Source: Flavobacteriales bacterium (GTDB lineage: Bacteria > Bacteroidota > Bacteroidia > Flavobacteriales_D > Crocinitomicaceae). From it: a stretch of DNA of 64,000 bases. The position numbers were made by a program, and so were the translations under genes. The stretch spans positions 1 to 64,000 of the forward strand of contig JABXHO010000032.1 of NCBI GenBank assembly GCA_013373595.1. The letters are read 5' to 3'. The notes beneath the pieces were generated by a model. The model did not search any database and was not told where the DNA came from. It saw only the letters and a list, made by a program, of their open reading frames with translations. Positions within the stretch are counted from its first letter, which is position 1, and each line of letters begins with the position of its first letter. Positions 1 to 64,000 of the stretch are shown piece by piece.

Positions 1-686
1 AAATTGGATGCGCTTTCATACTCGAATGGAATAACCGTTTTTCCCTCAGCATTAATCCATCCGTACTTTCCATTCTTTTTTACCAACACTTTGTCTCCTG
101 AAAAATCCTTTGCTTCCTCGTAGATACATGAAATTACTTCATTCCCTTCTTTATCGATAAACCCTGATTTACCATTTAAATACACTCGTGCGTATCCATG
201 ATGAAAGTCCCAAATGCTTTGATATTTCAACGGTGTGAGTTTCTTTCCCGAGTAATCGAAAACTCCGTATTTTCCATCTATGCCAACAACGAGGAGGTCC
301 GCAAAACGCATGGATCGATAGAACCAATCGTCGGCATCTGTATAAATTGGAGGAAGGATTTCCTTTCCAGAAGTATCGATAAATCCATAGGTGATTTCCC
401 AAGGTTCTGCTTTTTGAGTGACACGTGAAAGGCCACCTCCAAAACCTTCGATTTCATAATACTGGGGTTCAACAACTATTCTACCCGTTGTATCAATGAC
501 TCCGTATAAATAATCTCCTTCGACGTATCCCGAATACGGTGATAACCCGTGCCGAAAATTATTGATTTTTGTTCCGTTCGACTGAGTAAAAACCTCTTCC
601 TGAGAATCATAGGTTCCTTCCAGGTAATTTTGACCAAAACCGATTGTCGCAGAAACCAAAAAGAGAAAAAAGGTTGTCGTCTTCAT
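1..686 (-). CDS. WG-repeat secreted protein (3' end outside window)
   Basis: The gene starts with ATG at 686 and runs off the left edge; 228 codons are visible and the frame is open throughout. An N-terminal signal peptide (MKTTTFFLFLVSATIGFGQ) predicts export. The rest is made of WG-type repeats, with several copies of the pattern Y-G-[VFW]-I-[DN]-x-x-G-K followed by a short beta segment ending in a Pro/Tyr pair, for example YGWINAEGKTVIPFEYE near the edge and YGFIDTSGKEILPPIY in the middle. WG repeats form beta-rich surfaces in secreted or outer-membrane proteins; the ligand is unknown. It is tandem with and 30 bp downstream of the esterase gene, so cotranscription is possible. The family call is firm but the cellular role is not known. 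Confidence 0.75.
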   Translation of the reverse strand, partial: MKTTTFFLFLVSATIGFGQNYLEGTYDSQEEVFTQSNGTKINNFRHGLSPYSGYVEGDYLYGVIDTTGRIVVEPQYYEIEGFGGGLSRVTQKAEPWEITYGFIDTSGKEILPPIYTDADDWFYRSMRFADLLVVGIDGKYGVFDYSGKKLTPLKYQSIWDFHHGYARVYLNGKSGFIDKEGNEVISCIYEEAKDFSGDKVLVKKNGKYGWINAEGKTVIPFEYESASN

Positions 687-716
687 AAAGTTGTGTATTT
701 CAAGAAGTAGTACAAC

Positions 717-1856
717 TTACTCCACAACGAGTTCAAATACCTCTCCTTCAACTTTCAAAAAGTACATCCCTTTCTGAAGATCTGCTACGTGGATGCTATT
801 CGACGCTTTGCTGATTTCTCCATCCAACACACGTTCTCCCAGAATCGAAAACAATTCAAATTTCGAAGCTTGATTCAGTCCTTCGATGGTCACGTGAGAT
901 CGCGCTGGATTCGGATACAAGACTAAATTTGACGAAACCGTTTCATTTATGCCGATCGTTGCACAACCCATTTTTCCGTTGATGTCGTACTGCGAAACAA
1001 ACTTCCATACTTCCAGAGAAGCATCCATATCTTGATTTGTCCCAGCCGTTGAAAATGCAGTTCCGGGCCATGTATGTCCACCATTGGCCACTTTAAAGTG
1101 AATGACTTCCGAGCAATTATCTCCATTCGAATAGGTAAACTTCTCGACCGTTGTTCCATCACTTGGGTCAATATCTGGAACGTTTTCTATCACAGGCGTT
1201 GTGGTGCAGTTATTGAAGTTCGTCCAGAAATCAACAGCCGCTGGAACGGGTTCCGAAAAAATGGTTCCATTGTAATCGACCGTTCCGTCTGACGTACCAT
1301 GAATTTGCATCACTGGAACAGGGTGCGTAGCAGAACAATTCGATGGCGACCCGAGCGTCATGCTTCCCGTTACAGAACCAATGGCCGCGATGTAATCACT
1401 CAATTCGCACGCCAGTTTGAAACTCATAAAACCACCATTGGACATTCCTGTGGAATAGACACGCGTAGTATCAATGTTGTAGGTATTGGCTAGTGACTCA
1501 ATCATCACACGGGTGAAGTCGACGTCATCTACCGTACTTCCTCCCCAGCCGACATTGAAGTGTGTATTTCCGCTATTATCAACTGTTCCTTCTGGGTGCA
1601 CGATCAAAAATCCTGCAGTATCAGCAATCGGTCGAAAATCGCCGTACCACATCTGCTGCGTAGCGTTACTCGTATAGCCGTGAAAATTAAAGAGAAGCGG
1701 AACGGCTTCATTTCCCGTATAATTCGCTGGGACGTATAAAATGAACTCCCGATTGATACCATTATGCATGATTGTCGAGTTGATGGTCTGTTGACCAAAC
1801 GAGTTCGAAGAAAACACGAATGCGAAAAAGCTAAAAAGAATGATTTTGTAGTACAT
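717..1856 (-). CDS. Secreted PHB-depolymerase/LpqC-like esterase with T9SS sorting domain
   Basis: A 379-residue exported alpha/beta hydrolase of the polyhydroxybutyrate depolymerase/feruloyl esterase (CE1, LpqC-like) group. The signal peptide covers residues 1-21. The oxyanion motif NFHG is at 57-60 and the nucleophile elbow GMSNGG puts Ser at 139. Candidate acid and base residues are Asp190 (HGTSD) and His261 (GGHTWPG). From about residue 310 (LVLYPNP) the tail is a type A sorting domain, which sends the protein through the type IX system to the surface or medium. It probably cleaves ester bonds in extracellular polymers or plant-type substrates; the exact substrate cannot be read from sequence. 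It is the first gene in a possible two-gene unit with the WG-repeat gene. Confidence 0.85.
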   Translation of the reverse strand: MYYKIILFSFFAFVFSSNSFGQQTINSTIMHNGINREFILYVPANYTGNEAVPLLFNFHGYTSNATQQMWYGDFRPIADTAGFLIVHPEGTVDNSGNTHFNVGWGGSTVDDVDFTRVMIESLANTYNIDTTRVYSTGMSNGGFMSFKLACELSDYIAAIGSVTGSMTLGSPSNCSATHPVPVMQIHGTSDGTVDYNGTIFSEPVPAAVDFWTNFNNCTTTPVIENVPDIDPSDGTTVEKFTYSNGDNCSEVIHFKVANGGHTWPGTAFSTAGTNQDMDASLEVWKFVSQYDINGKMGCATIGINETVSSNLVLYPNPARSHVTIEGLNQASKFELFSILGERVLDGEISKASNSIHVADLQKGMYFLKVEGEVFELVVE

Positions 1857-1985
1857 AGAGTTGATTTGTTACCATGTAAAGATACAACTTGAAAAGGTTT
1901 TACGATAACAAATAACTTTTTGGGTAAGGGGAGCCTATAATCAGGTTTCCCTCATCGAATGAACGACGCTTTAATCCGTCCCAGC

Positions 1986-2459
1986 TTAGGTAAATTTCAA
2001 ATTCCCCGTGTTTTTCATCTGAACAGGTTCCTCTTGAGGCAATGGAGTTTGTTTGGGTTGAGCGTTAGCCTTTTCTTCGCTTTGTGATTCTACCTCCTTC
2101 ATACGTTGGTCCAAGCGTTGGTGCATTTCCTCCGATCTTTTCTCCATGTCTGCCATACGCTGCTCCATCTGCTTCATACGTTTGTCCATATCCAGCGACA
2201 TTTTCGCACTTCGTTCTTTCATGCGCGCTTCCATCTCTTTCAATTTCGTATCCATTTCTGCAGATTTTGCCAACATCTTGCGCTTCATCTCTTCAAAGTC
2301 GAAATTTTCAATTGGCTTACCATTTTCCGTAGCACTTTGTCGTTGTTCAACGAGTTCTCCGTTTTCATAACGCTCATAAACTTCAACATCTTTTGAGGTA
2401 GATTGTGCATTCGCAAATCCAACTAGTCCTACACATACAATTGCTACTAACTGCTTCAT
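1986..2459 (-). CDS. Exported Met-rich coiled-coil protein, function unknown
   Basis: A 157-residue protein with signal peptide MKQLVAIVCVGLVGFANAQ. Residues about 50-130 are one long charged helix with Met, Arg, Lys and Glu spaced in a heptad-like manner (for example MKQMEQRMADMEKR), predicting a periplasmic coiled coil in which Met occupies many core positions. The C-terminal tail is Pro/Gln-rich and has no T9SS domain or lipobox. I recognise no family. Neighbours on both sides are on the same strand but more than 100 bp away, so it is probably a single-gene unit. The Met pattern could reflect metal or oxidant exposure or simply helix packing. Confidence 0.6.
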   Translation of the reverse strand: MKQLVAIVCVGLVGFANAQSTSKDVEVYERYENGELVEQRQSATENGKPIENFDFEEMKRKMLAKSAEMDTKLKEMEARMKERSAKMSLDMDKRMKQMEQRMADMEKRSEEMHQRLDQRMKEVESQSEEKANAQPKQTPLPQEEPVQMKNTGNLKFT

Positions 2460-2543
2460 GGTTCCGTATTTTAAGGGTTAAACGTATAACTCTTGCTGCA
2501 AAGTAGGTTACGAAGATCGTGCCACGTCGTTTTTATAAACGCA

Positions 2544-2594
2544 AAATTGCGTTGGCTTTGTAGCAGTTAAACGACTACGCAACCAACGCAATTT
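2544..2594 (-). terminator. Long inverted repeat just after the YceI gene
   Basis: Perfect 12-bp arms, AAATTGCGTTGG at 2544-2555 and CCAACGCAATTT at 2583-2594, enclose 27 bases that contain a smaller GTAG/CTAC pairing. The element begins 23 bp beyond the YceI stop codon, and on the minus strand the second arm runs into a short T-run, so an intrinsic terminator is likely. The large loop is atypical. Confidence 0.5.
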
Positions 2595-2616
2595 CTGGTA
2601 AAACTAACTATATTAC

Positions 2617-3144
2617 TTATGCTTCTTTTACAAACTGTAATTCTGTATTCAATTTAACGTCATCGCTCACAACAATACTTCCAGCTTCCGTAATGGCGTT
2701 CCATTTCAAACCGTAATCGCTTCGTTTAATTTTTCCGTTCAACGAAATTCCTGCTTTTACTTGTCCGTAAGGATCGGTCACAACTCCTCCTACTTCACCC
2801 TTGAGTGTTAACGGTTTTGTTACATCGCGAATGGTCATTTCTCCTTCTACAACAATATCGTCTCCATCAATTTTCGTGTTCGTACTTTTGAACTTAAGTT
2901 GTGGGTAGTCTTCTGCATTGAAGAAATCATCCGATTTTAAGTGTGCATCGCGATCCTCTACACCAGTGCTGATGCTGTCAATGTCTGCTGAAAATTCGAA
3001 CTCTGCGTTGTGAAAATCATCACCATTCGTTTTCGCTGTTGACTCGAATTTTCCGAATGAACCATTCACGTTCGAAATCATCATGTGCTTCACTTTAAAT
3101 CCAATTTGCGTATGCGTTGTATCAATATTCCAATTTGTTTCCAT
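2617..3144 (-). CDS. YceI-family lipocalin-like protein
   Basis: 175 residues from the ATG at 3144; an upstream in-frame Met exists at 3189, but METNWNIDTTHTQIGF is the normal YceI N-terminus. Family signatures are WNIDTTHTQIGFKVKH at the start, the F-x-G-x-F-type strand NGSFGKFEST, DRDAHLKSDDFFNAEDYP in the middle and GLKWNAITEAG near the end. YceI proteins are beta-barrels that bind polyprenyl or other amphiphilic isoprenoid chains. There is no signal peptide, so this copy is probably cytoplasmic, unlike E. coli YceI. A Crp-like regulator gene lies 93 bp upstream on the same strand and may control it. A possible -7 element (TAGATTTG) is at 3178-3185. Confidence 0.88.
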   Translation of the reverse strand: METNWNIDTTHTQIGFKVKHMMISNVNGSFGKFESTAKTNGDDFHNAEFEFSADIDSISTGVEDRDAHLKSDDFFNAEDYPQLKFKSTNTKIDGDDIVVEGEMTIRDVTKPLTLKGEVGGVVTDPYGQVKAGISLNGKIKRSDYGLKWNAITEAGSIVVSDDVKLNTELQFVKEA

Positions 3145-3237
3145 GTCGTTTATTTTTGTTTTGTTTATATCTGAGTACAAATCTACCATGGTAAATAAAC
3201 AAAACCATTGATCTATGTTAAGATTTCACGGAAATCG

Positions 3238-3825
3238 CTATTTCGAGTGTAATTGTCGCTTCAATCGACTGAATGATTCTGGCAAAATGCCGAGATAAGA
3301 AGCAATTTGATGTTGCGGAACCAACTGTTCGATATTCGGTGCGCGTTTCAATAATTTTAAATAGCGCTGATCTGCCGTTTCGCTCACCGTTGACAGGAAA
3401 CGTTGTTGTAATGCCGCAAGGTTCTTTTGAGTGATCACTCGGAAAAGTCGTTCTAGTGCAGGCACTTCTGTAAATAACTCTTCCATTTTATCATATGTGG
3501 AAATCAATAATTCCGTCCGTTCCAGCGCTTGTCCATTTAATAAGCTCGGGGTATGTTGATAGAATGAACCGATATCACTCACCCACCAATCGGGAAAACC
3601 GAAATAAAGAACATGCTCTAACCCTTTTTTGTCGAGGTAAAACATCCGCATCGAGCCTTTCAATATAAAAGACGTCGTTGTACACACCCCCCCTTGTTTA
3701 AAAAGGAGCTCCTTCTTCTCAATCGTTTTCGGAGTAAAGGATTCTTTAATGATTTGACAATCCTTCTCATTGACCTTAATTCGATTGGATATATAGTTCA
3801 ATAAGGGATCATAAATATCATTCAT
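3238..3825 (-). CDS. Crp/Fnr-family transcriptional regulator
   Basis: 195 residues from the ATG at 3825 (MNDIYDPLLNYI). A cNMP-binding-like beta-roll spans roughly residues 20-120 (LLFKQGGVCTTTSFILKGSMRMFYLDKKG), and a C-terminal helix-turn-helix covers about 160-192 (PQHQIASYLGILPESFSRLKRQL). The typical phosphate-binding cassette for cAMP is not evident, as in many Bacteroidota Crp-like regulators that sense other signals. It is tandem with the YceI gene, which makes that gene the obvious candidate target. Ligand and target sites are not identifiable here. Confidence 0.85.
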   Translation of the reverse strand: MNDIYDPLLNYISNRIKVNEKDCQIIKESFTPKTIEKKELLFKQGGVCTTTSFILKGSMRMFYLDKKGLEHVLYFGFPDWWVSDIGSFYQHTPSLLNGQALERTELLISTYDKMEELFTEVPALERLFRVITQKNLAALQQRFLSTVSETADQRYLKLLKRAPNIEQLVPQHQIASYLGILPESFSRLKRQLHSK

Positions 3826-3952
3826 GGAATAAAAATACAAAGGATTGACGACGTGAACATGAACAATTCATCTTCTCAAGAAAATGATTATTAAATCAAC
3901 AAATAAGGATTAGTTTCTCGTCTTTTTATCTTTTAATTATGATCTTTACGGG

Positions 3953-5023
3953 ATGAATCACGACGAAAAACCGAAATTTTCTGGAAGAGGATCGGGGTAC
4001 AACCCTACGAATCGATTCGAAAAGCAGTCCTATTCTGATGACGATACAGACGGGGTCGATGTTCCTATGGATGAAGCGGCGAAGACCAAGTTCACTGAGA
4101 TCTTTCCGAAAACCATTGTCAACAAAGTAACGAGTCCAGATGTGGGAATGGAATATTCACTCAATCCTTATCAGGGTTGCGAACACGGATGTACCTACTG
4201 TTTTGCACGACCTACGCATGAGTATTGGGGGTTTAGTGCAGGGTTGGATTTCGAGCAAGTGATTCTAGTTAAAAAGAATGCGCCAGAACTCTTACGACAA
4301 ACATTTGAAAAGAAAAGTTGGACACCACGCACGGTCGTACTCTCGGGAAATACCGATTGTTATCAGCCTGCTGAACGTACATTTGAATTGACCCGTGAAC
4401 TACTCAAGGTGTTTTTGGAGTACCGTAATCCCGTTGGAATCATTACAAAAAACGTACTGATGAATCGCGACTTGGACCTCATCGAAGAACTCGCCTCCAT
4501 GAATTTGATCGGAGTGAATCTGAGCATCACCACCCTTGATGAAGAATTGCGCAGAAAGCTCGAACCACGCACAGCGACATCCAGTCGTAAGTTAGACTTG
4601 GTAGAAACGCTATCGAACATCAATGTTCCCGTTAATGTGATGGCCTCACCCATTATTCCGGCGTTAAACGATCACGAAATTCTATCCATCGCCAAGGCTG
4701 CCTCGGAACGGGGAGCAAGCAGTTTTCACGCTCAAATTGTGCGTTTGATGGGACCGAACGAGCAGATTTTCCAACAATGGCTAAATCATCATTTGCCTGA
4801 CCGCGAACAGAAAGTAATGAATCAGATCAAGTCGATGCACGAAGGAAAAACAGGAAGTTCTTCCTTTGGAGATCGCATGAAAGGAACAGGTGCATTTGCT
4901 TTGAATATCCGAAGACAACGCGAACTTGCGAAGCGAAAGTACTTTCCAAATCCAACGCATTCGAAGTTGAGAACCGATTTGTTTCGTCGGCCGAAGGGTG
5001 GACAGCTTTTTTTGTTTGATTGA
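3953..5023 (+). CDS. PA0069-type radical SAM protein (SplB/COG1533-like)
   Basis: 356 residues. The radical SAM cluster motif C-x3-C-x2-C is seen at Cys76, Cys80 and Cys83 (GCEHGCTYCFAR), preceded by the family hallmark MEYSLNPYQG. The N-terminus has the GRGSGYNPTNRFE segment typical of the PA0069 family. Members bind a 4Fe-4S cluster and SAM to generate a 5'-deoxyadenosyl radical; they resemble spore photoproduct lyase and are often called DNA-repair photolyase-like, but the substrate is unknown. It lies divergently from the Crp-like gene with about 130 bp between them. The stop codon is followed at once by a short repeat element (5028-5049). Confidence 0.88.
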   Translation: MNHDEKPKFSGRGSGYNPTNRFEKQSYSDDDTDGVDVPMDEAAKTKFTEIFPKTIVNKVTSPDVGMEYSLNPYQGCEHGCTYCFARPTHEYWGFSAGLDFEQVILVKKNAPELLRQTFEKKSWTPRTVVLSGNTDCYQPAERTFELTRELLKVFLEYRNPVGIITKNVLMNRDLDLIEELASMNLIGVNLSITTLDEELRRKLEPRTATSSRKLDLVETLSNINVPVNVMASPIIPALNDHEILSIAKAASERGASSFHAQIVRLMGPNEQIFQQWLNHHLPDREQKVMNQIKSMHEGKTGSSSFGDRMKGTGAFALNIRRQRELAKRKYFPNPTHSKLRTDLFRRPKGGQLFLFD

Positions 5024-5027
5024 TGGT

Positions 5028-5049
5028 GGGCTTCGGCTACGATCAGCCC
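5028..5049. repeat. Short GGGCTTCG...TCAGCCC intergenic repeat, copy 1
   Basis: A 22-bp element with GGGCT/AGCCC inverted ends sits 4 bp after the radical SAM stop. A second copy at 32634-32655 differs at 3 of 22 positions. It resembles the short intergenic CTTCGACTrCGCTCAGCC-type sequences scattered in many Bacteroidota genomes. Confidence 0.6.
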
Positions 5050-5073
5050 GTAGATAATGAGTATCTTAAGTCC

Positions 5074-5685
5074 ATGAAAACACTTCTCCTCTTTTCTCTA
5101 TTGATTTCAAACACTTGTTTTTCGCAAGAGTTAACCAACTATAACGAAAAAAGGCTTAAGACAGACAAAAATATTATGATTGGACTAGGTTCATGGGCGA
5201 CGCTCAACTTTGTAGGAAGCGGAATCGGTTGGGCCACTGCACCCAACGAAGAAATGAAATCTTTTCATCAAATGAACGTGTTATGGAATACCGTTAACCT
5301 TGGATTAGCCATCCCTGGCTACATCAAAGCGCGCCGAGAAAATCCAGCAATATCTTTTTACGAAACTCTCTCAGCTCAACAAAAAACAGAGAAAGTTTTT
5401 CTGATTAATTCGGGATTGGATATCGGTTATATTTCGGCTGGACTTCTACTACGTAGTGAAGCAAAAACGAACCTCGAAAAACGCGATCAATTCAACGGAT
5501 TTGGAAACGGACTTATTCTACAAGGCGGATTTCTACTCCTCTTCGACATGACGGCCTACTTCATCCACAATCGACACCGAAAGAACAAGTTGAGCCCACT
5601 TCTTCAGAATATCGAACTAAGCGACAGTGGGATAGGAATCAAATGGAACCTTTCCTCACACCAAAAATTCAGGGCGTTTCTCTAA
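5074..5685 (+). CDS. DUF6992-like exported/membrane protein
   Basis: 203 residues from the ATG at 5074 (MKTLLLFSLLISNTCFSQ, a signal peptide); the upstream in-frame extension back to 5020 is rejected because it overlaps the repeat element. Features are a conserved MIGLGSWATLNFVGSGIGW segment around residues 30-50, then HQMNVLWNTVNLGLAIPGY, and two further hydrophobic stretches (INSGLDIGYISAGLLL and GLILQGGFLLLFDMTAYF), giving about four membrane passes. This matches my memory of the Bacteroidota family DUF6992, of unknown function. It is read in the same direction as the radical SAM gene 51 bp upstream. Confidence 0.6.
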   Translation: MKTLLLFSLLISNTCFSQELTNYNEKRLKTDKNIMIGLGSWATLNFVGSGIGWATAPNEEMKSFHQMNVLWNTVNLGLAIPGYIKARRENPAISFYETLSAQQKTEKVFLINSGLDIGYISAGLLLRSEAKTNLEKRDQFNGFGNGLILQGGFLLLFDMTAYFIHNRHRKNKLSPLLQNIELSDSGIGIKWNLSSHQKFRAFL

Positions 5686-5694
5686 GGCTGCGAA

Positions 5695-6186
5695 CTAATC
5701 TTGAAAGTGAATCGCATTCTCCGTTTGTGCAATTTGGACGATCACATACGGCTGCGTCATTATTTCAATGTCATATCCATCTGAAGGCGTCTTTTTAATC
5801 GCCACTACCGTTGTCTTATCTGTTTCAGTTATCGAAGAAACATCCACACTATAACCACCAGAACCACGAATTTTATCAAAGTACGCGACAACCGTTACTC
5901 GTTCAAAATCGAACGATTTCTCATCGATCGTTTGATTCACCGAATTCATCTTTTTCGCAAGCACATCCCATTCTTCTTGAGAGCGAATCACCACTCCTCC
6001 TTCAGAAATTTTCTCCTCTCCATTTCCCGTGAGGTAGCCCTCTTTTATCTTTTCGAACATAACGTTAGTCGGTTGCACTATTTCTTGTGTTGGCTTCTCT
6101 TCCAAGTGTTTTGGTTGATTGCATGATTGAAGCGACATGAACCCCATCAATATTGTTCCGACATACATGAATTGTTTCTGTATCAT
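5695..6186 (-). CDS. PrcB_C-domain lipoprotein
   Basis: 163 residues with a lipoprotein signal (MGFMSLQSCN, lipobox Cys22). The C-terminal half fits the PrcB C-terminal domain: SFDFERVTVVAYFDKIRGSGGY, then alternating strands and the closing QPYVIVQIAQ segment. The domain is named after the accessory subunit of the Treponema dentilisin protease complex but is mostly found alone in Bacteroidota lipoproteins, where its role is unknown. It is convergent with the DUF6992 gene, with 9 bp between the stops. There is no protease partner directly adjacent, although a subtilisin-like gene starts about 200 bp away in the opposite direction. Confidence 0.7.
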   Translation of the reverse strand: MIQKQFMYVGTILMGFMSLQSCNQPKHLEEKPTQEIVQPTNVMFEKIKEGYLTGNGEEKISEGGVVIRSQEEWDVLAKKMNSVNQTIDEKSFDFERVTVVAYFDKIRGSGGYSVDVSSITETDKTTVVAIKKTPSDGYDIEIMTQPYVIVQIAQTENAIHFQD

Positions 6187-6387
6187 ATTATTCTTTTTGT
6201 CATGAATTAGCAGTCATTCTACTTTAAAGATAGTGCCAAAATTGAAACGGAACCACATAATCTACTCCATACGATTCCAATCTTTTACCCAATTTACTCA
6301 TAAATCTTTCGATTCTTGCCTGCAAATAATGTAATTTAACAGATGAAGCTTACAGCTATCATTATTTCAAACTAAACATAACGAATT

Positions 6388-9300
6388 ATGAAACAATCCT
6401 ACCAGCGGCTCTTGCGTATATTCTTATTGAGCGCTTTTGGTGTATCGATGAGTTTAAATCCTTCGTTTGCGCAGCAAAGCGACGATTTTACATTTCAAGG
6501 AGTAGAAATTATTATTCCGAAGAATGTTCAACATTTAGACCTCAACGAACTATATAACAAAAGTGGATACGACAACTCCATTTATGCTTGGATGCAATTC
6601 AACGAAATTCCAAACCAAGCGCAGCAAGATGCGGTAAAAGCAAACGGTGTTGAGCTTTTGGATTATATTTCAAATGCAACATATCTCGTTCGTTTCCAAA
6701 AGACCGTTTCTCGCGACATGCTCTCGGCGAATAACGTAAAGGGAATCATTCCTCTTTCGGGAGAAATTAAGGTAGAATCTGAAATTCGAAACGGCTCCAT
6801 CAACCCTTGGGCAATTGACGGGGATAATGCGAAACTTACCCTTATTCTTTTTGATGGCGTAAATGTGGAAGAAGCGATAACCACGCTGAAATCTGCAGGC
6901 GTAAAAATCGATCAACAATACAAAGGTCATCAGGTATTGGACGTGTCTCTTCCGATCACCCAAATCAATTCCTTGGGAGATTTTCACTTCGTGAAATGGG
7001 TGGAAGAAATTTCAGCTCCATCCATTAAAGATGATTTCCGCGGAAAAGGACTTCACCGATCAAACAGTTTGGATACGCAGACGTCAACGGGAAGACAATA
7101 CACAGGAACAGGTATTGGCGTGTTGGTAAGAGATGACGGTATTGTAGGACCACACATCGATTTCGAAGGACGTATCGACAACTCAACTGCCACAGGAACC
7201 GGACAAACACACGGTGACGGTGTTGCTGGGATTATGTCTGGCGCTGGAAACTTAGATCCAACCAAGCGTGGAATGGCCGCAGGGTCGAACGTATTTGTTT
7301 CCAATTATGAATCGAACTTTTTGGATGCCCCAACGGTAGACAGAATCAATAACGGAACCGTTCAAATCACCAACTCTTCTTATTCGAATGGATGTAACGC
7401 AGGATACACGAGCGCGACTGTAACAGTTGACGGTCAAGTATATGACAACCCAACCTTACTCCATGTCTTTTCTGCAGGAAACTCTGGTACATCTAACTGC
7501 AGTTATGGTGCAGGATCTGGATGGGGAAACATCACAGGAGGACACAAGCAAGGAAAAAATGTAATTGCTACGGCGAATACGAACTTTGAAGGTGTATTAG
7601 AAAACTCGAGTTCGAGAGGACCAGCATACGATGGAAGAATTAAACCTGATTTAGCAGCAAACGGTTACCAACACTTGTCAACAGATGAAAACAATGCTTA
7701 CCTCACTTTTGGAGGAACATCTGGTGCGGCACCTGGAATTGCAGGAGTTTCTGCACAATTGTATGAACTATACGGAGACATCAATGGCGGTTCGCTTCCT
7801 CCTTCTGCCTTGATTAAAGCAACGCTTTTGAATACAGCAAACGACGCTGGAAACGTTGGACCAGACTTTCAATTCGGATGGGGAATCGTGAATGGATTGC
7901 GCGCAGGAATGTTATTGGAAGACGGACGTCACCTCAATTCAAACATCTCTCAAGGAAATACAAACACACATACCATTACGGTTCCTTCTGGAACACAGCA
8001 AGTACGATTTATGTTGTATTGGTCAGATCCAGCAGCAGCGAATGGAGCTACAACAGCGCTTATCAACGATCTTGATCTCGTTGTAACAGACCCATCTGCA
8101 GGAACTCATTTACCGTGGATATTAGATCCTACGCCAAACGCGAGTAACTTGAACGCGCCAGCAACAACAGGAGCTGATCACTTAAACAATGTAGAACAAG
8201 TGCTTCTTGATAACCCAGCAGCAGGAACATACTCCCTCGACGTAAGTGGATTTGCTGTTCCAATGGGACCACAGGAATATTACATTGTTTACGAAATCAT
8301 CGAAGATGAAATCACTGTTACTCGTCCGAATCGTGGAGAGCAATTTGTTCCAGGAGAAAACGAGTCAATTCACTGGGACGCTCCAGCAACAAGTGGATCA
8401 TTCACCATTGAATACAGCGATGATAACGGATCGTCATGGAACCCAATCACAACAGTGGCGAGTGACCTCAGAACGTATGAGTGGGCAGTTCCAAATAACG
8501 TTACGGGAGATGGTCGTGTACGTGTAACTCGTGGAGGTTCTTCGGACATGAGCGACTCTACCTTCTCGATTGCACCATTGGTAACGAACCAAGCGATTAC
8601 GCAGGTATGTCCAACAAGCATTACTTTCTCGTGGGATACTAATCCAGATGCGGAAAGCTACGATGTGTACATACTTGGACCGCAATACATGGAAGTTGTT
8701 GGCAATGCTACAACCAATACATATTCATACACGATAACGGATCCAACTCTTCCCGTTTGGTATGCTGTATCCGCTAAAAACGCAACGGAAGGTTGGGAAA
8801 GTCGACGATCCGTTGCCAGTTTTTACGGCGGAGGTTTGTTAAACTGTGCCTTCCCAACTGACGTGGAACTATCGAGCATTAATAATGGAAGCGATTTCTT
8901 GTCTTTGTGTAATACCGCTGGTTCTTATCCAGAAATAACCATCCTGAATGCAGGAACATCGCCGATTTCAAACTTCGACGTTTCTTACCAATTATCTGGT
9001 CAGGCACAGGTTGATGAAACATACACAGGAACGGTAAACCCAGGGCAACAGGTAAACTATACATTTACCACACCATTATCAGTTTCAACAACGGGCAACT
9101 ACACATTGACATGTACCGCAACTGTTTCAGGTGACGGATACGCAGGAAACAACGATCAGGTATTGAACTTTTATGTTCAGGCTACCGCTACGGCAACACC
9201 TTACGTAGAAGATTTTGAAGCAACAGGTTTCATGCCAACCGGTTGGACCTTAGTCAATCCAGATAACGACGACACGTGGGAGGAAATAAGTGTAACTGGA

Positions 9301-9978
9301 TCAGGCGGTAACAGTACTGAAGCAGCGTATGTTGACAATTTTTCCTACAACTCCATTGGTGAGGAAGATTACTTCGAAACAGAAATTTTCTACGTAGACG
9401 GAGGTGTCGCTACTTTATCGTTTGACCTTGCCAAAGCGCAGTACTCAACAACATATAAGGATAGCCTTGCCGTTCAAATTTCAAACGATTGTGGCGGCTC
9501 ATGGACAACCATTTATGGGAAAGCAGATAGTGACTTAGCTACTGTAGCTGACGAGACTTCAGGCTGGATTCCAACAGCGGCGACGGACTGGAGAAACGAA
9601 ACCGTAGACATCTCCAGTTATTTGGGAGACAACGTGTCTTTCCGATTCATCAATATTACGGGTTACGGAAACGGAACATTTGTTGACAATATCAACGTGA
9701 TGAGTGACTTGTCAGTCGGTGAAAATGATCAGGTTCACTTCAGTATCTACCCGAACCCAACAAACGGAAACGCTACATTGGCGATTTCAGATGAGTTGAG
9801 TCAAGATGCACGTGTAGAAATCACGAATCAAGTTGGACAAATTGTTCAGGTAATTGATGCGGCTGACTTCTCTCAAGGAGGTATTCCACTCAACCTTTCA
9901 TCTTACCAAAGAGGTATTTACTTCGTAACGGTTTACGTAAATGACTTACAAACGACGAAGCGTATCGTGAAGAACTAA
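6388..9978 (+). CDS. Subtilisin-like (S8) secreted protease with T9SS sorting domain
   Basis: 1196 residues. The signal peptide (about 1-28) is followed by a prodomain-like region to about 230. The S8 catalytic domain has Asp249 (VLVRDDG), His275 (HGDGVAG), oxyanion Asn365 (SAGNSG) and nucleophile Ser445 (GGTSGAAPG). Beta-sandwich modules follow: a P-domain-like region (about 510-640), Ig/FN3-like segments, and a choice-of-anchor-J-type module near 945-1095 (EDFEATGFMPTGW ... FVDNINV). The tail from about 1115 (FSIYPNPTNG ... RIVKN) is a type A sorting domain, so the enzyme is expected to be secreted by T9SS and degrade extracellular protein. It is a single-gene unit ending in a strong terminator at 10000-10040. 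The usual second His of HGTHVAG is Gly278, which is not catalytic. Confidence 0.92.
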   Translation: MKQSYQRLLRIFLLSAFGVSMSLNPSFAQQSDDFTFQGVEIIIPKNVQHLDLNELYNKSGYDNSIYAWMQFNEIPNQAQQDAVKANGVELLDYISNATYLVRFQKTVSRDMLSANNVKGIIPLSGEIKVESEIRNGSINPWAIDGDNAKLTLILFDGVNVEEAITTLKSAGVKIDQQYKGHQVLDVSLPITQINSLGDFHFVKWVEEISAPSIKDDFRGKGLHRSNSLDTQTSTGRQYTGTGIGVLVRDDGIVGPHIDFEGRIDNSTATGTGQTHGDGVAGIMSGAGNLDPTKRGMAAGSNVFVSNYESNFLDAPTVDRINNGTVQITNSSYSNGCNAGYTSATVTVDGQVYDNPTLLHVFSAGNSGTSNCSYGAGSGWGNITGGHKQGKNVIATANTNFEGVLENSSSRGPAYDGRIKPDLAANGYQHLSTDENNAYLTFGGTSGAAPGIAGVSAQLYELYGDINGGSLPPSALIKATLLNTANDAGNVGPDFQFGWGIVNGLRAGMLLEDGRHLNSNISQGNTNTHTITVPSGTQQVRFMLYWSDPAAANGATTALINDLDLVVTDPSAGTHLPWILDPTPNASNLNAPATTGADHLNNVEQVLLDNPAAGTYSLDVSGFAVPMGPQEYYIVYEIIEDEITVTRPNRGEQFVPGENESIHWDAPATSGSFTIEYSDDNGSSWNPITTVASDLRTYEWAVPNNVTGDGRVRVTRGGSSDMSDSTFSIAPLVTNQAITQVCPTSITFSWDTNPDAESYDVYILGPQYMEVVGNATTNTYSYTITDPTLPVWYAVSAKNATEGWESRRSVASFYGGGLLNCAFPTDVELSSINNGSDFLSLCNTAGSYPEITILNAGTSPISNFDVSYQLSGQAQVDETYTGTVNPGQQVNYTFTTPLSVSTTGNYTLTCTATVSGDGYAGNNDQVLNFYVQATATATPYVEDFEATGFMPTGWTLVNPDNDDTWEEISVTGSGGNSTEAAYVDNFSYNSIGEEDYFETEIFYVDGGVATLSFDLAKAQYSTTYKDSLAVQISNDCGGSWTTIYGKADSDLATVADETSGWIPTAATDWRNETVDISSYLGDNVSFRFINITGYGNGTFVDNINVMSDLSVGENDQVHFSIYPNPTNGNATLAISDELSQDARVEITNQVGQIVQVIDAADFSQGGIPLNLSSYQRGIYFVTVYVNDLQTTKRIVKN

Positions 9979-9999
9979 AACAAATCGTAACTAAAAATA

Positions 10000-10040
10000 A
10001 AACCCTGAGATTATGATTGATCTCAGGGTTTCTTTTTATC
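10000..10040. terminator. Bidirectional intrinsic terminator
   Basis: Perfect 11-bp arms AAACCCTGAGA (10000-10010) and TCTCAGGGTTT (10021-10031) with a 10-base loop, flanked by an A-run on the left and a T-run on the right. It sits between the converging protease and Cys-rich protein genes and can serve both. Confidence 0.9.
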
Positions 10041-10057
10041 GTTTCGTTTAAACCGAA

Positions 10058-10795
10058 CTAACGGAATATCTTCTCTGTAGTTCCATCAGAATAACAATTA
10101 AAGGCAAAACCTTTGAAGTCTTCACCCACTTCTTTTCCAAGAAAATCAACTGTTTTTACGAGCATTCGTGGAGTTGAGCTATTGTCAAATGAAATCGGTC
10201 CGTAAGATGCTGCCTGACCATCGAAATCTACCTGCATAATTCGGTAGTAATTGATTCCATCTTCTGGCTCAGCATCCGTAACCGAATAACTCAAGACATC
10301 TGTTGACGTACCTGCACCCGGCAAGCGCACCATTTCAGTCCAATTTTCTCCATCTGTTGATCGAAAAACCGCAAAATAGTCGTTGTTACTTTCAAAGGCT
10401 GTTTTCCATGTGATAACATTTAAACCATCAATGGTTTTTCCTTCTAGATCGATCAATCCGATTGGCAAAATGGTTGGGCAGATTGAAGAGGCAACACATT
10501 TATTTCCATTGTACCAACATGCACCATTTCCAAGACATTGAGGAACACATCCAGCAGTAGAACCAGGATATACCTGACACTGACCTGGACCTGTACATAA
10601 AAAGTTAGACCCGTTCAATTGGGCTCCACACGAGCTAAAGAAAGCCCCGCTGCAGTTTGGGTAAAGGACACATTGTTTAACACCACTAGGGTCGAGCCAA
10701 ACACACGCACATTGTGCCTGTGAATTATGTGGTATCATCAAAAATAGGAGTATAGCAAGTGGCAACGAAATATAAATTTTTCGTAGTAATTTCAT
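10058..10795 (-). CDS. Secreted Cys-rich protein with FN3-like region and variant C-terminal motif
   Basis: 245 residues with signal peptide MKLLRKIYISLPLAILLFLMIPHNSQAQ. Residues about 28-107 are Cys-rich (some 13 Cys in 80 residues, in C-x-C, C-x5-C and similar spacing), suggesting a small disulfide-bonded module. A fibronectin III-like beta domain follows (about 112-205, GLNVITWKTAFESNNDYFAVFRS...). The end is not a canonical T9SS tail but the pattern VDFLGKEVG...YSDGTTEKIFR. I have seen similar D-[FL]-L-G-[RK]-E ... Y-x-D-G-T-x-x-K ends on many Flavobacteriales secreted proteins, which suggests a lineage-specific C-terminal signal. The ligand and role are unknown. Confidence 0.65.
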   Translation of the reverse strand: MKLLRKIYISLPLAILLFLMIPHNSQAQCACVWLDPSGVKQCVLYPNCSGAFFSSCGAQLNGSNFLCTGPGQCQVYPGSTAGCVPQCLGNGACWYNGNKCVASSICPTILPIGLIDLEGKTIDGLNVITWKTAFESNNDYFAVFRSTDGENWTEMVRLPGAGTSTDVLSYSVTDAEPEDGINYYRIMQVDFDGQAASYGPISFDNSSTPRMLVKTVDFLGKEVGEDFKGFAFNCYSDGTTEKIFR

Positions 10796-11071
10796 GGGAG
10801 TTATTTTTTAAGCGGCTCAAAATTAACCATCTGTGCAACGATAGCGCCTACCACCGTTGTATAAAGCAAAATTATTCGACGAAACACTTAAAAACACCCA
10901 CCAACACCCCAAACTAAACGACTAAAGAAAAATAACATTCTGTTGAAATCGACCTGTTTACGTGAAAAAAAAGGCCTCGAAATTTCTCATATTGAATGTG
11001 TTCCAGCTAAAATCAATCAAAAGCTTTATTTTTAGTCGAAACGAATCGGTTACGCCTAACAATACGCACAG

Positions 11072-12238
11072 ATGAATTTAAAAAAATGGTACAGCATTCC
11101 AGGACTTGTTCTTGCTATTGCTTTCTTGGTATTCGCCTACATGATGGTGAGCAAAAGTGTGGAAGCTTCGCATGAATTTAAAGTAGAGAAAAGCAAAATC
11201 TCCGAAATCCTCAGTTTCAAAGATCGATTGCTTTCGTTCCGAGACTGGGTTTTTACCGAAACGGCTTGGGAAGAAAAGCGTGTTAAATACGAAGAAGCAT
11301 TACAGCAAGCCGACGTCCATTATCAGGAGGCTATGACCTACGGGCATTATCTCCTCATTGGCTGTTTAATCTTTTTTCTTGCTGTTGTTCTGCTGTACGC
11401 TCGAAAACGGATCTATTTCGGCATCACTTTAGGGCTTTCTGCGGTTGGAATTGCCCTGCTTGCTCAAGGTGTGATGAATCCCATTTTGGAAATGGCGGCA
11501 TTTGAAGAGGACATGACATTTAAGGTATACGTGAAGCCGAAAGATATTCCATACTATATGGAAACCATTGAAAATTTGCGTCAGGCAGACGATTTCAAGA
11601 AAAGTATTTTTGATAATATTAAACTTATCCCCTACTTCGGCGAAGATATTGCGGAGTACACTGATGGTACAGCAGAATCCATAACCTCGCTGGCAAATGA
11701 CGCCGCCGACTTACTTGACGGGTACAAAGAAGACGAGTTCGGAAAAGACCAAATCTTCAGGGGAAAAACCTATTTCTACTATCAAAACAAAGGCATCATG
11801 GATGTCATTAAACTCCTCTGGAACAATAACAATAAACCTGTAGCAGCAGCCATTGGAACGTTTAGTGTGATTGTTCCCCTCATCAAACTCTTATTCTCCT
11901 TAATCATTCTGCTGTTCCCAATTACACGCGCGAAGACATTGCGCAAAGTGCTTAGTTACATTTCCAAATGGAGTATGGCCGATGTGTTCGTGGTAGGAGC
12001 ATTCTTGGCTTACTTAAGCTTCGCAAACATGAGTCCAGGAGTTCAAATGGATGCAAATGTCTTGTTCGGACTCTACTATTTTGGTGGCTACGTGCTCGTA
12101 TCTATTCTACTGGGAATCATGTTGGATTTAACGATCAAAGAAAAGATCAAGCATGCCGAATTGAAAGCTAGAATTGAAGCCGAGAATAAAAAGCCAATGG
12201 AAAATGAATTGAAGGAAGGAAACCGTTTGGAGGAATAA
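11072..12238 (+). CDS. Multi-pass membrane protein with PqiA-like C-terminal domain
   Basis: 388 residues. There is a TM helix at about 6-27, a charged periplasmic-looking stretch to about 90, two TM helices at about 93-136 and a second soluble stretch with Asp/Glu-rich helices (about 140-255). The PqiA-like part follows: GTFSVIVPLIKLLFSLIILLF, then the hallmark KWSMADVFVVGAFLAYLSF, then a final TM near 340-365. PqiA/paraquat-inducible membrane proteins work with MCE lipid-transfer systems in Proteobacteria. No MCE or PqiB/C gene is nearby and the zinc-ribbon Cys motifs of classical PqiA are absent, so only distant kinship is claimed. It is a single-gene unit, with the next gene converging 37 bp downstream. 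Confidence 0.6.
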   Translation: MNLKKWYSIPGLVLAIAFLVFAYMMVSKSVEASHEFKVEKSKISEILSFKDRLLSFRDWVFTETAWEEKRVKYEEALQQADVHYQEAMTYGHYLLIGCLIFFLAVVLLYARKRIYFGITLGLSAVGIALLAQGVMNPILEMAAFEEDMTFKVYVKPKDIPYYMETIENLRQADDFKKSIFDNIKLIPYFGEDIAEYTDGTAESITSLANDAADLLDGYKEDEFGKDQIFRGKTYFYYQNKGIMDVIKLLWNNNNKPVAAAIGTFSVIVPLIKLLFSLIILLFPITRAKTLRKVLSYISKWSMADVFVVGAFLAYLSFANMSPGVQMDANVLFGLYYFGGYVLVSILLGIMLDLTIKEKIKHAELKARIEAENKKPMENELKEGNRLEE

Positions 12239-12275
12239 GTTACGAAGCTGAGCAGCTGTTCGAATTGAATTCTGA

Positions 12276-13583
12276 TTAATTCTTCACTAAGCGTCTGTTC
12301 GCAACACCTTTATCGGAAGTTATTTTCACCTGATACACGTTTGACGGAATAGTCGAAAGATCGATCGTACATTGAGTTGAAACCGTTTCAAAACGCCAAA
12401 TTTGTTTTCCCTTCATGTCGATAAGCTCAATAAGACAATCTCCAACTGTTCCAAAATCTATCCTTACTTCGTCAGTCGCTGGATTGGGATATATGTTGAA
12501 TGGATCAATCGTTTGCTCTTCCTGATTCAGCACGCAATCTTGAGGGTCCGTAAAGAAAACTTCTGAGAAGACATTCGGTTCTACAGCCCAATCTACCCAT
12601 GTTCCCCCAGAACCTGTTTGCCAATCATTGAGGTTGAAGGTATTCGACCCTGTTGAAGTACCGGGAACTTGATATACTTTTAAAATATCAGACGAGTAAG
12701 ACCAAGTGATTGGGGAACCGGGTTGAAACACTTCAGGATAAGCAGGAATACTGTCGTAAACGCAATTCTTTTGAATGAAAAAAGCATAATCATCGTAAGA
12801 AGGATGATCACCAAACACACGCGCAATTCCATTTTGATCTACACAAACGGCCGTATACTCCTCGCAACCGATTCCTTTCGCATTAACGCCATAGTTTTCC
12901 AAAATATGCGCCAAGAACACAACGTGTCTCCCCTTTCGTGAAGGGTTGTCGTAGTGAGTATCGGTAATTACATCTTGCAAATAATTCGCATGAATAAAGG
13001 AGGCTGAATCGATGGTAATGTTGGGATGAAACGGGTCCATCATCGCATCCGAAGAACTTATCGTTCCATTTTCCGCTGTGAAGTAAAAACTGCCTAAGAT
13101 GGCCATGCCTGCACTTGTTCCACCAATTGACATTCCTCTATTTGCGATCCCGTCGTTGATTAAACTATCCACAGGTGTGTTTCTCCAATAAGAAACATAA
13201 TCCCACTGGTCGCCTCCCGCAATCCACACCGCTTCAGCTTTGGAAATTCTATCGAGGACGTAAGAATCAAACGCAGCACTGGCATTATTGAAAACAATCG
13301 TTTCTACAGAGTTAACCGTAATTCCCAGCCCAGAGTACATGTAATCGTTGTATCCATCTGCTCCACTCGCGCGAATGACCAATACATCTCCTCCGTAAGC
13401 GCGCTCAAGAAACCACTTCATTGCCTCGTCGTTCTCAGTAGCACCTCCCATCATACAAAGTCCACCAGGAGGTGTCGGAGAAACAATAGCGTCGGTAGCG
13501 CTACCTGTAAAGTACGAGGTGTACGGTTGAGACAATCCTATCAACGGAAGCATACTCATCAATAAAAGACTGATTTTTTTCAT
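12276..13583 (-). CDS. Cyanophycinase-like S51 peptidase with T9SS sorting domain
   Basis: 435 residues with signal peptide MKKISLLLMSMLPLIGLSQ. The catalytic core resembles cyanophycinase/peptidase E (class I glutamine amidotransferase-like fold): GGLCMMGGATENDEAMKWFLERAYGGDVLVIRASG at 40-74, WIAGGDQ at 120-126 and the nucleophile motif GGTSAGM with Ser157. Cyanophycinases release Asp-Arg dipeptides from cyanophycin; secreted versions in heterotrophs may scavenge the polymer. From about residue 365 (FNIYPNPATDEVRIDFG ... NRRLVKN) the tail is a type A sorting domain. The gene has its own upstream region of about 200 bp. Substrate specificity is inferred from family only. Confidence 0.88.
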   Translation of the reverse strand: MKKISLLLMSMLPLIGLSQPYTSYFTGSATDAIVSPTPPGGLCMMGGATENDEAMKWFLERAYGGDVLVIRASGADGYNDYMYSGLGITVNSVETIVFNNASAAFDSYVLDRISKAEAVWIAGGDQWDYVSYWRNTPVDSLINDGIANRGMSIGGTSAGMAILGSFYFTAENGTISSSDAMMDPFHPNITIDSASFIHANYLQDVITDTHYDNPSRKGRHVVFLAHILENYGVNAKGIGCEEYTAVCVDQNGIARVFGDHPSYDDYAFFIQKNCVYDSIPAYPEVFQPGSPITWSYSSDILKVYQVPGTSTGSNTFNLNDWQTGSGGTWVDWAVEPNVFSEVFFTDPQDCVLNQEEQTIDPFNIYPNPATDEVRIDFGTVGDCLIELIDMKGKQIWRFETVSTQCTIDLSTIPSNVYQVKITSDKGVANRRLVKN

Positions 13584-13789
13584 CTTACTACTATTCTGTT
13601 GAGCAAGATACCTTTTCTGTTAGTTCTAACCTGCTCTTCTCTCCAAAAACCCTATATTTTGACGTGCACAGACGTCCTAAGCTTTGTTATTTTCCTGTTA
13701 AATGGGCATTTTTGGCATTCCATTTGAACATGGAGCACGCAAAACACCTGTTCGTTTCACCAAAACGAAATGAACTCAAAAAACACATT

Positions 13790-15013
13790 ATGAAAACAAT
13801 TCTACTCATCGCGTCCCTTATTGGTTCACTATCATTTTCCTACGGGCAAAACATTGATGACAACAAGGTTCAATTCTCGTACATTCAATTACCGTACATT
13901 AAAATCGACAATGCTTTTACCAATTATGATGTGAAATTCGTTCATGGATACGAACAAACCAATCAAGAAATTCTGGCAAATCACGAGCTGAATAAGCAAG
14001 CAGCGATGGCTGTTTTTGAGCAAGCTATGGTTCAATATAAAGTCCAAACTGATTCAATTGACGCCAATTATTACCGTGCTATGGCACAGTGGGAAAAAGA
14101 CGTCAACGCAGGAAAAACGCAGGCAAATGGACTCGCTCTTCCTCAACCGATTCGTCAAGCGTATCCAACGATTCCTGTTTTTCCCGGATTGGATGAACCT
14201 CGATTGAACTCACCAATGGATGAAAACAGCGTATTGAACGGAATCAACATTGAAGGTTTTGAAAAAGGATTTGGTGGTTTCGTGGTAACTGTGAATGTTT
14301 TGGGAATGACAGACATCCAAATCAACGAAAGCAAAAAAGGATCAGGAACTGCAACGAAATACACGTACACAGCTACGTACATGATGCCTGTAGAATTAAC
14401 GGTGGAGTCACCAACACAAGGTAAACTGATTCACTTACGTATTATGGAAGGTCGTCAGTCACAAACAATTGGAAGCTACAAGAGTAAATACGATTTCGAG
14501 TTGTACAAATTGACCAATGAAGATCAACTCTACCGAGAATTGGAAACATCTGCTCGAGCGAAAGCAATTGCACAAACAAACAACTATTTGAACAATCAAA
14601 TTGGGTATGTTACCAAAACAAGAAACGCAGAATTGTATGCTGTAAAACGATTCAAGTCCTATGATTATTCGGATGTAACTGTTGCTTACACGAAAACGGT
14701 TCAAGCCTTGATGTTGGTTTCACAAGACAGAGATCGTTCATCGGCAATTGATAAAATCGATGAAGCGCTAGCGGAATGGGAGATGATTCTCGAAGAAAGC
14801 AATACCTACGATAACAAGGCGCGAATCAATGATAAAATTACATCGATGATTTACTGCAACATGGCAGAATTATTGGTTTGGAAAGGAGACTTCGACCAGT
14901 CTCAAGTGAAAGTAAATTTAGCAATTAGCGAAGGAGGAAAATTCAAGCGTCACGCAAACGGAGTAGCAGGTTTCTACGCTGATCAAAAAAAGCGATGGGA
15001 TGTCCATTACTAA
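13790..15013 (+). CDS. Exported protein of unknown function, helical C-terminal half
   Basis: 407 residues from the ATG at 13790 (MKTILLIASLIGSLSFSYGQ, signal peptide); an in-frame GTG at 13664 would add an unlikely N-terminus. A beta-rich first half (about 20-230, with YIQLPYIKI and ANGLALPQP...YPTIPVFPGL) is followed by a helical second half (about 260-400) whose pattern of small and aromatic residues (AIDKIDEALAEWEMILEES, DFDQSQVKVNLAISEG) looks TPR-like. I recognise no family with certainty. The GNAT gene begins inside its last codons (14-bp overlap), so the two are cotranscribed. Confidence 0.6.
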   Translation: MKTILLIASLIGSLSFSYGQNIDDNKVQFSYIQLPYIKIDNAFTNYDVKFVHGYEQTNQEILANHELNKQAAMAVFEQAMVQYKVQTDSIDANYYRAMAQWEKDVNAGKTQANGLALPQPIRQAYPTIPVFPGLDEPRLNSPMDENSVLNGINIEGFEKGFGGFVVTVNVLGMTDIQINESKKGSGTATKYTYTATYMMPVELTVESPTQGKLIHLRIMEGRQSQTIGSYKSKYDFELYKLTNEDQLYRELETSARAKAIAQTNNYLNNQIGYVTKTRNAELYAVKRFKSYDYSDVTVAYTKTVQALMLVSQDRDRSSAIDKIDEALAEWEMILEESNTYDNKARINDKITSMIYCNMAELLVWKGDFDQSQVKVNLAISEGGKFKRHANGVAGFYADQKKRWDVHY

Positions 15014-15536
15014 TCCAAAAACAAGTTATTATGAGCAGGCGAGTGATCGTCTGCTTTTTCGTTCCATTACACTGAGTGATGTTGCGCTGTGGACACCTTT
15101 TTTCTTACGAGACGACTACATGCCTTTTCTGATGCAAGACATTACGCAGCCTGCGGAAGATCGCGCACTCGTTTGGGTTGAGCGCCAAATTCAACGTGAG
15201 AATGATGGACAATACGGTCATCTTGCCGCCATTGAAAAATCTTCAGGGAAATTTATTGGAATGGGTGGCGTGGTTCATCGCGAATTATATGGGAAAGATG
15301 AGTTAGAAATCACCTACTCGCTCCTTCCCGAATTCTGGGGAAAGGGATACGCGAGAGAATTGGCCAAGACGTTTATCGATCACATTCGCGAACATTCCGA
15401 AGCAACAAGTGTGATTTCCATGATTCACCCCGAAAATGAAGCTTCCATTAAAGTGGCGAAAGCCAATGGGTTAACCTACGATCGCAAAGCGAAATTTTTA
15501 GGGGTTCCCGTCGATGTCTATCGCTTGGAATTTTAA
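15000..15536 (+). CDS. GNAT-family N-acetyltransferase (RimJ/RimL-like)
   Basis: 178 residues. The N-terminal strand DRLLFRSITLSDVALW and the acetyl-CoA region LLPEFWGKGYARELAKTFIDHI (motif A, Q/R-x-x-G-x-G/A replaced by FWGKGYA) followed by SVISMIHPENEASIKVAKANGLTYDRKAKFLG are typical of the Acetyltransf_3 (RimJ/RimL) subgroup, which acetylates N-terminal or small-molecule amines. The start codon overlaps the preceding gene by 14 bp in another frame, indicating translational coupling. The substrate is unknown. Confidence 0.88.
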   Translation: MSITNPKTSYYEQASDRLLFRSITLSDVALWTPFFLRDDYMPFLMQDITQPAEDRALVWVERQIQRENDGQYGHLAAIEKSSGKFIGMGGVVHRELYGKDELEITYSLLPEFWGKGYARELAKTFIDHIREHSEATSVISMIHPENEASIKVAKANGLTYDRKAKFLGVPVDVYRLEF

Positions 15537-15599
15537 TGAAAGAGTCCAACCTGTAACTTCATGCTATTCTGAACGTTATATGTTCAAACTCTCCAGATT

Positions 15600-15806
15600 A
15601 TGAAGTATTTATTGACCGCCATCGTCTTCAGTTTCTGCTTTGCAGGAATGTCCGCAACAGAAGTCATACATGAGAAAACCTCCGTTTCCATCGAGTCGAC
15701 GGTTGTCTTTGATGGAGGAAAGCGCAAAAAACGCCGCGTGAAACGCATCAAGGCAAAGCGTAAACGCAGATGCAAGCGTGCGGCTCGCAGAAATTTTGCG
15801 GGATAA
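15600..15806 (+). CDS. Small secreted highly basic peptide
   Basis: 68 residues starting at the ATG at 15600. The signal peptide (MKYLLTAIVFSFCFAGMSA) is followed by a short neutral segment and a C-terminal half (about 41-66) made almost entirely of Lys and Arg with a few Val/Ile/Ala and a single Cys. The mature product would be about 48 residues with a very high positive charge, suggesting binding to nucleic acid, LPS or other polyanions, or an antimicrobial role; none of this can be proven from sequence. Its stop codon abuts the stop of the converging gene (15806/15807). No homologue is recognised. Confidence 0.55.
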   Translation: MKYLLTAIVFSFCFAGMSATEVIHEKTSVSIESTVVFDGGKRKKRRVKRIKAKRKRRCKRAARRNFAG

Positions 15807-16457
15807 TTACCAATTTCCGTTTTCGATGTCCTTTCGAATATCCGTTTCAAAATACGAAAGCTGCACTGCGGCAAAAACTTCCGCTTGTTGTTCAGGATTA
15901 AACGCCCGTAACTTCGTTATTTGTCTCAATGTCTTCAAGCCACCAAACGAGTATCCCGAAAACTGTTGGGCAATCAATGCCTCTGGAATATAGATTAATC
16001 CGCGGTATTTGAATTGAAGCGTGTGCGCCATCTCGTGAACAAACCACCGAAGATCTGCGGTGTTTTCCAAATCAATTTCTCGACTAAAATGAATGGTGTT
16101 TCCCAACCCTAATCCGAGTGATTTTCGACGCGTCATCCATGCTCCTGTTCGCGCCACCCATGATTTTTCATATACACGCACTGTTTTCAGATAGCCCAAT
16201 TCTTGCGACAAGTTCGAAAACAACGATAGTTCTTCAGGCGATAATTTCCGACCATTTCTTTGAGTCACCGACATGATTCCTTGGAACAAGTATCCGAAAA
16301 ACAAAAGGTCGAGCACTGCATAAAAAACGCCAAGAATGTACCACGGAACAATTACTAATGCTCGTTTCCAAAACTGATTTGAGTTGTACGTATTTCGTTG
16401 AAGAAATTCCCTGCCCGACAGCACGTGAAAGAGGTGTATGAATCGACGTTTCAGCAT
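15807..16457 (-). CDS. Membrane protein with HEMAH zinc-peptidase-like motif
   Basis: 216 residues. A hydrophobic segment at about 31-62 (ALVIVPWYILGVFYAVLDLLFFGYLF) anchors it in the membrane. A metallopeptidase-like signature WFVHEMAHTLQFKYRG lies near 139-154, with the HExxH pattern H-E-M-A-H; a downstream Glu that could complete a gluzincin site occurs in YIPEALIAQ. The arrangement resembles short DUF4157-like putative metalloproteases, but I cannot assign the family firmly. It is divergent from radA (67 bp between starts) and convergent with the basic-peptide gene. Substrate unknown. Confidence 0.6.
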   Translation of the reverse strand: MLKRRFIHLFHVLSGREFLQRNTYNSNQFWKRALVIVPWYILGVFYAVLDLLFFGYLFQGIMSVTQRNGRKLSPEELSLFSNLSQELGYLKTVRVYEKSWVARTGAWMTRRKSLGLGLGNTIHFSREIDLENTADLRWFVHEMAHTLQFKYRGLIYIPEALIAQQFSGYSFGGLKTLRQITKLRAFNPEQQAEVFAAVQLSYFETDIRKDIENGNW

Positions 16458-16524
16458 AAACTTGACAGATCAATATTACCGATAAATGTCGAAGTATTCT
16501 CTATCTTTGAACCAAATCAAACTC

Positions 16525-17886
16525 ATGGCGAAGGTAAAATCGGCGTTTTTCTGTCAAAATTGTGGCTACGAAACCCCAAAATGGTTGGGAAAATGTCCTT
16601 CGTGTAACGAATGGAACACCTTTGTTGAGGAATTGATTCAAAAGCAAGTGCCTCAAGTGGTTGCGTTTTCAAAATCGGAGCGCGCAGCCAAACCACAATC
16701 ACTTCAAGAGATTAAAAAGCAAGAGCATCCGCGGATTTTGTTGGGCGATACAGAGCTCGATCGTGTTTTAGGCGGAGGAATTGTTCCTGGATCATTGGTG
16801 TTATTTGGCGGTGAACCTGGAATTGGAAAATCGACCTTGTTATTGCAAATGGCTGTTTCGTCTTCCAAAATGAATGTGTTGTACGTATCTGGAGAGGAAA
16901 GCGATCAACAAATCAAGATGCGCGCGGAACGTATCGGTGTCAAAAATGAAGCTTGTTTTATTCTTACCGAAACCAACATTCAGAACATTTTTCAACAGGC
17001 AGAGGAAGTACAGCCACATTTGCTCGTGATCGATTCGATTCAAACCTTGTACTCTCCAACGATTGAAAGTTCCCCAGGAAGTATTTCTCAAGTACGCGAA
17101 TGCACCGCTCAGTTGTTGCGCTACGCCAAACAGAGCAACGTTCCTGTGTTCTTAATCGGACACATCACCAAAGAAGGTTCTTTGGCAGGGCCGAAAGTAT
17201 TGGAGCACATGGTAGATGCTGTTTTGCAATTCGAAGGAGACCGTAATCACGTCTATCGCTTGCTGCGCTCAATTAAAAACCGTTTTGGAAGCACAAACGA
17301 GTTGGGCATTTACGAGATGAACAGTCAAGGTCTACGACAGGTAGAAAATCCTTCAGAGATCTTGATCACCAATACCGACAGTTCCTTGAGTGGAATTTCA
17401 ATTGCTGCTACCTTAGAAGGAATGCGTCCCATGTTGATTGAAGTTCAAGCGCTGGTAAGCACGGCCGCATACGGAACACCTCAGCGATCGTCGACTGGAT
17501 TCGATAGCAAGCGTTTGAACATGCTCTTGGCTGTGATGGAAAAACGATGCGGTTTCAAATTGGGAGCCAAAGACGTTTTCCTCAATATTGCAGGGGGAAT
17601 AAAAGTGGATGATCCAGCTATCGACCTAGCCGTTGTGGCAGCTGTGCTCTCGTCGAATGCCGACATTGCTATTGCGAAAAACATCGCGCTTTCGGCAGAA
17701 GTTGGATTGTCGGGAGAAGTTCGACCTGTGAACCGCATCGATCAACGCATTTACGAAGCCGAAAAGTTAGGGTTCGACAAAATCATCATTTCTAAATACA
17801 ACAAAGGAATCGACCAAAAGAACTTCAACATTGAGTTGATTCAATGCGGAAAAATTGGAGAAGTTGTTCGCGCGTTGTTTGCTTGA
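16525..17886 (+). CDS. radA: DNA repair protein RadA (Sms)
   Basis: 453 residues from the ATG at 16525; an earlier in-frame start would add 13 unlikely residues. The N-terminal zinc finger has Cys10, 13, 24 and 27 (CQNCG ... CPSC). Walker A GGEPGIGKST is at 95-104, the RadA-specific KNRFG motif follows (KNRFGSTNELGIYEM), and the C-terminal third is a Lon-protease-like domain (GFKLGAKDVFLNIAGGIKVDDPAIDLAVVAA). RadA is a DnaB-type hexameric motor that drives branch migration in recombination. Length and all motifs are normal. It stands alone and its stop abuts that of the GltB-like gene. Confidence 0.97.
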   Translation: MAKVKSAFFCQNCGYETPKWLGKCPSCNEWNTFVEELIQKQVPQVVAFSKSERAAKPQSLQEIKKQEHPRILLGDTELDRVLGGGIVPGSLVLFGGEPGIGKSTLLLQMAVSSSKMNVLYVSGEESDQQIKMRAERIGVKNEACFILTETNIQNIFQQAEEVQPHLLVIDSIQTLYSPTIESSPGSISQVRECTAQLLRYAKQSNVPVFLIGHITKEGSLAGPKVLEHMVDAVLQFEGDRNHVYRLLRSIKNRFGSTNELGIYEMNSQGLRQVENPSEILITNTDSSLSGISIAATLEGMRPMLIEVQALVSTAAYGTPQRSSTGFDSKRLNMLLAVMEKRCGFKLGAKDVFLNIAGGIKVDDPAIDLAVVAAVLSSNADIAIAKNIALSAEVGLSGEVRPVNRIDQRIYEAEKLGFDKIIISKYNKGIDQKNFNIELIQCGKIGEVVRALFA

Positions 17887-19434
17887 TTAATGCTCTTGTA
17901 GCTCTCTCGTCAATAACGAACCCGCCTTCACTTCAGGGAAAATATCACTGTACTTCAACACCAAATGCTCTTCTGCTCGTCGATTGACCATTGCTCTTCT
18001 CAATTCTGAAGGTGTATGAACACCCGTTGCCGCAATCAACTCGCTAAAGCTTATGATGGTTCGACGATGGTAATTTTCTGCTCGCTTCGCTTTGTCTTCC
18101 ACATCCAGACCTTTCATGAGTCCTTTCTTTTGCGTAGCAACTCCTACTGGACAGGTATTGTTATTACATTGCAAAGCTTGAATACACCCAATTGACATCA
18201 TCATTGCCCGTGCACTATTCGCCATGTCTGCTCCAATCGCAATCACACGCGCGATATCGAAGCCACTAATTATTTTTCCTGACGCAATCACACGAATATC
18301 TTTTTTGAGATCATACCCAATTAGTGTATCAACAACAAACGCCAACGCGTCGATCATTGGCATACCCAACGAGTTCGAAAATTCCACAGGAGCTGCTCCA
18401 GTTCCTCCTTCTCCGCCATCTACAGTAATAAAATCAGGTTTGATTCCCGTTGAAATCATCGCTTCACAGATGTCCACAAACTCTTGCTTTTTACCTACAC
18501 ATAATTTAAAACCAACTGGCTTTCCTCCCGACTTTTCTCTCAACAACTGAATGAATTCCATCAACCCTTTGGCAGAAGAAAACGCAGAGTGAGAAGGTGG
18601 TGAGTGTACGGCTGTGTGTGGCTTGACGTGTCGAATTTTCGCAATTTCCTCCGTGTTTTTAACTGCTGGTAGGATTCCTCCGTGGCCCGGCTTTGCTCCT
18701 TGTGACAACTTCAACTCGATCATTTTTACGTTCTCAAGTGTTGCCTTTTTTTCATAAAGCTCTTCCGAAAATTTGCCGTCTTCTGTACGACAACCAAAAT
18801 ATCCTGTTCCAATTTGCCAAATCAAATCTCCTCCAGGTTCCAAGTGATAGGAGCTAATTCCTCCTTCACCGGTATTGTGAGCGAACCCGCCCATTTTGGC
18901 GCCTTTATTCAATGCCAACACCGCATTCTTGCTGAGCGATCCAAAACTCATCGCTGAAATATTAAGAATACTCGCCGAGTACGGCTGCTTGCAATCTGCA
19001 CCTCCAACGAGCACTCTTGGTTCATCATTATCCAAATGATTACTCGCATACATTGAATGATCCATCCACTCGTAGCCTACTTCGTAGACATCCATCTGCG
19101 TTCCAAACGGAACAGTATCATTCACATCCTTCGCTCGCTGGTAAATCAAGGAACGAAACACACGACTAATTGGGCGACCTTCCGTATCGGTTTCAACGAA
19201 GTACTGCATGATTTCGGGACGGATTTTCTCCAACATGTATCTACCATGTCCCAACACAGGAAAGTTGCGTTTAATGGCGTGTTTTTTCTGAAGAATATCA
19301 ACAATTCCTATCAAAATTAGCGGTCCAAAAACGACCATACTCCATAACACCTTTGGTGTCCAAAAATAAGAAAGTGCACCAACCGCACTCATGATGATTA
19401 TGCTGGCGAGGATAAATATATTACGTGGATTCAT
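17887..19434 (-). CDS. FMN-binding glutamate-synthase (GltB-domain) family protein
   Basis: 515 residues. An N-terminal hydrophobic stretch (about 7-45, two TM helices) is followed by a GltS synthase-type TIM barrel: SAMSFGSLSKNAVLALNKGAKMGGFAHNTGEGGIS near 155-190, KPGHGGILPAVK, FITVDGGEGGTGAAP, and a C-x5-C-x4-C cluster motif (CIQALQCNNNTC) that would hold the 3Fe-4S centre, followed by PVGVATQ. The amidotransferase domain of full GltB is missing, as in the stand-alone family found in many bacteria; whether it makes glutamate is uncertain and the membrane anchor suggests another redox role. No gltD-like gene is adjacent. Confidence 0.88.
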   Translation of the reverse strand: MNPRNIFILASIIIMSAVGALSYFWTPKVLWSMVVFGPLILIGIVDILQKKHAIKRNFPVLGHGRYMLEKIRPEIMQYFVETDTEGRPISRVFRSLIYQRAKDVNDTVPFGTQMDVYEVGYEWMDHSMYASNHLDNDEPRVLVGGADCKQPYSASILNISAMSFGSLSKNAVLALNKGAKMGGFAHNTGEGGISSYHLEPGGDLIWQIGTGYFGCRTEDGKFSEELYEKKATLENVKMIELKLSQGAKPGHGGILPAVKNTEEIAKIRHVKPHTAVHSPPSHSAFSSAKGLMEFIQLLREKSGGKPVGFKLCVGKKQEFVDICEAMISTGIKPDFITVDGGEGGTGAAPVEFSNSLGMPMIDALAFVVDTLIGYDLKKDIRVIASGKIISGFDIARVIAIGADMANSARAMMMSIGCIQALQCNNNTCPVGVATQKKGLMKGLDVEDKAKRAENYHRRTIISFSELIAATGVHTPSELRRAMVNRRAEEHLVLKYSDIFPEVKAGSLLTRELQEH

Positions 19435-19497
19435 CTCTAAGAATTGCTGTTTAAGCTATGAAGATAATAACCTGATCTCGATTCTCGGCGATTCCAT

Positions 19498-19818
19498 TCA
19501 ATTAATCCCTGACAAATAGCAGTCGAGGGCATCAGTAAACATGTGAAAAAGCAGGCCAACACCGATAACACGCGTTTTTTTGAAGAAAAGTAAAATGGGG
19601 TACAATGCAATGGCAATATACGAGTGAAGCGGATGAAAATTAATGCTGCAACGCGCAGGATCAAATATCGGATATGCGAAGAGATGATCTAAATCGACAA
19701 GCATTGTTGCCACCATCAGGAGCCATGCAACTTTCCAATTCTTTCGAAAAAAGATCCATGCGATCAATCCAGGGGCGAGGATATGAAGGAAATAATGAAG
19801 AAGTGTTTGGAGGAGCAT
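19498..19818 (-). CDS. DUF6122-like small membrane protein
   Basis: 106 residues from the ATG at 19818 (MLLQTLLHYFLHILAPGLIAWIFF). Three to four TM segments and the characteristic polar signature ML-VDLDHLFAYPIFDPARCSINFHPLHSY, with several conserved His/Asp, followed by FHMFTDALDCYLSGIN, fit the Bacteroidota family DUF6122 as I know it. The DLDH...H...H...DALDC pattern suggests a metal site in the membrane, resembling LexA-induced metal-dependent hydrolases of the YdjM/YbcI type. Function unknown. Confidence 0.7.
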   Translation of the reverse strand: MLLQTLLHYFLHILAPGLIAWIFFRKNWKVAWLLMVATMLVDLDHLFAYPIFDPARCSINFHPLHSYIAIALYPILLFFKKTRVIGVGLLFHMFTDALDCYLSGIN

Positions 19819-19873
19819 GGAAGGTTGCAGTGCTGTATATTGTGCTTTTCGGTTGAAGAAACTGTGACCAATA

Positions 19874-19914
19874 AAAAAGGAGAACAACCGATTGACTATC
19901 AGTTATTCTCCTTT
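19874..19914 (-). terminator. Intrinsic terminator of the bacilliredoxin gene
   Basis: Read on the minus strand, outer arms AAAGGAGAA/TTCTCCTTT (9 bp, at 19906-19914 and 19876-19884) and inner arms AACTGAT/ATCGGTT with one G-T pair close on a 5-base loop, followed by a T-run. It begins 20 bp past the bacilliredoxin stop codon. Confidence 0.85.
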
Positions 19915-19933
19915 CGTTTAAACATTTTTGAGA

Positions 19934-20350
19934 CTAGTTACAAAACTCTTTGTACGCCTCTTTCAAGTTTTCCGCAATCATTTGCGCTGTTCCGCCTTCG
20001 ATGTGGTGTCTTTCTAGGAAGTGTACCAATTTTCCATCTTTGAACAAAGCAATAGATGGAGAAGATGGAGGGTAAGGAAGGAAGTACTTTCGTGCTTGGT
20101 TTGTTGCTTCACCATCAACTCCTGCGAACACAGTTCCCAAGACATTTGGTTTTGCATCGCTATCTAATGACAACTTCACTCCAGGACGCATATTTCCAGC
20201 TGCACACCCACAAACGGAGTTTACAACCATCAATAAGGTTCCTTCTGTATTTTTTATGATTGCATCAACTTCTGATGGCTCTGTTAACTGCGTAAATCCT
20301 GCGCTCGTTAAATCGTCCTTCATTGGTTGAACTAATTCTGGTGGATACAT
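19934..20350 (-). CDS. BrxA/BrxB-family bacilliredoxin
   Basis: 138 residues, full family length. The start MYPPELVQPMKDDLTSAGF and the redox motif VCGCAAG with Cys47 and Cys49 (C-G-C) identify the YphP/YqiW group. In Bacillus these proteins remove bacillithiol from mixed disulfides on proteins; many Bacteroidota carry bacillithiol, so the same de-bacillithiolation role is likely in the cytoplasm. It is transcribed alone, with a terminator downstream and a good -7 element (TACCTTTG) at 20377-20384. Confidence 0.93.
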   Translation of the reverse strand: MYPPELVQPMKDDLTSAGFTQLTEPSEVDAIIKNTEGTLLMVVNSVCGCAAGNMRPGVKLSLDSDAKPNVLGTVFAGVDGEATNQARKYFLPYPPSSPSIALFKDGKLVHFLERHHIEGGTAQMIAENLKEAYKEFCN

Positions 20351-20376
20351 AACGTTTTATGTTTTTAAGATTTATA

Positions 20377-20384
20377 CAAAGGTA
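20377..20384 (-). promoter_or_regulatory. Probable -7 promoter element (TACCTTTG) of bacilliredoxin gene
   Basis: Exact match to the Bacteroidota TAnnTTTG consensus on the minus strand, 26 bp before the start codon. I see no clear TTTG -33 element at the usual spacing, so this is tentative. Confidence 0.4.
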
Positions 20385-20510
20385 CGATTCTTCATTGAAG
20401 CTTTTACATGTAAACGAATTATCTTCCTAGGTAACTTGTTTTTTGATGCGAGTTCACTTTTTAACGTAATTCGTTGGAGTTGACTTCCATCAATTGCGAC
20501 AAAACAACAG

Positions 20511-21554
20511 TTATTTATTCAGATATCGCTCGATACGAACTTCAGGATCGAGCTCTTTTCCGTCCAGAAGGAAATCGACAAACTCCTTGGACAAAAGCGG
20601 ACAGAGCAAATATCCTTTCGAGCCCAAACCATTGAATACATGATAGTGTGGATGGTTAGGATGTGTACCAATGTACGGACGTCGGCTAATTGGCCCGGGA
20701 CGAATTCCTGCTTGTTGACGCACAACCTCCACTTTTTCATCAATGATGAATGAAAGTTTTTCAAGGATTTCGTTTCTTCCTTCCTCCGTGAGTTCCAACG
20801 AAGTGTTATTCCAATCGATGGTGGCACCAATTTTAAATTCTTTATTCCCCAAAGGAAGATTGAAGCACTTTCGGTTCAGCGATTCATCTTCTGGAAGTTC
20901 CTCGGAGCGCACTGTTAACACTTCTCCTTTTGTCGGGTTAATCGGCAAGAAGGAAAACCACGGATTATCCATTCCATGATAACCTTCACAGAAAATAATG
21001 TCGTCATAGTGCTCACCTTTGTATGTCGTTCCCTTCAGTTCTTCGTAATCAAACGTTTCGTTGAGAATTGTTCCTTTTTCAGCGATAATTTGCTTCGCAG
21101 CGGGCAAAAAACCAATGGGATGAACCACAAAGGCATTTTTGATTCGCCCTGAACCGAATGGGTTTTTACAGCGATCGTACGTATCATCCGACTCTTCCAA
21201 TGGCGTCATGTAATCCGTGAAATCTTCTCTCAACTGCTTTTTCTCCCAAAGTTCTCGTTCGTGCTCCGTAGAAAACAGGCGCCGAATGGGTAATTTCTCG
21301 AAAAATTTTGTCCCTGATTCCTCTTCAATGGAAGAATAAAACGACTTGAGGTAAGGGATGAAATCATCTACACGCCAACCTTTCGTCATTCGCCGAAACA
21401 CCAATGGATTGATGAGTCCAGCGGCAATAATTGAACTGACATTTTTGCCATTGTCAACGAGCGTGACGTCCACGTTTTTGCGTAATAGCTGAATCGCTAC
21501 GCTCACGCCAGATAATCCAGCACCCACCACCACTATTTTTCGAGAATTTGACAT
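20511..21554 (-). CDS. FAD-dependent oxidoreductase (DAO family)
   Basis: 347 residues from the ATG at 21554 (MSNSRKIVVVGAGLSGVSVAIQLL). The Rossmann dinucleotide motif GAGLSG is near residues 11-16 and a second basic/acidic hinge follows (VTLVDNG). Downstream is a D-amino-acid-oxidase-like fold with GAT-x-D (FKIGATIDW) and the C-terminal YIGTHPNHPHYHVFNGLGSKGYLLCPLLSKEFVDFLL FAD-contacting region. Such enzymes oxidise amines or amino acids, for example glycine or sarcosine, giving H2O2. The C-terminal domain resembles that of MnmC but there is no methyltransferase part. Substrate unknown; single-gene unit. Confidence 0.85.
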   Translation of the reverse strand: MSNSRKIVVVGAGLSGVSVAIQLLRKNVDVTLVDNGKNVSSIIAAGLINPLVFRRMTKGWRVDDFIPYLKSFYSSIEEESGTKFFEKLPIRRLFSTEHERELWEKKQLREDFTDYMTPLEESDDTYDRCKNPFGSGRIKNAFVVHPIGFLPAAKQIIAEKGTILNETFDYEELKGTTYKGEHYDDIIFCEGYHGMDNPWFSFLPINPTKGEVLTVRSEELPEDESLNRKCFNLPLGNKEFKIGATIDWNNTSLELTEEGRNEILEKLSFIIDEKVEVVRQQAGIRPGPISRRPYIGTHPNHPHYHVFNGLGSKGYLLCPLLSKEFVDFLLDGKELDPEVRIERYLNK

Positions 21555-21675
21555 GCTCAAAGATTCAAAAAAATGTTCGGGAATTCCGAATAAATTACGC
21601 CGTACAGAAACTTTCAGCCCTTCTTTTTACTAAGAATGATTCCAAATTAACTACTTTAGTTCTTCATTTCATCGT

Positions 21676-22209
21676 ATGAAAAGAAGGATTACAGGAATCT
21701 TATTATTGTTCTGTCTTGCCTTGCCCATCCCGGCAATGTTTACCTTCTTGCACTATCAAAAGAAACAAGTACGAAAAGACGTCAAGCATCAAATAATTGC
21801 TGGAATCGACCGCTCAGAACTGGTTCTACTAAAGTTCACAAAAAAAGAGTGCGAAACAACACTTCGCTGGAATCATGCAAAAGAATTCGAGTTTGATGCC
21901 TCCATGTACGACATTGTAGAAGCCGAAGTAAAAGATGGTTTGGTTCACTTCTGGTGTTGGTGGGACAACAAAGAAACCAAGCTGAACAAGCAACTAGACA
22001 ATTTGCTTCTTGGTGCTTGGAATCATAACCCGCTTCAACGGAAAAACAAAGAGCGACTGACGAAACTCTACAAGTCCCTCTTTTTTGAATCCGATGCTCT
22101 ATTGAACCCGAAAATTCCCGTCGATACAGAACAAATGAACACTTCATACGATTTTGGTTTTTTAACGAGATCATATCCTCCCCCCGTTCCACCTCCCGAA
22201 ATCTGTTAA
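21676..22209 (+). CDS. Small membrane-anchored partner of a TonB receptor, function unknown
   Basis: 177 residues with one N-terminal TM/signal segment (residues 5-27, ITGILLLFCLALPIPAMFTFL) and a periplasmic domain of about 150 residues containing WNHAKEFEFDASMYDIVEAEVKDGLVHFWCWWDNKETKL. It ends in a Pro-rich tail (YPPPVPPPEIC). I recall similar W-x-x-[HE]-x-x-E-F ... YDIV ... W-D-x-K-E-T proteins encoded before TonB-dependent receptors in Bacteroidota, and here the receptor starts 78 bp downstream on the same strand, so a shared uptake role is inferred. No characterised homologue is known to me. Confidence 0.6.
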   Translation: MKRRITGILLLFCLALPIPAMFTFLHYQKKQVRKDVKHQIIAGIDRSELVLLKFTKKECETTLRWNHAKEFEFDASMYDIVEAEVKDGLVHFWCWWDNKETKLNKQLDNLLLGAWNHNPLQRKNKERLTKLYKSLFFESDALLNPKIPVDTEQMNTSYDFGFLTRSYPPPVPPPEIC

Positions 22210-22287
22210 ACACGTTTTCTACTTAACCTAAGTCTGCGAAGCCTCTTTTTGTGGACTATTCCTATATGTTTAACATGATAATTAACC

Positions 22288-24696
22288 ATGATGAAAAAAA
22301 TATTCATTACATGGTTATTGCTTGGTTTGTGCACTATTGCCCAATCTCAAACAATAACTATAAAAAATAAAGAAACGGGAGCTCCAATCGAAGCTGCCAA
22401 TCTTCGGAGTGAATCTCCACGAGCCTATGCGACAACCAACGCACGCGGTCAGGCAGACATTTCGATGTTTAAAGGAGCAAAAGCAATACAAATTGGAACA
22501 TTTGGCTTCAAAACGGAAACAAGAAGCTACACAGAGTTGGAGTCGTCTTCATTCGAACTATCGTTAACTCCCTCCAATTTGGACCTCGAAGGTGTGGTCA
22601 TTTCAGCCACTCGCTGGAACCAGAGCTCCAGTAACGTCCCTTCAAAAATCATTTCCATTTCTCCAACTGACGTTGCGCTGCAGAACCCTCAAACCGCTGC
22701 CGACTTACTTGGTATTTCTGGCAAGGTCTTCATTCAAAAAAGTCAACAAGGAGGAGGAAGCCCAATGATACGCGGATTTGCGACGAATCGTCTATTGTAC
22801 ACCATTGATGGTGTTCGCATGAATACCGCAATCTTCCGAGCAGGAAATATCCAAAATGTGATTTCGCTCGACCCTTTCGCTATGGAAAACACAGAAGTGT
22901 TCTTCGGTCCTGGATCGGTGATTTATGGAAGCGATGCCATTGGAGGTGTGATGAGTTTTCAAACCTTAACTCCACAAATGTCGCTGGAAGACAAACCTTT
23001 GGTTACCGGAAAAGCCGTAAGCAGATACGCCACGGCGAACAGTGAAAAAACAGCTCATTTCGACATCAACGTAGGTTGGAAAAAGTGGGCAATGGTAACG
23101 AGTGTCTCCGCTAACGATTTTGGCGATTTACGAATGGGAAGTAAAGGTCCGGATGAGTATTTGCGCCCATTTTACGTTCAACGAATCGACAGTATGGACG
23201 TGGTGGTTACCAACGATGATCCCAAGGTGCAAAAACCATCTGGCTATTCGCAAATCAATATGATGCAAAAGATTCGATTCAAACCAAATGAAAAGTGGGA
23301 TTTCCAATATGGTTTCCACTATTCAGAAACATCGGAATATGCTCGGTACGATCGACACATCCGCTACAAAAATGGACTTCCGAGATATGGAGAGTGGTCG
23401 TACGGTCCGCAAAAGTGGATGATGAACAACTTCAACATCACGCACACAGGAAACAATGCTGTTTATGATGAAATGACAATCCGTTTGGCACAACAATCCT
23501 TTGAGGAAAGTCGCATCACGCGCGACATCAACAAGCCCGACCGCGAAACACGTATCGAGGAAGTAGAAGCCTACTCGGCCAATATCGATTTTGTAAAATC
23601 TCTTGGAAAGAAAAACAAGTTGTTCTACGGAGTAGAAGCGGTGTTGAATGACATTACATCTACAGGAATCAACGAGAACATTTCAACGGGTGATATTAGT
23701 GCTGGGGCCACTCGCTACCCTCAGTCTTCTTGGGCATCTTATGGTGTGTATGTCACCGATCAATTTAAAGTTTCGGATAAGTTCCTGCTTCAAGCAGGAT
23801 TTCGATACAACCAATTCCAGTTGGATGCCGCGTTCGACACAACATTTTATCCATTTCCCTATACTTCTGCCAAGTTGAACAATGGCGCACTAACGGGAAG
23901 TTTAGGGTTTGTGTACCGTCCAAGCAACAAATGGGTGATTAGTGCCAATGCTGCTTCGGCATTTCGTTCTCCCAACGTGGATGATATCGGAAAAGTATTC
24001 GATTCAGAACCTGGATCTGTTGTGGTTCCCAACCCCAATTTGCAAGCAGAGTACGCCTACAACATGGACGTAAGCGTAGCCAAAGTTTTTGGTGATGTAG
24101 TAAAACTTGATTTGACCGGTTACTACACCCTCTTGCAAAATGCGTTGGTTCGTCGAGATTATACACTCAATGGGCAGGACAGCATTCTTTATGATGGTAC
24201 GTTGAGTCAAGTGCAAGCCATTCAAAATGCAGCCGTTGCTAATGTTTACGGAGTACAAGCTGGTCTGGAAGTGAAATTACCGAATGGATTTGGGCTCTCT
24301 TCAGACTTCAACTATCAGTTAGGGGAAGAAGAACTGGACGATGGTACGCGAAGTCCATCTCGACATGCTGCTCCATGGTTTGGAGTAACACGCTTCATCT
24401 ACAATGCGCACCGACTCAACATGCAATTGTATGTAATGTATAGCGGAGAAAAAAGCTTTGAGGATTTACCCGAAGGGGAAAAAGGGAAAGATTACATCTA
24501 TGCCATCGACGAAAATGGCAACCCCTACTCGCCGGGATGGTACACACTCAATTTCAAGGCGATGTACAGTTTTGCGACCAATTTTGCCGTAAGCGCAGGG
24601 TTGGAAAACATTACTGATCAGCGCTATCGTCCATACAGCTCGGGAATTGTTGCTCCAGGAAGAAATTTCATTCTTTCGGTTCGCTACACTTTCTAA
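22288..24696 (+). CDS. TonB-dependent receptor (heme-receptor-like subfamily)
   Basis: 802 residues. Signal peptide 1-20; a carboxypeptidase-regulatory-like beta domain about 22-95; a plug domain from about 105 (VVISATRWNQSSSNVPSKIISISP ... GGGSPMIRGFATNRLLYTIDGVRMNT ... FFGPGSVIYGSDAIGGVMSF); then a 22-strand barrel ending in the aromatic residue of VRYTF. It mediates energy-coupled uptake across the outer membrane. The FRAP/NPNL region typical of heme receptors is present as AFRSPN ... NPNLQAEYAYN, but I see no His between these motifs, where heme receptors have their ligand. The ligand therefore stays open. It follows the small membrane-anchored gene and may form an operon with it. A start at the second Met (22291) is equally possible. 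Confidence 0.92.
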   Translation: MMKKIFITWLLLGLCTIAQSQTITIKNKETGAPIEAANLRSESPRAYATTNARGQADISMFKGAKAIQIGTFGFKTETRSYTELESSSFELSLTPSNLDLEGVVISATRWNQSSSNVPSKIISISPTDVALQNPQTAADLLGISGKVFIQKSQQGGGSPMIRGFATNRLLYTIDGVRMNTAIFRAGNIQNVISLDPFAMENTEVFFGPGSVIYGSDAIGGVMSFQTLTPQMSLEDKPLVTGKAVSRYATANSEKTAHFDINVGWKKWAMVTSVSANDFGDLRMGSKGPDEYLRPFYVQRIDSMDVVVTNDDPKVQKPSGYSQINMMQKIRFKPNEKWDFQYGFHYSETSEYARYDRHIRYKNGLPRYGEWSYGPQKWMMNNFNITHTGNNAVYDEMTIRLAQQSFEESRITRDINKPDRETRIEEVEAYSANIDFVKSLGKKNKLFYGVEAVLNDITSTGINENISTGDISAGATRYPQSSWASYGVYVTDQFKVSDKFLLQAGFRYNQFQLDAAFDTTFYPFPYTSAKLNNGALTGSLGFVYRPSNKWVISANAASAFRSPNVDDIGKVFDSEPGSVVVPNPNLQAEYAYNMDVSVAKVFGDVVKLDLTGYYTLLQNALVRRDYTLNGQDSILYDGTLSQVQAIQNAAVANVYGVQAGLEVKLPNGFGLSSDFNYQLGEEELDDGTRSPSRHAAPWFGVTRFIYNAHRLNMQLYVMYSGEKSFEDLPEGEKGKDYIYAIDENGNPYSPGWYTLNFKAMYSFATNFAVSAGLENITDQRYRPYSSGIVAPGRNFILSVRYTF

Positions 24697-24768
24697 CCGA
24701 AGGTTTTTGAAGTCAACCATTGTGTTGGTCGGTGCTCCTGCGCGGATCAACACCTCAAACGAAGCCTT

Positions 24769-25011
24769 ATGTTTAGAAATACAGTTAAAAAGCTTCTTGG
24801 TAAACAGGAAGAAGTAACGCTCATTGATATCGATGAACTGTACAAAGAAACGATCGTCCATCTGTCGTTGGAAGCGCGTGTCCATTATTGCAACAATTTA
24901 ATTCAAACGTGCATTTTGGATGTGAATAACGCGAAAATTCAGTCAGAAAAGGATAAAATCTACACGCTGATGAATGCAGCGAAGCGTGAAATTGACCACA
25001 TGAACGAATAA
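24769..25011 (+). CDS. Small acidic/helical protein of unknown function
   Basis: 80 residues beginning MFRNTVKKLLGKQEEVTLIDIDELYKETIVHL. It is predicted mostly helical, with two Cys (YCNNLIQTCIL), no signal peptide and no TM segment, so cytoplasmic. It lies 72 bp after the TonB receptor stop and immediately before a strong terminator, consistent with being the last gene of that unit. I recognise no family; the normal codon usage and the terminator position support it being real. Confidence 0.55.
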   Translation: MFRNTVKKLLGKQEEVTLIDIDELYKETIVHLSLEARVHYCNNLIQTCILDVNNAKIQSEKDKIYTLMNAAKREIDHMNE

Positions 25012-25026
25012 AAAGCCAAAAACGGA

Positions 25027-25063
25027 AAATCCCTGCCACGACAAATGGCAGGGATTTCTTTTT
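25027..25063 (+). terminator. Intrinsic terminator
   Basis: Perfect 12-bp arms AAATCCCTGCCA (25027-25038) and TGGCAGGGATTT (25046-25057), 7-base loop, followed by CTTTTT. It lies 15 bp after the small helical gene and also faces the converging DUF2807 gene. Confidence 0.9.
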
Positions 25064-25076
25064 CCAAAAGGTGCGA

Positions 25077-25790
25077 TCAATTCTTATTGATGTTTGATGC
25101 TCCTGAAGTATTAATGTGTGTAATTACGGGATCACCTTTGTAGTTTAAGGTACTCGCTCCCGAAAGCTCAACGCTCATTGAATTGAGAATTGTTAAGAAT
25201 GCCGTGCTCGCCCCAGATAGTTTTACATCCAAGGTTTCAATTTCGAATTCGTATTTGCGCAAAGTGCTCGCTCCAGACAAGTCAACAAATGCATCCATTG
25301 CGGTTCCATTCACTTTTGCTGTTGAGGCTCCACTCAATTCAATATCTCCTTGTGTTACGTTTACTTCTCCTTCAAAATTACTCGCTCCACTCATGTCCAA
25401 ATTAAAGTCGTTCGCTACGAGTGCATTGTTCAACCTCACTCTTGATGCTCCAGAAAGTTCGAAATGATCAAGCTGGGTTGTCGTAATGTGAATTTTAACT
25501 GGTTTCTTCGTCGAAATGCGCTTGTTGTGTTGAAAATGAAGCTTCAATTTTCCAGATACTACCTCTGTTCTGATAAACTCATGTAGGTTTTCTGGAGCTT
25601 CCACTTCGAGTAATTCCTGCGTGGGAGAATATGTAACATCTACTTCGAATGCATCTTCTACTTCAACTCGAGTAAAATTGTCTACCGCACGAATTTCTGT
25701 GGTAACCGTACTTGAACCTTTTATCTTCTTACAACTGGTGCTTGCAACGGCCACAACAGCCAATGAAAGAACGAATGCAAACTTTTTCAT
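25077..25790 (-). CDS. DUF2807 (GIN-domain) lipoprotein, copy 1
   Basis: 237 residues from the ATG at 25790 (MKKFAFVLSLAVVAVASTSCKK; lipobox Cys20). The mature part is the DUF2807/head-GIN beta-helix domain: F-T-R-V-E-V-E-D-A-F-E-V-D-V-T at the start (about 37-51), then at least six turns marked by the phrase LSGAS (for example FELSGASRVRL, VDLSGASTLRKY, VELSGASTLNYKG). These proteins are surface lipoproteins or putative auto-transporter-type adhesins of unknown ligand, common in Bacteroidota. A promoter nearly identical in layout to that of the ECF sigma gene lies 30 bp upstream. A paralogue is at 40812-41540. Confidence 0.88.
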   Translation of the reverse strand: MKKFAFVLSLAVVAVASTSCKKIKGSSTVTTEIRAVDNFTRVEVEDAFEVDVTYSPTQELLEVEAPENLHEFIRTEVVSGKLKLHFQHNKRISTKKPVKIHITTTQLDHFELSGASRVRLNNALVANDFNLDMSGASNFEGEVNVTQGDIELSGASTAKVNGTAMDAFVDLSGASTLRKYEFEIETLDVKLSGASTAFLTILNSMSVELSGASTLNYKGDPVITHINTSGASNINKN

Positions 25791-25819
25791 AATGATCTTT
25801 TTAATATTTGTATCCTTAT

Positions 25820-25870
25820 GACAGTTCGAAGAATGATTCACCCCTACGTACAAACTATTTTTTTTTGAAA
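25820..25870 (-). promoter_or_regulatory. Putative ECF-sigma promoter, site A
   Basis: On the minus strand, TTTCAAAAAAAA, then after 12 bases TAGGGGT, after 7 bases TCTTCG-type sequence (TTCTTCG) and after 2 more CTGTC, ending 29 bp before the DUF2807 start. The same blocks with the same spacing occur before the sigma gene (29223-29273). GGGGT and GTC are separated by 17 bp, a usual ECF -35/-10 distance. Confidence 0.65.
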
Positions 25871-25917
25871 AAATTTAATTCTCCGCAAAAACTGCTGATT
25901 CACTGATGTTTCCGTGT

Positions 25918-27642
25918 CTAGAAAAAGCGCAATGCGAGGTGTCCCCCGGCCCACACTTGCAGGTTGGAATTTCCTGAAGCGTAATCGTAAAAGCTGTACG
26001 GCGCAAGTGTATTGAAATCGTTTCCTGGGAAATAAGATGTTTCAGCGACCAAGGCGTTAATAGACGGTCCAGCCGCGATGGCCATCATCGGAGAAAGCTG
26101 CCACTGGAAGGAAGTTGTCAATTTTAACAGGCCGTTTGGTCGAACAATAGCTGATTTCCGCTGAAGGTGTGATGCTTGAAGATCGAAGAAAATCCGCGTT
26201 TTGGGCGAAATTCCTACGGAAGATCCTATTCCATAACCCAATTGGAAAGTAGGATTCGCTCCTTCAAAGTGAACACCCCACACAAAAGAATTGTAAAACT
26301 GATTCACCCCTGTTTTGAATGCCAAATTCGCTTGAAACAATTCGTTGGTAGACAGCTCAACTTGATGCAATCCCTTTTTGGAATAACTCAAGAATCCGAT
26401 AGGCACTCCATCAATTTCTTCGCTAAAGTTGAGCAATCCAATTTGAGCACCTTCCACTTTGTCCGCCATGTTGATGATTCCTGCAACTTGAGCTCCTTCC
26501 AACTTACCGTAGGATTTATTGAAAATTCCGCCAATTTGTGCACCTCTTGAGCTTTCGTACGAGTAATTTCCAATTCCTCCGATTTGGGCGCCAACGAATC
26601 CATCAGCAAAATTGATTAATCCTGCCGACTGAGCGCCAATCACTTCACCACTCGTGATGTTTGTGATGCCGGCGAATTGAGCTCCGTGTACATCGGAATG
26701 GTTGATATTGGTAATCCCTGCGAATTGTGCTCCACGCTGGTGTCCGCCCACCTTGTTGAAAATGCCAGCCATCTGAAAATAACTGACCGAATCCCAATCG
26801 AGGTTAAAGATTCCTCCGATCTCCAAAATCCGAACACCTCCCACAAAACCACCAATGGTATTAAAGGAGTAATCGACCGTTGTTTTTCCAGTCAATTCAC
26901 CATTCGATCCGACGTAGGGAACGAGCGAAACTTGGGTCTTGCGTTGTAGTGTCTTCCCGAAGTTTTTAAACTTGGATTTTCGCTCTTCAGTAAATAAAAA
27001 TCGTTGAAACCAATTTAATTTTGCGTTTTCCGTTGTGTCAACATCAGTTGAGTCGACCATCATCGGAAGTGCTTCCAAAGAAATATTGAAGACGGATGTC
27101 CCCGACTGTACCCACTGAATACTCGTATCTCGGTACCCAAATTTCTTTACGGTAATCAATGGGTTTTCTGTGTTCTTGATCGTCAAATTGTAATACCCAT
27201 ATTCATTGGAACTCGCTGCAGATAGGCTCGTTGAATCGTAAATGGTGGCATACGGAATGGTTTCCCCCGTTTCCTTGTTCGAGATGTATCCACTCAGAAT
27301 AACAGACTTCTCATCCGTGGCACTTGCCTCACGCAAAATGATATAGTTTCCGCGCTCTTTGTATGAAACTTTACCCAAGAACAGATCGTTCAGAACAGCG
27401 CGCGTTGTTTTGTTGGTGTAAGTTCGCGTAAGCTGAATATTCTGATCTATTAAATCTGTCCGATACGCAAATTGATATTCACCTTGTTCTTCCATGAGCT
27501 GCAAGGTTTCCTTTACGGAAGTTCCATTTAAATCGAGGGTAACTTTTCGTTCCAATGGCGGTACAGATTGTTGTGCCCAACCCAAGCTGAACCATCCAAT
27601 GCAAACAATGCTCGCAAGAACCTTATTGACAACTTTCTCCAT
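25918..27642 (-). CDS. STN/carboxypeptidase-regulatory protein with GxQ-x-x-G surface repeats
   Basis: 574 residues from the ATG at 27642 (MEKVVNKVLASIVCIGWFSLGWAQQ). A signal peptide is followed by an STN-type secretin/TonB short N-terminal domain (about 30-85, LDLNGTSVKETLQLMEEQGEYQFAYRTDLI), then a CarboxypepD_reg-like domain (about 115-195, GYISNKETGETIPYATIYDSTSL). A central run of at least seven repeats of about 20 residues follows (GAQFAGITN, GAQSAGLIN, GAQIGGIGN, GAQVAGIIN, GAQIGLLN), coded at about 26360-26775, and then a beta-rich C-terminus ending in an aromatic residue (LALRFF). The repeats fit the LA_2272-type surface repeats. No TonB plug or receptor barrel is evident. It overlaps fecR by 20 bp, so it belongs to the sigma/anti-sigma operon. 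Confidence 0.82.
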   Translation of the reverse strand: MEKVVNKVLASIVCIGWFSLGWAQQSVPPLERKVTLDLNGTSVKETLQLMEEQGEYQFAYRTDLIDQNIQLTRTYTNKTTRAVLNDLFLGKVSYKERGNYIILREASATDEKSVILSGYISNKETGETIPYATIYDSTSLSAASSNEYGYYNLTIKNTENPLITVKKFGYRDTSIQWVQSGTSVFNISLEALPMMVDSTDVDTTENAKLNWFQRFLFTEERKSKFKNFGKTLQRKTQVSLVPYVGSNGELTGKTTVDYSFNTIGGFVGGVRILEIGGIFNLDWDSVSYFQMAGIFNKVGGHQRGAQFAGITNINHSDVHGAQFAGITNITSGEVIGAQSAGLINFADGFVGAQIGGIGNYSYESSRGAQIGGIFNKSYGKLEGAQVAGIINMADKVEGAQIGLLNFSEEIDGVPIGFLSYSKKGLHQVELSTNELFQANLAFKTGVNQFYNSFVWGVHFEGANPTFQLGYGIGSSVGISPKTRIFFDLQASHLQRKSAIVRPNGLLKLTTSFQWQLSPMMAIAAGPSINALVAETSYFPGNDFNTLAPYSFYDYASGNSNLQVWAGGHLALRFF

Positions 27643-28636
27643 AAATTTCGATTGTTTTTTTGTTTTGGACAATGTTGATATCCAGCAGTTCTGCAATAAT
27701 ATCAAGAATGGTTGCAAGCGACTCATTTTTGAACGTGACACTCACAGTACACTCCGCCAGCGCAGGGTTTTTAATTTCAATTTTTCGTTTGAAGAAAGCA
27801 CCCAATATTTCTGTTGCTTCCGCTAAGCTCGTTCCATCAAATTCGAAAACCACATCTTCTCTCGCCGAAGGCTCAGCGTATTTCTTAATCACTTTTTGAC
27901 TCACGAGGTAGAAGGCGCTGTCTCCTTTTTCCAAGGCTTGTTTCTGGCCGTTGATTTTCAATTCTACAATCCCTTCATCCACCGAAACTTTCACCGTATC
28001 TCCACTATGATCTACATGAAAAATGGTTCCCAAATCGTAGATTTCCAACTCACCCACCATCAGCACGAAGGGATTTTTTTCGTCGTGAATTACTTCAAAG
28101 GTTCCGCTTCCGTCTAAGCTGAGTGATCTGTTTTTCTCATTGAAATCTTTCGGAATGATCAATTTACTTCCCGGTTGAAGCATCACCTTGGAGTCATCCT
28201 CCAATGTATAATACGCCACCTTATTGGAAGCATAAATGACATTTTCGCGTTCTTCCAATTCCTTTTCCCTCTCCACCTTCGTATTGTTCGCAACTGGTGG
28301 CGTATCATCAGGCGACAAAACTCCTGTTACTACTATCAGCGTAATGATAGCTGCAGCGGCCACCGAAACAACAAACAAAGGCTTTCTCCAAAGAGGAGTC
28401 ACTTTCTGCTCCTTGATTTGGTTTTCAATTACTTTCCACGCGCTACCTTTCGATCCTAGCGTAAATGGCTGTGAACCATACGTAGTGGCATGCGCTTTTT
28501 CAAATTTCAAAAAGTACTCCTTGTTGTCTGGATGCTCATTCTTCCAATCTTCCAGCAGCATTGCTTGGTCTGGACTCGCCTCGCCATTCAAATAGCTGAC
28601 GATCAGTGCATCTATGTCTTCTCTCGAATTCAGCAT
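27623..28636 (-). CDS. FecR-family anti-sigma factor
   Basis: 337 residues. A cytoplasmic N-terminal FecR-type helical region (about 5-50, IDALIVSYLNGEASPDQAMLLEDWKNEHPDNKEYF) is followed by one TM helix at about 86-107 (PLFVVSVAAAAIITLIVVTGVL), a periplasmic FecR beta domain (about 135-235, YTLEDDSKVMLQPGSKLIIPKDF ... GTFEVIHDEKNPFVLMVGELEIYDLGT) and the C-terminal DUF4974 region (about 255-330, VVFEFDGTSLAEATEILGAFFKRKIEI). It transduces an envelope signal to the sigma factor encoded just upstream; the genes overlap by 7 bp. The expected outer partner is the product of the downstream STN-repeat gene. Confidence 0.93.
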   Translation of the reverse strand: MLNSREDIDALIVSYLNGEASPDQAMLLEDWKNEHPDNKEYFLKFEKAHATTYGSQPFTLGSKGSAWKVIENQIKEQKVTPLWRKPLFVVSVAAAAIITLIVVTGVLSPDDTPPVANNTKVEREKELEERENVIYASNKVAYYTLEDDSKVMLQPGSKLIIPKDFNEKNRSLSLDGSGTFEVIHDEKNPFVLMVGELEIYDLGTIFHVDHSGDTVKVSVDEGIVELKINGQKQALEKGDSAFYLVSQKVIKKYAEPSAREDVVFEFDGTSLAEATEILGAFFKRKIEIKNPALAECTVSVTFKNESLATILDIIAELLDINIVQNKKTIEIYGESCQ

Positions 28637-29190
28637 GGCATATTCAATATCAATGTTAATACTACAAGTGGGAGGTAGTCTTTCAGTTCTTCTCGCATAA
28701 TTCGCAATGCCTTTCCCATCTGATTCTCAACCGTTTTGGGTGAGATTTCCAACTCTTCTGCGATTTCTTTATACGACAACTGCTCAAATCTACTCAAGCG
28801 AAACACCTCTCGACATTTCTCTGGAAGTACCATCATCGCACTGTCAACTCTCCCTTGCAACTCATTCGTGGTGAGCAAACTACTTGTTTGCACTTCCGAC
28901 TGCAACGAACTATTTCGTACGGCCTCATCATCACTTTTTGGCATGCGTTGCATTTTCTTTTGTTCATTGAGACTCATGTTGAAGGTGGAACGAAACAGAT
29001 ACGATCGAATGTTGTCAATTTCCCGAATCGAATCGCGTTTCTCCCATAGCTTGATGAATAGCTGCTGCACAACGTCTTCAGCAGCATCCTGATCTTTGAC
29101 AATCGAGAATGCGTAACGACAAAGTTCGTCATAATGTGCCTTGAACAAGGTGTTCAATACAGTGGTATTCATTTCAACTAGTTGGGTCAT
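28630..29190 (-). CDS. ECF RNA polymerase sigma factor (FecI-like)
   Basis: 186 residues. Region 2 is at about 18-75 (HYDELCRYAFSIVKDQDAAEDVVQQLFIKLWEKRDSI) and region 4 with the helix-turn-helix at about 125-175 (REVFRLSRFEQLSYKEIAEELEISPKTVENQMGKALRIMREEL). It is a 70-family extracytoplasmic-function factor of the Bacteroidota FecI type, held by the FecR protein encoded immediately downstream. Its own promoter region (29223-29273) carries the same motif arrangement as that of the DUF2807 gene, suggesting autoregulation and a regulon of at least two units. Confidence 0.94.
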   Translation of the reverse strand: MTQLVEMNTTVLNTLFKAHYDELCRYAFSIVKDQDAAEDVVQQLFIKLWEKRDSIREIDNIRSYLFRSTFNMSLNEQKKMQRMPKSDDEAVRNSSLQSEVQTSSLLTTNELQGRVDSAMMVLPEKCREVFRLSRFEQLSYKEIAEELEISPKTVENQMGKALRIMREELKDYLPLVVLTLILNMPC

Positions 29191-29222
29191 TCTTCAATAT
29201 AAGCGCTCTTGTTTAAGGAAGA

Positions 29223-29273
29223 GACAGCGCGAAGATAGGGTTACCCCTATGCAAGTGGAAATTTTTTTTGAAA
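29223..29273 (-). promoter_or_regulatory. Putative ECF-sigma promoter, site B (autoregulatory)
   Basis: Minus strand: TTTCAAAAAAAA, 12 bases, TAGGGGT, 7 bases, TCTTCG, 2 bases, CTGTC, ending 32 bp before the sigma start codon. Compared with site A, the 51 bp align without a gap. The AGGGGT and GTC blocks match the -35/-10 pattern I recall upstream of many Bacteroidota ECF genes. Confidence 0.65.
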
Positions 29274-29404
29274 TGACTAATTGTTTTGATGTTGAACGGT
29301 TAACGCGAAGATCATCCGATTGAATAGCATCCCGATTTTGAACCACATCTGAGATAGTGATTCCCTCGTATTTTCGTTACATTCGGGATTCTAAACGCGT
29401 GAAT

Positions 29405-32400
29405 ATGAAATTTAGTCTGATATTTTTTTCGGTTTTTGCCACCACTGTTCTTTTTGGACAAACTCCACTTTGGTTGCGTTACCCTTCCATTTCACCAGAT
29501 GGACAAACGATTGCCTTCAATTACAAAGGCGATATTTATTTGGTCAATTCTAACGGAGGACAAGCGCGCCCACTAACCACGCATGAAGATCATGACTTCA
29601 TGCCAACATGGTCTCCTGATGGCAAAACAATCGTGTTCGCTTCTAACAGAAATGGCAATTACGACATCTATTCCATGCCCTCGCAGGGAGGAATGGCTAC
29701 GCGAAAAACCTTCCACTCTGCCAGCGATTATCCATGTTCAGTAGACAAAGACGGGAAAATCTACTTTTATTCGAGTCGTTTGGATTCCAAAATGAACAGT
29801 CAGTTTCCTTCAGGTTCTTTACCTGAACTCTATGCGATCAATACGGATGGCGAACTGGACCAGGTATTGACGACTCCCGCAGAATCGGCCGTTTGGAATT
29901 CGGATGGCACCCAACTCATCTATCAAGACAAAAAAGGGTATGAAAACCAGTGGAGAAAACATCATACCTCATCCGTAACACGCGATATTTGGCTCTACGA
30001 TCCAGCTACAAAAGAGCATACACAACTAACCGACTTCAACGGAGAAGACCGAAACCCGATATGGAATGACGGTGATCAATCTTTCTATTATTTATCCGAA
30101 GAATCTGGCAGTTTCAATGTTTGGAAAAAAGATATTTCAGGAGGAAACAAAACGCAAATTACTCGCTTCACGAAGCATCCGGTTCGCTTCCTCAGCAGAG
30201 CAAACAATGGAACTCTATGCTTCAGCTTTGATGGTGAATTGTATACCATGCAAGCATCCGGAGAACCCAAAAAACTAGGCGTTTTAATCAACAACGATGA
30301 TGATTTTAACGTGTCCGAATTGATCAATGTAAAAGGAGAAGTATCCGAAATGGCGCTTTCTCCCAATGGAAAGGAAATTGCCTTCGTTGCACGCGGAGAA
30401 ATTTTCGTAACAGCACTCGACTTTTCAGACACAAAACGCATTACCAATACCCCAGAACAAGAGCGAAACATCAGTTTTAGCCCAGATGGAAGATCTATTC
30501 TCTTCGCAGGGGAGCGCAACGAAAGCTGGAACATTTACCGCGTCAACTTAACACGAGACGAGGAAAAATACTTCTACTCATCCACTGTATTAGAGGAAGA
30601 AGAAGTGGTGGTTACCGATCAAGAAACCTTTCAGCCGCACTTCTCACCAGATGGAAAAGAAGTCGCGTTTTTGGAAGAGCGTGTTATTTTGAAAGTGATC
30701 AACCTGGACAGCAAGGAAACACGCACCATTCTCGATAAAAAATACAATTATTCGTACTCGGATGGTGATCAATACTATGAATGGTCGCCTGATGGCAAAT
30801 GGTTTTTAGTTCAGTACTTACCGTATAATCGCTGGAATGGCGACGTAGGATTGGTTTCTGCGGATGGAAAAGAAATGATCAACCTCACTGAAAGTGGTTA
30901 CGAATGTTATTCACCCAAGTGGGCGATGGGCGGAGAAGCAATTATCTGGTTTTCGGGTCGTCATGGGATGAAAAGTCATGGAAGTTGGGGAACGCAAAGC
31001 GATGCTTACGCGATGTTCTTGACGGAAGGCGCATACGAAAAGTTCAAACTGTCTCCTTCTGAATTGGCTCAACTTGAAGAAGCTAAAAAAGATGAGTCGA
31101 AAGATTCCGAACAAGAAGATTCGAAAAAAGGAAAGAAGGACAAGAAAGATAAATCGGACGAAGAGAAAATTGAAGTGCTCACCTTCGATTTGGAGCGCGC
31201 AAAAGACAGAACGGCACGCTTAACGCTGCACTCATCAAGTTTGAGCGACGCCATTTTAACAAAAGACGGAAGCAAATTGTACTACCTAAGTGCTTTCGAA
31301 AAAGGATTCGATTTATGGGTTCAGGACTTCAAAAAGAATGAAACGAAACTACTCGCCAAGCTCGGTAATGGCGGAGGACAATTAAAGTTTGACAAAGACG
31401 AAGCCAATATCATTGTTATTGGAGGAAGCGGAATCTCCAAAATTGACGTGAACAGTGGACAGCCGACACCTGTTCAGTACTCGGCAAAAATGGAGTTGAA
31501 CCAACAGGCGGAATACGAATACATCTACAATCACGCATGGCGTCAAGCATTAAAGAAATTCTATGTGAAAGACATGCATGGAGTTGACTGGGAATTCTAC
31601 AAAACGGAATACGCGAAATTTTTGCCACACATTAACAACGGCGCTGACTTCGCAGAAATGCTAAGCGAGTTACTCGGTGAGTTGAACGCATCACACACGG
31701 GATCAGGTTTTAGATTTAGTAAGAAAAATGGTGATCGCACTTCTTCTTTGGGAATCTATCCTGATTACGCCTACACGGGGGAAGGAATCAAAGTGAGTGA
31801 AATTATCGACAAAAGTCCTTTGCTCGTAGAAGATTCGAAAGCGAAAGACGGTATGATCATCATGAAAATCAATGGTGAATCAATCAAAAACTTGCCTCAT
31901 TACTATGATTTATTGAATCATCAAGCACATGAAAATGTCTTGGTTGACTTCACCGTGGATGGAAAAGCGTATAGTCAAGTGTTCAAGCCAATTTCGATGC
32001 GTACGATGTACAACTTAGCATACGAACGTTATGTGAAAAAGCGTAACGAGCAAGTGGAAGAACTCTCTGGAGGAAAAATTGGCTATGTACATGTTCGCGG
32101 TATGGATGACGAAAGCTTCCGACAAGTCTATTCAGACGCACTTGGAAAACATGCAGACAAAGAAGCGTTGATAGTCGACACCCGATTTAATGGTGGCGGT
32201 TGGCTTCACGACGATTTGGCTACTTTCCTTGATGGAAAAATGTACGCTACGTTCTTGCCGAGAGGGCAAAATTTGGGACACGAGCCATTGTCGAAATGGT
32301 ATCGCCCCTCGGCTGTATTGATTGGTGAAGGAAACTATTCCGACGCGCATGGATTCCCGTTTGCGTATCGTGCTTTGGGCATTGGAAAAACAATCGGAAT

Positions 32401-32620
32401 GCCCGTTCCTGGAACCATGACTGCCGTGTGGTGGGAAACACAAATTAACCGAAGTATTTACTTTGGAATTCCACAAGTGGGAATTCAAGATCTAGACGGT
32501 GACTTGCAGGAAAATAAACAGTTCGAGCCAGACATCAAGGTGAAAAATGATTACAAATCGGTTGCAGAAGGACAAGATAAGCAGTTGGAAGCAGCAGTGA
32601 AGGAATTGTTGGGTGAATAG
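29405..32620 (+). CDS. Tricorn-type S41 peptidase
   Basis: 1071 residues from the ATG at 29405 (MKFSLIFFSVFATTVLFGQ, signal peptide). Two beta-propeller arrays of TolB/PD40-type repeats follow (ISPDGQTIAFNYKGDIY, WSPDGKTIVFASNRNGNYDIY, SFSPDGRSILFAGERNESWNIY and others), then a Lys/Asp/Glu-rich linker near 560-590, a helical C1-like region, a PDZ domain (about 790-870, LGIYPDYAYTGEGIKVSEIIDKSPL) and the S41 core (GKIGYVHVRGMDDESF ... DTRFNGGGWLHDDL ... GEGNYSDAHGFPFAYR). The Ser in NYSDAHGF is the likely nucleophile. It is a periplasmic tricorn-like protease that cuts peptides threaded through the propellers. It is divergent from the sigma gene and has its own unit. Confidence 0.93.
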   Translation: MKFSLIFFSVFATTVLFGQTPLWLRYPSISPDGQTIAFNYKGDIYLVNSNGGQARPLTTHEDHDFMPTWSPDGKTIVFASNRNGNYDIYSMPSQGGMATRKTFHSASDYPCSVDKDGKIYFYSSRLDSKMNSQFPSGSLPELYAINTDGELDQVLTTPAESAVWNSDGTQLIYQDKKGYENQWRKHHTSSVTRDIWLYDPATKEHTQLTDFNGEDRNPIWNDGDQSFYYLSEESGSFNVWKKDISGGNKTQITRFTKHPVRFLSRANNGTLCFSFDGELYTMQASGEPKKLGVLINNDDDFNVSELINVKGEVSEMALSPNGKEIAFVARGEIFVTALDFSDTKRITNTPEQERNISFSPDGRSILFAGERNESWNIYRVNLTRDEEKYFYSSTVLEEEEVVVTDQETFQPHFSPDGKEVAFLEERVILKVINLDSKETRTILDKKYNYSYSDGDQYYEWSPDGKWFLVQYLPYNRWNGDVGLVSADGKEMINLTESGYECYSPKWAMGGEAIIWFSGRHGMKSHGSWGTQSDAYAMFLTEGAYEKFKLSPSELAQLEEAKKDESKDSEQEDSKKGKKDKKDKSDEEKIEVLTFDLERAKDRTARLTLHSSSLSDAILTKDGSKLYYLSAFEKGFDLWVQDFKKNETKLLAKLGNGGGQLKFDKDEANIIVIGGSGISKIDVNSGQPTPVQYSAKMELNQQAEYEYIYNHAWRQALKKFYVKDMHGVDWEFYKTEYAKFLPHINNGADFAEMLSELLGELNASHTGSGFRFSKKNGDRTSSLGIYPDYAYTGEGIKVSEIIDKSPLLVEDSKAKDGMIIMKINGESIKNLPHYYDLLNHQAHENVLVDFTVDGKAYSQVFKPISMRTMYNLAYERYVKKRNEQVEELSGGKIGYVHVRGMDDESFRQVYSDALGKHADKEALIVDTRFNGGGWLHDDLATFLDGKMYATFLPRGQNLGHEPLSKWYRPSAVLIGEGNYSDAHGFPFAYRALGIGKTIGMPVPGTMTAVWWETQINRSIYFGIPQVGIQDLDGDLQENKQFEPDIKVKNDYKSVAEGQDKQLEAAVKELLGE

Positions 32621-32633
32621 GATTTGATGCTTT

Positions 32634-32655
32634 GGGCTTCGACTGCGCTCAGCCC
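32634..32655. repeat. Short GGGCTTCG...TCAGCCC intergenic repeat, copy 2
   Basis: Matches 19 of 22 positions of copy 1 (5028-5049) and, like it, lies just after a stop codon (14 bp past the tricorn gene). The GGGCT/AGCCC ends can pair. Confidence 0.6.
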
Positions 32656-32668
32656 ACGCCCATGCTTG

Positions 32669-33106
32669 TTAGATACCGTCCAACAATTGAATAGCGAACC
32701 CAGATGCTCCAATTCCTAAGCACAAAGGAGAAAAGAGCGTTGAATCCGCTTTAGCGAAGTCTGTATTTCTGACCTTTTTGAAGAATCCAACGTAGTTGAA
32801 ATCCCCAATTGCGCGAAGCAAAAAAATTGATGGAACGAACCACGTCCCGTAGGCAATAACCCTGTTGGGAAGCGGAATGTGAATGAAACCTCCCTTTAAC
32901 AGATACAGCAAGCCGAAAAACAATAATCCGAGGGCAACAACCAAGGTCGCAACGGGTGGAATGACTTGTTTGTTCAACGTAGCGCCTTCCTTGGTTGGAA
33001 TCACCTTGTTTATACCGAAGGTTCCTCCGAAAATCCAGTAGAAATGAAAACCGCTCAATACGGCGAAAACTAAAAACAATAAAACGGATAAAATCGAAAC
33101 AATCAT
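32669..33106 (-). CDS. DUF3995-family membrane protein
   Basis: 145 residues with four TM helices: about 2-28 (SILSVLLFLVFAVLSGFHFYWIFGG), 50-70, 80-105 and 120-143. The W-x-F-GG-x-F/W-G start, the VIPTKEG segment and the G-x-x-x-F-LLRAIGDFNYVGFFKK motif are typical of DUF3995, of unknown function. It overlaps the FAD monooxygenase stop/start by 4 bp (ATGA-type), so the two are translated together. The linkage suggests a membrane partner for, or protection from, the monooxygenase substrate. Confidence 0.85.
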   Translation of the reverse strand: MIVSILSVLLFLVFAVLSGFHFYWIFGGTFGINKVIPTKEGATLNKQVIPPVATLVVALGLLFFGLLYLLKGGFIHIPLPNRVIAYGTWFVPSIFLLRAIGDFNYVGFFKKVRNTDFAKADSTLFSPLCLGIGASGFAIQLLDGI

Positions 33107-34236
33107 GGGTGTTGAAGTTGAAAAATATAGTCGGTTTGTTTTCTATTGATTGAAGAAGGCATCCATCGAATTAGCGCATTGCGTAATCCGTTCAAAACAG
33201 GATTAGAAACGTGCGCCATTTTTCCGATTGTCCAACTGGTGTTTACAACCCGATGTGCCTTAGGAAGACGTAGCTCCTGAAACGTTTCGAAGGCCTTCTG
33301 GAGATCAAATTTCTCCATGCATTCCGCCAGAACAAGTGCATCTTCAATTGCTTGACACGCTCCCTGTCCCATGTTCGGTGTAGTGGCGTGAGCGGCATCT
33401 CCCATCAAACAACAATTTCCTTTGAACCATGTTCTTGTTGGTGCCAAATCCGATATTTCTGCGGTGTTGATCTGAGATTTCGGTGTAGCGTTTATCAATT
33501 CGTTTACCACTTCGTGGTAGTTTTCGAAATAGGAACTCAGCTGCTCAATCGAGTACTCACTCGCATTCTTTTCAAACGATTTCAATGCGTACCAATACGA
33601 TTTGTTTTTCGCTATTTGTACAAATCCGAAGCGGTCATTTTTGCCCCATGCCTCATTCAGTTCGTGCTGAAACGCTTTAGGCAAGGTAAAATCTGTGACT
33701 CCTCTCCAGCAGATTTGTTTGGCATCTCGAATCGTATTTTCTTCAAAAAGAATGTTTCGAACCACCGAGTTCAACCCGTCTGCACCAATCAACACATCCG
33801 ATTGAACAATTTCCCCATTTTCAAATGTCAATTCATAGGTCGATCCTACCTGTTCAACTTTGCTTAATCGATGACCCAAATTGACCGTTGTCGACTTCAG
33901 CTGGCTGAGAAGAATCGCTTGTAATTTTCCACGGTGAATCGCACTATTGCTCACGTGATGCTTCTTCTCGAAATAGGACAAATCTACTTTTGAAAGCGGT
34001 TTCAGATTCGCTCGGGTGATATTCATTGCGGAAATTCGGTTCCCGTTTGCTTCAATTTCTTCCCTCAGCCCTAGCTTTTCATACACTTGCATCGCATTGT
34101 TCGCTAAAATGATTCCAGCTCCTACGGCCTTAATTTCTTCTGCCTGCTCAAAAACGTATAGGTCAAATCCTTTCTGTTCGAGTGCAATAGCTGTTGTTAA
34201 TCCTCCTATTCCTCCTCCGATAATCGCAATTTTCAT
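33103..34236 (-). CDS. FAD-dependent monooxygenase (PHBH fold)
   Basis: 377 residues. The FAD-binding Rossmann motif GGGIGGL is at 7-13 with VFEQAEE closing the first beta-alpha-beta unit. The PHBH-type DG motif (VLIGADGLNSVVR) lies near 149-161 and the GD motif (CCLMGDAAHATTPNMGQGACQAIEDA) near 270-297. Such single-component enzymes hydroxylate aromatic or other lipophilic compounds; tetracycline-modifying and salicylate-type hydroxylases are relatives. It is divergent from a TetR gene, with two operator-like dyads in the 84-bp interval, so induction by its substrate is likely. The next gene encodes DUF3995. Confidence 0.92.
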   Translation of the reverse strand: MKIAIIGGGIGGLTTAIALEQKGFDLYVFEQAEEIKAVGAGIILANNAMQVYEKLGLREEIEANGNRISAMNITRANLKPLSKVDLSYFEKKHHVSNSAIHRGKLQAILLSQLKSTTVNLGHRLSKVEQVGSTYELTFENGEIVQSDVLIGADGLNSVVRNILFEENTIRDAKQICWRGVTDFTLPKAFQHELNEAWGKNDRFGFVQIAKNKSYWYALKSFEKNASEYSIEQLSSYFENYHEVVNELINATPKSQINTAEISDLAPTRTWFKGNCCLMGDAAHATTPNMGQGACQAIEDALVLAECMEKFDLQKAFETFQELRLPKAHRVVNTSWTIGKMAHVSNPVLNGLRNALIRWMPSSINRKQTDYIFQLQHP

Positions 34237-34253
34237 ATCACATTTATGTTGAT

Positions 34254-34271
34254 TTAGTACAATTGTACTAA
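34254..34271. promoter_or_regulatory. TetR operator-like palindrome 1
   Basis: A perfect 18-bp palindrome TTAGTACAATTGTACTAA centred at 34262.5, 17 bp upstream of the monooxygenase start. It overlaps the region where the leftward promoter should lie (a near-consensus -7 box TAAATGTG follows on the minus strand). Confidence 0.75.
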
Positions 34272-34284
34272 TAATAAATTAAAC

Positions 34285-34302
34285 GTAGTACGTTTGTACT
34301 AA
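34285..34302. promoter_or_regulatory. TetR operator-like palindrome 2
   Basis: GTAGTACGTTTGTACTAA matches operator 1 at 15 of 18 positions, and its centre lies 31 bp (about three helical turns) from that of operator 1. It sits just upstream of TATTTTTG (34309-34316), an exact -7 box only 4 bp before the tetR start codon. Confidence 0.7.
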
Positions 34303-34308
34303 TTTTTC

Positions 34309-34316
34309 TATTTTTG
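34309..34316 (+). promoter_or_regulatory. -7 promoter element of tetR (TATTTTTG)
   Basis: Exact TAnnTTTG match ending 4 bp before the start codon, which predicts a leaderless or nearly leaderless transcript. Operator 2 lies immediately upstream. Confidence 0.55.
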
Positions 34317-34320
34317 GAAC

Positions 34321-34944
34321 ATGAATCAAACAAAGCAGAAAATTCTCTCGCGCTCTCGCGAACTATTTAATGATCTGGGAACCACAAATGTTTCTCTCAG
34401 GAACATTGCAGATGATATGAAGATTAGTGTCGGGAACTTGCAATATCATTTCAAAAAACGCGAAGACATCATCGAAGCCTTGTACTTTCAGTTGGTGGAA
34501 GAAATGAACACCATTATGCTTGACCCTACTGCCAACCTACTTCAATCGGTGCTCGATGTTTCCTCCAACATGATTTCTAAACTCTATGAATACCGATTTT
34601 TCTTTTTGGATTTCGTTGCGTTAACACGTAAAAATCAAACAATTAAACAACACTATTCAGAATTATCGAAACAGCGCGAGTATCAATTTATGAACATGGT
34701 AGACGTGATGATTCAAAATAGTCTGTTTCGAGAAGAACGCCTAAAAAATGAATATCTCGGACTCTTCAAACGCATCGAATTGATGACGAATTTCTGGTTT
34801 TCTTCTGTGTTAATTCAAGAAGATACACTTTCAGAACATTGCCTAAGCGATTTTAAACAAATGATTCATCAAAGTATGTTTCCGTATTTAACGGTGCGTG
34901 GAAGGGAGGAGTTTGCCGCAGCATTTCCAGAAGTGATGGTTTGA
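34321..34944 (+). CDS. TetR/AcrR-family transcriptional repressor
   Basis: 207 residues. The N-terminal helix-turn-helix (about 6-50: QKILSRSRELFNDLGTTNVSLRNIADDMKISVGNLQYHFKKREDIIEAL) is a textbook TetR DNA-binding domain, followed by an all-helical ligand domain. The gene is divergent from the FAD monooxygenase operon with twin dyads between them, so it most likely represses both itself and that operon until a ligand binds. It converges with the LodB-like gene (13 bp between stops), which is probably not its target. Confidence 0.93.
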   Translation: MNQTKQKILSRSRELFNDLGTTNVSLRNIADDMKISVGNLQYHFKKREDIIEALYFQLVEEMNTIMLDPTANLLQSVLDVSSNMISKLYEYRFFFLDFVALTRKNQTIKQHYSELSKQREYQFMNMVDVMIQNSLFREERLKNEYLGLFKRIELMTNFWFSSVLIQEDTLSEHCLSDFKQMIHQSMFPYLTVRGREEFAAAFPEVMV

Positions 34945-34957
34945 TTGGCATCCAAAA

Positions 34958-36049
34958 TTAACGTCTTCGTCTCCAAAACTCACTCAACCACCGTGTTTCT
35001 CCACCATAAAAAACACTTCGATGATGTAAATATTGCTCCCACACCTGCTCCATTTGTTGAGAGTACAATCTCGCCACCTCATCCTTAAAGCTGCACTCTG
35101 CAATTAAGTGTTTCAGTTGCATTGCGCTTGCCATGGCGTTGAACATTCCTTGTGAAGATAAAGGGTCAAGACTCACAGCCGCATCTCCAATTGCTGCCCA
35201 TCGCTTTCCTGCTACCACCTGCAACTTCGTTGAGTTGGCTGCAGTGATTCCTTGGTATTCAATCTCTTCTTCTCTTCCCTGAAGAATTTTACGCATTTGT
35301 TCATTTTCTTGAGCGAAGTCGAGGAAGGAATCAACCGATTTTAGTGCACTTTTATCGAATAAGTCGGAATCCGTATGAAAGGCTACAACGCGCTTTCCAT
35401 TGGGAACAACAGCACTGTACCACCAGCCATTTGGGCCCGAAGCAATTGTACTCATCTTGTTTTCTTCAGCGTTCGGAAGTGTTACCCAACACGCGATTAA
35501 CTTGTCGACCACCTCCCGCTTTACCCCAATGCTCCGAGCAAAATGTGATTGTCGCCCACTCGCATCAATTATATAGTTAGCAGAAATCTGTAATGCTTCA
35601 CCCTCGTTCGATTTTACTTCTACGCTCCACGTCTGCTTCGTTTCATCGAATGCACTCGACTGTAGCGCTGTTCCCCACAAACATTCTACACCTCGGCTCT
35701 CCGCTGAGTTCCGAAGGAATTGTTCGAAGGCTTTTCGGTCCAAACTCTTTACATAACCATCTGGATTGCGCATGTGATCCACAACCTGCACAGTATCACT
35801 TCCCCAATAGGATTGCATTGCAAAGTTTTGCCTAAAAATCGGTGGAGATTGACTTTCCAACTCTTGTAAAAGGTCAAGTTCACTTAAAACGCGCTTCGCT
35901 GCAGGAGCGAGTGACTCTCCAATTCGCTCAATGGGTTCCAAACGCTTGTCGATAAGTGTTACGCGATGGGAACCCACCAAAGAGATGGCGGCAATACAAC
36001 CTGCTATGCCGCCACCTACAATCAGAATGTCTGTATTATTTTTTGACAA
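34958..36049 (-). CDS. LodB-like FAD-dependent oxidoreductase
   Basis: 363 residues. The FAD motif GGGIAGC is at 12-18, followed by the halogenase-like segment IERIGESLAPAAKRVLSELDLL; GPNGWWYSAVVPNG lies mid-protein and AAIGDAAVSLDPLSSQGMFNA near 285-305. This is the tryptophan-halogenase/geranylgeranyl-reductase-like flavoprotein group that includes LodB, which is needed to form the cysteine tryptophylquinone cofactor of LodA oxidases. The gene starts 6 bp after the stop of the LodA-like gene, the normal lodA-lodB order, so cofactor maturation of that protein is the inferred role. The halogenase Lys and W-x-W-x-I-P signatures are not seen. Confidence 0.82.
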   Translation of the reverse strand: MSKNNTDILIVGGGIAGCIAAISLVGSHRVTLIDKRLEPIERIGESLAPAAKRVLSELDLLQELESQSPPIFRQNFAMQSYWGSDTVQVVDHMRNPDGYVKSLDRKAFEQFLRNSAESRGVECLWGTALQSSAFDETKQTWSVEVKSNEGEALQISANYIIDASGRQSHFARSIGVKREVVDKLIACWVTLPNAEENKMSTIASGPNGWWYSAVVPNGKRVVAFHTDSDLFDKSALKSVDSFLDFAQENEQMRKILQGREEEIEYQGITAANSTKLQVVAGKRWAAIGDAAVSLDPLSSQGMFNAMASAMQLKHLIAECSFKDEVARLYSQQMEQVWEQYLHHRSVFYGGETRWLSEFWRRRR

Positions 36050-36055
36050 TGGTTC

Positions 36056-39000
36056 CTATTTCGGTATAAAACGTTGGAAACGAACCATTCGCTCTGGCAC
36101 TCCCACTTCATTGCGCGGTTGACGTGCATGCGGAAGAGTTGCAACTTTCGTCCATTTGTGTACCTCCGAAGAGAGTAAACTCACCAGTTTCTCAACCTCT
36201 GAAGTTACGTCTTCGTCTTTCACCAACTCATCTTTCACCATGTTCAGCAATTGATCACGTGTACTTTCCATGTTTTCTTGCTCATTCAGCAATCCTTCTT
36301 TGGAGAGATGATCCAATGAGAAATTCACCAATGCTTTCTCTTTTTTGTCGAGGTTTTTGTTTTCTAACATCTCGCGTAAGCGTTGTTCCGTTTGACGCAA
36401 AAGCACTTCGTTTTGCTCGTCGGTTGGCGGAACTCCAATTTGCATTTCTCGTGGGAAGAGCGGATTATCGGGCACCCCTGGTCGATGTTGAACGATCGCC
36501 AATTTATCGAAATACTTGATCATTGAATTGATCTGATTCGTTTGTGTGGGCGCCATGCCATCAAGCGGTAAGTCATCGAGCCAGAAATAGCGGTATGCAA
36601 ACGCTTCACGACGTGTTTCTTCATCCAAATTAGGATCGATCGTTTCGTGATAACGTTCTTCACTTAAAATGTTGTTGGGAACACGAGCTGGCCAGAACGT
36701 CGGCAAATAGGGATCGTACGAAGTTGTATATCCATCGCGACAACTCGCTGTGTCTGTTTGCCATGGAACCGCCATCCAACGTGTAACTCCCCCAGGAACT
36801 TGTCCACCGAGCAATGGTCCCGCAGGCATCATGAGTACATCTGCATTCATTGTTGAACCGTAATAGTTGTAATCCGTTTTGGGCTTTTTCGGTGCATGTT
36901 TCAAGCGGAAAGGCGCCGAGTACATTCCCGACGTTCGCATGGGCCACGTCATTTCGCAGCCAGGGTGGAACGCATCTGCCAAACAGAAGTCCATTGCTGC
37001 CTTCGTCAGCATATCCGGTTGTTCCGAAACGGGATAATCATCAATTTTCTTGGGTGGTTCCACATGTGGGCAACCAGTCATATCAACAAAATCAGCATCG
37101 AAATCGCCTTCAACCCATTGGTCTAGGAAGGACAATTGCAGTTTTGATAAGGTTGAATGTTGGCGCGGCGAGCCTTGAGAAGGAATTGCCACAGCATCTC
37201 CGTACAGCCACGGCCACAACTGTGGAGCAGTTGCTCCTGGTTCATCAAATCGGCGGAAATTATTCGAAATTGTTCGTCGAAGTTCTAGGTTCGCTGAAGA
37301 AGGATCGTTTAATTTTTTCACCCATTCCACACTCGTATAGTTGAACTGTCCGCCCCAGCCAAAAGCCCCGGCAAAACCAGCATTCACCCATTGTAAGTTT
37401 GTCATGCGCTCAAAAATCGGCAAGATGTCCTTTTTGAACGAAGGTCGTGCAGGGCGTTCCATCATCTTCGCTTCTACAGCAACGCTGCGCATCAAATCCC
37501 ACATGGTTCGAACCGATTTTTGCATCGGTGCATAATCGGGAGGAGCACATACTGCCCAAGCAGGCTCTACTTTTAGTTTAACACCTTCGTAGATCACTTT
37601 TGCCGTGATAGGGCCATCAGACATATCATCGTGCCACCCTTCATTGTTTGCAAATGTAATGGCTCGATCTCCGTTTACATTCTCGGATTTTCCATGTCCT
37701 CCGAGCATAATCAAGCGTCCGTGTTCATCCGAGCGCATTTCTCCGAGGTACACTTTCTTTCCCATGAACTTGCCCGTAAATGTCTTGCCTTCGGTTACAT
37801 TTGGGCTTGACAGTTTTTCTTTTCCGCCATCGATCAATAATTTTTTACGGTTTTTGACATCGATATTGCGAAGCAAGGAAGGCGGAATTTCAGGATTATT
37901 TGCGTCCGGAATATCCAAGGCAATTTGAAATTGGTACCAAGAAGCTTTCTGATTCGCTAGATGTGCATGCCACGTAATTTCGGCATTTTCCATCGTTAAT
38001 TCTTTCACCGCTCTTCCCGCAGCATTCAAGCCGTAAATGCGGAACTGTGCCGCTTGACGTTTAATTGCTCCTGTTTTATCGCGGTACGCGTAAGGATCAT
38101 CTTTTACCTCTGGTTCGTCCACAAGTGGACCGATAAAGTATTCATCTTCACTATTTCCAACACGCATAATTCCGATTGGGGGATAAATCGCTGCTTTCAC
38201 AATACAGTCGCTATCTTCATCCGTATTTTCTTTAAACGAAGGGTTTATTTCCTTCGGTTCTTGTTGGGATTGTCCATTGGCTTGATGTCGCACTTGTGCA
38301 CTTGCAGCGTATACGGTTCTTCTCGCCTCTGCAATTGAACCAAGCGGTTCATGTTGTGCCAGTGTTCGCCAAATATTGAATGACAAAGCCCTTCCGAATT
38401 CAGATTGCCCAATGTCTGTAATGTCTTGCTGAGGAAGGTGTAGTTTCGCGATGCATACGTATGGACTTTCTTCTGTGCTCCACACATCTTGCGCATCATT
38501 GAGTGGCATTGTTTCCTCATTCGTTCGTGGTTGAATTTCAAATCGGAACGTAGCACTTCCATTTCTCAAGCGGCTTTCTAGGTCTAACTTGAGGTAATTG
38601 TTATCGTCAAATGGCGCTCCTTTGTAGGTGTCGTCGGGTACTAGACGGTACTTTACAATGTTCGAATCGCCTAATTTGAACGGGAGAATTGCCCAATAGC
38701 TTGCACTCAAGCAACTTGCCTCCTCTTTCATCATTGCATTGAGGATTTCGGCAACTTTTGGGTGTTTATTGATGTACGACGGATAATCTCCATCAACCAC
38801 TCCAGCTGTCGTGAACGCACACATCTGTTGCGCATCCCGAGCAAAGAATCTATCAATATTTTGAAAGATGAAGTCGGCATTTGTTCCTTCTCCAAATAAC
38901 TTCGGCCCTTCGACACCGAACAACTTCAGTCCAACTCCCATTGTGGTATGTAAATCTGGGGATGTGGGGCCTGTATCACTTGAAAAGCGGACAACAGACT

Positions 39001-39262
39001 CGTAACGTGTGCCTGCAAAAATTCCTACTTTGTATTCCTCTGGAATATCTTCATTTACGACAAACTCGCCGTATGCGATTCCGTGTTGTTTTCTGAATAC
39101 AGATCGCTCTGCTGGTTTCTGTCCACGTTCAATTCGGGTTTTTTGTCCCATTTCCACGAACATCTCTTTTAGACGTTGTGTTACTTTTTCAGTACTTCCG
39201 TGACTATCCCAGCACTTTACGTCATTAGATGTCGCTTTTTTGCCATCATTATTTTCTTTCAT
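36056..39262 (-). CDS. Fusion of catalase-like domain and LodA-like CTQ oxidase
   Basis: 1068 residues, far longer than LodA (about 726). Residues about 20-330 form a catalase-related heme domain: RKQHGIAYGEFVV (57-69), VRFSSDTGPTSPDLHTTMGVGLKLFG (91-116), TNADFIFQNIDRFFARD (127-143) and HEPLGSIAEARRTVY (304-318), giving Arg314 and the heme-ligand candidate Tyr318. The position of the distal catalytic His seems to be Phe56. From about 350 the LodA-like part follows: IGIMRVGNSEDEYFIGP, KRQAAQFRIYG, WAVCAPPDYAP and FCLADAFHPGCEMTWP (759-774), then TRWMAVPWQTD (827-837). Cys769 and Trp834 are candidates for the CTQ crosslink. LodA enzymes oxidise amino acids and release H2O2, so the fused domain may handle that peroxide or use it. 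No signal peptide is seen. Confidence 0.82.
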   Translation of the reverse strand: MKENNDGKKATSNDVKCWDSHGSTEKVTQRLKEMFVEMGQKTRIERGQKPAERSVFRKQHGIAYGEFVVNEDIPEEYKVGIFAGTRYESVVRFSSDTGPTSPDLHTTMGVGLKLFGVEGPKLFGEGTNADFIFQNIDRFFARDAQQMCAFTTAGVVDGDYPSYINKHPKVAEILNAMMKEEASCLSASYWAILPFKLGDSNIVKYRLVPDDTYKGAPFDDNNYLKLDLESRLRNGSATFRFEIQPRTNEETMPLNDAQDVWSTEESPYVCIAKLHLPQQDITDIGQSEFGRALSFNIWRTLAQHEPLGSIAEARRTVYAASAQVRHQANGQSQQEPKEINPSFKENTDEDSDCIVKAAIYPPIGIMRVGNSEDEYFIGPLVDEPEVKDDPYAYRDKTGAIKRQAAQFRIYGLNAAGRAVKELTMENAEITWHAHLANQKASWYQFQIALDIPDANNPEIPPSLLRNIDVKNRKKLLIDGGKEKLSSPNVTEGKTFTGKFMGKKVYLGEMRSDEHGRLIMLGGHGKSENVNGDRAITFANNEGWHDDMSDGPITAKVIYEGVKLKVEPAWAVCAPPDYAPMQKSVRTMWDLMRSVAVEAKMMERPARPSFKKDILPIFERMTNLQWVNAGFAGAFGWGGQFNYTSVEWVKKLNDPSSANLELRRTISNNFRRFDEPGATAPQLWPWLYGDAVAIPSQGSPRQHSTLSKLQLSFLDQWVEGDFDADFVDMTGCPHVEPPKKIDDYPVSEQPDMLTKAAMDFCLADAFHPGCEMTWPMRTSGMYSAPFRLKHAPKKPKTDYNYYGSTMNADVLMMPAGPLLGGQVPGGVTRWMAVPWQTDTASCRDGYTTSYDPYLPTFWPARVPNNILSEERYHETIDPNLDEETRREAFAYRYFWLDDLPLDGMAPTQTNQINSMIKYFDKLAIVQHRPGVPDNPLFPREMQIGVPPTDEQNEVLLRQTEQRLREMLENKNLDKKEKALVNFSLDHLSKEGLLNEQENMESTRDQLLNMVKDELVKDEDVTSEVEKLVSLLSSEVHKWTKVATLPHARQPRNEVGVPERMVRFQRFIPK

Positions 39263-39395
39263 GATTGATGTGGTTAAGTTCGTTAATACAGCACAGGGCA
39301 GTGAACACCCTGAGTTGTGTGTTGGTCGAAATTAGCCATTTGTTTTGTGTGGAGGATAGGTAGATTTACCTGTTTCGATGCTGTTCGTTAAACGT

Positions 39396-39485
39396 TTGTT
39401 GCGCCAAGGATGGTAGTGGAAAGCCCGCATTCCGATGTTTATCGGAAGAGGACTTGCAGCGGACAGCCTGCTCGGGCGCCCAAAG
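39396..39485. repeat. Structured intergenic element
   Basis: In the gap between the LodA-like and TIM-barrel genes, a GC-richer block with an inner hairpin TTCCGAT/ATCGGAA (39430-39436 and 39441-39447, loop GTTT) and outer arms GCCCG (39423-39427) and CGGGC (39473-39477). The phrases GTAGTGGAAAGCCCG and TTGCAGCGGACAG resemble repeated intergenic elements I have seen in Bacteroidota genomes. It could be a transcript-end structure or a repeat remnant. Confidence 0.45.
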
Positions 39486-39527
39486 AATTCACCGAGAATG
39501 TTATTGATTTTGTCTTAAGCTCTCGGT

Positions 39528-40775
39528 TTATTCAATGCGCATGATTTTTTCGTTATGGTACAACTGATCAACGCGCACACGTATGGTATACATACCAATG
39601 GGAAGTGAGGTAAGATCGAGTTGAGTTTGGTTCTTCGCAGTTAAGAGACATCTACCTTCTAAATCGTACAGCTTTAACTCGATTTCCTGATACGGCACAT
39701 CTATAGAGAGATACACCACTCCACTGCTAGGGTTTGGATAGAGTTTCAACTCATTTAGTTGATCTTCGTCATTTGGCGCAGCCAAAAACTCTGGGCAAGA
39801 ATCCGTCGAGGAGAAGTTCGCGTCTGCCCAAGTATTAAAGTCTTGCATTAATGAATCATACGTGTGGTATTGGAACTCAAATGGCCACGGTTCGATGTAT
39901 CGAATATTTAGATCTTTGGCTTGTGTGAAAACCGTTTCGTAGAGACTATCTTGGAATCGATGTAGTTGATCTGAGCGCCCGATCACTTGAGCATATTTGT
40001 CGCCTGGGAAATCCATAATGAAATCCACCAAATCTGTTTGATAGCTTGTTTTTCCCGAAATCCACCACATTCCAAGTCCGACCCTGTTACACAGGCTGGC
40101 ATCATTGTATAAATCATTGATAATTGTTGCCGGAACGAGCGTATCATTATCAATTTCGTGAACTTCGAATACGATTGGTTTATCTGGAAATGCATCAGCG
40201 AACCACTTTGCGGTTGTCTTGGCAGCTGAAATCCATTTACTGTTCGTAAATCCACCAGAGTAAAACTGCGTCATATCCACACCATTCAAGTGTCCTTCTA
40301 CGCCATTCGAGGTCATTTGTGTGACATACACATGCGACAACATTGTGTCTGATGCGTACTGATTCCCTAATTCTTCAATCAGTTGATCGAGTCTTAATTT
40401 ACATTGAAAATTCCACCATTTTGGCAATCGCCATGTTTGATTTTGGTAAGTAAAACTTTGGTAAGGAACATTGAGTGAGTCGATGAGCCAACTTGGGCTT
40501 CCAAAAGCTCCTCCTGCAATTGCCAAGGAATACTTCAATCCTTCGGCTTTTACCGTGCTAATTTTAGCATTCAAAGCTGTAAAATCGAATACTCCTGGTG
40601 ATGTTTCAATATTGGCCCATGTTTCCATCAATAATACTCCACGAACGTCAGAATGCGCTAAAACAGCAGGGTTAGTGCCATTTGTGCCTGCAAAACAACC
40701 GCGCGGTTTTTCAATGTCTTGAGCATTCAAATTAAGGGTAAGAGCTAGTAGAAATATGGGTAAAAGCTTGAACAT
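39528..40775 (-). CDS. Secreted TIM-barrel glycoside-hydrolase-like protein with T9SS domain
   Basis: 415 residues with signal peptide MFKLLPIFLLALTLNLNAQ. The main domain (about 20-330) looks like a (beta/alpha)8 barrel of the glycoside hydrolase type. GVLLMETWANIETSPGVFDFTALNAKI resembles the start of GH42/GH5-like enzymes; the later strands FEVHEIDNDT and IRYIEPWPFEFQ carry Glu residues that could be the acid/base and nucleophile. From about 345 (LKLYPNPSSGVVYLSID ... NEKIMRIE) a type A sorting domain indicates T9SS secretion. I cannot name the GH family or substrate. Confidence 0.65.
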   Translation of the reverse strand: MFKLLPIFLLALTLNLNAQDIEKPRGCFAGTNGTNPAVLAHSDVRGVLLMETWANIETSPGVFDFTALNAKISTVKAEGLKYSLAIAGGAFGSPSWLIDSLNVPYQSFTYQNQTWRLPKWWNFQCKLRLDQLIEELGNQYASDTMLSHVYVTQMTSNGVEGHLNGVDMTQFYSGGFTNSKWISAAKTTAKWFADAFPDKPIVFEVHEIDNDTLVPATIINDLYNDASLCNRVGLGMWWISGKTSYQTDLVDFIMDFPGDKYAQVIGRSDQLHRFQDSLYETVFTQAKDLNIRYIEPWPFEFQYHTYDSLMQDFNTWADANFSSTDSCPEFLAAPNDEDQLNELKLYPNPSSGVVYLSIDVPYQEIELKLYDLEGRCLLTAKNQTQLDLTSLPIGMYTIRVRVDQLYHNEKIMRIE

Positions 40776-40811
40776 AGTAGTGTTTTGGGTTGACTATAAT
40801 TGTGTGATTCG

Positions 40812-41540
40812 TTAGCGTCTGACAACTTTCGCTACTCCAGATTCGGAAATTTTCGGGTTCGTCACGTTTCCTTTGTAATACAGATTACTGGTTCCTGACA
40901 CATCTCCTACCAGTGTTTTCTTGCAGGTAATTTTTGCCGAACTGGCTCCTGACAAATCCACATCTGCTTCTACCGTCTCAAAGTCGTAATCCGTCAAACT
41001 ACTCGCTCCACTTAATTCAATTCTAGCTTCTTGAGTAGATCCTTCAATCTTTGCATGTGCCGCTCCTGAGAGTTCAATATCTGCCTCAGAAACCAGGATC
41101 GTCCCATCAAAATTCGCCGCTCCAGAAGATTCCAATTTGAGTGAATTGTCTTCCAAGGTATTTTTCAATGAAACGGATGACGCTCCAGAAAGATAGAATT
41201 CGTTTAGCTTCGATGTGGTGATGTGAACCTCTAATTTACCAGGAGATTGGAAGCTTACGTTTTCGTCTTGTTTGATCACCAAGGTATGAGACTTTACCTT
41301 TACCGAAATGTGCTTTTGTAAGTTTTCGGGGGCCTCTACTTCCACTTTTTCTTCAGGTCCATACGTCACATCCACCGAAAATGCGCCTGATACATCGATG
41401 CGATCAAAGTTGCGCACTTCTCTAGTTTCTGTAGTACTCTTTTTTGATGCTTTGACGGATTTTTTTCCTCCCCAGTTTGACATCGAATAAGCCACAAGAG
41501 CAATTGCTACTAATGCAAGGATAACCGGTATTTTTTTCAT
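40812..41540 (-). CDS. DUF2807 (GIN-domain) protein, copy 2
   Basis: 242 residues from the ATG at 41540 (MKKIPVILALVAIALVAYSMSNWGG). It has an N-terminal TM or uncleaved signal segment instead of the lipobox of copy 1, then the same domain: FDRIDVSGAFSVDVTYGPEEKVEVEAPENLQKHI and LSGAS/LSGAA turns (FYLSGASSVSL, IELSGASSLTDY, VDLSGASSAKI). It is clearly a paralogue of 25077-25790, differing in anchoring and in its upstream region, which lacks the TAGGGGT element. A surface or periplasmic role is inferred; function unknown. Confidence 0.87.
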   Translation of the reverse strand: MKKIPVILALVAIALVAYSMSNWGGKKSVKASKKSTTETREVRNFDRIDVSGAFSVDVTYGPEEKVEVEAPENLQKHISVKVKSHTLVIKQDENVSFQSPGKLEVHITTSKLNEFYLSGASSVSLKNTLEDNSLKLESSGAANFDGTILVSEADIELSGAAHAKIEGSTQEARIELSGASSLTDYDFETVEADVDLSGASSAKITCKKTLVGDVSGTSNLYYKGNVTNPKISESGVAKVVRR

Positions 41541-41622
41541 AATCAATCGAATAATGGATGATTTAATAGAGTGAAAGTAAGCAATTTTCCACCAATTTTG
41601 CCCTTTTTAGCTAGACCAGTTT

Positions 41623-41662
41623 CCAAAAACAAAAGGACCACCTCATTCACTGAAGTAGCCCT
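41623..41662 (-). terminator. Terminator of the metallophosphoesterase unit
   Basis: Arms AGGACCACCTCA (41634-41645) and TGAAGTAGCCCT (41651-41662) pair with two wobbles and one mismatch around a 5-base loop. On the minus strand the hairpin is followed by TTTTGTTTTT, about 50 bp after the metallophosphoesterase stop codon. Confidence 0.6.
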
Positions 41663-41710
41663 TTGCCCTTGTTTCGGTTTTTGGTCGTCAGGTTTTAGAT
41701 GAAACAAAGC

Positions 41711-43441
41711 TTAGTCAAAAATGGGTCTGATCATGGTTCGCAAATCGATGGTTTCCACATCATCCTCCGAATACCTCAGTTGACCTTTTATGCTTTTCCA
41801 GGTTGTTTTTCTGAGATTCTTGTCGTTATCGAAGGACCATGAGACGATATAATCTTTGTCTCCACGAATTTCTACACACCAAATAAGGTTTTCGAAACGT
41901 CCGGCAGAACCCGAGTTCAAATAGTGATTACACGGTTTGAGTACATCACCGTCACGACGCAGTGCATTTTGTCGTGGCTCGTGTGTGTGTCCCAGAACAA
42001 GTGTCGGTATTTCCTTTCCTGTGTTAATTCGCATGCTTTTGAAAATTCGTTCGTACTCCACACACAAATTGATTTCATTCATGTGTCGGAACTTGAACAT
42101 TTCGTCACCCGTTAGCACCTCCAAAGCCGTTGCGTAATAACCAGAAGCAGGGTCGTCGCTGTCATTTTCGAAATACTCCCACGCAATTTCATGTTCGAGC
42201 AATGACTCTACAAAATCTTTGCTGTCACGCTTGATGGCATTTTTCGAATTAAACACCAAGGCATTCTTCAAGCCCGTTGTGTCATCGTTTGGATTATTCG
42301 GTCCTTCACCAAATTTTCCATACGTTTCACGCGCCAACCAGTTTTCAAATGTATTTCCGACCGTCCATTTTTTTGTGTCTTTTGACTCCCAAAAACGATC
42401 GGGTCCTTGAAATGCCCATGATACATTCTCTGAGTAGATTTCTCCAAAACTTTTTGCCCATTGAATATCACCATGTATCTGGCTTACTGAATCAAATTGA
42501 TGACCATGTAGCACCACATACTCAATATGTCTATCTCGTTTGATCGTTAACACATCAGCAACGTCCATCCCCAATTCATCTTCAATTCGATTCTTCAAAT
42601 CTCGTTCAAAAGGCTCATCGGAATACGTATCGTGATTTCCTGTTAGACGAACGTATTTGTCTTTTGCAATAAACTTTGTTTTGATTGCCTTGTAGTAATC
42701 TTGAAAAGAATCAATTACGTTTTCGAGCGTTTCCATCCGTTTTGCATATCGAACTTCTAAGAATTCCTTCCAATCCAAATTATCTACTATTGGGAACTTT
42801 CCAACCGATTTTGCTCGTTTCTCAGCCTCTTCCATGGACACATCATAGATAATGCATTCTTCAACATCTCCATTTTCCACCAAGCAATACGACTTATTGG
42901 AATAGTAGTCCAACACCTTCAAATACAACTCTTTGTTGAAGTCTTTGAAATAGTTAGGCAACTTGGACAGGTTCGTCATATGTAAATCGGAAAACACCAC
43001 GAAATTCTCATCCGAGCGTTCTACCTTTCTACAAAATGATATGGCATCAACCGATTCACCACTAGCTATTTTCGCTACTCGCTCGTATGCCAGCATCAAA
43101 TCTTCCTCAATCTTCTTTTTGATTTCCTTCCCGTCTTTGTCTTTACTCTTCTTATAAACGTTCGACTTTTGGCTGACTTTCCAGAGTTCTCTAAAAATAT
43201 CCTCTCTTTCATTCAGATTAAAATGCTTAGACAGTGCAATTAAGATGTTTCTAGGTATTTTTTCCAAATCTACATTGAGATTCCATTCATCACGAAACTC
43301 TATAAAATTCACATCTGCGATCTTCTCCTTCACATGATTGACAACAGATCCTTTTGTGAAGTCTTTCATATCTCTGAGTGAGAAGGCGTCCTTATCCAGT
43401 CCGAAGTTCGGCTGAATGTCTTTCTTTACTGTAAATGGCAT
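41711..43441 (-). CDS. Calcineurin-like metallophosphoesterase
   Basis: 576 residues, cytoplasmic (no signal). The five-block calcineurin-like motif set is visible: FSDLHMTNL (D-x-H), ENGDVEEC (GD-x-x-E), LTGNHDTYS (GNHD), VVLHGHQFDS (GH) and LVLGHTHEP (GHTH). The core is flanked by a long helical N-terminal region (about 1-145) and insertions, including WLARETYGKFGEGPNNPNDDTTG. The two-metal site hydrolyses phosphomono- or diesters; the substrate is unknown. It follows the beta-helix-like gene by 10 bp, so the pair form an operon. Confidence 0.85.
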   Translation of the reverse strand: MPFTVKKDIQPNFGLDKDAFSLRDMKDFTKGSVVNHVKEKIADVNFIEFRDEWNLNVDLEKIPRNILIALSKHFNLNEREDIFRELWKVSQKSNVYKKSKDKDGKEIKKKIEEDLMLAYERVAKIASGESVDAISFCRKVERSDENFVVFSDLHMTNLSKLPNYFKDFNKELYLKVLDYYSNKSYCLVENGDVEECIIYDVSMEEAEKRAKSVGKFPIVDNLDWKEFLEVRYAKRMETLENVIDSFQDYYKAIKTKFIAKDKYVRLTGNHDTYSDEPFERDLKNRIEDELGMDVADVLTIKRDRHIEYVVLHGHQFDSVSQIHGDIQWAKSFGEIYSENVSWAFQGPDRFWESKDTKKWTVGNTFENWLARETYGKFGEGPNNPNDDTTGLKNALVFNSKNAIKRDSKDFVESLLEHEIAWEYFENDSDDPASGYYATALEVLTGDEMFKFRHMNEINLCVEYERIFKSMRINTGKEIPTLVLGHTHEPRQNALRRDGDVLKPCNHYLNSGSAGRFENLIWCVEIRGDKDYIVSWSFDNDKNLRKTTWKSIKGQLRYSEDDVETIDLRTMIRPIFD

Positions 43442-43451
43442 AGGCTCGGAT

Positions 43452-44216
43452 TTAGTGAAGGTTAACCAAAACGGTGATCATTCCTTTTCCTTTCTCCAAT
43501 GGTTGAAGAGCTTTACCGATAACCGCTCCCAATGCTTTTGATGAATCAGTTACTTTCATCGCGTGTCCTGCTGTTCCCGAAGTGGTTAACAAATCTCCAA
43601 CTTGAATTGGTGCTTGATCTGCATCTACCCAACATGAAACTTTTCCGAGCAATGCGATTGGCATTCTGTTTTCTCCTCCTTGTTTGTCCATAACGATTCC
43701 CGGTTTGTAATCGCCCGCTCCCGCAATAACGCCAGCTACTTTTGAATCGTACGCGCTCGTTGATTGGATGAGTTTTCCATCCTCACGAAGAACAACCACT
43801 TTCCCAGCTTCCAGTTCATCCATTTGATCTTCGGCCATGTCAAATTCTTCTGCAAAATCGGCATTCAAGAACTCAATATCTCCCGATGAACCGAGAATTT
43901 TAAGCGTGTCAATGTCGTTGCTGTTTCGCATAAAGATAGAACCAGATGTTCCTTCACCTCCTGCAATGATACGGGCGTGATTTCCATCCAATTTGAGCAC
44001 ATCCTTTCCTGTGTAATCACGGATAATCAAGTCTCCATCATCACTTGATCGAAGGTTCTTTCCTCCAAGATAAATCACTCCATATTCCCCACGCATATCA
44101 ATCGTGGTCAATCCTTTGCTGTCTTTTAGTAGAATGTTTCCATTCGAAGTAGTATCTCCGAGGGTTAATGTTTCGGAGCTCGAAGTTTCGCGATAAACGT
44201 CTTTAAAATCTTTCAT
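43452..44216 (-). CDS. Beta-repeat protein with tail-fibre-like C-terminal domain
   Basis: 254 residues from the ATG at 44216 (MKDFKDVYRETSSSE). Residues about 18-120 are short beta repeats of the type G-x-I-x-[LI]-R/K-[DN] (GNILLKDSKG, GVIYLGGKN, GDLIIRDYTG, GSIFMRNSND), consistent with a beta-helix stack. After an acidic segment the C-terminus (about 140-254) matches a domain I know from tail-fibre-like and other surface proteins: VVVLREDGKLIQSTSAYDSKVAGVIAGAGDYKPGI ... KVSCWVDADQAPIQVGDLLTTS ... AMKVTDSSKALGAVIGKAL. No signal peptide. It is the first gene of the operon with the metallophosphoesterase; role unknown. Confidence 0.65.
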   Translation of the reverse strand: MKDFKDVYRETSSSETLTLGDTTSNGNILLKDSKGLTTIDMRGEYGVIYLGGKNLRSSDDGDLIIRDYTGKDVLKLDGNHARIIAGGEGTSGSIFMRNSNDIDTLKILGSSGDIEFLNADFAEEFDMAEDQMDELEAGKVVVLREDGKLIQSTSAYDSKVAGVIAGAGDYKPGIVMDKQGGENRMPIALLGKVSCWVDADQAPIQVGDLLTTSGTAGHAMKVTDSSKALGAVIGKALQPLEKGKGMITVLVNLH

Positions 44217-44268
44217 AATAGTGTTTAGTTTTAAAAACACAAGTTTAGCAGGACGCGTGAACATCCAC

Positions 44269-44288
44269 AATACTCAATGTTGAGTATT
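44269..44288. promoter_or_regulatory. Perfect dyad between LuxR gene and beta-repeat operon
   Basis: AATACTCAATGTTGAGTATT has 9-bp perfect arms and a 2-base centre. It lies 52 bp upstream of the beta-repeat gene start and 15 bp past the stop of the PAS-LuxR regulator gene. It fits a dimeric-regulator operator; read on the plus strand it is followed by a T-run, so a terminator role is the alternative. Confidence 0.5.
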
Positions 44289-44303
44289 TTTATGATTTTC
44301 AGA

Positions 44304-45095
44304 TTAATAGAGCACGTCGCGGAAGTTCGCAATCAGTTCCGTTGTGGATTCAAAAGAGAGCTTTTTCAAGATGTTTCGACGGTGAGTATCTACGGTGTGT
44401 GGACTGATAAAGAGCTTTTCACCTATTTCCTTGCTCGATTGTCCCTGCGCCATCATCATGGCAATATCTCTTTCGCGATTAGATAGCGGTCCGATTAGTC
44501 GTTGGTGTGAATAATTCTTTTGCCAAAGAGTTTCATACTCCTCTCGATCGTTGAGTTGCCGAACGAATAATTTCAGTGGCTGTTTTTCACCTTCTCCAAT
44601 TTTCGTGTAAAACCCGAGGGAAACGATTGGCTTTCCATTTTCATCAAACACAACAGGAGTCAAGTTGTTCATGAGGTTAATCCAGGTTCCATCTCCCTTT
44701 CGAATTCGATGGTTCCAACAGTAACTGGTACGCGATCGTTCCTCTTCACTAAGTTCCTTCATGTTGAAATCTACCAACTCCCTCAGCATTCGCATTCCGA
44801 TGGTTATCTCCTTCAGTTTAAACCGTCTGAACCAATGTAATAAACCATTTTTCATGAGCTTTTCGCGCTCAATGCCCATGACATGCTCAAAATTTTTGGT
44901 GATGTATTCGTAACGACGTGTTGAGCTATTGATCAGCATAAAAAACGAATCGTTCACGGGAAACCACTTGTCTATCTCTTGCAAGCGCTTTACATGTGTT
45001 TCTACGACCGTATTTCGGAACTGCGGAAAATTTTCGAAGATTTCCTCGTAAGAATTATATAGGCTTAAGTCATCCACTCTAGCAAATATAAACAA
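44304..45095 (-). CDS. PAS-domain LuxR-family transcriptional regulator
   Basis: About 263 residues. A PAS-like sensor spans about 30-170 (FMLINSSTRRYEYITKNFEHVMGIEREKLMKNGLLHWF ... GDGTWINLMNNLTPVVFDENGKPIVSLGFYTKIGEG). The C-terminal LuxR/GerE helix-turn-helix is at about 200-258 (LSNRERDIAMMMAQGQSSKEIGEKLFISPHTVDTHRRNILKKLSF). The start is uncertain: there is no early ATG. TTG at 45095 follows an in-frame stop, and a TATATTTG -7-like box at 45082-45089 would favour the GTG at 45077. It is upstream on the same strand of the beta-repeat/metallophosphoesterase operon, which it may control. Confidence 0.88.
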   Translation of the reverse strand: MFIFARVDDLSLYNSYEEIFENFPQFRNTVVETHVKRLQEIDKWFPVNDSFFMLINSSTRRYEYITKNFEHVMGIEREKLMKNGLLHWFRRFKLKEITIGMRMLRELVDFNMKELSEEERSRTSYCWNHRIRKGDGTWINLMNNLTPVVFDENGKPIVSLGFYTKIGEGEKQPLKLFVRQLNDREEYETLWQKNYSHQRLIGPLSNRERDIAMMMAQGQSSKEIGEKLFISPHTVDTHRRNILKKLSFESTTELIANFRDVLY

Positions 45096-45200
45096 TGGAA
45101 ATCTCTAATCCCTACGCGCATAATGGATTATCAAGATCCTTCTATTCAGCTGTTAGTGCTACGTCTTATTCCATCCAAACCATTGATTGTCCCAATCATT

Positions 45201-45914
45201 TCAGGTTATTGCCAAGGTCACAACGCTAATTCTCGCATCGGGGTGCTTTTCGCGAATAGCCGAAGCGATCACTTCAATGGTAGATCCTGTTGTGATTACG
45301 TCATCGACCAACACGATATGCTTGAAATTTTGGATGGAGTTATTGACTCGAAACGTTGATTGAATCGAGCTCCAGCGTTCGAAGCGTGCTTTTTGGGTTT
45401 GAGATGCTCCATGTTTGACTCGCTTCACCGATGATGTATCCATTGCAACGCCTAATTCATCAGAAATTCCCTTTGCCAATGCCTCGCTTTGATTGTATCC
45501 GCGAATAAATTCCTTTTTCGGATGCAGCGGAACGGGAATCAAAACATCAACATCTCGGAAATCTGGGTTTAGCTTTAACCGTTTGGCTATTTCCCCTCCA
45601 AAATGATGTCCCACTTCTTGATTGTTCTTGTATTTCAGTTGAAACAAAATTATCTGTGCCGTTTTTCCTTTTTCGAAGAAAAACAAGGCGTATGTTTTAT
45701 GAATATCTATTCTCCCCCAGAAGATTTTGTCCATCATGGTGGGTTCAGCATTAAGGTGAAAATTTGTTTCGGTAAAATGCGTTGTGCACAACGAACAAAT
45801 AGTAGTTTCCGCACCCGTCAATTCAGACTCACATGCGAGGCATTTTTGAGGAAAAATCAAGTGCCGAATATCGCTCAAAATGGCGCTATGTTTGAAGAAG
45901 GAAGAGATACTCAT
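45201..45914 (-). CDS. comF: ComF-family phosphoribosyltransferase-like protein
   Basis: 237 residues. An N-terminal double zinc-ribbon motif with C-x2-C pairs (CLACESEL ... CSLC) is followed by the PRTase fold: VDVLIPVPLHPKKEFIRGYNQSEALAKGI and the PRPP-binding loop VLVDDVITTGSTIE near 205-218. ComF-type proteins support DNA uptake and recombination after transformation; in Bacteroidota they are often present without a complete known competence set, so the role is inferred. It has its own upstream region with an inverted repeat at 45944-45961. Confidence 0.9.
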   Translation of the reverse strand: MSISSFFKHSAILSDIRHLIFPQKCLACESELTGAETTICSLCTTHFTETNFHLNAEPTMMDKIFWGRIDIHKTYALFFFEKGKTAQIILFQLKYKNNQEVGHHFGGEIAKRLKLNPDFRDVDVLIPVPLHPKKEFIRGYNQSEALAKGISDELGVAMDTSSVKRVKHGASQTQKARFERWSSIQSTFRVNNSIQNFKHIVLVDDVITTGSTIEVIASAIREKHPDARISVVTLAIT

Positions 45915-46352
45915 TTTCTTTCAGTGAAAAAGTGGATGACCTATGAACAATTTATTGTTCAAAATATAAAAAAACAATGACGGAAAAAGGGCGGAATTCC
46001 GCTAAATTTATAGAAAGCGCACGAATCATTGAAATATAAGGGGTTGAGATGAATCGCTTGAATTTATCGACAAATCACAAAAAAGGCACTGTGAATATCT
46101 TTGTGTTTTATGTTGATAAAACAGTGATGGGTTGATCTCAAAGGGTTTCAGTGGGTCAATGTTAATAACGTTAAAGAATTGTGAATTTTTTTAGTTGCTT
46201 AAAGGGAGATTTTTGACAATTTTTGTAGTCCCGCTTGACGAGTGAAACTGTCCTCAACCTTCAGTTTAAGAGTTAAGAAAAAATCAAGCTTTACGGAGTA
46301 AAAAATTCAAAAAATCAACATTTTTTGACAGGGCTTCGTTTCGCTTAAAAAA
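45915..46352. other. 438-bp intergenic region upstream of nrdB and comF
   Basis: No gene was found here. It contains a perfect inverted repeat TGAACAA-TTTA-TTGTTCA (45944-45961) just upstream of comF, a second hairpin GTTTTAT/ATAAAAC (46105-46111 and 46116-46122), an exact TAnnTTTG box (TATCTTTG, 46096-46103) and weak AAACTG/CAGTTT arms (46245-46250 and 46262-46267). It is AT-rich and is probably the regulatory and leader region of the ribonucleotide reductase genes. I see no convincing NrdR box pair. Confidence 0.5.
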
Positions 46353-47336
46353 ATGAAAAGAATGGCACAAGTAGAACCGATTTTGGAAGAAAACAACAAC
46401 AGATTTGTATTGTTTCCTATCCAACACGACGACATCTGGTCGTTTTACAAAAAAGCTGAGGCAAGCTTTTGGACGGCAGAAGAAATTGATCTTCAACCAG
46501 ACCTTATCGACTGGGAGAATAAGCTAAATGACAACGAACGTCACTTTATCAAACATGTATTGGCATTTTTTGCCGCTTCAGACGGTATTGTGAACGAAAA
46601 CTTAGCGGAAAATTTCTTGTCAGAGGTTCAGTATACAGAAGCAAAATTCTTCTATGGTTTCCAAATTGCCATGGAAAACGTACACTCAGAAACCTATTCG
46701 TTGTTGATTGATACGTATATCAAAGATTCTAAAGAAAAAGACTACTTATTCAACGCGATTGAAACCTTGGACTGTGTAACGAAAAAGGCTGAATGGGCAC
46801 TTCGTTGGATCGAAAAAGGATCGTTCGCAGAACGTTTGGTAGCCTTCGCTGCTGTTGAAGGAATTTTCTTCTCAGGATCATTCTGTTCAATCTTCTGGTT
46901 GAAAAAACGCGGATTGATGCCAGGACTTTCTTTCTCAAACGAGTTAATTTCTCGTGACGAAGGACTACACTGTGATTTCGCTTGTTTGCTCTACAACAAG
47001 TACGTAGTAAACAAAATGTCTAAGGAGCAAGTCAAAGAGATTATCTTGGATGCCGTTGCAATCGAAAAAGAGTTCATTCTTGATGCACTCCCAGTGAAGT
47101 TGATCGGAATGAACAGTGATTTGATGTCACAATACATCGAATTCGTAGCAGACCGTCTACTCGTTGAGTTGGGTAACACAAAAGAATTCAATGTTTCGAA
47201 CCCATTCGACTTCATGGAAATGATTTCGATTCAAGGGAAAACGAATTTCTTCGAAAAACGCGTTGGAGAATACCAAAAAGCAGGTGTTTTGAACAACGAT
47301 GGAGGACAAAACTTCAGTTTAGACGAAGACTTTTAA
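46353..47336 (+). CDS. nrdB: Class I ribonucleotide reductase small subunit
   Basis: 327 residues. The radical/di-iron signature is visible: Asp46 (TAEEID), Glu77-region helix, Glu108 and His111 (MENVHSETY) with the radical Tyr115, spacing that matches E. coli R2 (Glu115/His118/Tyr122). The second metal half is [10 protein letters not shown] and [10 protein letters not shown]. It makes the tyrosyl radical used by NrdA to reduce ribonucleotides to deoxyribonucleotides. nrdA follows 164 bp downstream on the same strand. A start at the fourth codon (46362, MAQVEP) is possible. Length is normal. Confidence 0.97.
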
Positions 47337-47500
47337 TTGAATGATTCACTCGTAAGGCGAGTACCGACCAAAACCGGAGCTGTCATCCAGATATATCAAA
47401 AGACAGATCAAGACATTTAGGAAATACCCGAATCGAGTAACGATCGAACTGGTTTTCCATTACATAAAAAAGAACACTAGAAACCCAAAATATCGCGCCC

Positions 47501-49852
47501 ATGTATGTTGTAAAGAGAGACGGAAGAAAAGAAGCTGTAAAATTTGACAAAATCACTGCCCGCATCGCAAAGATGTGTTACGGATTAGATCCATTGGTAT
47601 CACCAGAAGCTGTTGCCATGAAGGTAATTGAAGGTTTGTTTGACGGTGTAACCACAACGCAGTTGGATAACCTTGCTGCTGAAGTTGCTGCTGCCAAAAC
47701 AATTGATCACCCTGATTATGCGTTGCTTGCATCACGTATCGCGGTATCTAACCTTCACAAAGAAACGAAGAAGACATGGTCTGACGTAGTCGAAGATATG
47801 TACAACTACATTGACCCGAAAACAGGCGAAAATGCTTCGTTGATTGCAGAAGACGTATACCAAGTAATCCAAGATAATAAAGATAAGCTTGACTCAAGTA
47901 TCATCTACGATCGTGATTTCCGTTACGATTACTTTGGGTTCAAAACATTGACGCGCTCTTACTTGATGAAACTTGAAGGTAAAATTGTTGAGCGTCCACA
48001 ACACATGCTCATGCGTGTTTCTGTGGGAATCCACAAAACTGATATCGATGCAGCGATTAAAACATACAACTTGATGTCAGAAGGGTGGTTCACACACGCA
48101 ACTCCAACATTATTTAATTCTGGTACACCAAAACCACAAATGTCCTCTTGTTTCTTGTTAACAATGAAGGAAGACAGCATCGGTGGTATCTACGACACAT
48201 TGAAATCATGTGCGCAAATCTCTCAATCTGCAGGAGGAATCGGAATTTCAATCCACGACATCCGCGCGAAAGGTTCATACATCAAAGGAACTAACGGAGA
48301 GTCTAACGGAATTGTTCCTATGCTTCGTGTATTTAACGATACTGCGCGTTACGTAGATCAAGGTGGAGGAAAACGTAAAGGATCTTTCGCTGTTTACATC
48401 GAGCCTTGGCATGCTGACGTATTCGATTTCTTGGACTTGAAAAAGAACCACGGAAAAGAAGAGCAACGTGCAAGAGACTTGTTCTACGCATTGTGGATTC
48501 CAGATTTGTTCATGAAGCGTGTGAAAGAAAACGGAAATTGGACGTTGATGTGTCCACACGAATGTCCAGGACTTTCAGATACACACAGCGCTGAGTTTGA
48601 AGCATTGTACTTGAAATACGAAGCGGAAGGAAAAGGGCGTAAAACAATCAAAGCGCAAGATTTGTGGTTCAAAATTCTTGAATCTCAAATTGAAACTGGA
48701 ACACCATACATGTTGTACAAAGATGCGGCAAACGCGAAATCGAATCAACAAAACTTGGGAACAATCAAGTCGTCGAACTTGTGTACAGAAATCATGGAGT
48801 ACACTGCACCAGACGAAACAGCGGTTTGTAACCTTGCATCATTGGCGCTTCCTAAATACGTGAATGAAGACAAAACGTTTGATCACCAACGTTTGTTTGA
48901 AGTAACGTATCAAGCTACATTTAACTTGAACAAAATCATCGATGGAAACTTCTACCCAGTAGAAGAAGCACGTAACTCAAACTTGCGTCACCGTCCAATC
49001 GGTTTGGGTGTTCAAGGTTTGGCCGACACGTTCATCATGATGGGCTTCCCTTTTGAATCAGAAGAAGCACGCGCATTGAACAGAGAGATTTTTGAAACGA
49101 TCTACTACGCGTCAATGACAGCATCAAAAGATATTTCTAAAGTAGAAGGTCCTTACGAAACATTCGAAGGGTCTCCCGTATCAAGAGGAGAATTCCAATT
49201 CGATATGTGGGGAGTAACACCAACTGATCGTTGGGAATGGGATGTATTGAAGGAAGAAGTAAAAGAGCACGGAGTTCGTAACTCATTGTTACTTGCACCA
49301 ATGCCAACTGCTTCTACTGCACAAATCCTTGGAAACAACGAATGTTTCGAGCCATACACATCAAACGTTTACACACGTCGCGTATTATCTGGAGAGTTCA
49401 TCGTTGTAAACAAGCACTTATTGAAAGACTTGGTTCGCGAAGGGTTGTGGACAAAAGAAATGCGTACGAAGATTATGGCGGCAAATGGGTCCGTTCAGAA
49501 CATCAACGAAGTTCCACAACACTTGAAAGACTTGTACAAAACGGCTTGGGAAATTTCTCAAAAAGCAATTATTGATCAAGCAGCAGATCGTGGAGCATAC
49601 ATCTGTCAGTCTCAGTCATTAAACATCTTCATGGAAAATGCCAACTTCGGTAAATTGACATCGATGCACTTCTACGGATGGGAAAAAGGATTGAAAACTG
49701 GAATGTACTACCTCCGCACGAAAGCAGCAACAGACGCTATCAAATTCACAATTGAAAAAGACGTGGTGGCAGCACCAACAGCGAAATCAATTGAAGAAGC
49801 TGAAGCATGCTCTATTGAAAATGGAGACGACTGCGAAGCTTGCGGAAGCTAA
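47501..49852 (+). CDS. nrdA: Class I ribonucleotide reductase large subunit
   Basis: 783 residues. An N-terminal ATP-cone (about 1-90, [25 protein letters not shown]) for allosteric activity control is followed by the ten-stranded barrel: [22 protein letters not shown] holds the first redox Cys, [12 protein letters not shown] the catalytic Cys, and the tail [21 protein letters not shown] completes the site. The C-terminal CEACGS supplies the C-x2-C thioredoxin/glutaredoxin-accessible pair. It reduces ribonucleoside diphosphates with NrdB. A hairpin (ACTCG/CGAGT at 47348-47362) lies in the 164-bp spacer, and a strong terminator follows at 49921. Confidence 0.97.
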
Positions 49853-49920
49853 ATAGCAACAAACAACAACAAATAAAACCTGTATCACAGAGAATAGTGC
49901 CATTCGAAGTAATACAAACA

Positions 49921-49951
49921 AAAAAGCCTGAGTTTCGACTTGGGCTTTTTT
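49921..49951 (+). terminator. Intrinsic terminator after nrdA
   Basis: Arms AAAAAGCCTGAG and CTTGGGCTTTTT pair over 12 bp with two wobbles around TTTCGA, followed by more T. It lies 69 bp past the nrdA stop and ends the nrdB-nrdA unit. Confidence 0.85.
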
Positions 49952-50049
49952 GATGTTAGCTATTGGGGTTGACATTTGGATTCGAAACGAACGACGTATC
50001 TGTAAAAACAGGTGTTGGACTGGCTTCTGTCCATAGAGGAATCAGTCCA

Positions 50050-50823
50050 TCAAAACTTCACTTTCAAACCATTGTTGATGGAAAAAGCACTTGGCTTTAC
50101 GCCTACTGGTGGATTGAAATCGAAGAAATAATTGACCGAGGTGATAAACGATAAGTATTCTGTAATGTTCAGCTGAATGATCGATTGCGTAGTCAGTCGA
50201 TAATCGGCCCAATAACGAAACAGTGGCTGATAATAGGTGGTTGAGGCGAACTCACCGCGTTTCTTCGGAAATTTAATCGATACGGTAAAATAGTTGGACA
50301 TTCGAACATCGCGTGATTGCGTTTGCAAGATATCTTCCACTCGCTCGTGTTCGTAGAAGGCTGAAATCCCGATGTAGGTTTTAATCGTTTCACCTCGATT
50401 GAGCTTAAAACGTGCTCCTGTTCCAGCAAGAAATCGGTACTTCAAGCTTAACAGCTCATTCAGTTGTACTTGAGAATAACCTTCCCAGCGAAACCATTTG
50501 TTGAATTTATAGTTGTACCGAAGATGCCCAAAAGCCGCATTCGCAATCGTTTTAACATTAGACTCTGTGAAGGCATAATTGCCCAACGCTAAATACGTAT
50601 GCTTAAGATTTTTTGATTTAAACTGTGCATTTAAACTCGACTTAAACACAATCAAGGTAATGTCGTTTGTTTGTTGGTAATTGAGTGTAAGGTTAGCATT
50701 TCCCGCAAAACGAACCGTGTCCGACTGCATACGCCGACTCTCAATATTAACCAACTGAGAAAAAAGCACTGAGGAATTCAATGCGAAAACAAACAAAATA
50801 AGTATCAAACGAAGTGCCTTCAT
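50050..50823 (-). CDS. DUF481-family outer-membrane beta-barrel protein
   Basis: 257 residues from the ATG at 50823 (MKALRLILILFVFALNSSVLFSQ, signal peptide). An alternative start at 50832 adds 3 residues; the still longer reading from 50877 is excluded by a -7 box TATTTTTG at 50841-50848. The mature part is beta-rich: NLTLNYQQTNDITLIVFKSSLNAQF, FGHLRYNYKFNKWFRWEGYSQVQLNELLSLKYRFLAGTGARFKL, with a final aromatic-ended strand LKVKF. This matches DUF481, salt-induced-type outer-membrane proteins of unclear function. It is divergent from the YjbQ gene, and its downstream end faces the nrdA terminator. Confidence 0.82.
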   Translation of the reverse strand: MKALRLILILFVFALNSSVLFSQLVNIESRRMQSDTVRFAGNANLTLNYQQTNDITLIVFKSSLNAQFKSKNLKHTYLALGNYAFTESNVKTIANAAFGHLRYNYKFNKWFRWEGYSQVQLNELLSLKYRFLAGTGARFKLNRGETIKTYIGISAFYEHERVEDILQTQSRDVRMSNYFTVSIKFPKKRGEFASTTYYQPLFRYWADYRLTTQSIIQLNITEYLSFITSVNYFFDFNPPVGVKPSAFSINNGLKVKF

Positions 50824-50896
50824 GAATCGCATTTTTTTCGCAAAAATAGCAAGAATAGAGACGAAGCACAGCTTCAAGAAGTAAGTAATTCATTTG

Positions 50897-50904
50897 TACC
50901 TTTG
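50897..50904 (+). promoter_or_regulatory. -7 promoter element of yjbQ (TACCTTTG)
   Basis: Exact TAnnTTTG match ending 4 bp before the start codon of the YjbQ gene. Transcription would begin at or near the start codon, suggesting a leaderless mRNA. Confidence 0.5.
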
Positions 50905-50908
50905 AGTC

Positions 50909-51316
50909 ATGGTAACACAAAAAACACTTTCGCTTCCACCCTTTCCAAGAGGATTTCACTTAATCACCGATTTGATTAAAGCCAATCTCGATCTTCCGAA
51001 GACAGGCGTGCTTCATGTTTTCATTCAACATACTTCCGCAGGATTAACCATTAATGAAAATGCGGACCCGACCGTGCGCGAAGACTTGGAGTCGTCTTTT
51101 AATCATATCATTCGAGAAGACGAACCTTTTTACCAGCATACTTTCGAAGGGTCGGATGACATGCCCGCTCACATAAAATCGTCGGTTGTGGGATCATCCC
51201 TTTCCATTCCCATCACAGACGGAGAACTGAATTTGGGCACCTGGCAAGGAATTTACCTGTGTGAATTTCGCAATGAAGGAGGAAGTAGAAATATCGTCCT
51301 TACGACTATGAGCTAG
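50909..51316 (+). CDS. yjbQ: YjbQ/UPF0047 secondary thiamine-phosphate synthase-like protein
   Basis: 135 residues, full length. Signatures are GFHLITDLIKANL, LHVFIQHTSAGLTINENADPTVREDLE (the His and Asn/Asp form a metal site), DDMPAHIKSSVVGSSLSIPI and LGTWQGIYLCEFRNEGGSR near the end. E. coli YjbQ has weak thiamine-phosphate synthase activity; the true function is still unclear. It is a single gene, convergent with DUF3109 (2 bp between the stops). Confidence 0.95.
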   Translation: MVTQKTLSLPPFPRGFHLITDLIKANLDLPKTGVLHVFIQHTSAGLTINENADPTVREDLESSFNHIIREDEPFYQHTFEGSDDMPAHIKSSVVGSSLSIPITDGELNLGTWQGIYLCEFRNEGGSRNIVLTTMS

Positions 51317-51318
51317 TC

Positions 51319-51903
51319 CTACTCGTTCTTTTGCTTTTTGATTTCGCTGTCTACGGTTTCCAATTCAGCGAAAAACGCCTCTCCATACTTGCGAATCAGA
51401 GGTTCTTTCAAAAATCGGAATACCGGAACATCTAGCTTATCACCGCACGCACAGGCAGGTTTGCAGATATCCCAAACATCATAATTGATCGCCTCGAACT
51501 GTTCAAATTGCTTTGTTCGAATCGGATACAGATGACACGAAATCGGCTTCTTAAAATCAATCTTTCCCTCTTTGTGTGCCTTCTCTATCGAACACTTCGT
51601 GATTCCTTGCTCGTCGAAATAAACAAACGCACACTCCTTCTCGTTGATTAGCGTCGTTACTTCATCGTTTTCTTGATCTACGTAAAACACACCGCTCTCC
51701 TCAATCGCCTTGATGCCTTCTTCGCGCATGTACGGTTTAATCGCTTCAATGTTCTCTTCGAGAATATCAATTTCCTCCAGCGTAACTGGCGCTCCAGAAT
51801 CTCCTTCGATGCAGCAAGCTCCCTTGCAAGCGTTTAAGTCACACACAAACTTGCGGTCAAAAATTTGAGTGGAAATGATTTTGTCTTGTATTTCGATAAG
51901 CAT
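51319..51903 (-). CDS. DUF3109-family Cys-rich protein
   Basis: 194 residues from the ATG at 51903 (MLIEIQDKIISTQIFDRKFVCDLNACKGACCIEGDSGAP). The many Cys (CDLNACKGACC, NEKECAFVYFDEQGITKCSIE, PISCHLYPIR, CKPACACG) form the conserved metal-binding set of DUF3109, related to the YkgJ/UPF0153 zinc- or iron-binding group. Cytoplasmic; function unknown. A longer in-frame reading up to 51984 would overlap the region just before the rimP promoter and lacks a sensible N-terminus. It is divergent from the rimP operon. Confidence 0.9.
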   Translation of the reverse strand: MLIEIQDKIISTQIFDRKFVCDLNACKGACCIEGDSGAPVTLEEIDILEENIEAIKPYMREEGIKAIEESGVFYVDQENDEVTTLINEKECAFVYFDEQGITKCSIEKAHKEGKIDFKKPISCHLYPIRTKQFEQFEAINYDVWDICKPACACGDKLDVPVFRFLKEPLIRKYGEAFFAELETVDSEIKKQKNE

Positions 51904-51972
51904 TGGAACGCTGAATTTGATTTTTTGCAAAGGTAGGGGAAAAGTCGAAATCAGCCGTGCAAACACAAAAAC

Positions 51973-52003
51973 TTGCAAATCCAAAAAATATCACTAAATT
52001 TGC
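51973..52003 (+). promoter_or_regulatory. Promoter of the rimP-nusA-infB operon
   Basis: CTTG (51973-51976), a 19-bp spacer and TAAATTTG (51996-52003) match the Bacteroidota TTTG-N19-TAnnTTTG consensus almost exactly. A transcript starting near 52009 would carry a leader of about 57 nt containing the 52034-52058 hairpin. Confidence 0.75.
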
Positions 52004-52033
52004 ACCACATTCACATATTAGAATTAATCGAAT

Positions 52034-52058
52034 GAGGGGACGAAAGTCCCCTCTTTTT
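52034..52058 (+). terminator. Terminator-like hairpin (attenuator) in the rimP leader
   Basis: Perfect 8-bp arms GAGGGGAC (52034-52041) and GTCCCCTC (52046-52053) enclose a GAAA tetraloop and are followed directly by TTTTT. It has all features of an intrinsic terminator yet lies between the promoter and rimP, 7 bp before the ATG, so it may attenuate the operon, which encodes NusA itself. Confidence 0.8.
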
Positions 52059-52065
52059 GTAACTC

Positions 52066-52542
52066 ATGATTAGCAAAAAGAAAGTAAAACAACTGATAGA
52101 AGAGCGAATCGAAGAACTCGATAATGGGCTTTTTATTGTTGATTTGAGAATTTCATCAAGCAACCAAATCAACGTGGAGCTGGATAAACACGACGGGAAT
52201 GTTTCCGTAGATGACTGCATCCGTGTTTCGCGAAATGTGGAGCACAACCTCGATCGTGAAGACGAAGATTTCGAATTGAATGTATCCTCCGCTGGGCTCG
52301 ATAAAGGGCTTCGCGTTTTTGCGCAATACAAGAAAAACATCGGTCGCGATGTGAAAGTAAAACGCAAAGAAGGAGGGAAAATCGAAGGGACAATGATTGA
52401 TGCAACAAACGAACAAATTGTTGTACAAACCACTCGAAAAGAACGAATAGAAGGAAAAAAGAAAAAGGAGACCATCGTGGAAGACCACATCATCCCGATG
52501 AGCAACATACTAGAAACAAAAATTGTGATTTCATTTAAATAA
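52066..52542 (+). CDS. rimP: Ribosome maturation factor RimP
   Basis: 158 residues, normal length. The N-terminal alpha/beta domain (IEERIEELDNGLFIVDLRISSSNQINVELDKHDGNVSVDDCIRVSRNVEHNLDREDEDFELNVSSAGLDKGLR) carries the family motif SSAGLDK-L, where other phyla have SSPGLDRPL, followed by an SH3-like C-terminal domain. RimP binds free 30S subunits and helps S12-dependent assembly. It begins the rimP-nusA-infB operon, with nusA 6 bp downstream. Confidence 0.96.
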   Translation: MISKKKVKQLIEERIEELDNGLFIVDLRISSSNQINVELDKHDGNVSVDDCIRVSRNVEHNLDREDEDFELNVSSAGLDKGLRVFAQYKKNIGRDVKVKRKEGGKIEGTMIDATNEQIVVQTTRKERIEGKKKKETIVEDHIIPMSNILETKIVISFK

Positions 52543-52548
52543 TCAACT

Positions 52549-53784
52549 ATGGACAGTTTAGAATTGATTGACTCGTTTTCGGAGTTCAAAGAACTGAAAA
52601 ACATTGATAAACAAACAATGCAACACGTATTGGAGGACGTTTTCCGTGCGATGTTGAAGAAAAAGTTTAATACCGACGAGCACATCGACGTGATCGTTAA
52701 CATTGATAAAGGTGACGTTCAAATTTTCTTGAATAAAGAAATCGTTGATGACGGTGAGGTAGAAGATCCAAACATCGAAATCGCATACTCTGAAGCAATC
52801 AAAATCGAACCTGACTTCGAAATTGGTGAAGAAGTAACAGAAGAATTCAAATTCCAAGACTTCGGACGCCGTAACATTTTGTCTTTGCGCCAAAACTTGA
52901 TCTCTCGTATCATGGAATTGGAGAAGGATCACCTTTACAAGCTTTACAAAGAACGTATTGGAGAAATCGTTACTGGAGAAGTTTACCAAGTTTGGAAGAA
53001 AGAAATCATGGTAATCGACGACGAAGGAAACGAGTTGATCCTTCCGAAATCAGAACAAATTCCTTCAGATTACTTCAAAAAAGGAGAGTCTATTCGCGCC
53101 GTTGTAGCAAAAGTAGACATGCGTAACAGCAGTCCAGTAATTATCCTTTCAAGAACAGCTCCTGAATTCCTTGAGCGCTTGTTCGAGTTGGAAGTTCCTG
53201 AAGTATTTGACGGATTGATTACCATCAAACGTATCGTTCGTGAGCCAGGTGAGCGCGCGAAAGTAGCAGTTGAATCATACGATGATCGTGTAGATCCAGT
53301 TGGTGCTTGTGTAGGGATGAAAGGATCTCGTATTCACGGAATCGTTCGTGAGTTGAGAAACGAAAACATTGACGTAATCAACTTTACAAGCAACCCACAA
53401 TTGTTCATTCAACGTGCACTTTCTCCAGCAAAAATCTCTTCTATCGAAATTGATGAAGAAGCAGGACGTGCAAAAGTGTTCTTGAAGCCAGATCAGGTTT
53501 CATTGGCAATTGGTAAAGGTGGACACAACATTAAGTTGGGTGGTCGCCTAACAGGATACGAACTTGACGTATACAGAGAAGGAGAAGTAGATATCGAAGA
53601 TGTAGATTTGGAAGAATTTGCAGACGAAATCGATGGATGGATTCTCGACGAATTGAAAGCAATTGGATGCGACACTGCAAAATCAGTCCTCGATATCAGT
53701 GTTCCAGACCTCGCAAAACGAACAGATTTGGAGGAAGAAACCATCCAGGAAGTGTTTAAAATACTACAATCCGAATTTGAGTAG
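52549..53784 (+). CDS. nusA: Transcription termination/antitermination factor NusA
   Basis: 411 residues. The N-terminal RNA polymerase-binding domain (about 1-125) is followed by an S1 domain (about 130-200, GEIVTGEVYQVWKKEIMVIDDEGNELILPKSEQI) and two KH domains (FDGLITIKRIVREPGERAKVAVESYDDRVDPVGACVGMKGSRIHGIVRELRNENIDVI, then the KH2 segment with AIGKGGHNIKLGGRLTGYELD). A short helical tail ends the protein; the E. coli-type acidic repeats are shorter here. It controls pausing and termination. A terminator-like leader upstream of rimP could make its expression self-controlled. Confidence 0.97.
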   Translation: MDSLELIDSFSEFKELKNIDKQTMQHVLEDVFRAMLKKKFNTDEHIDVIVNIDKGDVQIFLNKEIVDDGEVEDPNIEIAYSEAIKIEPDFEIGEEVTEEFKFQDFGRRNILSLRQNLISRIMELEKDHLYKLYKERIGEIVTGEVYQVWKKEIMVIDDEGNELILPKSEQIPSDYFKKGESIRAVVAKVDMRNSSPVIILSRTAPEFLERLFELEVPEVFDGLITIKRIVREPGERAKVAVESYDDRVDPVGACVGMKGSRIHGIVRELRNENIDVINFTSNPQLFIQRALSPAKISSIEIDEEAGRAKVFLKPDQVSLAIGKGGHNIKLGGRLTGYELDVYREGEVDIEDVDLEEFADEIDGWILDELKAIGCDTAKSVLDISVPDLAKRTDLEEETIQEVFKILQSEFE

Positions 53785-53850
53785 ATTCAGGCAAATAAGT
53801 ATATTTAGGCACATTTACAGAAATTAAGTAATAGAGGACGCAAAAGATTT

Positions 53851-56571
53851 ATGGCGAAACCAATAAGATTAGGAAAAGCAGCAGGAGAGTTCAATGTAGG
53901 AATGTCTACGATTGTTGAATTCCTGGAAAGCAAAGGAGTAAGCATTGACTCGACCCCCAACACTAAGTTGACGAGTGAGCAATATGACTTGCTGCGCGCA
54001 GAATATGCCGCGGATCAAGTACTCCATGAGAAATCCAAAGCGAAATCTACTATCGTTCGTGAGAAAAGAGAAACGATCTCGCTACGCGATAAAGACAAGC
54101 CTGCAGAAAAGCCAGTAGCGGAAACTCCTAAGCCTGAGCCAACTCCAGCTCCAGCTCCAAAACCAGCACCTGTTGTAGAGGAGAAAGCACCCGAGCCGAA
54201 ACCAGAGCCAACGCCTGAAGTGAAGCCCGAAGTGAAAGAAGAGCCGAAAAAAGAGGTGAAGGAAGAAAAGTCGGAAGACGACAAAGGTGTGAAAGTGTTG
54301 GGTAAAATTGACTTGGATTCAATCAACACGAAAACACGTCCAGACAAAAAAGAGGCCGAAAAACCTGCTGAAAAGAAGGAGGAACAAAAGAAGCCTGCGG
54401 CAAAGAAAGAAGAGCCGAAAAAAGAAGAGAAACCAGCAGCAAAAGCAAAAGATTCCAAGCCTGCAGAGCCAGAAATGATTCGTGCGCAACGTACGAAGTT
54501 AACTGGACCTAACGTAGTCGGTAAAATCGAATTGCCTGTTGAGCGTTCGAAATCTTCTGGAAACTCAGAACGACGTAAGCGTAAGCGCGTACGTAAGATT
54601 GATGTAAACAAACAATCAAAAGGAAACCACACAAAAGGCAAAAAGCCGAAGGTGGAAAAGCCAGAAATTACCGAAAAGGATATCCAACGAGAAATCAAGG
54701 AAACCTTAGCGCGTTTATCAAATAAGGGAGGAAAATCAAAAGCATCCAAAAACCGTCGTGCAAAACGTGACTCTGTTGCGCAGCGCCGTCAGGAAGAGGA
54801 AATGGCAGCAGAGCTTGAAGAAAAAGTATTGAAGTTGACAGAATTCGTTACCGTATCCGAATTGGCTACGATGATGAACGTAACGTCAACGGAGGTAATC
54901 TCTGCATGTATGTCTCTTGGGATTTTCGCTTCGATCAACCAGCGTCTCGATGCTGAAACAATTCAAATCGTAGCAGAAGAATTTGGCTTCGAAACTGAAT
55001 TCGTTAGTGCTGAAGTACAAGAATCGATTCCAATTGTTGAAGATAAAGAAGAAGATTTACTTCCACGTGCACCAATCATTACGGTGATGGGACACGTTGA
55101 CCACGGTAAGACCTCTTTACTCGATAGAATCCGAAACGCGAACGTAACTGAAGGCGAGGCCGGAGGAATCACGCAGCACATCGGAGCCTACAGTGTTAAA
55201 TTGAAAGACGGTCGACAAATGACCTTCCTCGATACACCAGGTCACGAAGCCTTTACAGCGATGCGTGCTCGTGGTGCACAGGTAACAGACGTTGCGATTA
55301 TCATTGTTGCGGCAGACGACGACGTAATGCCTCAAACGAAAGAGGCAATCTCTCACGCACAAGCTGCAGGAGTACCAATGATCTTTGCCATCAACAAAAT
55401 TGACAAGCCTGGTGCGAACCCAGACAAAATCAAGGAGCAACTTTCAGCAATGAATATCCTTGTTGAAGATTGGGGAGGAAAGTACCAATGTCAAGAAATT
55501 TCTGCGAAGAAAAACCAAAACATCGACTTGCTACTCGATAAAGTATTGCTCGAAGCTGAGCTACTCGAATTGAAAGCAAATCCAAATAAAGATGCTGTAG
55601 GTACCGTAATCGAATCTTCTTTGGATAAAGGAAAAGGATACGTTACCAACATGTTGGTGGAAGCTGGGACAATGCGCATCGGTGACATCATTTTGGTAGG
55701 TCGCTACAGCGGTAAGGTAAGAGCGATTCACGACGATAAAGGAAAATCTATCAAAGAAGCTGGACCTTCTCAACCCGTATCTATTTTAGGGGTAAACGGA
55801 GCGCCATCAGCTGGAGATAAGTTCTATATCTTGCAAGACGAGCGTGAAGCGAGATCAATTGCTACTAAACGTGAGCAGTTGTACCGTGAGCAAGGATTGC
55901 GTACCACGAAACACATCACATTGGATGAGATCGGTCGTCGTTTGGCAATTGGAGACTTTAAGGAATTGAACTTGATCATCAAAGGTGACGTGGATGGTTC
56001 TATTGAAGCCCTTGCGGATGCACTATTGAACCTTTCTACGGAAGAGATTCAAGTAAATATTATCCACAAAGGAGTTGGAGCTATTTCGGAAGCCGATGTC
56101 AACTTGGCGTCTGCATCTGATGCGATCATTCTTGGATTCCAGGTGCGTCCTACATTGGGAGCACGTAAACTATCCGATCAAGAACAAATCGATATCCGAT
56201 TGTACTCTGTCATCTACAAAGCCATTGATGAAATCAAGGCAGCGATGGAAGGAATGCTTTCGCCAGATATCGAGGAGAAAATTCTTGGTTCTGCAGAAGT
56301 TCGAGAAGTGTTCAACATTTCCAAAGTGGGTACCATTGCCGGATGTTTCGTTACGGAAGGGCTTATCAAGCGTTCTTCACGCATACGTGTGATCCGCGAC
56401 GGCATTGTGATTCACACGGGAACACTCGGATCATTGAAACGATTCAAGGACGACGTGAAAGAAGTGAAAAACAACTACGAGTGTGGTTTGAACGTTGAGA
56501 AGTTCAACAATATTCAAGAAGGAGACGTAATTGAAGCCTTCGAAGAAGTAGAAGTTGCACGTACCCTCTAA
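53851..56571 (+). CDS. infB: Translation initiation factor IF-2
   Basis: 906 residues. An IF2_N domain at about 1-55 ([22 protein letters not shown]) is followed by a long Lys/Pro/Glu-rich low-complexity region (about 75-330) normal for the family, then a second IF2_N-like helical segment. The GTPase domain has G1 GHVDHGKT (414-421), G3 DTPGHE and G4 NKID. Domains II to IV follow ([45 protein letters not shown]). It places initiator tRNA on the 30S subunit. It is the last gene of the rimP-nusA-infB operon, 66 bp after nusA. Confidence 0.98.
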
Positions 56572-56642
56572 ACGAAAAGAACGAATTAACATCTTTTGTT
56601 ACGGTTGTTTGCCAAAAAAGCGGTGCTTTCGGGCAGATTACG

Positions 56643-56650
56643 TAATTTTG
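56643..56650 (+). promoter_or_regulatory. -7 promoter element of tatA (TAATTTTG)
   Basis: Exact TAnnTTTG match 22 bp before the tatA start; no clear -33 TTTG at standard spacing. It would start the tatA-gatA-transglycosylase unit. Confidence 0.45.
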
Positions 56651-56672
56651 TAACAAGCAAAAATTAGAAACT

Positions 56673-56855
56673 ATGATTTTAGGAGTTTTTGGTCCTTGGC
56701 AAGTAATCGCGATCTTGGTCGTTGCATTGTTGCTGTTCGGTGGTAAGAAGATTCCAGAACTTATGAAAGGTCTGGGAAAGGGTGTGAAGGAGTTCAAGGA
56801 CGCTTCAAAACCTGAAGATGGAGAAACTACCCCTGCAAAGTCAGAGGAAAATTAA
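56673..56855 (+). CDS. tatA: Twin-arginine translocase subunit TatA/TatE
   Basis: 60 residues. The short N-terminus [30 protein letters not shown] contains the TM helix (about 8-23) with the conserved FGGKKIPEL hinge, followed by the amphipathic helix [16 protein letters not shown] and a charged tail. TatA oligomers form the pore for folded twin-Arg proteins; tatC is not in this window. gatA starts 9 bp downstream, so they are cotranscribed. Confidence 0.96.
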
Positions 56856-56864
56856 GAGAATACG

Positions 56865-58283
56865 ATGATTCGTACCTTTACTGAAGTCAAGAACGCACTT
56901 GCTTCGGGTGATACAGTAGTACGTATCCTTGAAGGATATTTGGCGCAAATTGAATCAACAAAAAACCTGAACGCCTTCTTAGAGGTGTTTGAGGAGTCTG
57001 CAAGAAAAAAGGCCGAAGAGGTCGATCAAAAGATAAAAGACGGAACCGCAGGAAGACTGGCTGGAATGGTCATCGGACTGAAAGATAACCTTTGTTATGA
57101 AGGGCATAAAGTTTCCGCAGCATCCAAGATTTTAGAAGGATTCGAGTCGCTCTATACAGCAACCGCTGTGCAGCGCTTACTCGATGAAGATGCCATTTTG
57201 ATTGGACGACTTAACTGCGACGAGTTCGCAATGGGAAGTTCTAATGAAAATTCTGCTTTCGGCCCAGTGATTAACCCTTTGGGTGAAAATCGTGTTCCAG
57301 GTGGATCATCAGGAGGATCTGCAGCTGCAGTTGCCGCGGGTTGTTGCACAGCAGCACTCGGAAGTGATACCGGAGGCTCTATTCGTCAACCAGCGAGTTT
57401 TACTGGAACTGTTGGCTTCAAGCCGACTTACGGACGCATTAGTCGTTATGGATTAATCGCGTATGCTTCTTCCTTCGATCAAATTGGTCCGTTTACAAAC
57501 GATGTTGCTGATGCTGCATTGTTGACGGAAATTATGGCTGGACCAGATGATTTCGATTCTACGGCTTCCACACAACCTGTTGATAGCTATTCTTCTTTTT
57601 CGGAAAAGAAAGCTTCAAAAGTGGCCGTAATCAAAGAAAGCTTCGAAACTGAAGGAATTGATCCTGAAGTCAAAGCGCAAACAGAAGCGATCATTGAACA
57701 GCTCAAAGCAGATGGACATGAGGTAGAATTCGTGTCATTTCCTTATTTGGAATACATGGTTCCGACCTATTACGTCTTAACAACTGCCGAAGCTTCATCC
57801 AACCTTTCTCGTTTTGATGGTGTACACTTTGGGTACCGTAGCAGCGACGCAAAAGGAGTTGAGCAAACGTATAAGAAATCACGTAGCGAAGGATTTGGTC
57901 CGGAGGTACAACGCCGAATTATGGCAGGAACTTTCGTTCTATCCAACGAATACTACGATTCTTACTATACCAAAGGACAAAAAGTACGTCGCGTGCTTCA
58001 AGATAAAACCAATGAAATTCTAAAGGATTTCGACTTTATCCTGTTGCCAACAACACCTACAACAGCTTTCGAACTGAACGCCGTTAGCGACCCTATTTCC
58101 ATGTATTTGCAGGACATTTACACAGTTCACGCAAACCTTACTGGAAATCCAGCTATTTCGCTTCCGATAGGGAAACACTCAAATGGTCTTCCTTTTGGAA
58201 TTCAAATTATCGGACAACATTTTGAAGAGCAACACTTGTTTAGTTTTTCAAATCAATTGATGAAAACCGAAACTACCGCATGA
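56865..58283 (+). CDS. gatA: Asp-tRNA(Asn)/Glu-tRNA(Gln) amidotransferase subunit A
   Basis: 472 residues. The amidase signature is complete: Lys73 (GLKDNLC), cis-Ser at 148/149 in PGGSSGGSAAAVAAG and nucleophile Ser172 in SDTGGSIRQPA. GatA releases ammonia from Gln and passes it to GatB to amidate Glu-tRNA(Gln) or Asp-tRNA(Asn). Cytoplasmic; gatB and gatC are not in this window. The next gene overlaps its stop by 4 bp. Confidence 0.96.
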   Translation: MIRTFTEVKNALASGDTVVRILEGYLAQIESTKNLNAFLEVFEESARKKAEEVDQKIKDGTAGRLAGMVIGLKDNLCYEGHKVSAASKILEGFESLYTATAVQRLLDEDAILIGRLNCDEFAMGSSNENSAFGPVINPLGENRVPGGSSGGSAAAVAAGCCTAALGSDTGGSIRQPASFTGTVGFKPTYGRISRYGLIAYASSFDQIGPFTNDVADAALLTEIMAGPDDFDSTASTQPVDSYSSFSEKKASKVAVIKESFETEGIDPEVKAQTEAIIEQLKADGHEVEFVSFPYLEYMVPTYYVLTTAEASSNLSRFDGVHFGYRSSDAKGVEQTYKKSRSEGFGPEVQRRIMAGTFVLSNEYYDSYYTKGQKVRRVLQDKTNEILKDFDFILLPTTPTTAFELNAVSDPISMYLQDIYTVHANLTGNPAISLPIGKHSNGLPFGIQIIGQHFEEQHLFSFSNQLMKTETTA

Positions 58284-59755
58284 ACAAACTAGTGATTCTT
58301 ACAGCTTTCTTGATCGGAGCGATGTCTTCCATTGCTCAATACAGCGGTCGTGAACCACAAGATACGGTCGTTGGTGATCAGATGATCAACGCCATTGAGC
58401 AAAGCTTGAATCTCTATTACGCGGAAAACAGTGCGTCTTCAAATTACGACTCCATTATCGCAGCACTTAATTATGAGTCAACTGATATGCCGGAGTTTTC
58501 CGATTCAGTTTACTGCGAACGCTTGTACGTAATGAACGAAATGAGCCCGTTTCAATTGGAATGTAACGAGCAAACTCTAAAAACGATCCGATTCTTCGTT
58601 AAGAAAAGACGTGGTTTTGCGCGTGTCGTTTTAGGTCGTTCTAAACTCTACTTTGACATGTTCGAAGAAAAGTTGGCGGAACACGGACTTCCAATCGAAT
58701 TGAAATACCTCGCCGTGATCGAAAGCGGATTGCGCCCTCAGGTGAAGTCAAGAGCTGGAGCACTCGGCTTGTGGCAATTCATGTACCGTACAGGAAAAAT
58801 GTACGGATTGAAGGAAAACTCCTACGTGGATGAGCGCATGGATCCAGAATTGGCCACAGAAGCTGCGTGTCGCTACTTGAAGAAGTTATATGAAATCTAC
58901 AACGATTGGAACCTCGCACTAGCTGCCTACAACGCTGGGCCAGGAAACGTGAACAAAGCCATTCGTCGATCAGGAAATAAATTGACGTATTGGGAAGTTC
59001 GACCCTTCTTGCCGCGCGAAACGCAAGCATATGTACCAAACTTTATCGCTGCCGCGTACTTGTTGACGTATCACGCAGAACACAACATTATTCCTGCCGA
59101 AGCAAAAGTACATTACTATCAACTCGACACTGTGTGTCTTACAAAAGGTGTTCATTTCGAGTCGATCAGTAAAGTGTTAGATTTTGAATTGGAAGAAATA
59201 GAACGATTGAACCCGATTTACAAACGCGATTATATTCCTTATTCAGAAGGACAGTATTGTGTGACGCTTCCATTACAGCAAATCGGACAGTTGGTTTCTT
59301 TGGAAGATAGTTTGTATCAAGAAGAACTTGAAACGTACATTCAACCATCCAAAGAGATTCCTTCAACGAACACGAACTCAACGAATACCAATACGCAATC
59401 CACCACAACCACCAACTCGGGAAACTACAGCTACCACAAAGTGCGCAGCGGTGAAACACTTGGCGTTATTGCTTCGCGTTACGGAATGTCCGTGAGCCAG
59501 CTTCAACGGATAAACGGATTGAACTCTACACGTATTTATGTCGGGCAGCGCTTGAAAGTAAAAGCAGGTTCTGGCACTCAAACAACCACGAATACAACAC
59601 CTGCAGCAACCAAACGTTATTACACCGTTCGATCTGGTGACACCTTTGGTGGCATTGCTCAACGTCATCGACTTTCGCAGTCTCAGTTAAAGCGTTTGAA
59701 CCCAAGAATCAACATCAATAGACTGAGCATCGGACAAAAAATCAGAATCCGATAA
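58280..59755 (+). CDS. Lytic transglycosylase with LysM repeats (MltD-like)
   Basis: 491 residues with signal peptide MNKLVILTAFLIGAMSSIAQ. A goose-lysozyme-like SLT domain spans about 130-260: LPIELKYLAVIESGLRPQVKSRAGALGLWQFMYRTGKMYGL with catalytic Glu148, then AALAAYNAGPGNVNKAI. A Thr/Ser/Asn linker (about 350-375) leads to two LysM peptidoglycan-binding domains (HKVRSGETLGVIASRYGMSVSQLQRINGL and YTVRSGDTFGGIAQRHRLSQSQLKRLN). It cleaves peptidoglycan in the periplasm, forming 1,6-anhydro products. It starts inside the gatA stop codon (ATGA), so translational coupling is likely. Confidence 0.95.
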   Translation: MNKLVILTAFLIGAMSSIAQYSGREPQDTVVGDQMINAIEQSLNLYYAENSASSNYDSIIAALNYESTDMPEFSDSVYCERLYVMNEMSPFQLECNEQTLKTIRFFVKKRRGFARVVLGRSKLYFDMFEEKLAEHGLPIELKYLAVIESGLRPQVKSRAGALGLWQFMYRTGKMYGLKENSYVDERMDPELATEAACRYLKKLYEIYNDWNLALAAYNAGPGNVNKAIRRSGNKLTYWEVRPFLPRETQAYVPNFIAAAYLLTYHAEHNIIPAEAKVHYYQLDTVCLTKGVHFESISKVLDFELEEIERLNPIYKRDYIPYSEGQYCVTLPLQQIGQLVSLEDSLYQEELETYIQPSKEIPSTNTNSTNTNTQSTTTTNSGNYSYHKVRSGETLGVIASRYGMSVSQLQRINGLNSTRIYVGQRLKVKAGSGTQTTTNTTPAATKRYYTVRSGDTFGGIAQRHRLSQSQLKRLNPRININRLSIGQKIRIR

Positions 59756-59807
59756 AGACGACGAAAGTTTTGCCCGATTTTTGCAGTGTTAACGAAAAAA
59801 CAAAAGA

Positions 59808-60878
59808 ATGATTCGACGTACTTTAACACTTCTTACGGCAATTGTTGCCCTTGTATCTTTCACTCAATGTGAATCCATCCGTCCTTCGAGCGCCAGTACA
59901 GGCCTACACGTAACAGGAAATGTTGGTGAAATCATGGTCGTGTGCGAACAAGGTATTTGGGATTCTGAAATCAAGCACTATCTCGACTCGGGGCTCACGC
60001 AGTTCATTATGCCATACATGCCCGATGTAGCCACGTTCGAGCTCGTACACCGCAAACCAAACCGTTTTGAGGGAAGTTTTAAACGCTATCGCAATACTCT
60101 CTTTGTTACGATTGATCCAACATACAAAGGAGATAAAGGAAAAATAGAGCTACGCAAGAACGTTTGGGCGCACAGCCAAATGGTGATTGACATCATTGCA
60201 AAAGATTATCCGCAAATGCTCGAAACCGTTAAGCACGGCATTGGACAAGTACATGATAAATTTGATAAAGCCGAGTGGAAGCGCATCATGGAGCGTTATC
60301 AAGAACAACCCGATTTGGTAATTGGCTCTCGCCTGGAAGAAAACTTTGGAATCAATATGGCCTTGCCAAATGGTTCTAAACTCGTAACAAATCGACCGAA
60401 TTTCTACCGTATTGAGTTTCCTAAAACTTTCCGTCCAATCGACTTTGGTGATTCAGGACAAGATGCAGGAGGTATTCACTCTGGACTTCTCGTGTACCAA
60501 TACGACTTCATCGATAGCAATCAATTGTCGCTCGAGCGCCTGCTCGCTGCTCGAGACACCATGTTGAAGCACAACGTTCCTTCTGAAATTGAAGGAATGT
60601 ACATGGGAACGCAATACGTTAGCTACGTGTATCCCGAAGGAAACAACATTTCTACCGCCGACGGTAAAGTAAAAGGATACGAAATGCGCGGCATGTACGT
60701 ATTTCTCGGAAACGGTAAAGCAGGAACTGGAGGAGCATTCTGGGCTTTCCACTTCGTGAATCCAGAAACAAAGAAACTCGTGTGTGTAAGCGGCTACGTG
60801 GATGCCCCTCCAACAACCAGTTGGACACAACCTCTGCGTGAAATTCAAGCTGTGCTGAGGAGCATTGTAATCGTCTAA
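59808..60878 (+). CDS. DUF4837-family lipoprotein
   Basis: 356 residues with a lipobox (LVSFTQCES, Cys21). Conserved DUF4837 segments include TGNVGEIMVVCEQGIWDSEIKHYLDSGLTQFIMPYMPDVATFELVHRKPNRFEGSFKRYRNTLFV, DLVIGSRLEENFGI, and a second half with QDAGGIHSGLLVYQYDF and YEMRGMYVFLGNGKAGTGGAFWAFHFVNPETKKLVCVSGYVDAPP. The function of this Bacteroidota family is unknown. The following glycosyltransferase gene shares one base with its stop codon, so it is part of the same unit. Confidence 0.9.
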   Translation: MIRRTLTLLTAIVALVSFTQCESIRPSSASTGLHVTGNVGEIMVVCEQGIWDSEIKHYLDSGLTQFIMPYMPDVATFELVHRKPNRFEGSFKRYRNTLFVTIDPTYKGDKGKIELRKNVWAHSQMVIDIIAKDYPQMLETVKHGIGQVHDKFDKAEWKRIMERYQEQPDLVIGSRLEENFGINMALPNGSKLVTNRPNFYRIEFPKTFRPIDFGDSGQDAGGIHSGLLVYQYDFIDSNQLSLERLLAARDTMLKHNVPSEIEGMYMGTQYVSYVYPEGNNISTADGKVKGYEMRGMYVFLGNGKAGTGGAFWAFHFVNPETKKLVCVSGYVDAPPTTSWTQPLREIQAVLRSIVIV

Positions 60879-61633
60879 TGAAAATAACTGCCACCATTAT
60901 TACCTTCAATGAGGAACGGAACATCGAACGGTGTATTCGCTCTGTAGATGGTGTGGCAGATGAAATCATTGTACTCGATAGTCTTTCAACTGATAAAACA
61001 CAGGAAATTTGTGAACGCCTTGGCGTACGTTTCGTGTCTCGCGCTTGGGAAGGTTATTCAGCATCGAAAAACTATTTGAACTCTTTGGTTGAAACAGACT
61101 ATATTCTCTCGCTAGACGCAGATGAAGCGCTGGATGAGCAACTGAAATCCGAAATCATTCAACTAAAATCGAAACCCAATCCGCAAATTTATTCTGTCAA
61201 TCGATTGACGAACTATTGCGGAAAATGGATCAAACATTCTGGATGGTACCCCGATGTGAAACCACGTCTTTTTCCGAAGGAAGGAAGCTATTGGAATGGT
61301 GCCATTGTCCACGAAGAATTGATTTTTCCCGAAGGATTGGAGATCATACAACTCGATGGTCACCTCGAACATTATTCGTATTATTCGTTCGAAGAACATC
61401 GAGAGCGCGCCGACAAATACTCGCGATTAACGGCTCAAAAAATGCACGAAGCGGGTAAAAAAGCCTCTGTCTTAAAGCCTTACTTGAGTGCCTTGGGAAG
61501 ATTTGTTTCCATGTACCTCATCAAAGCGGGTTTTTTAGATGGAAAAATGGGGTTCAAAATTGCTCAAATTAGTGCTCAATCGAATGTTTTTAAATACAAA
61601 GAACTAAGAAGATTGAATCGTGAAAAGCATTAA
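60878..61633 (+). CDS. Family 2 glycosyltransferase (lipopolysaccharide-core WaaE-like)
   Basis: 251 residues. The GT-A fold start KITATIITFNEERNIERCIRSVDGVADEIIVLDSLSTDKT is followed by SLDADEALDEQL, with the D-x-D motif in SLDADE. The subgroup of WaaE/KdtX-type beta-1,4-glucosyltransferases of LPS core synthesis shows the same GxWI/KHxGWYPD and EELIFPEGLEI... segments (WIKHSGWYPDVKPRLFPKE). The following GT9 gene overlaps it by 14 bp; together they probably modify LPS or a related surface glycan. Confidence 0.9.
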   Translation: MKITATIITFNEERNIERCIRSVDGVADEIIVLDSLSTDKTQEICERLGVRFVSRAWEGYSASKNYLNSLVETDYILSLDADEALDEQLKSEIIQLKSKPNPQIYSVNRLTNYCGKWIKHSGWYPDVKPRLFPKEGSYWNGAIVHEELIFPEGLEIIQLDGHLEHYSYYSFEEHRERADKYSRLTAQKMHEAGKKASVLKPYLSALGRFVSMYLIKAGFLDGKMGFKIAQISAQSNVFKYKELRRLNREKH

Positions 61634-62636
61634 TCTCGACAATAAACGCATCATTATTAGCAGAACAGATAGCATCGGCGATGTCCTGCTCACCTTGCCT
61701 ATCTGCGCTTGGATTAAATCCACTTACCCTTCCTCCACTCTCCTATTTCTAGGAAAGGGATACACAAAATCCGTTGTCGAATGCTATGATCTCGTAGATG
61801 AATTCATCGATTGGAAAGATTTTGAAAATCAACCAAAGGTTGAGCAAACAGCTGCATTTCGTGCATTACATGCTAATGCAATTATTCATGTTTTCCCCAA
61901 TAGAGCCATCGCTTCGCTAGCGAAAAAAGTGAAAATTCCCGTTCGTGTTGGTACTTCTCATCGAAGCTATCACCTGCTTACGTGTAGTCACCGTTTGAAT
62001 TTTACGCGAAAACGATCAGATCTTCACGAGTCTCAATTGAACCATGAATTATTGCGACCATTTGGCTTAACGACCCTTCCAACGCTTGAGGAAATTGTGA
62101 ATGCTACCTCGCATTTTCACGCTCCTCAACTTGCATTACCTGACTTCGTTTCTGATGCGCTTTCAACTGGAAGAAAAACCATCATTCTACACCCGAAGTC
62201 TCAAGGAAGTGCGCGCGAATGGCCAATGGACAAATACATTGAGCTTTCTGCACAATTAGCAGAGCGCAATTACACCGTTTTCTTTACGGGTACAGAAACA
62301 GAAGGACTTGAATTTCGCGAACGCATTCCGAAACACGATCAAATTATCGATACCACTGGTAAGTTAAGTTTGGACGAACTCGTTGTGTTTATCTCGAAGG
62401 TAGATGCCTTACTTGCCTGCTCAACAGGTCCGCTACACATCGCTGGATATTTAGGTATTCAAACCATTGGTTTCTATGTTCCAAAGCGCCCGATTCATCC
62501 TGGTCGATGGAAAGCGCTTGGCCCGAATGTTTCAATTCTCGTGAACGATCCAGACTGTGCTAAGTGCACGAAAACCGATGATTGCAATTGCATCGCAGAT
62601 ATATCAGTTGAACGCGTTTTGGAGTTGCTTTCATAA
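61620..62636 (+). CDS. Family 9 glycosyltransferase (heptosyltransferase-like)
   Basis: 338 residues from a GTG start at 61620, overlapping the preceding gene by 14 bp; no suitable ATG lies near. N-terminal IIISRTDSIGDVLLTLPICAWIKSTYPSSTLLFLGKG and C-terminal VDALLACSTGPLHIAGYLGIQTIGFY are the GT-B GT9 hallmarks. These enzymes move heptose or related sugars from ADP-heptose onto the LPS inner core. The final Cys cluster (DPDCAKCTKTDDCNCI) is an addition seen in some members. The unit ends here; the AAA gene follows by 19 bp. Confidence 0.93.
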   Translation: MKSINLDNKRIIISRTDSIGDVLLTLPICAWIKSTYPSSTLLFLGKGYTKSVVECYDLVDEFIDWKDFENQPKVEQTAAFRALHANAIIHVFPNRAIASLAKKVKIPVRVGTSHRSYHLLTCSHRLNFTRKRSDLHESQLNHELLRPFGLTTLPTLEEIVNATSHFHAPQLALPDFVSDALSTGRKTIILHPKSQGSAREWPMDKYIELSAQLAERNYTVFFTGTETEGLEFRERIPKHDQIIDTTGKLSLDELVVFISKVDALLACSTGPLHIAGYLGIQTIGFYVPKRPIHPGRWKALGPNVSILVNDPDCAKCTKTDDCNCIADISVERVLELLS

Positions 62637-62655
62637 TTTGTATTAAATTTACTTT

Positions 62656-63750
62656 ATGCCAATTAATGAGATAGAAATCGAGAATTTTAAGTCCATCAAA
62701 AAACTAAGACTTGAAATAGCTCCCATTAACATTCTTGTTGGTCCGAACGGAGTGGGTAAAAGTAACTTAATCGGCTTTTTTTCATTGCTTAAAAACATGT
62801 TTGCCCAAAGTTTGCAAACATATATCGCTACTCAAGGAAAGGCAAACGGATTCTTACACTTTGGGAAAGCTCACTCCGCATTCCTTTCAGGTACTATAAA
62901 CTTCAATAATGATCGGGGCTACACTACGAACTCGTACTCCTTCCGACTAATTCCAGATGATTCCAACTCTCTAATTCTTGAAGAAGAAAGTAGTGGTTAC
63001 AATGCAAGAGACGGTTGGAATTACAAGAGGGAATATACACGGAACGAAAGTTTTCATGCTGTCAGTAGTTCATTTCGAAATGACTATTTACGTGACTATT
63101 TTAATGAGTTCAACACCTTTCATTTTCATGACACTAGTAGATCGTCAAAACTCAAACAGTCAAATAACTTAAAGGACAATAGAGTTTTAAAAAGTGATGG
63201 TAGTAATCTTGCCGCCTTCCTGTACATGTTGTCAATTAAACACAAGACCCACTTCAAATTGATTGAAAAGACTATTGGCTCTATTGCCCCCTATTTTTCA
63301 AAATTTGACTTACAGCCTGATCTATTAGACGAAAACATGATTGAGCTCGTGTGGAAAGAAGTGGGAAGTGAACAATACTTCAATGCCTATAATTTTTCGG
63401 ATGGAACTCTTCGATTTATTGCCTTAGCTACACTCCTATTACAACCCAACCCACCAAAAACCATTATTATCGATGAGCCTGAACTAGGGCTTCATCCCTT
63501 CGCAATAAAAAAACTGGCCGCATTAATTACAAACGTGTCGGCCAATAGTCAGGTTATTGTTTCAACTCAGTCAGTAACGTTCTTAAATGAATTTACTCCT
63601 AAAGATATCATCGTAGTTGACCGTGAAAATATTGAGGGTATGATGATCTCAAAATTCAAGAGGTTTAAGGAAGAAGAGCTTGACCAATGGCTTGAGGGCT
63701 ATTCAATGGGAGAAATCTGGGAGAAGAATTTAATTGGAGGAAAGCCATGA
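62656..63750 (+). CDS. AAA15/RecF-like ATPase paired with DUF4276
   Basis: 364 residues. The N-terminal INEIEIENFKSIKKLRLEIAPINILVGPNGVGKSNL gives the Walker A GPNGVGKS at 29-36. After a variable middle region the ABC-type signature YNFSDGTLRFIALATLLL and Walker B TIIIDEPELGLHP (Asp273, Glu274) follow, with STQSVTFLNEF as a late His-less D-loop-like segment. This is the SMC/OLD-like COG4637-type ATPase. The DUF4276 gene starts inside its stop codon (ATGA). It looks more AT-rich and less core-like in codon choice (more AGA, ATA, TTA) than the glycosyltransferase genes before it, hinting at an acquired module. Confidence 0.87.
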   Translation: MPINEIEIENFKSIKKLRLEIAPINILVGPNGVGKSNLIGFFSLLKNMFAQSLQTYIATQGKANGFLHFGKAHSAFLSGTINFNNDRGYTTNSYSFRLIPDDSNSLILEEESSGYNARDGWNYKREYTRNESFHAVSSSFRNDYLRDYFNEFNTFHFHDTSRSSKLKQSNNLKDNRVLKSDGSNLAAFLYMLSIKHKTHFKLIEKTIGSIAPYFSKFDLQPDLLDENMIELVWKEVGSEQYFNAYNFSDGTLRFIALATLLLQPNPPKTIIIDEPELGLHPFAIKKLAALITNVSANSQVIVSTQSVTFLNEFTPKDIIVVDRENIEGMMISKFKRFKEEELDQWLEGYSMGEIWEKNLIGGKP

Positions 63751-64000
63751 ACCGTATTATTGTTGTTGTAGAAGGACAATCAGAAGAAGAGTTTATTAAA
63801 AGCGTTGTCGCACCTTACCTGCTTAAGTATTCTATTTACATTACCCCAATTGTTGTTAGAACAAGTAAAAACTTTAAGGGAGGAATTGTATCATACGCAA
63901 AATTTAAATACCACGTTGAACTCATTTTAAAGCAAGACAAAACCGCTCTTGTAACTTCTATGATTGATTATTTCCGCTTACCCAACGACTTTCCACATTA
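63747..64000 (+). CDS. DUF4276-family protein (TOPRIM-like), 5' part only
   Basis: The first 84 codons are visible, open to the right edge. MNRIIVVVEGQSEEEFIKSVVAPYLLKY is the standard DUF4276 start, with the acidic VEGQSEEEF motif that resembles the TOPRIM nuclease signature (the Glu and following acids bind metal). Next comes IYITPIVVRTSKNFKGG, typical of the family. The 4-bp overlap with the AAA ATPase means they are translated together, a common pairing in which an OLD/RecF-like ATPase acts with a TOPRIM-type effector. The C-terminus is not seen. Confidence 0.85.
   Translation, partial: MNRIIVVVEGQSEEEFIKSVVAPYLLKYSIYITPIVVRTSKNFKGGIVSYAKFKYHVELILKQDKTALVTSMIDYFRLPNDFPH

Follow-up and report, generated by a model that had tools for sequence, protein, structure and literature searches.

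A putative LodA-like CTQ oxidase carrying a catalase-fold domain with Phe56 at the distal histidine position, and its LodB-like partner, in a Flavobacteriales bacterium

Proteins that join a catalase-like N-terminus to LodA were tabulated in 2015 as group III (Table 3, 21 rows; Campillo-Brocal et al. 2015, PMC4417212). In the passages of that paper dealing with the group, its function was given as unknown with no protein characterised, and its activity was inferred to be other than lysine or glycine oxidation. Group III comprises a pfam00199/cd08152 N-terminus followed by LodA, a length of 963-1072 aa and an adjoining LodB-like gene, and the protein described here has the same features. The group III strains Flavobacterium soli DSM 19725 (L061) and Tenacibaculum ovolyticum DSM 18103 (L049) encode proteins 81% and 70% identical to it, respectively. 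The layout itself is not new, having been in print since 2015 as fusions of unassigned function, and the earlier note, which named no described enzyme of this layout, is overtaken by that table. Literature searches on fused LodA proteins after 2015, judged by titles and the beginnings of abstracts, showed no characterised member. The new observations are the loss of the distal histidine (Phe56), strong purifying selection on the catalase-fold domain, and a single fusion followed by losses, as favoured by the trees; neither the histidine loss nor a single fusion origin was reported for group III in those passages of PMC4417212.

The fusion gene, its relatives and its neighbours

The window, which is the whole stretch of 64,000 nucleotides analysed, contains a single frame of 1068 residues, followed after 6 bp by a TTG-started LodB-like ORF (Table 1). 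The coordinates given previously were exact, and the ORF coordinates and domains bore out the description of one frame with catalase-like and LodA-like parts and a LodB-like ORF directly after it. Also judged right was the broader view that a putative LodA-like CTQ oxidase, accompanied by its LodB, carries a haem domain of the catalase fold in the same chain. No signal peptide was apparent in the fusion on inspection by eye. The C-terminal extension was matched in most Bacteroidota relatives, and the proteobacterial relatives showed no match or a partial match only.

Table 1. Features of the fusion locus, in window coordinates
Feature	Position	Strand	Details or basis
Fusion gene, catalase-fold haem domain + LodA-like CTQ oxidase (putative)	36056..39262	-	1068 aa, ATG start
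Catalase-fold domain, residues 12-338	38249..39229	-	AlphaFold2 pLDDT, VIA, hhalign
LodA-like domain, residues 352-940	36443..38209	-	LodA_N 37547-38185; LodA_C 36692-37177
C-terminal helical extension, residues 941-1068	36059..36442	-	End of the relatives' match; AlphaFold2 helices
LodB/GoxB/QhpG-like flavoprotein, putative CTQ maturase	34958..36049	-	363 aa, TTG start
Phe56, at the catalase distal His position	39095..39097	-	Alignments
His60, family His, with or without His56	39083..39085	-	By alignment, no counterpart among catalase pocket residues
Asn135, catalase distal Asn	38858..38860	-	Alignment
Arg314-x3-Tyr318-x6-Arg325, proximal haem-ligand motif	38288..38323	-	Alignment
Asp837 (GoxA Asp678) to Cys841 (putative CTQ Cys)	36740..36754	-	82/82 aligned fused rows each
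Trp857 (putative CTQ Trp)	36692..36694	-	82/82 aligned fused rows

A genome scan returned 191 relatives, and the best 80 of these were kept. The catalase-like and LodA parts occurred in the same order in 78 of the best 80, as one ORF in 76 and with an interrupted frame in L064 and L096. This shared order in other genomes refutes the sequencing or assembly join that the earlier note had raised. No point in support of joined genes or a chance frame was found, and the probability of such an artefact is negligible. In L083 and L084, which are 71-72% identical to the window protein, the LodA part stands alone with its CTQ residues kept; close relatives lacking the haem domain also retain LodB. One of the alignments leaves out loci L001-L015, L017 and L018 and ORFs shorter than 600 aa. 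One tree was built from 44 loci chosen from the earlier set and new ones, minus the duplicates L177 and L178, and another includes L028 and a distant ORF of L112 from the free-standing set. The trees favour one fusion, then several losses of the haem domain. As LodA and LodB were retained through these apparent losses, the oxidase seems to work, or at least to persist, without the domain; this pattern was counted against the second oxidation at the haem that is proposed below. No relative was found in the viral contigs scanned.

The LodB-like ORF, scored with two extra codons ahead of the TTG, matched best the LodB maturase model NF038171 (241 bits, below the equivalog cut-off of 400), as well as PF04820 and PF01494, and its solved relatives include CmlS and the peptidyl tryptophan dihydroxylase 7ctq. 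A LodB-like ORF came next in 77/80 loci, and in the other three (L078, L080 and L095) the gene reaches the contig end. For six neighbours in the window, homologues were sought in the flanks of 87 loci. DUF3995 homologues were present in five, separated from the operon by about 1.9 kb or more; in the window this distance is 1.85 kb. Two weak homologues of the 244-aa protein (40812-41546) occurred in the 87 loci, one of which lies immediately upstream of the fusion in L030, the nearest relative. The neighbouring peptidase, FAD monooxygenase, TetR and T9SS-tailed GH-like proteins had no homologues in these flanks. With so few homologues of the six neighbours, a conserved operon extending past lodB was rejected. 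Scans for promoters and terminators found no more than in shuffled sequence, and nothing stood out in an RNA structure search. Other LodA-like genes were paired with a tyrosinase (L155, L165, L176) or with a PF12902 ferritin-like protein (L156, L157, L172), and PF14518 fusions and ferritin-like neighbours of LodA-like genes are described in PMC4417212. This pairing with oxidative metalloproteins was counted in favour of a second oxidation.

Fold and haem-site residues of the N-terminal domain

The Pfam Catalase model (PF00199) matched residues 49-151 with 20.2 bits, under the 25-bit gathering cut-off. The earlier assignment to the catalase superfamily thus failed by Pfam score and held by predicted structure and profile alignment. 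The AlphaFold2 block pLDDT was 79-95 over most of residues 11-320, and just 70-79 at blocks 41-60 (which contains Phe56) and 281-300. In VIA-align, the superposition on chains of the catalase fold extended to as much as residues 22-347, with Z-scores of 23.1-25.5 among the 50 matches listed. These scores include 25.5 to a Mycobacterium catalase-related protein (3e4y), 25.3 to allene oxide synthase-lipoxygenase (3dy5), and 23-24 to catalases, for which the superposition covered about residues 45-345; chanoclavine synthase (9jdc) was a further catalase-fold comparator. The hhalign probability was 97-98% against canonical catalases and 100% against free-standing relatives, with 32% identity between the fused and free-standing groups. 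On these models, the assignment of a catalase fold is firm despite the sub-threshold Pfam score. The dN/dS values for 12 pairs were 0.036-0.117 in the catalase-fold domain and 0.018-0.082 in the LodA domain, which indicates that the former is not decaying and is under strong purifying selection. Furthermore, 23 columns were near-invariant in 42 fused rows and rare in 16 free-standing rows.

The free-standing y4iL-like (cd08152) proteins are homologous to the domain and keep His56, whereas the fused forms carry Phe56. The pNGR234a protein WP_010875337, which is probably y4iL itself, shared 29% identity across 94% of the domain (tblastn 8e-33). In a single alignment, position 56 was Phe in 42/42 fused rows, and His in 16/16 free-standing rows (five of these being Acinetobacter loci with the same gene) and 13/13 canonical catalases. 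Global and local hhalign agreed in placing Phe56 at the catalase histidine. At the distal Thr-His pair of catalase-related allene oxide synthase, the fused rows have Val55-Phe56 (V in 41/42, F in 42/42). Asn135 was present in 83/83 fused rows, 15/16 free-standing rows and 13/13 canonical catalases, and Arg314, Tyr318 and Arg325 in 83/83 fused rows each; Arg53 and Arg92 were also kept in the fused proteins. The three-way alignment, which included all 13 catalases, misaligns them at columns 314, 318 and 325, and a profile alignment with the six that passed the first motif filter was used there instead; in it, the proximal R, Y and R of the domain match those of the catalases. The counts for the free-standing set omit L028, a broken fusion, and the second, very distant ORF of L112. 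His60 was found in 81/82 fused and 15/16 free-standing rows, opposite T, S or A in 12/13 catalases. It was considered as the distal histidine on its R-x2-H spacing, and was rejected because the free-standing relatives and the catalases place the histidine column at position 56.

The earlier note had suggested that a haem domain in cis might consume the H2O2 or protect the producer. A catalase or peroxidase in cis would remove the H2O2 formed at the CTQ site and shield the enzyme or the cell, with another residue standing in for the histidine. The fold and the remaining haem residues are kept, and a PF00199 search of the genome turned up nothing else of the catalase family. H2O2 is released by amino-acid oxidases of this type (PMC4417212), and coral catalase-related enzymes with similar pockets have kcat values with H2O2 that run from 2.5 to 303 per second (PMC5617202). 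However, Phe56 occupies the position of the catalase acid-base histidine in each of the 82 fused rows aligned, and plain disposal of H2O2 is therefore disfavoured. In E. coli HPII, catalase activity disappears when the distal histidine is lost. His60 is no substitute, since proteins that retain His56 have it too. In addition, 4/5 Acinetobacter loci have a separate free-standing relative with both histidines (56 and 60) after lodB. The genome of the window has a KatG-type gene, and the idea that this protein is the sole catalase of the cell was rejected on that account. We consider a catalase or peroxidase role unlikely.

The complete absence of the catalytic histidine is also what would be expected of a non-catalytic module, in which the domain holds a Tyr-ligated haem or merely provides a fold for stability, oligomerisation, docking, or redox or peroxide sensing. 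The apparent repeated loss of the domain with LodA intact and the CTQ residues of L083 and L084 point the same way. On the other hand, the whole haem site including Asn135 is kept, which a pure scaffold need not do, and the dN/dS of the domain is nearly as low as that of the oxidase domain. A non-catalytic haem domain is somewhat unlikely on this evidence, and ranks close behind the second oxidation discussed below.

The LodA-like domain and the CTQ site

LodA_N matched residues 360-572 with 257 bits (cut-off 26.3) and LodA_C residues 696-857 with 138.7 bits (cut-off 25), which confirmed the proposed LodA identity of the remainder of the protein, and the best Foldseek matches of this part were GoxA/LodA structures. 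LodA (lysine epsilon-oxidase) and GoxA (glycine oxidase) share with the window protein LodA_N/LodA_C, the Asp-x3-Cys motif, the CTQ Trp and a partner flavoprotein. The window protein differs from them in its extra N-terminal haem domain, in the absence of the GoxA Tyr766/His767 loop, which is missing from the fused rows, and in falling under both NCBIfam equivalog cut-offs (LodA, 170.6 of 600 bits; GoxA, 396.9 of 750 bits). The true substrate of the oxidase is probably neither lysine nor glycine. Asp837, Cys841 and Trp857 align with GoxA Asp678, Cys682 and Trp696/697, and we take Cys841 and Trp857 to be the CTQ residues on the presumed identity of the GoxA CTQ Cys and Trp. The CTQ Cys presumably sits four residues after GoxA Asp678, which corresponds to Asp837, and this leads to Cys841. 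A shifted Cys, with the GoxA residue supposed to lie before the FHPG segment, was discarded because residue numbering puts GoxA Asp678 on Asp837. The AlphaFold2 model is poor at the CTQ site, with pLDDT below 50 at residues 762-830 and 832-860.

The haem could alternatively build or re-oxidise the quinone, as a MauG-like CTQ oxidant or as a quinohaemoprotein relay, possibly passing electrons to a nearby exported CxxCH protein. An exported protein with a single CxxCH was encoded near the fusion in 11/87 loci from three phyla, but its gene was found neither in the other 76/87 loci nor in the window, and the fusion is without an apparent signal peptide. Tyr-ligated haem is also a poor electron acceptor. 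Quinohaemoprotein amine dehydrogenase has the c-type haem motif CxxCH, which is absent from the window chain; the fusion has no CxxC, its cysteines being at positions 17, 148, 184, 270, 353, 572, 731, 760, 769 and 841. In a different system, the di-haem protein MauG participates in the biosynthesis of TTQ (PMC7876137). However, both the CTQ residues and LodB are retained in close relatives that have no haem domain, and a role in building or re-oxidising the quinone is improbable.

Proposed role and comparison with known systems

As read from the sequences, the domains, the kept haem-site and CTQ residues, the loss of the distal histidine, the strong selection and the joint inheritance are established. 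The leading reading, which we hold tentatively, is that of a CTQ oxidase of the LodA-like group III, matured by LodB, with a Tyr-ligated haem b domain that would run a second, non-catalase oxidation. It is suggested by the retention of the whole haem set other than the histidine replaced by Phe56, in a domain that is not decaying. The other suggestion of the earlier note, that the peroxide might serve a further oxidation such as a peroxygenase or allene-oxide-synthase-like reaction, points in this direction. The CTQ domain would act as an amine or amino-acid oxidase, matured by the adjoining LodB-like flavoprotein, and the N-terminal domain would bind the haem. Rather than dismuting H2O2 like a catalase, the haem domain may take up the H2O2 from the CTQ domain, and probably also its imine, aldehyde or keto-acid product. 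A slower second oxidation could then proceed at the haem, with an organic substrate, not a protein histidine, aiding O-O cleavage. Against this second oxidation, formation of compound I from H2O2 should be slow without the distal histidine.

A more specific version, which we regard as doubtful, is a two-cofactor enzyme in which the protein-derived quinone yields H2O2 and a reactive imine or aldehyde, and the histidine-less haem of the same chain draws on the two for substrate-assisted peroxygenation or coupling. No such enzyme was found in literature searches judged by titles and the beginnings of abstracts; if real, its conservation would span about six phyla, and the fusion may be a natural self-feeding peroxygenase scaffold. 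The view that the protein probably detoxifies its own H2O2 thus gives way to the sharper question of what a peroxide source and a histidine-less haem do together, and Phe56 is a single residue on which the role of the haem domain can be tested.

The heme catalases (KatE/KatA type) have in common with the window domain the fold, the proximal Arg-x3-Tyr-x6-Arg and the distal Asn; the window domain, unlike them, is without the distal His and falls below the Pfam cut-off. The nearest working analogy would be VioA and VioB, where the product of an amino-acid oxidase is passed on to a haem enzyme. VioB is, as far as known, ferritin-like rather than catalase-like. It is described as a haem b protein that has catalase activity and dimerises the product of the amino-acid oxidase (PMC9705886). 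The handing of an oxidase product to a haem b protein is a likeness by analogy, with no homology to the window domain implied; VioA and VioB differ in being separate proteins, with a flavin oxidase. The coral allene oxide synthase-lipoxygenase is alike in layout, with a catalase-fold domain N-terminal to the oxidase that makes its peroxide substrate. However, the coral fusion partner is a lipoxygenase, and cAOS retains the distal T66/H67 (PMC5617202), where the window protein has Val55-Phe56.

Domain architecture, partner gene and spread of the fusion

The LodA part of the fusion protein (see the table) scored 396.9 bits against the NCBIfam GoxA model (cut-off 750) and 170.6 bits against the LodA model (cut-off 600), and is thus a family member that is neither equivalog. 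Its solved-structure matches were GoxA and LodA. Asp837, Cys841 and Trp857 were present in 82/82 aligned fused rows; this Asp is described as invariant among enzymes with a tryptophylquinone (PMC7876137). Phe537 and His766, equivalent to GoxA Phe316 and His583, were present in 83/83, and the GoxA loop with Tyr766/His767 was missing from the fused rows. Group III of the LodA-like proteins, which includes catalase-domain fusions, is inferred from M. mediterranea mutants to have a substrate that is neither lysine nor glycine (PMC4417212). The partner flavoprotein was nearest to the LodB, GoxB and QhpG maturases (NCBIfam), all under the equivalog cut-offs, and matched the solved structures of CmlS, halogenases and the peptidyl tryptophan dihydroxylase 7ctq. 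A role of the haem domain in cofactor building or in electron transfer has in our judgement a slim chance.

Coordinates of the features discussed
Feature	Record	Position	Strand	Remark
Fusion ORF	window	36056-39262	-	1068 residues
Partner ORF	window	34958-36049	-	TTG start, 6 bp past fusion ORF
LodA_N	fusion protein	residues 360-572		Pfam, well above cut-off
LodA_C	fusion protein	residues 696-857		Pfam, well above cut-off
Catalase	fusion protein	residues 49-151		Pfam, slightly under cut-off
DUF3995 and FAD monooxygenase genes	window	32669-34236
TetR regulator	window	34321-34944
Degraded fusion	L028	5947-8905
Separate Acinetobacter catalase-like gene	L100	12903-14054
Separate Acinetobacter catalase-like gene	L101	12221-13390
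Separate Acinetobacter catalase-like gene	L102	12438-13601
Separate Acinetobacter catalase-like gene	L105	12244-13215
CxxCH protein	L071	6512-7912
CxxCH protein	L072	6500-7912
CxxCH protein	L087	6123-7496
CxxCH protein	L061	4722-6140
CxxCH protein	L042	12479-13939
CxxCH protein	six more Tenacibaculum loci
Tle1-like domain gene	L025	6451-7824
Dyp-type peroxidase	L026	15423-16739
Dyp-type peroxidase	L180	226-1776
Four-gene stretch	L112	5019-11014
Overlapping pair	L185	1-2532

The fused layout described in the earlier note is real: among the best 80 of 191 relatives analysed in the genome scan, both parts were present in 78 and the LodA part alone in two (L083, Aquimarina; L084, Kordia), for which no catalase-like ORF was found in the flanking sequence examined. 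The closest of these 80 was a Crocinitomicaceae MAG (86% identity). The layout is already published as an architecture (PMC4417212). Fused members were found in Bacteroidota, Pseudomonadota and Myxococcota and, as single MAG contigs that are possibly misbinned, in Cyanobacteriota, Bacillota and Acidobacteriota, though fusions of Microcystis and Streptomyces are also tabulated in PMC4417212. Plasmid records held further fused forms in Azospirillum and Rhizobium (45-48.5% identity). The LodA_C domain is uncommon: in the phylum to which the window belongs, 10/395 genomes carry it (including the one that the window comes from), as do 10/369 of the class of Pseudoalteromonas rubra and 13/385 of the class of Agrobacterium vitis.

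In the window, the gene for a DUF3995 membrane protein overlaps that of a PRK06753-like FAD monooxygenase and adjoins a TetR regulator. Across 87 loci, DUF3995 was near the fusion in five, about 1.9 kb away or more, and the FAD monooxygenase and TetR neighbours did not recur near it.

Haem domain and its distal site

The AlphaFold2 model, built on 46 aligned relatives, had a mean pLDDT of 74, with values of 79-95 in most ten-residue blocks of 11-320, 70-73 at residues 41-60 (the stretch holding Phe56), and below 50 over most of the stretch that surrounds the CTQ site (762-860). Residues 26-328 superposed on the Mycobacterium catalase-related protein 3e4y (VIA-align Z 25.5, rmsd 3.0, 272 residues); Z was 25.3 for the allene oxide synthase-lipoxygenase 3dy5 and 23-24 for true catalases.

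The His of the catalase motif R-x2-H-A-[KR]-G, found in 13/13 catalases compared, is the distal acid-base catalyst. In a joint alignment, its column held Phe in 42/42 fused sequences, and His in 16/16 free-standing forms (without LodA) and 13/13 canonical catalases; the Arg three residues before it was kept in 71/71. Global and local profile alignments agreed on the pairing of Phe56 with the distal His, as did phmmer against the Micrococcus catalase. When the fused set was enlarged to 83 rows, Phe56 was present in 82/82 rows having a residue there (the missing row is an interrupted locus, L064), Asn135, Arg314, Tyr318 and Arg325 in 83/83, Arg53 and Arg92 in 82/82, and His60, four residues past Phe56, in 81/82. 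His60 does not look like a stand-in for the lost His, since it is also present in 15/16 free-standing forms, where His56 is kept throughout, and lies opposite T, S or A in 12/13 catalases.

Peroxide detoxification, one of the earlier suggestions, is disfavoured by the His-to-Phe replacement. That the domain is a catalase with unusual residues appears improbable; here, as throughout, the activity of the fusion protein is what we infer.

Selection was estimated by the Nei-Gojobori method in 12 usable pairs of 13 (one saturated), the values being rough because of high dS in several pairs. The dN/dS was 0.036-0.117 for the haem domain versus 0.018-0.082 for the LodA domain, the former being less constrained in 11/12 pairs. 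Conservation of the haem domain is thus almost as strict as that of the oxidase. In 23 columns, Q134, T151, D227, R231 and N296 among them, the fused rows shared a near-invariant residue that was rare in free-standing forms. A non-catalytic haem module is somewhat unlikely.

History of the fusion and free-standing forms

The LodA-part tree (72 chosen rows, quick method, support by SH-aLRT only) placed 42/42 fused rows and 10 single rows in one starred clade, and needed seven changes, six forced by starred branches. In the haem-domain tree (60 rows, with a program warning on long branches meeting), the 16 free-standing forms, drawn from plasmid records and Acinetobacter only, grouped in a single starred clade with 100/100 support that excluded every fused form; of the remaining two rows labelled standalone, one was a broken fusion (L028) and the other a very long branch. 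Together, the trees favour one fusion and about six losses, one of which would lie next to the window protein, in Kordia/Aquimarina; gain and loss cannot be told apart by counts alone, and the stars of a quick tree call for caution.

In the broken fusion, on a Sinorhizobium medicae plasmid, the ORF of the catalase-like part is intact and has Phe at position 56, and the LodA part is split across several frames. Four of five Acinetobacter loci have a separate catalase-like gene with both His residues at most 0.8 kb after lodB, so these strains hold a fused form that lacks the His together with a free one that has it.

On pNGR234a (L112), the gene order is a catalase-like gene (presumably y4iL), a hypothetical gene whose extended ORF was remotely catalase-like (E ~1e-8), a di-haem cytochrome c peroxidase and a patatin-like phospholipase. 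FdhF/YdeP family oxidoreductase genes follow free-standing catalase-family genes in four records from three genera (L115, L188, L189 and plasmid NZ_AP023281 (H30)). On a Rhodococcus koreensis plasmid (L185), a gene annotated as peroxidase has a 4-bp overlap with a catalase family gene bearing Tyr at the His60 position; the pair is possibly a dioxygenase and a hydroperoxide-using enzyme.

Neighbouring genes and comparison with known systems

An exported-looking protein (judged by its N-terminus) of 457-502 aa, with one CxxCH near the C-terminus, was encoded near the fusion operon in 11/87 loci spanning Bacteroidota, Pseudoalteromonas and a cyanobacterial MAG. The one member scanned had no Pfam or NCBIfam match. 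Weak homologues follow lodB at two non-fused LodA loci (L020, L021). The gene directly upstream of another non-fused LodA gene (Rhizobium jaguaris, L025) encodes a T6SS Tle1-like phospholipase domain, and Dyp-type peroxidase genes lie 5.6 kb (Bradyrhizobium barranii, L026) and 2.2 kb (Mycetohabitans endofungorum, L180) from non-fused LodA genes.

N-terminal PF14518 fusions are tabulated for LodA-like proteins, and tyrosinases, multicopper oxidases and PF12902 ferritin-like genes occur near other members (PMC4417212). Our scan of 19 proteins from chosen neighbours (10 without a Pfam match, 3 others matching unrelated families) placed a PF12902 gene immediately upstream of a non-fused LodA gene at three loci (L156, L157, L172) and a tyrosinase upstream of one at three others (L155, L165, L176). 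Because peroxide-making oxidases thus recur together with oxidative metalloproteins, a second oxidation by the haem domain is the best single reading, which we put forward tentatively.

In cAOS, H67 comes three residues after R64, and R360 seven after Y353 (PMC5617202); the residue spacing of the fusion haem site fits this arrangement. VioB, which is described as containing haem b, having catalase activity and dimerising the product of VioA (PMC9705886), serves as a working analogy for the fusion haem domain, not as a relative.
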